NCBI GenBank assembly: GCA_016839905.1
Contig: JAEOTJ010000360.1
Span: forward strand, 1 to 10,124
Length of the DNA stretch: 10,124 nucleotides
DNA from: Promethearchaeota archaeon
GTDB taxonomy: Archaea; Asgardarchaeota; Lokiarchaeia; Sigynarchaeales; SOKP01
Direction of reading: 5' to 3'
Shown piece after piece: positions 1 through 10,124 of the stretch (its first letter is position 1; each line of letters starts with the position of its first letter). Both the position numbers and the translations under genes were made by a program. The notes beneath the pieces are model-generated. The model did not search any database, was not told the origin of the DNA, and was given only the letters and a program-made list of their open reading frames with translations.

Positions 1-109
1 CGAGTACCTTGTAAAGGATCACAAAGAAGTCAGGTTCCATGCTCAAAAGGTGAAAGTATCAACAATTAAAAAAAGTTCTGGCGGAAAGCTAACTTATAAG
101 TTAGGGTAG
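1..109 (+). CDS. 3' end of an unidentified protein gene (partial)
   Basis: Frame 2 is open from the window edge to a TAG at 107-109 and encodes about 35 residues, starting EYLVKDHKEVRF and ending GGKLTYKLG. The tail is basic and beta-prone, and I do not recognise the family. The stretch is visibly richer in G and C than the DNA that follows, and that change coincides with the end of the reading frame. This makes a real coding end likely and allows a foreign or mobile origin. A palindrome plus T-run sits at the stop codon. The 5' part lies outside the window, so function cannot be assigned. Confidence 0.55.
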   Translation, partial: EYLVKDHKEVRFHAQKVKVSTIKKSSGGKLTYKLG

Positions 110-118
110 ATTTTTTTT
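89..118 (+). terminator. palindrome plus T-run at the end of the first ORF
   Basis: Bases 89-104 form a perfect 16-base palindrome (CTAACTTATAAGTTAG). It is followed by GGTAGA and a run of T from 111. A hairpin of six to seven pairs before a T-run, overlapping the TAG stop at 107-109, fits transcription termination. Archaeal termination depends mainly on the T-run, so the hairpin may be incidental, or it may be part of a mobile-element end. Confidence 0.4.
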
Positions 119-239
119 ATTTTTAAAACTATATATAAATATTATTGTAAATTTACTTTCTTTAGAAATCTCTAATTCCTTCAATTCTCTTGTTTTTTAA
201 TTATATATTAAGGTTCATCGTTTAAATTACTTTTAATTC

Positions 240-250
240 CTTATAAATAT
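240..250 (+). promoter_or_regulatory. TATA box upstream of mfnA
   Basis: CTTATAAATAT matches the archaeal TATA consensus. Transcription would begin about 25 bases downstream, near 270, leaving a leader of roughly 35 bases before the ATG at 307. A second TATA-like stretch at 130-141 lies farther away. The rest of 110-306 is featureless AT-rich sequence. Confidence 0.45.
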
Positions 251-306
251 CATTTTAAATTATAGTAAGAAATGATAATAATAATTAAGGATTTTAAAAC
301 ATAACC

Positions 307-1491
307 ATGTTAAAAGAAGGTATGGATAAACAAGAAATACTAAAAATTTTAGAAGAAAAATTATCTCAGGATTATTCTTACGAGGAAGGAAATATATTAG
401 GTTCTATGTGTACGGACCCCTTAGATTTTGGAAAAGAAGTTTATTTAAAATATATTAACAAGAATTTAGGGGATCCTGGTCTTTTTAAAGGAACAGCTCA
501 GTTGGAAAATGAATTAATTGCTGAAATTGGGGAATTTTTCGGTAGTAAAAATATTATTGGTACATTTACGACTGGAGGTTCAGAAGCTAATATTATTGCT
601 ATGAGAATCGCTAAAAAATTAAGACCTGATATTAAATATCCTGAGATGATTGTTCCTGCTTCTGCTCACGCTTCTTTTGACAAGGGAGAGGATTTTTTAG
701 GAATTAAAATTCGAAAAGTAAGATTAATGGAAAATTATGAATTAGATTTAAATCATTTTAAGTCTCTAATAAATAAGAATACTTGTGGAGTAGTAGGAAT
801 TGCTGGAACTACATCTTTAGGTTTAATCGATCCTATAGAAGAGATTAGCAAGATAATCAAAGGAAAAGATATATTCTTTCATGTTGATGCTGCATTTGGA
901 GGATTTATATTACCATTTTTAAAAGAATTAAATTATCCTATTCCCCCTTGGGATTTTAGTATTCAATCGGTTAGCTCAATTACAGCAGATCCACATAAGA
1001 TGGGATTAGGTATTATCCCAACTGGAGGTTTTTTTTTAAGAAATTCTTCAATTTTGCAGAAAACGGGATTTGAAATTCCTTATCTCGCAGGAGGGAATTT
1101 CAAACATTTTCATATTGTAGGAACGAGACCTGGAGGAACTGTAATTGCTTTTTGGGCAATCTTAAGGCATTTAGGAAGGGATGGTTTTATTCAAATTATA
1201 AAAAAATGTATGGATAATACAAGTTATTTTATTAAACGAATTTCAGAAATTAACGGGATTAAACTGGCAGCTGAGCCTATAATGAATGTAGTAGGCATAA
1301 CGACTGAAAATGGAGAAAGTATATGTGAGATTGATGAAGAATTACGAAAAATGAATTATATGGTAGGAAAATTTATGGATTTCAATTTAATTAGAATTGT
1401 AATTATGCCTCATGTTCATAAAGTTCATTTGTCGAAGTTTGCAGATGATTTAGAAAAAATTTTAAAAAAAATACAATTTAATAATAAATAA
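307..1491 (+). CDS. mfnA: MfnA-type PLP-dependent tyrosine/aspartate decarboxylase
   Basis: This is a cytosolic group II PLP decarboxylase. In methanogens MfnA makes tyramine from tyrosine for methanofuran. In other archaea such as Thermococcus the same family makes beta-alanine from aspartate for coenzyme A. The 394 residues are full length. Hallmarks are NLGDPGLFKG near residue 55, TTGGSEAN near 90, His121 in SAHASF (expected to stack on the PLP ring), HVDAAFGG with Asp194, and the Schiff-base Lys231 in DPHKMG. The C-terminus keeps the MPHVHKVH segment. The start at 307 is the first ATG; an ATG at 322 (MDKQEILK) is an alternative that also fits the family. The 3' end lies two bases from a convergent gene. 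Substrate cannot be read from the sequence. Beta-alanine for CoA is the more general role, but Asgard archaea with a methanofuran-dependent Wood-Ljungdahl branch could use tyrosine. Confidence 0.93.
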   Translation: MLKEGMDKQEILKILEEKLSQDYSYEEGNILGSMCTDPLDFGKEVYLKYINKNLGDPGLFKGTAQLENELIAEIGEFFGSKNIIGTFTTGGSEANIIAMRIAKKLRPDIKYPEMIVPASAHASFDKGEDFLGIKIRKVRLMENYELDLNHFKSLINKNTCGVVGIAGTTSLGLIDPIEEISKIIKGKDIFFHVDAAFGGFILPFLKELNYPIPPWDFSIQSVSSITADPHKMGLGIIPTGGFFLRNSSILQKTGFEIPYLAGGNFKHFHIVGTRPGGTVIAFWAILRHLGRDGFIQIIKKCMDNTSYFIKRISEINGIKLAAEPIMNVVGITTENGESICEIDEELRKMNYMVGKFMDFNLIRIVIMPHVHKVHLSKFADDLEKILKKIQFNNK

Positions 1492-1493
1492 TA

Positions 1494-1850
1494 TTAAGAA
1501 TTAAGTTCTTTCCAATTATTTAATTTATAAGTTTTAATTTTTTTACCAATTATATTTACAAGTTCATCTAATCGATTTAAAATTGATTTATCTGTGGGAT
1601 TTTCTTTCTCATAAATAAAAATTAAATTTTTTTTACTCCAATCTTCAGATTTTATTTGTGCATAAATTCTTTCGCATTGACTTTTAATATTTTTTAAAGC
1701 TTTATCTGTAAGATTTGGATTAATTATTTTATAGTCTTCAAAATGTAGAGGGCCTCCAGTTACAATTAATTGGCGTGGATCGATTCCTATATTTTTTAAT
1801 TTATTTTTTGAAGATTTTGATGATATTAATGCAAAATCTTCTTTTTTCAT
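1494..1850 (-). CDS. conserved hypothetical protein, possibly DUF2100-like
   Basis: From the ATG at 1850 the frame gives 118 residues with no signal peptide or membrane segment. The central part, DPRQLIVTGGPLHFEDYKII followed by NPNLTDKALKNIK, looks like a conserved core. It resembles, from memory only, the archaeal DUF2100 family of about 200 residues, so the family call is tentative. The short form is probably an artefact of start choice: the same frame remains open and protein-like upstream to 2090 (see the next entry), and no ribosome binding site precedes this ATG. It converges on mfnA with a two-base gap. No function can be given. Confidence 0.65.
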   Translation of the reverse strand: MKKEDFALISSKSSKNKLKNIGIDPRQLIVTGGPLHFEDYKIINPNLTDKALKNIKSQCERIYAQIKSEDWSKKNLIFIYEKENPTDKSILNRLDELVNIIGKKIKTYKLNNWKELNS

Positions 1851-2094
1851 TAATTCTAATAAGTTTTTTTTTATGTTTTTTTTTAATTCTAATATTTTTT
1901 TTTCTTCTAAATAAGTAGAAAATATTGGTTCAAGTTTATTTTGTATTGATCTTAATTTAGATAAAAAGTCTTCTCTTAAATTCTCATCTAATTCATAAGT
2001 AGGGACGATATTTCTTATTATATGTTTTATGTCTATTAAATCATCAATTGCAGTAAGTAAAGCTTTAACCTCTTTAGAATTAATTTTTAATCAC
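1851..2094 (-). other. N-terminal coding extension of the 1494-1850 gene, lacking a start codon
   Basis: Reading minus in the frame of the 118-residue ORF, 80 further codons are open from 2090 to 1851. They encode a helical, charged sequence including TAIDDLIDIKHIIRNIV and YLEEKKILELKKN. The next codon upstream is TGA and no ATG, GTG or TTG occurs in frame. A GTG at 2094-2092 would open exactly this frame if the A5 run (plus 2084-2088) had one base fewer, giving V-I-K-I-N-S-K and a 199-residue protein. So the gene is either frameshifted at its very start, mis-assembled there, or uses a non-standard start. A TATA-like TTATAAATA lies at 2106-2114 on the minus strand. Confidence 0.55.
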
Positions 2095-2176
2095 TTAAAT
2101 TATATTATTTATAACTAAAATAAGAAGCTTATTTTTAATAAAATTATTATTCAATTAACCAATATTGAGACAAAAA

Positions 2177-2186
2177 TATATTTAAA
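2177..2186 (+). promoter_or_regulatory. TATA box upstream of the zinc-ribbon gene at 2250
   Basis: TATATTTAAA is preceded by an A-run that could serve as BRE. Initiation would be expected near 2207, giving a leader of roughly 40 bases. The segment 2095-2249 otherwise holds only divergent promoter-like AT sequence. Confidence 0.4.
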
Positions 2187-2249
2187 CCTTAATATAATTT
2201 TATATTAATAGAAAATTTTGGAATAAATTGTTAATAAATTTAGATTATT

Positions 2250-2447
2250 ATGGGAAAAGATAAAGATAAACCTAAATTGGGTATTAAAACTTCGAGATAT
2301 TATACAAAAACATGCATATGCAATTTTGAATACCCTAGTTGGTTTACTAATTGTCCAAAATGTGGTGCTATATGGAATGAAACAGATGAAAAAATTGATA
2401 GTATTGAAAAAGAAGAATTTAAAAAAAAAAAAACATTAAAATTGTAG
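2250..2447 (+). CDS. zinc-ribbon N-terminal half of a probably frameshifted protein
   Basis: The 65 residues begin MGKDKDKPKLGIKTSRYY and contain one zinc ribbon with Cys22, Cys24, Cys35 and Cys38 (CIC followed by CPKC), then an acidic and lysine-rich tail. The frame ends at TAG 2445-2447, just after a run of 13 A at 2421-2433. In the -1 frame the sequence remains open from 2423 and reads KKKNIKIVVKITEEDFDEAI straight into the downstream ORF. One more A would join the two into a 170-residue protein with a zinc ribbon followed by an Ig/E-set-like domain. No homologue is recognised. The ribbon suggests binding to protein or nucleic acid, but that is inference. Confidence 0.6.
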   Translation: MGKDKDKPKLGIKTSRYYTKTCICNFEYPSWFTNCPKCGAIWNETDEKIDSIEKEEFKKKKTLKL

Positions 2448-2506
2448 TAAAAATTACAGAAGAAGATTTTGATGAGGCAATAGGTTATGTTCAATTAATT
2501 TTCAGT

Positions 2507-2761
2507 GTGGATCAAGGAAAATCTTGGTTTCAAATGAAAATGGATAACAATATGGATTATTTTATTGCCGAAATAGCTGAAGTTCCTATTGGTGCCGTTG
2601 TTATTTATTACATTGAAGTATATTTAGTAAATGGGGAAAAAGTAATTGAGAATAATGATGGGAATTATTTTAAATACCAAGTTGGAAACCTTAATCTTAA
2701 AGTAAAAGGAAAAAATAAGGGCTCGGAGTTAAAAGTCTCTAATAATAATATAAATGATTAA
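2507..2761 (+). CDS. Ig/E-set-like C-terminal half of the frameshifted zinc-ribbon protein
   Basis: This frame can begin at the GTG at 2507, but it is open from 2423 and codes sensibly throughout (KITEEDFDEAIGYVQLIFS), so the GTG is probably internal. The residues form alternating beta strands. The pattern VDQGKSWFQMKMD, an aromatic strand, then PIGAVVIYYIEVYLVNGEK is typical of fibronectin-III or E-set folds. No signal peptide or membrane segment is present. The stop TAA at 2759-2761 overlaps the ATG at 2754 of a decayed downstream gene. I infer one original gene with the 2250 ORF. Independent translation from GTG is possible, but no good ribosome binding site is visible. Confidence 0.5.
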   Translation: MDQGKSWFQMKMDNNMDYFIAEIAEVPIGAVVIYYIEVYLVNGEKVIENNDGNYFKYQVGNLNLKVKGKNKGSELKVSNNNIND

Positions 2762-2915
2762 GTTTTCACCCTCTAAAAGTCAAGAAAATGGAGAAATAAC
2801 AATATTTGGAAAGGCTCAAATAAAATTGATCCCGATTTAAAAAGTTGTCCATAATGTAATTCAAAAATAAAAAAAGATATGGATAATTAATCCTATTTGT
2901 AGAGGAAAAATCTAG
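2754..2915 (+). pseudogene. decayed small zinc-ribbon gene
   Basis: From ATG 2754, overlapping the preceding stop, one frame reads MIKFSPSKSQENGEITIFGK and then AQIKLIPI before a stop. The -1 frame continues the theme: KIDPDLKSCP, then TAA where a Lys codon is expected, then CNSKIKKDMDN. After another stop and frame change comes PICRGKI and a TAG at 2913-2915. Together these outline a protein of about 54 residues ending in a CPxC plus xPIC ribbon. Lesions are a frame change near the A4 run at 2822-2825, a nonsense codon at 2852-2854 between the first two cysteines, and loss of the third cysteine with a frame change near 2888. More than one lesion is not at a homopolymer, so real decay is likelier here than at the neighbouring A13. 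Confidence 0.5.
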
Positions 2916-3021
2916 TTTTTTATGTGGATTTATTTTTTAATGAGAATTTTCCAATTTTAAGTCTAAATTTATGTTTTTTTTGGTTATAATAATAAAAAAG
3001 TTATATATTAGAGATTTTTTA

Positions 3022-5073
3022 CTACAGTTTATTACCACATTTATTACAAAAAGCATAATCTGAAGATAGGACAGAACCACATTGACCACAAATTCGTATT
3101 TCTTTTTTCTTTTGCTTTTTCCCTGATTTTTTTTTTGGTTTTTTTGGTATGGGCGTAGTTTGAAAAGAGGTCAGTGTATCTTGAAAATTATTTTTAATAT
3201 CTTCAACATTAGGAATAATCTTTAGGTTGGAAGTTTCTTCAGATTTAGTGCCTTCAGTTGCAGTAAATGGAATAAATGTAGAGTTTTCTGAAATGGATGA
3301 TTCAATAGTTTTTTGAGATAAAGATTGAAAAAGAGTAGGAGACCCTGTAGCTTTAGCTTTTGAGGGGGGTTGAGGAACTTTTACTTCCTTAGGTTTGCTT
3401 TTCTTTTCTTTTTTAACCTTTTCCTTCGCTTCTTTTGCTTCTTTAATCTTTCTCTCTTTATCTAATTTAGCTTGTTCTTTTGCTTCTTTTGCTTTCCTTA
3501 TCTCTTCCAACTTGGCCTTTTCTTTTGCTTCTTTTGCTTCTTTAATCTTTTTCTCTTTATCTAATTTAGCTTGTTCTTTTGCTTCCTTAGGTTTGCTTTT
3601 CTTTTCTTTTTTAACCTGTTCTTTTGCTTCTTTAGTCTTTCTCTCTTTATCTAATTTAGCTTGTTCTTTTGCTTCTTTCTTTTTTTGTTTTTCAATTTTT
3701 TTTTGTTCTTTTTTAGATATTATAGTTTGAGGCATATAATCAAATAAAGAATCAGAAGCTGTTCCTTCTGATTGTAAGGATGTTGTTGTTTGAGAAGATT
3801 CAATATCAGGAATAGGGAAAAAATGATCTGTTAATTCCTGAGTAGGTTTGGAGATTTCGGAGTCATTAGATACAGGAAAAGGAACTGAAGATTTTATATC
3901 ATCTACCCTTGGAAATCCTTCAGGTGCAGGAGCGGGAACAGGAATATTTGATGAAAAAGGTACGACTTTTGGTTTATAAACGGGGCTTTCAGATCTTTTT
4001 TCTGTGCTTGTACTTTTAAAAGACTCTGATGACAGAGAAGCTGCAGGCAATTCTTTTTTCTTTTCTACTTTTGATAAGATTTCATCTGGAGTTTTAAATT
4101 CAAATTCTTCTATTTGTTTAACTTTTTCTTCATTTTCTTTTTTAAAGATTGGAATTTCATGTTCTGTTTTGGAGATTACACTATTCTCTGGGATTGGAGG
4201 GGTTTCAAATTCAAATTCGAGTTCTGGTTCAATTTTAAAAGAAGGTTTCGATTCGACTATAGTACCTTTTTCAAGGACTGGAGGGGCTTCAAACTCAAAT
4301 TCGAGTTCTGGTTCAATTTCAAAAGAGGGTTTCGAATCGACTACAGTACTTTTCTCAGGTACGGGAGGGGCTTCAAATTCAAATTCGGGTTCGAGTTCTA
4401 ATGTAGTTTCAGGAACTGGCATAGCGGAAGATTCTAATTCAGATTTTATCGGATAAATGGTATCTTTAGCTGAACTTATCCCAGTTATTGAAATTTGTCC
4501 AGGATATGAAACAACTCCACTATTTAAAAATTGCTCGGGTACTCCAGATCCTATCATTAAGCAAGCTAAAATATGAAAACAATCTCCAACGCCCGCACCA
4601 GTTTTTGCAGAAGTTTCCATATAATATAAATCAAACTGTTTTGTAAATGTATTAAGTTCATCCATAGATATAACACGTTGATCAATTAAATCGCTTTTAT
4701 TTCCAACTAAAAGTAAAGGAATATCATTTTTCACATTAGCTCTTACTTCTTCAATCCATTGAGGCAAATGCTCGAAACTTTCATAATTTGTTAAGTCAAA
4801 AATCATTAATGCTCCTAATGACCCGCGATAATACATTGGTCTAATTGAGCTAAACCTTTCTTGTCCACCCGTATCCCATATCTGAAGTTTGGCTCGTATA
4901 GGTCCTTCATTAGTATCTACTGTAAGTGTTTTAACATGAAAATCTACTCCAATAGTCATTTTATAATCTTCTGAAAAAAAGTCTTTAGAAAATCTAAGAG
5001 TTAAAGCAGTTTTACCAACTCCTCCATCTCCTACGACAATTGACTTAAAAAGGAAATCATATTCATCAGACAT
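3022..5073 (-). CDS. Rab-like small GTPase with charged repeat linker and C-terminal zinc ribbon
   Basis: The first 175 of 683 residues are a complete Ras/Rab-type GTPase domain: P-loop GDGGVGKT (15-22), switch I Thr40 in TIGVDF, WDTGGQERF (66-74, with Gly where Rabs usually have Ala), NKSD (125-128) and ETSAK (153-157). Then follow an acidic linker with three copies of a 28-residue unit built on ELEFEFEAPP (about 225-300), a proline/serine-rich part, a highly charged helical segment of KEAKEQAKLDKE-type repeats (about 448-560), another low-complexity stretch, and a terminal zinc ribbon with Cys662, Cys665, Cys676 and Cys679. There is no prenylation motif, signal peptide or membrane segment. 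The domain should bind and hydrolyse GTP as a switch; effector and location are unknown. The start ATG at 5073 suits the family, since the domain begins eight residues later. The surface-protein gene is upstream on the same strand, 134 bases away. Confidence 0.92.
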   Translation of the reverse strand: MSDEYDFLFKSIVVGDGGVGKTALTLRFSKDFFSEDYKMTIGVDFHVKTLTVDTNEGPIRAKLQIWDTGGQERFSSIRPMYYRGSLGALMIFDLTNYESFEHLPQWIEEVRANVKNDIPLLLVGNKSDLIDQRVISMDELNTFTKQFDLYYMETSAKTGAGVGDCFHILACLMIGSGVPEQFLNSGVVSYPGQISITGISSAKDTIYPIKSELESSAMPVPETTLELEPEFEFEAPPVPEKSTVVDSKPSFEIEPELEFEFEAPPVLEKGTIVESKPSFKIEPELEFEFETPPIPENSVISKTEHEIPIFKKENEEKVKQIEEFEFKTPDEILSKVEKKKELPAASLSSESFKSTSTEKRSESPVYKPKVVPFSSNIPVPAPAPEGFPRVDDIKSSVPFPVSNDSEISKPTQELTDHFFPIPDIESSQTTTSLQSEGTASDSLFDYMPQTIISKKEQKKIEKQKKKEAKEQAKLDKERKTKEAKEQVKKEKKSKPKEAKEQAKLDKEKKIKEAKEAKEKAKLEEIRKAKEAKEQAKLDKERKIKEAKEAKEKVKKEKKSKPKEVKVPQPPSKAKATGSPTLFQSLSQKTIESSISENSTFIPFTATEGTKSEETSNLKIIPNVEDIKNNFQDTLTSFQTTPIPKKPKKKSGKKQKKKEIRICGQCGSVLSSDYAFCNKCGNKL
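3395..3700 (-). repeat. imperfect coding repeats, Lys/Glu/Ala-rich helix
   Basis: Within the GTPase gene, a block of roughly 50 bases encoding K-E-A-K-E-Q-A-K-L-D-K-E-(R/K)-K occurs three times at near identity. Shorter copies of KEAKEAKEK and of KKEKKSKPKE lie between them. The peptide alternates acidic and basic residues with few hydrophobics, as in single stable alpha-helices. Nucleotide identity between copies points to recent duplication or exchange. Confidence 0.7.
4196..4430 (-). repeat. 84-bp tandem repeat, about three copies
   Basis: The plus-strand landmark GGAGGGG plus YTTCAAA starts at 4196, 4280 and 4364, an exact 84-base period (28 codons). The copies encode an acidic unit containing ELEFEFEAPP(V/I)(P/L)E followed by a KPSF(E/K)IEPE segment. 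The last copy is partial. The period keeps the frame, so copy number can change without breaking the GTPase gene. Confidence 0.75.
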
Positions 5074-5207
5074 TACTATGGCCTTATTCTACCTTTAATA
5101 ACAATTTAAATTTATTAGGAATAATATGCTATGTATTACATCACATTATTTAAATTTATAATTTTACTTTAAATTTAATCTTATATTAAAAAATTTTTTG
5201 TTCTTTT

Positions 5208-5858
5208 TTAATATTTAATAGAAATTTCCATTATATTTCTTAATTTAGATTTTTTAGTATTATTATAAAAAATAGAAGAAAATAATAGAATTAAAATAAC
5301 AACTATAATGAAGAATGGAAATAGATTTGATTGATAGGTAATTATTATCTCGGAATTTAAAGTAAAATCCTTCTCTTGTAAATAATAGGTTCCATTAAAA
5401 AATAATTCTATTCTTATGTCTGTTTTCTTTTGAGGAAAATTTAAGATTTCTTGAGGTATAAGTAAAAATAAAAGACCATTCTGGTTAGTTTCATCTATAC
5501 TTTCATATATTAATGTTTGTTGATTAAAAATTCTTATTTTTATAAGATCATTAACAAGAGCCCTTCTAATATTATTAAAATAATAAAAAAAAGATATATA
5601 TATCTTAAAATCTTCTTTCTCTTTTAAAATTCTATTAATTTTAAAGATCTCAATAAAGATTGGTGCTTTTTTAACAGTGAGATTATAAATAAATTCTGAA
5701 TTATGATAAAAAGTATGGTTTTTAATTAAAAAAATCAAAGAATTTTGATTTATATTTAAATAAATGGATGAAATATCAAATTCAATAATTCCTTGATCAT
5801 CGATTGTCAAGTTTTCTTCAAAAAAAAAAAACATCCTCAGAATATATCTTAAATTCAA
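5208..5858 (-). CDS. C-terminal, membrane-anchored half of a surface protein split by T12
   Basis: The listed start (ATG at 5858) is out of context: its first 12 codons lie over the end of the upstream ORF in another frame, and the coherent protein starts at the T-run with EENLTIDDQGIIEF. It is beta-rich, with sequons NLT, NHT, NLT and NGT. A hydrophobic segment, LFPFFIIVVILILLFSSIF, lies about 20 residues before the end, followed by a basic tail (NNTKKSKLRN). This is the topology of a type I surface protein: an outside domain, one membrane anchor and a short cytosolic tail. Removing one T from the 12-base run (plus 5820-5831) joins it to the 5818-6417 ORF, giving about 402 residues. The Rab-like GTPase gene follows on the same strand. 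No family is recognised. Confidence 0.6.
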   Translation of the reverse strand: MNLRYILRMFFFFEENLTIDDQGIIEFDISSIYLNINQNSLIFLIKNHTFYHNSEFIYNLTVKKAPIFIEIFKINRILKEKEDFKIYISFFYYFNNIRRALVNDLIKIRIFNQQTLIYESIDETNQNGLLFLLIPQEILNFPQKKTDIRIELFFNGTYYLQEKDFTLNSEIIITYQSNLFPFFIIVVILILLFSSIFYNNTKKSKLRNIMEISIKY

Positions 5859-6417
5859 CAGTATGATTAACTAAGTAATAACTAGTATCTAACACATTAT
5901 CATAAAACCTTGCTTTTATCTTCAGATTATCCCCATAAAAAATATTATTATTAAATCCAAATAATTGACATGAGATAGTTCTTTTTAGAATTACAATCTC
6001 AATCTCCTCTAAAAATTCATTAAAAACCTCTTCCATCTCCTCTATATTAAAAAGATATATATAAAATTTAACAGAAAGATTAATTGAATGGCAAAAAAAA
6101 GAGAGATTTAAATTTTGGATGTTAATTGTCCAATTCATATAAAAATTTCCAATGTTATCATATATTGAGGAATTCCAAATCAAATTATTATAATTATCGT
6201 AGATTTGTACTTGAATATAGGAAATTTCAGTGATAATATTATAATTTAATTCCCATGAAGCATTTATTATAATCTTATCATCAATATAATATTGTTCTTT
6301 ATCTGTATTTAAATAAATCAGATTAAAAGGAGGAGGAGATCCTCTTACATTAAGATTTAAATGAAAAACTCCAAGAAAAATAAAAATTATTATTATTGGA
6401 ACATTTTTTTTTTTCAC
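5818..6417 (-). CDS. N-terminal, secreted half of a surface protein split by T12
   Basis: The frame starts at GTG 6417-6415 and encodes 199 residues; an overlapping ATG at 6419 is followed at once by TGA. The N-terminus is a clear signal peptide: MKKKN, then the hydrophobic core VPIIIIFIFLGVF, with likely cleavage near residue 26. Two beta-rich modules follow, each opening with an aromatic/YIDD- or FYGD-type strand as in bacterial and archaeal Ig-like surface repeats. The sequons NAS, NSS, NWT, NLS (twice) and NHT suggest N-glycosylation. The frame ends in FFF then TGA inside a T12 run. The other frame continues the same domain, so I read this as the 5' part of one gene ending at 5208. It is probably a cell-surface protein of unknown ligand. 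Confidence 0.6.
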   Translation of the reverse strand: MKKKNVPIIIIFIFLGVFHLNLNVRGSPPPFNLIYLNTDKEQYYIDDKIIINASWELNYNIITEISYIQVQIYDNYNNLIWNSSIYDNIGNFYMNWTINIQNLNLSFFCHSINLSVKFYIYLFNIEEMEEVFNEFLEEIEIVILKRTISCQLFGFNNNIFYGDNLKIKARFYDNVLDTSYYLVNHTVEFKIYSEDVFFF

Positions 6418-6469
6418 ATCTTGAATATTTAAAAAACTATAAAAAGCACATTATTTTTTAATAAAAAAA

Positions 6470-6480
6470 TTATTTTATAC
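6470..6480 (-). promoter_or_regulatory. TATA box for the surface-protein gene
   Basis: On the minus strand GTATAAAATAA lies about 55 bases before the GTG at 6417, predicting initiation near 6450 and a leader of about 30 bases. The segment 6418-6582 holds this promoter and the one for rps17e back to back. Confidence 0.5.
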
Positions 6481-6554
6481 TTGTTTGTTTTGTATGGATT
6501 ATGTAAGGAAAAAGAAATACTAAAAAATTTATTATAATAATAATTTAAAGAAAG

Positions 6555-6565
6555 CATATAAATTA
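6555..6565 (+). promoter_or_regulatory. TATA box for rps17e, leaderless transcript expected
   Basis: CATATAAATTA is preceded by AAAG (BRE-like). Its centre is about 24 bases from the ATG at 6583, the usual TATA-to-start-site distance. Transcription should therefore begin at or next to the start codon, and no Shine-Dalgarno sequence is present. Confidence 0.6.
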
Positions 6566-6582
6566 TATATTATAAAAAAAAA

Positions 6583-6780
6583 ATGGGAAAAGTTAGAACA
6601 GTTCAAATTAAGAAAATTTCAAAGGAATTAATAAATAAATATCCAGATGTATTTACGATTGATTTTATAAAAAATAAAAAATTTTTAGATAAATATCTTG
6701 AGATTGATTCAAAACATTTAAGAAATAGAATTTCAGGATATATTGTCAATTTACTAAAAATAAGGGATAGAGAAGAATAA
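6583..6780 (+). CDS. rps17e: small-subunit ribosomal protein eS17
   Basis: The 65-residue product is the short archaeal form of S17e, a component of the 30S head shared with eukaryotes and absent from bacteria. Diagnostic segments are MGKVRTVQIKKISKELI, KYPDVFTIDFIKNKK and the well conserved KHLRNRISGYIVNLLK. Length matches archaeal eS17 (about 60-70), whereas eukaryotic proteins carry a C-terminal extension of roughly 60 residues that is missing here. The ATG is the only sensible start and is placed for leaderless translation. A UPF0148 gene follows 89 bases downstream behind a terminator-like hairpin and its own TATA box, so the two are probably separate units. Confidence 0.9.
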   Translation: MGKVRTVQIKKISKELINKYPDVFTIDFIKNKKFLDKYLEIDSKHLRNRISGYIVNLLKIRDREE

Positions 6781-6793
6781 AAGTTCTTTTTTT

Positions 6794-6815
6794 ACTATTT
6801 AAAATAGTCTTTTTT
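6794..6815 (+). terminator. hairpin and T-run after rps17e
   Basis: ACTATTT and AAATAGT form an inverted repeat around a single base, followed by C and six T; another T-run precedes the hairpin. It sits 14 bases after the rps17e stop. Archaeal polymerases stop at T-runs, so termination here is plausible. Confidence 0.5.
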
Positions 6816-6820
6816 AGATA

Positions 6821-6832
6821 AAAATATAAATG
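6821..6832 (+). promoter_or_regulatory. TATA box for the UPF0148 gene
   Basis: AAAATATAAATG lies about 42 bases before the ATG at 6870, predicting initiation near 6852 and a leader of under 20 bases. Confidence 0.45.
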
Positions 6833-6869
6833 TTTTTCGTGATTAGTTATTAAAGATGATATAAAAAAA

Positions 6870-7259
6870 ATGGCGGAATTTCTTAGATCCGGCCATACAA
6901 TGTTAAATATGGCTTGTCCAGTTTGCAATAATCCAATTTTTCGTGATAAGAATGGAGATAAATATTGTCCTATTTGTAATAAAAGGGTTTTAATTATAAA
7001 AAATGAATCTCAACAAAAAGTCTTAAATCCGAAGAAAATTGATGATAATAATTATAAATTTATAGAAAATAATCAAGTTTCTTTGAATAATGTTTTAATA
7101 TCATTTAGAAATATTATTATTAAAAAAATTGATTGGCTTTCTAAAAAATTAGAAGAAGAAACAGATATTGATTTGATTAAAAAAATTCTTAAACTCCTAT
7201 TATATTGCTATGATATTATCAATAAATCAAATAATCTAATTAATTCAGACAAGTTATAA
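6870..7259 (+). CDS. UPF0148 / Sjogren-scleroderma autoantigen 1-family zinc-ribbon protein
   Basis: The N-terminus MAEFLRSGHTML followed by ACPVCNNPIF and CPICNKRV is the signature of archaeal UPF0148 proteins, whose ribbon is shared with human SSSCA1 (autoantigen p27). Zinc ligands are Cys16, Cys19, Cys33 and Cys36. The remaining 90 residues are lysine- and asparagine-rich with a helical C-terminal region (about 75-120) that resembles nothing I know; typical family members have a similar ribbon-plus-helix plan. The molecular role of the archaeal family is not established. The ATG at 6870 is chosen because MAEFL plus SG/TML is the conserved family start. Position next to rps17e hints at, but does not prove, a link to translation. 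Confidence 0.82.
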   Translation: MAEFLRSGHTMLNMACPVCNNPIFRDKNGDKYCPICNKRVLIIKNESQQKVLNPKKIDDNNYKFIENNQVSLNNVLISFRNIIIKKIDWLSKKLEEETDIDLIKKILKLLLYCYDIINKSNNLINSDKL

Positions 7260-7296
7260 TAAATTAATATACAATTCATCATTAAATATCCTATAA

Positions 7297-7407
7297 TGCT
7301 TCTGCCGGGATTTGAACCCGGGTCGCAAGGGTGAGAACCTCGAATGCTTGATCCGAACACATGTTTTTAAAACAAGAATAAGATTGACCGGACTACACTA
7401 CAGAAGC
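7297..7407 (-). tRNA. tRNA-Glu (anticodon CTC) with a probable D-arm intron
   Basis: Read minus from 7407: acceptor GCTTCTG pairs perfectly with CAGAAGC (7304-7298), and the discriminator is A at 7297; CCA is not encoded. The T arm is CCGGG-TTCAAAT-CCCGG (7321-7305) and the variable loop CGAC. The anticodon arm is CGAGG-TTCTCAC-CCTTG (7342-7326) with anticodon CTC at 7335-7333, reading GAG. The D arm begins TAGTGTAGTCCGGTCAATC, typical of archaeal Glu and Asp tRNAs. It is interrupted by 36 extra bases before ATTCGAGG. Removing them gives a tRNA of normal length with D-stem pairs G10-U25, U11-A24 and G12-C23. A TATA-like GTATAAAATTTAA on the minus strand just beyond the TFB stop (around 7463-7475) could drive it. 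Confidence 0.88.
7346..7381 (-). other. candidate tRNA intron, 36 nt, in the D-arm
   Basis: The segment runs from TTATTC to CAAGC on the minus strand and splits position 23 from 24; a one-base shift to 22/23 is equally possible because C occurs at both junctions. Non-canonical D-arm introns cut by the splicing endonuclease are known in archaea. I could not draw a strict bulge-helix-bulge by eye. The intron contains CTTG and CAAG near its ends, which can pair, so a relaxed motif is the likely case. Confidence 0.65.
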
Positions 7408-7481
7408 TTAAAAAAATAAAAATTCTCAATTCTTTCAAGACATATAATTAAATTTTGGTTTTAAATTTTATACTAAAAGAA

Positions 7482-8504
7482 TCATTTATTAATAAATATA
7501 GGTTTTAACAGATTTACATAATGGTCTCTTATAGAATATTCTGGTATATTAGTTGCTTCTGAAATATTTTTTTGAGTTAAAACTGCTTTTTGGGCAAATT
7601 CTTTAGCTAAGAGTTTATCTGCTAAATAAATTATAGCTCCTGTTAATATAAATGGGTTCCGCCCCCCTCGATCCCATGATGTTAAATTTCTAAGAATTTC
7701 ACGACTTTTTATTGTTAATTTATTTTGAAATTCTTTTAATGACCACTTTACATCCTTTTTTAATAGTTTATTTCTTAATTCCTTATGATTTATTACATTA
7801 TTTATTAATCTTGTAAGATAATCCTCACTTTTATGATGTGTAGATTTTGTGAGGATATATTTTTTATATAATAATCCATCTCTCATAATTAGCCTTGGAT
7901 TGACCCGATGACCAAAAACTTGGAATGCATTTGAAATCTCGTTAATCGTAATAGGAGCATTATGATTTTCTTTTCTTGCAGCAAAAAAAATACAAAATGC
8001 TATTAATGATATATTATTTATTACTCTTTCCTCGTTTTTTATTATCTTTTTATAAAAATAAGCAGCATTTTTAGATATATTTTTATTAAGATTTAGATAT
8101 ATTGAAATTTTATTTAAGATATTAAAGATTCTATATTCAGTCTCGTGATTTTTGATTCGAATGAATTGAGCATATTTTTTTTTTAACCTATTAAATAATC
8201 TTTGTTCATTTGGAGGTAAAAGTTTTCCAGATTTATCTTTCAAATATCTTGAATTCTCATAATCTATATATGTTCCTAAACCTCCTATAAAATTTGTTCT
8301 TTCTCCTAAGGCTACATATTGTTTATTTAAATTATTTTTAAGACTTCTTTCATTAAATATATATGAAGAATCTCCATAAATCTCTTCGAGAACTAACCCA
8401 CATTCATTGCAAACTTTTTCAAAACTAGTTAAAACTATTTCTCCTTTACATTCTGGACATTTTTCTAAATTAAAATTTGAATTATACTCTAATATTATTA
8501 TCAC
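7482..8504 (-). CDS. tfb: transcription factor B (TFIIB homologue), divergent paralogue
   Basis: TFB bridges TBP-bound promoter DNA and RNA polymerase in archaea. Residues 16-35 form the zinc ribbon (CPEC and CNEC). A linker follows with GLGTYIDYENSRYLKD, equivalent to the B-reader/linker that normally reads GLSTVID or similar. Two cyclin-like repeats occupy about 110-210 and 225-330. The second ends in a helix-turn-helix (LTQKNISEATNIPEYSIRDH) that contacts the BRE. At 340 residues it is longer than the usual 300, and several normally conserved positions differ, suggesting an additional TFB rather than the main one. The start is GTG at 8504-8502; no ATG lies before the first cysteine. A TATA-like element at 8518-8531 makes a leaderless message likely. 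tRNA-Glu follows 75 bases downstream on the same strand. Confidence 0.88.
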   Translation of the reverse strand: MIIILEYNSNFNLEKCPECKGEIVLTSFEKVCNECGLVLEEIYGDSSYIFNERSLKNNLNKQYVALGERTNFIGGLGTYIDYENSRYLKDKSGKLLPPNEQRLFNRLKKKYAQFIRIKNHETEYRIFNILNKISIYLNLNKNISKNAAYFYKKIIKNEERVINNISLIAFCIFFAARKENHNAPITINEISNAFQVFGHRVNPRLIMRDGLLYKKYILTKSTHHKSEDYLTRLINNVINHKELRNKLLKKDVKWSLKEFQNKLTIKSREILRNLTSWDRGGRNPFILTGAIIYLADKLLAKEFAQKAVLTQKNISEATNIPEYSIRDHYVNLLKPIFINK

Positions 8505-8517
8505 CTAAAAAATTCAA

Positions 8518-8531
8518 TTTTAAATAATATA
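8518..8531 (-). promoter_or_regulatory. TATA-like element for the TFB gene
   Basis: The minus strand reads TATATTATTTAAAA. If the TATATTA part is the box, initiation falls at about the GTG start codon, implying a leaderless transcript. An extended match at several registers keeps this uncertain. Confidence 0.4.
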
Positions 8532-8980
8532 CTTCAAAAATCCTTTTTTTTAATTGTTAGAAATATAAATCTATTGAAAGGAAATGAGAATTCATTAAAT
8601 TATAATATAATTCATTAGAGAAAGAGGGGGTGGTGTTAAAAAGTAGAAAAATTATAATTGTAAACCTTTTTTTTAAAAAAAGAATAGAAATTCTGTATTA
8701 TATAATTAGTCTTGTTAAATGTAATTTTAGTTAAGTTGGAAAAAGATAATTTAAGGGAATAAGAGAATAAAGATATTAAATAATATTTTAAATTAATAAA
8801 TAAAAAAAACTCAAATAGGATAAATTCTAATCATTTAATTTAATAGAATAATTATAAGAATTGGAAAAACTTAGGATTTCTGAATAGATTTTACATTTAA
8901 GATATAATTTTGTGAAAAAATTTATATACAATTACATTTATATTTTTTAGAAATAAGAAAAATTTTATTATCAAAAAGGA

Positions 8981-8991
8981 CTTATAAATAC
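8981..8991 (+). promoter_or_regulatory. TATA box, probable promoter of the MglA-like GTPase gene
   Basis: CTTATAAATAC is the best TATA match before the ATG at 9099. It predicts initiation near 9010 and a leader of about 90 bases. TTTATATACA at 8921-8930 is an upstream alternative. Confidence 0.4.
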
Positions 8992-9003
8992 TTAAAATTA
9001 ATG

Positions 9004-9017
9004 TTAATATATATTAA
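9004..9017. repeat. 14-base perfect palindrome
   Basis: TTAATATATATTAA is self-complementary and falls right at the start site predicted from the TATA box at 8981. It could be a dimeric regulator site, but such palindromes also arise by chance in DNA this AT-rich. Confidence 0.3.
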
Positions 9018-9098
9018 AAATTAGTTCTATTAAAAGCACAATTTTCATTAAAACTTAGAGTATTATTGAAAATTGAATAAATAAAAGTAGGTTTTTTA

Positions 9099-9788
9099 AT
9101 GGTTCGATTTACATCAGATCATAATGTATATATAAAAATTCTTTATTGGGGAATGGGTGGATCGGGAAAAACTACAGCTGTAGATACACTTTATCGATCA
9201 ACCAAAGAGGAAAAAAAGGAAATTGAACCTACGGGGAATTTAACTAAAATTTCGATGGCTAGTGGTTCAACTCTATATTTTGATAGAGGAATCTTCCAAT
9301 CTACAAAATCAAAAAAAGTTTTTTATCATGTGTATACTGTTGCGGGGCAAAGTAGATTTCATCCTTTAAGAAAAAAGATATTTAAAGGCACTGATGGAGT
9401 AATTTTCGTAGTTGATTCTCAAACTCATTTTTTTGAAGATAATATTGAATCGTTAAAAGAATTAAAAAATGTGACAAGAGGTAAATTAATAACTGAAATA
9501 CCTCTGATTATAATGTTAAATAAGCAAGATCTTACAGAAGTTATCGGGGAAGAAGAATTTAAACAAATTTTAAAAGAAGAGAAAATTTGGTATGAGCCTA
9601 ATAATAAATTATCTATATGGAATCCGATGATTTACAAATCATGTGCATTATATGATAAACAAAAAGACGTATATCGTAGTTTTTCTGAATGTGCAAGAAG
9701 GACAGGATTATATCAATTATATGGAAATGGGAAAGCTCCAGTAGGGGATGATTTATTAAAAATTTCAAAAGAGAAAAAAGACATATAA
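9099..9788 (+). CDS. MglA/Arf-like small GTPase
   Basis: The 229-residue protein has the P-loop GMGGSGKT (18-25), a G3 region reading VYTVAGQSRF in which Thr80 takes the place of the usual Asp of DxxG, VIFVVDSQ (101-108), and NKQD (141-144); a weak G5 is SCA at 181-183. Thr at that position and the TV(A/P)GQ form are characteristic of the MglA family, bacterial polarity GTPases, and of related Asgard proteins. An Arf/SRP-receptor-beta-like assignment is the alternative. There is no lipidation motif, signal peptide or membrane segment, so cytosolic switching at a membrane or scaffold is inferred. The C-terminal 40 residues go beyond the core fold. No GTPase-activating Roadblock partner is visible next to it, unlike mglA-mglB pairs. 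The ATG at 9099 lies nine residues before the first beta strand. Confidence 0.87.
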   Translation: MVRFTSDHNVYIKILYWGMGGSGKTTAVDTLYRSTKEEKKEIEPTGNLTKISMASGSTLYFDRGIFQSTKSKKVFYHVYTVAGQSRFHPLRKKIFKGTDGVIFVVDSQTHFFEDNIESLKELKNVTRGKLITEIPLIIMLNKQDLTEVIGEEEFKQILKEEKIWYEPNNKLSIWNPMIYKSCALYDKQKDVYRSFSECARRTGLYQLYGNGKAPVGDDLLKISKEKKDI

Positions 9789-9793
9789 TATTG

Positions 9794-9816
9794 TTTCAAC
9801 TGTTCGCTGAAATTTT
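9794..9816 (+). terminator. hairpin and T-rich tail after the GTPase gene
   Basis: TTTCA (9794-9798) pairs with TGAAA (9808-9812), with a further C-G pair inside, around a short loop; ATTTTAT follows. It lies six bases after the stop codon. A second candidate is the A12T6 run at 9867-9884, flanked by GTAG and CTAC. Confidence 0.45.
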
Positions 9817-9894
9817 ATAAAAATCTATAATTATTTGATTAAATGTTAAGTTATTTGTAGGAAACGAAAAAAAAAAAATTTTTTCTACTGAAAG

Positions 9895-9986
9895 ATATCA
9901 CGAGCATATCACACCCTAATATTATCACGATAATACACCTTCTTAAATATGGACTTTAAGACGGTGGTTAAGACATCATATCACGA
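9895..9986 (+). repeat. four copies of an ATATCACGA-like 9-mer
   Basis: Copies occur at 9895-9903 (ATATCACGA), 9906-9914 (ATATCACAC), 9922-9930 (TTATCACGA) and 9978-9986 (ATATCACGA). Three lie just upstream of the last ORF and one within it. Clustered short repeats at the edge of a mobile element often bind its transposase; here that is inference. Confidence 0.4.
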
Positions 9987-10124
9987 CATTCCTGTCAAAG
10001 ATTATTTTGATGGAGCATGTCCAAAATGTGGCTCCTTGATATTAAAGACACGCTCGAGTTATAATAGGGTGCTTCCGGACCTTGGAGCACCTCGTAAGAA
10101 GTGCTTTACGCGCATTAAAATCAA
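9949..10124 (+). CDS. N-terminus of a probable ISL3-type transposase (partial)
   Basis: The ORF starts at ATG 9949 and is open to the window edge (58 codons). It has a zinc-finger half, CPKCGS at Cys24-Cys27, followed by SSYNRVLPDLGAPRKK and FTRIKI. ISL3-family transposases have the same plan at their N-terminus: CPxCG, then a segment around Y-x-R-x-L-x-D-L, then basic strands leading to a second cysteine pair. Use of codons such as ACG, CGC, TCG, CCG and GTG, and the higher GC, differ from every other gene here and fit a recently arrived element. The catalytic part is outside the window, so the family is inferred. A stand-alone zinc-ribbon protein is the alternative. Confidence 0.6.
   Translation, partial: MDFKTVVKTSYHDIPVKDYFDGACPKCGSLILKTRSSYNRVLPDLGAPRKKCFTRIKI

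Follow-up and report, generated by a model that had tools for sequence, protein, structure and literature searches.

The window, by which we mean the whole 10,124-nucleotide stretch of DNA that was analysed, carries on its minus strand a complete gene for a Rab-like GTPase that ends in a zinc ribbon, and beside it, on the plus strand, the interrupted remnant of a second ribbon-bearing gene, here called c1. The features of the two genes, with the evidence for each, are as follows.

3022..5073, minus strand: ribbon-tailed Rab-like GTPase, complete gene, 683 aa (ORF and family comparison)
4528..5073, minus strand: Rab-like G domain and conserved C-terminal helix, residues 1-182 (Pfam Ras, invariant G motifs)
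3718..4527, minus strand: proline-rich, acidic part of the arm, residues 183-452 (mostly pLDDT <50 in the AF2 model; composition)
4184..4392, minus strand: tandem repeat, 84-base unit x2.5, encoding EPELEFEFEAPPVPEK-type units (repeat analysis)
4075..4104, minus strand: motif FEFKTPDEIL, residues 324-333 (conserved in family)
3913..3978, minus strand: motif YKPKxxPFSSNxPVPAPAPEGF, residues 366-387 (conserved in family)
3697..3753, minus strand: motif DSLFDYMPxxxxSKKxxKK, residues 441-459 (conserved in family)
3415..3714, minus strand: K/E-rich continuous helix, residues 454-553 (AF2 model)
3310..3339, minus strand: motif PTLFQSLSQK, residues 579-588 (conserved in family)
3265..3276, minus strand: motif FIPF, residues 600-603 (conserved in family)
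3205..3225, minus strand: motif LKIIPNV, residues 617-623 (conserved in family)
3025..3096, minus strand: terminal zinc ribbon, CxxC-x10-CxxC, residues 660-683 (conservation and AF2 tip; Pfam match below cut-off)
2250..2890, plus strand: c1 remnant, interrupted (cluster and three-frame reading; only 2507-2761 is a listed open frame, and the limits were set by eye)

The window also encodes an Arf-like GTPase (9099-9788; PF00025, E 1.9e-18), the second GTPase gene present, a divergent TFIIB-like protein (7482-8504; TFIIB repeat E 1.3e-7, with a sub-threshold zinc-ribbon match) and a small protein with an Autoantigen p27-type match (6870-7259; PF06677, E 5.1e-14). A DUF2100 protein at 1494-1850 looks truncated, as its 118 aa match profile positions 102-202 of 210 and its relatives have ~200 aa. 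Two overlapping ORFs without a Pfam match (5208-6417, minus strand) look like a single gene split by a frameshift.

The open reading frame at 3022-5073 is uninterrupted from ATG to stop. An earlier note on this DNA had read its N-terminus as a complete Rab-type G domain, and this holds: residues 10-170 match Pfam Ras (E 2.7e-52) and the G-box motifs of the Ras superfamily are complete, with GDGGVGKT, WDTGGQ(ERF), NKSD and ETSAK invariant or nearly so across 37 aligned family members. The nearest solved PDB chains by sequence are Rab1A, Ypt1, Rab30, Rab11 and Rab8; nearly all of the 60 chains listed, of 859, are Rab or Ypt by name, and the Asgard Rab 7EZB is also among the PDB matches. Set against what we take to be the RabF1-F5 letters, IGVDF and KLQIW are exact, and RFSSIR, YYRGS and LMIFDLT deviate in part. 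GTP hydrolysis is plausible because the G motifs are intact. Lacking from the protein are a roadblock or longin domain (Pfam, E 0.1) and, as the earlier note had pointed out, the prenylatable C-terminal cysteines of a Rab: the only cysteines are residues 165 and 171 and the four of the ribbon, and the sequence ends in CNKCGNKL.

The G domain and the ribbon are joined by an arm of about 477 residues. The earlier description of some 480 residues of repetitive linker is right as to length, and the repeats are real (45- and 99-base units inside 3417-3678 occur in addition to the 84-base unit listed above), but the arm is not only repeats. At least six short motifs recur in fixed order across aligned family members, in the forms FEFKTPxEIL, YKPKxxPFxSNxPVPAPAPxGF, SLxDYMP-SKKxKKK, SLFQxL, FxPF and LRIIPNV, and an APPVPE-type motif is found up to five times per protein (median 2) among the 120 family proteins listed of 484. 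The long charged helix noted before is continuous at residues 454-553 in the AF2 model of the full protein (pTM 0.34), where block means are 80-94 except over the final few residues, and K+R make up 43% and D+E 25% of residues 453-556. At 0.15 nm per residue these 100 modelled residues would span ~15 nm if straight, and most of the 37 aligned members have a shorter charged stretch; the suggested reach of tens of nanometres is thus plausible for the whole arm only. Arm length varies from 316 to 476 residues across 112 ribbon-ended core members, and the arms of 112 proteins, among them the window's, contain no cysteine in 39,882 residues. Arm proline content is 13.5% for the core list and 19.8% for the other long members, versus 4.3% in 273 neighbour proteins. 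The arm diverges in sequence, with its proline richness and near-absence of cysteine persisting.

The ribbon, compared here with the zinc-ribbon families PF13240/PF13248, occupies the last 24 residues of the chain, where it had been placed from the sequence. Zn_Ribbon_1 (PF13240) matches the window protein at E 6.8e-4 and 19.8 bits and so does not reach the Pfam cut-off of 25 bits; for this reason the assignment relies on conservation and on the modelled tip. The four cysteines are invariant in 37 of 37 aligned members, and the AF2 tip has pLDDT 82-85 from residue 661, with strands at 659-661 and 668-670. Many relatives among the 120 family proteins listed carry a precomputed PF13240 label, and the x10 spacing is found in 111 of 111 ribbon-ended proteins (among the 120 listed of 484). 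A chance origin is excluded by the constancy of this spacing and by the cysteine-free arm across the family. The ribbon probably binds metal, presumably zinc. In the window protein lysine-rich residues directly precede it; many relatives lack this stretch (in locus L065, for example, the sequence is QPEIQKTSSKEIIVC).

The protein search with the G domain could retrieve proteins of ~375-1195 aa only; it gave 484 of 670 candidates at E <=1e-20, of which 120 were listed. With a protein termed ribbon-ended if its ribbon lies no more than 12 residues from the C-terminal end, 111 of the 120 listed qualify. The nine exceptions are a rotifer protein, the fusions P0004 (ribbon 19 residues from the end) and P0006 (no ribbon), and six fragments or disturbed ends, three of them named partial. 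P0004 (1148 aa) and P0006 (879 aa) are tandem GTPases in which a second Rab-like part lies N-terminal to the family G domain.

A GTDB genome alignment scan identified 64 loci. Titles place 56 of them in Lokiarchaeota or Lokiarchaeia, and the other eight, mostly weaker, in Sigynarchaeum, Sigynarchaeota, Sifarchaeum, Jordarchaeia/Jordarchaeum (three), Freyarchaeota and one Verrucomicrobiaceae; we take the host group of the family to be Lokiarchaeia/Promethearchaeia. The earlier note had proposed a check on relatives in closed genomes, to decide whether the fusion of GTPase and ribbon was an assembly artefact or a one-off. The outcome favours a genuine fusion: the fused gene is present in two records titled chromosome (CP070805.1, locus L019; CP070831.1, locus L020) and on a 4,361,485-base contig (L075). 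CP070831.1 is not gap-free, as a 100-N run (L061) lies beside a fragment matching residues 1-42 of the family gene; the frame of the L020 copy on this record is open throughout.

The search of Asgard proteins for a Rab domain with a terminal ribbon, also proposed earlier, gave ribbon-bearing relatives in dozens of genomes. A G-domain match at E <=1e-62 occurs in 88 of the 227 Asgard genomes, and 64 of the 92 matches end in a ribbon. At 300 bits or more to the window G domain the fraction is 43 of 45, and the remaining two are cut, L127 by an N-gap and L130 by a contig end. The other ribbonless matches are three short close paralogs whose G domain is followed by neither arm nor ribbon (L136, L137, L139), one protein whose long C-terminus is of another kind (L086), two long proteins cut by contig ends (L082, L085) and 20 short Rab-like proteins from other clades, one of them cut. 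In the gene copies of two of the paralogs (L046 and L047, corresponding to L137 and L139) DTGGE replaces DTGGQ, with loss of the Gln. The two chromosome genomes encode 44 and 28 Rab-like domains (E <=1e-30), with one family member in each (382 and 380 bits, versus 168 for the runner-up); judged from these sequences, the ribbon-tailed copy is normally one per genome.

Distant members keep the plan and have quite different arm sequences; that of Sigynarchaeum springense (L048), for example, is alanine/proline-rich. A second search, with a Helarchaeal-clade query, gave 470 proteins at E <=1e-40, of which 120 were listed and 119 were new. Of these 119, 95 are ribbon-ended if the limit is set at 12 residues from the end, and 105 if it is set at 20. 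Record names among the matches include Helarchaeota, Lokiarchaeota and Sigynarchaeum, and names of single metagenome records vary. A second type of Rab-like protein with a ribbon at or near its end is short, at 286-333 aa (L090, L091, L092 and, for example, P0160), and several of its records are named Helarchaeota; its arm has a median of 86 residues and 1.7% proline, and in the three loci L090-L092 the ribbon spacing is x13. In Jordarchaeia a Rab-like domain is fused to an M20-type peptidase (L055, by Pfam; L057 and L058 have similar ends).

Sequence constraint is distributed unevenly along the protein. Over the 28 loci that have the GTPase, the neighbouring small GTPase and c1, the G domain averages 88.8% pairwise identity, compared with 80.6% for the ribbon, 50.3% for the arm and 64.0% for the small GTPase encoded nearby. 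The last is a protein of 167-190 aa whose gene lies on the same strand as the family gene and 1.4-4.9 kb upstream of it in 31 of 49 loci (e.g., L049:4076-4582). G domain identity is above that of all nine neighbour families, each compared in its own loci, in a comparison that sets one domain against whole proteins and so favours the domain: 86.3 versus 84.2% for the proteasomal ATPase (21 loci; some ATPase copies are cut by the locus end), 87.8 versus 81.0% for NrdD (34 loci), 88.2 versus 77.7% for PanB (32 loci), 87.2 versus 76.2% for an aminotransferase (37 loci), 87.0 versus 72.6% for a decarboxylase (41 loci), 89.5 versus 71.3% for an Arf/Gtr-like GTPase (17 loci), 86.8 versus 68.5% for NAC (29 loci), 86.7 versus 60.2% for MazG (40 loci) and 86.6 versus 57.5% for c1 (44 loci). 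This ranking points to a central job for the GTPase.

The c1 gene lies downstream of the GTPase gene and is convergent with it in 48 of 49 core loci, the window included. The gap is 12-260 nt in 47 of these 48; in the exception, L037 by its coordinates, the GTPase gene is interrupted by an N-gap. The c1 product has a beta-sandwich domain followed by a variable arm, flanked by an N-terminal and a C-terminal ribbon; both ribbons are present in 44 of the 48. The window copy has frameshifts and a stop inside the C-terminal ribbon; the gene is intact in most relatives. The GTPase was found in 62 selected genomes, c1 in 61 and both in 57, a co-occurrence that follows phylogeny and is hence inflated (the Fisher test ignores kinship). 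G domain and c1 are within 3 kb of each other in 54 genomes, on opposite strands in 52 and on the same strand in two (G092, G093); c1 is >4 kb from the GTPase in G087 and G088 and on a separate contig in G162. In loci L075-L078 (G089, G090, G092, G093) a ribbon-ended gene lies directly upstream and codirectional, and its product is matched by the c1 profile (E 1.6e-19 to 3.8e-8, taking a database of 4000 proteins). The count of 57 is conservative, since G089 and G090 were scored as lacking c1. The two genes are thus paired in more than one gene order, which favours a functional link. The wider neighbourhood (MazG, NrdD, NAC and proteasomal ATPase) is also conserved, and the adjacency of GTPase and c1 therefore counts for less than it might seem. 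No other ribbon-bearing gene was identified within 4.5-9 kb in L087-L089 (Helarchaeal clade) and L084 (Sigynarchaeum).

We propose that the ribbon docks the GTPase switch on a protein scaffold by way of the flexible arm, a reading that we consider about as probable as its contrary. The G domain, intact by sequence, would act as a GTP switch. The arm would form a disordered, proline-rich bristle that displays short binding motifs and sets the reach, with the charged single helix of the core family serving as a spacer. The C-terminal ribbon would fix the GTPase to another protein or scaffold, such that the switch is positioned by protein-protein binding and the positional role of a prenyl anchor is filled. 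The best candidate partner would be the neighbouring ribbon-tipped beta-sandwich protein c1. The built-in adaptor suggested by the earlier note would be a reasonable role for the ribbon-tailed GTPase.

One specific form of this proposal, which we regard as unlikely, is that the ribbon-tailed Rab and c1 join by their terminal ribbons as a split double zinc ribbon, providing prenyl-free, two-protein positioning. If so, the most conserved Rab of these archaea would be docked wherever the c1 beta-sandwich binds, and the pair would correspond in function to the hypervariable tail and anchor of Rabs. The first half of the Pfam double zinc ribbon DZR is matched by GTPase ribbons (window, P0004) and its second half by c1 C-terminal ribbons (L021, L081, L078), although the Sigynarchaeum GTPase ribbon (L048) runs counter to this pattern in matching the second half; all of these matches are below the Pfam cut-off, and half-matching is the sole hint of ribbon pairing, a weak one.

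Ribbons of this type frequently mediate contacts between proteins, and they could instead serve oligomerisation, with GTPases pairing tail to tail and the arms spacing two G domains. The strong constraint on the ribbon over the 28 loci and the match of the window ribbon to the first half of DZR speak for such pairing, but the ribbon-tipped neighbour protein would be left unexplained, and we give oligomerisation a small chance. Quite unlikely is autoinhibition, in which the ribbon of the GDP-bound protein would fold back on the switch regions of the same chain until a partner or GTP frees it. Conservation is strong for G domain and ribbon alike, which sit in a single chain, and a long flexible arm would permit the fold-back; arm length, however, is variable across the 112 core members, and at its pTM the AF2 model is uninformative on contact between ribbon and G domain either way. 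Just as doubtful is that the ribbon and the basic stretch ahead of it bind RNA, DNA or ribosomes, making the protein a GTPase of translation or chromosome organisation. The lysine-rich residues of the window protein and the NAC and proteasomal ATPase genes of the wider neighbourhood would fit such a role, whereas the G domain is Rab-like. With the lysine-rich stretch absent from many relatives, the case for the nucleic-acid platform that the earlier note had allowed for is weaker.

A proline-rich arm might also bind profilin, as the formin FH1 segment does by analogy, with GTPase and ribbon controlling the site of actin assembly. The proline-rich arm is kept in long members despite sequence turnover, and an Asgard profilin with polyproline binding is reported in the part of PMC8410842 drawn on here; the arm motifs, however, are acidic and not plain polyproline, and the arm of short Helarchaeal-type members is poor in proline, which makes this very unlikely. 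Misassembly, a chance ORF or a one-off, which metagenome data and the several broken frames of the window might suggest, is contradicted by the same fusion in dozens of assemblies, two of them titled chromosome, and has a negligible chance of being correct.

The preferred reading, docking through the ribbon, invites comparison with eukaryotic Rabs (Rab1/Ypt1, Rab8, Rab11), which share with the window protein a G domain, a variable C-terminal arm and a positioning module at the extreme C-terminus. The hypervariable tail of eukaryotic Rabs is short, whereas the window arm has about 477 residues, and the end is a ribbon rather than prenylated cysteines. Within the G domain, DTGGQ stands where Rab1a has DTAGQ. 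The short Helarchaeal-type GTPases likewise have a Rab-like domain and a ribbon at or near the end, but differ in their much shorter, proline-poor arm and, in the three loci L090-L092, in the x13 spacing of the ribbon. Large eukaryotic Rabs and RABL6 combine a GTPase domain with a long extra region and other domains; we know of none with a terminal ribbon. A description of a Rab-like domain with a long arm and a terminal ribbon was not found in the open-licence PubMed Central literature, in keeping with the earlier note, which knew of no such system.

Replacement of one attachment module by another has a precedent in Rheb, a small GTPase whose mode of attachment changed several times according to the abstract of Zahonova et al. 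(2018; PMC5869587), the prenylation motif being replaced by N-terminal PX or FYVE domains, by lipidation or by transmembrane segments. These variants are of eukaryotic Rheb, not Rab, and a ribbon-tipped arm is absent from that abstract. Thor-Rab and the other Asgard Rab-like GTPases treated in the portions of Tran et al. (2024; PMC10933270) used here resemble the window protein in having a Rab-like G domain and no prenylation cysteines. Thor-Rab, solved without a C-terminal extension, stops after the G domain, whereas our family has a long extension and a terminal cysteine module. Asgard GTPases fused to roadblock or longin (PMC10933270) also carry an added domain, but the window protein has neither by Pfam. 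A relative of the family may be drawn unrecognised in that paper's figure of MK-D1 small-GTPase architectures, which labels some parts as domains of unknown function. In the same portions of PMC10933270, none of the MK-D1 GTPases was found to have terminal cysteines, and BLAST found no homologues of REP or geranylgeranyl transferase in Asgard archaea. Dozens of Rab-like GTPases are encoded per chromosome genome searched, yet no Asgard Rab prenylation machinery is reported in those portions (PMC10933270), and the family offers a concrete candidate answer to how Asgard Rab-like switches are positioned without lipid anchors. The authors speculate there that the Rab C-terminal extension arose during eukaryogenesis (PMC10933270); an archaeal Rab-like protein with a long variable arm and a cysteine module qualifies that speculation.
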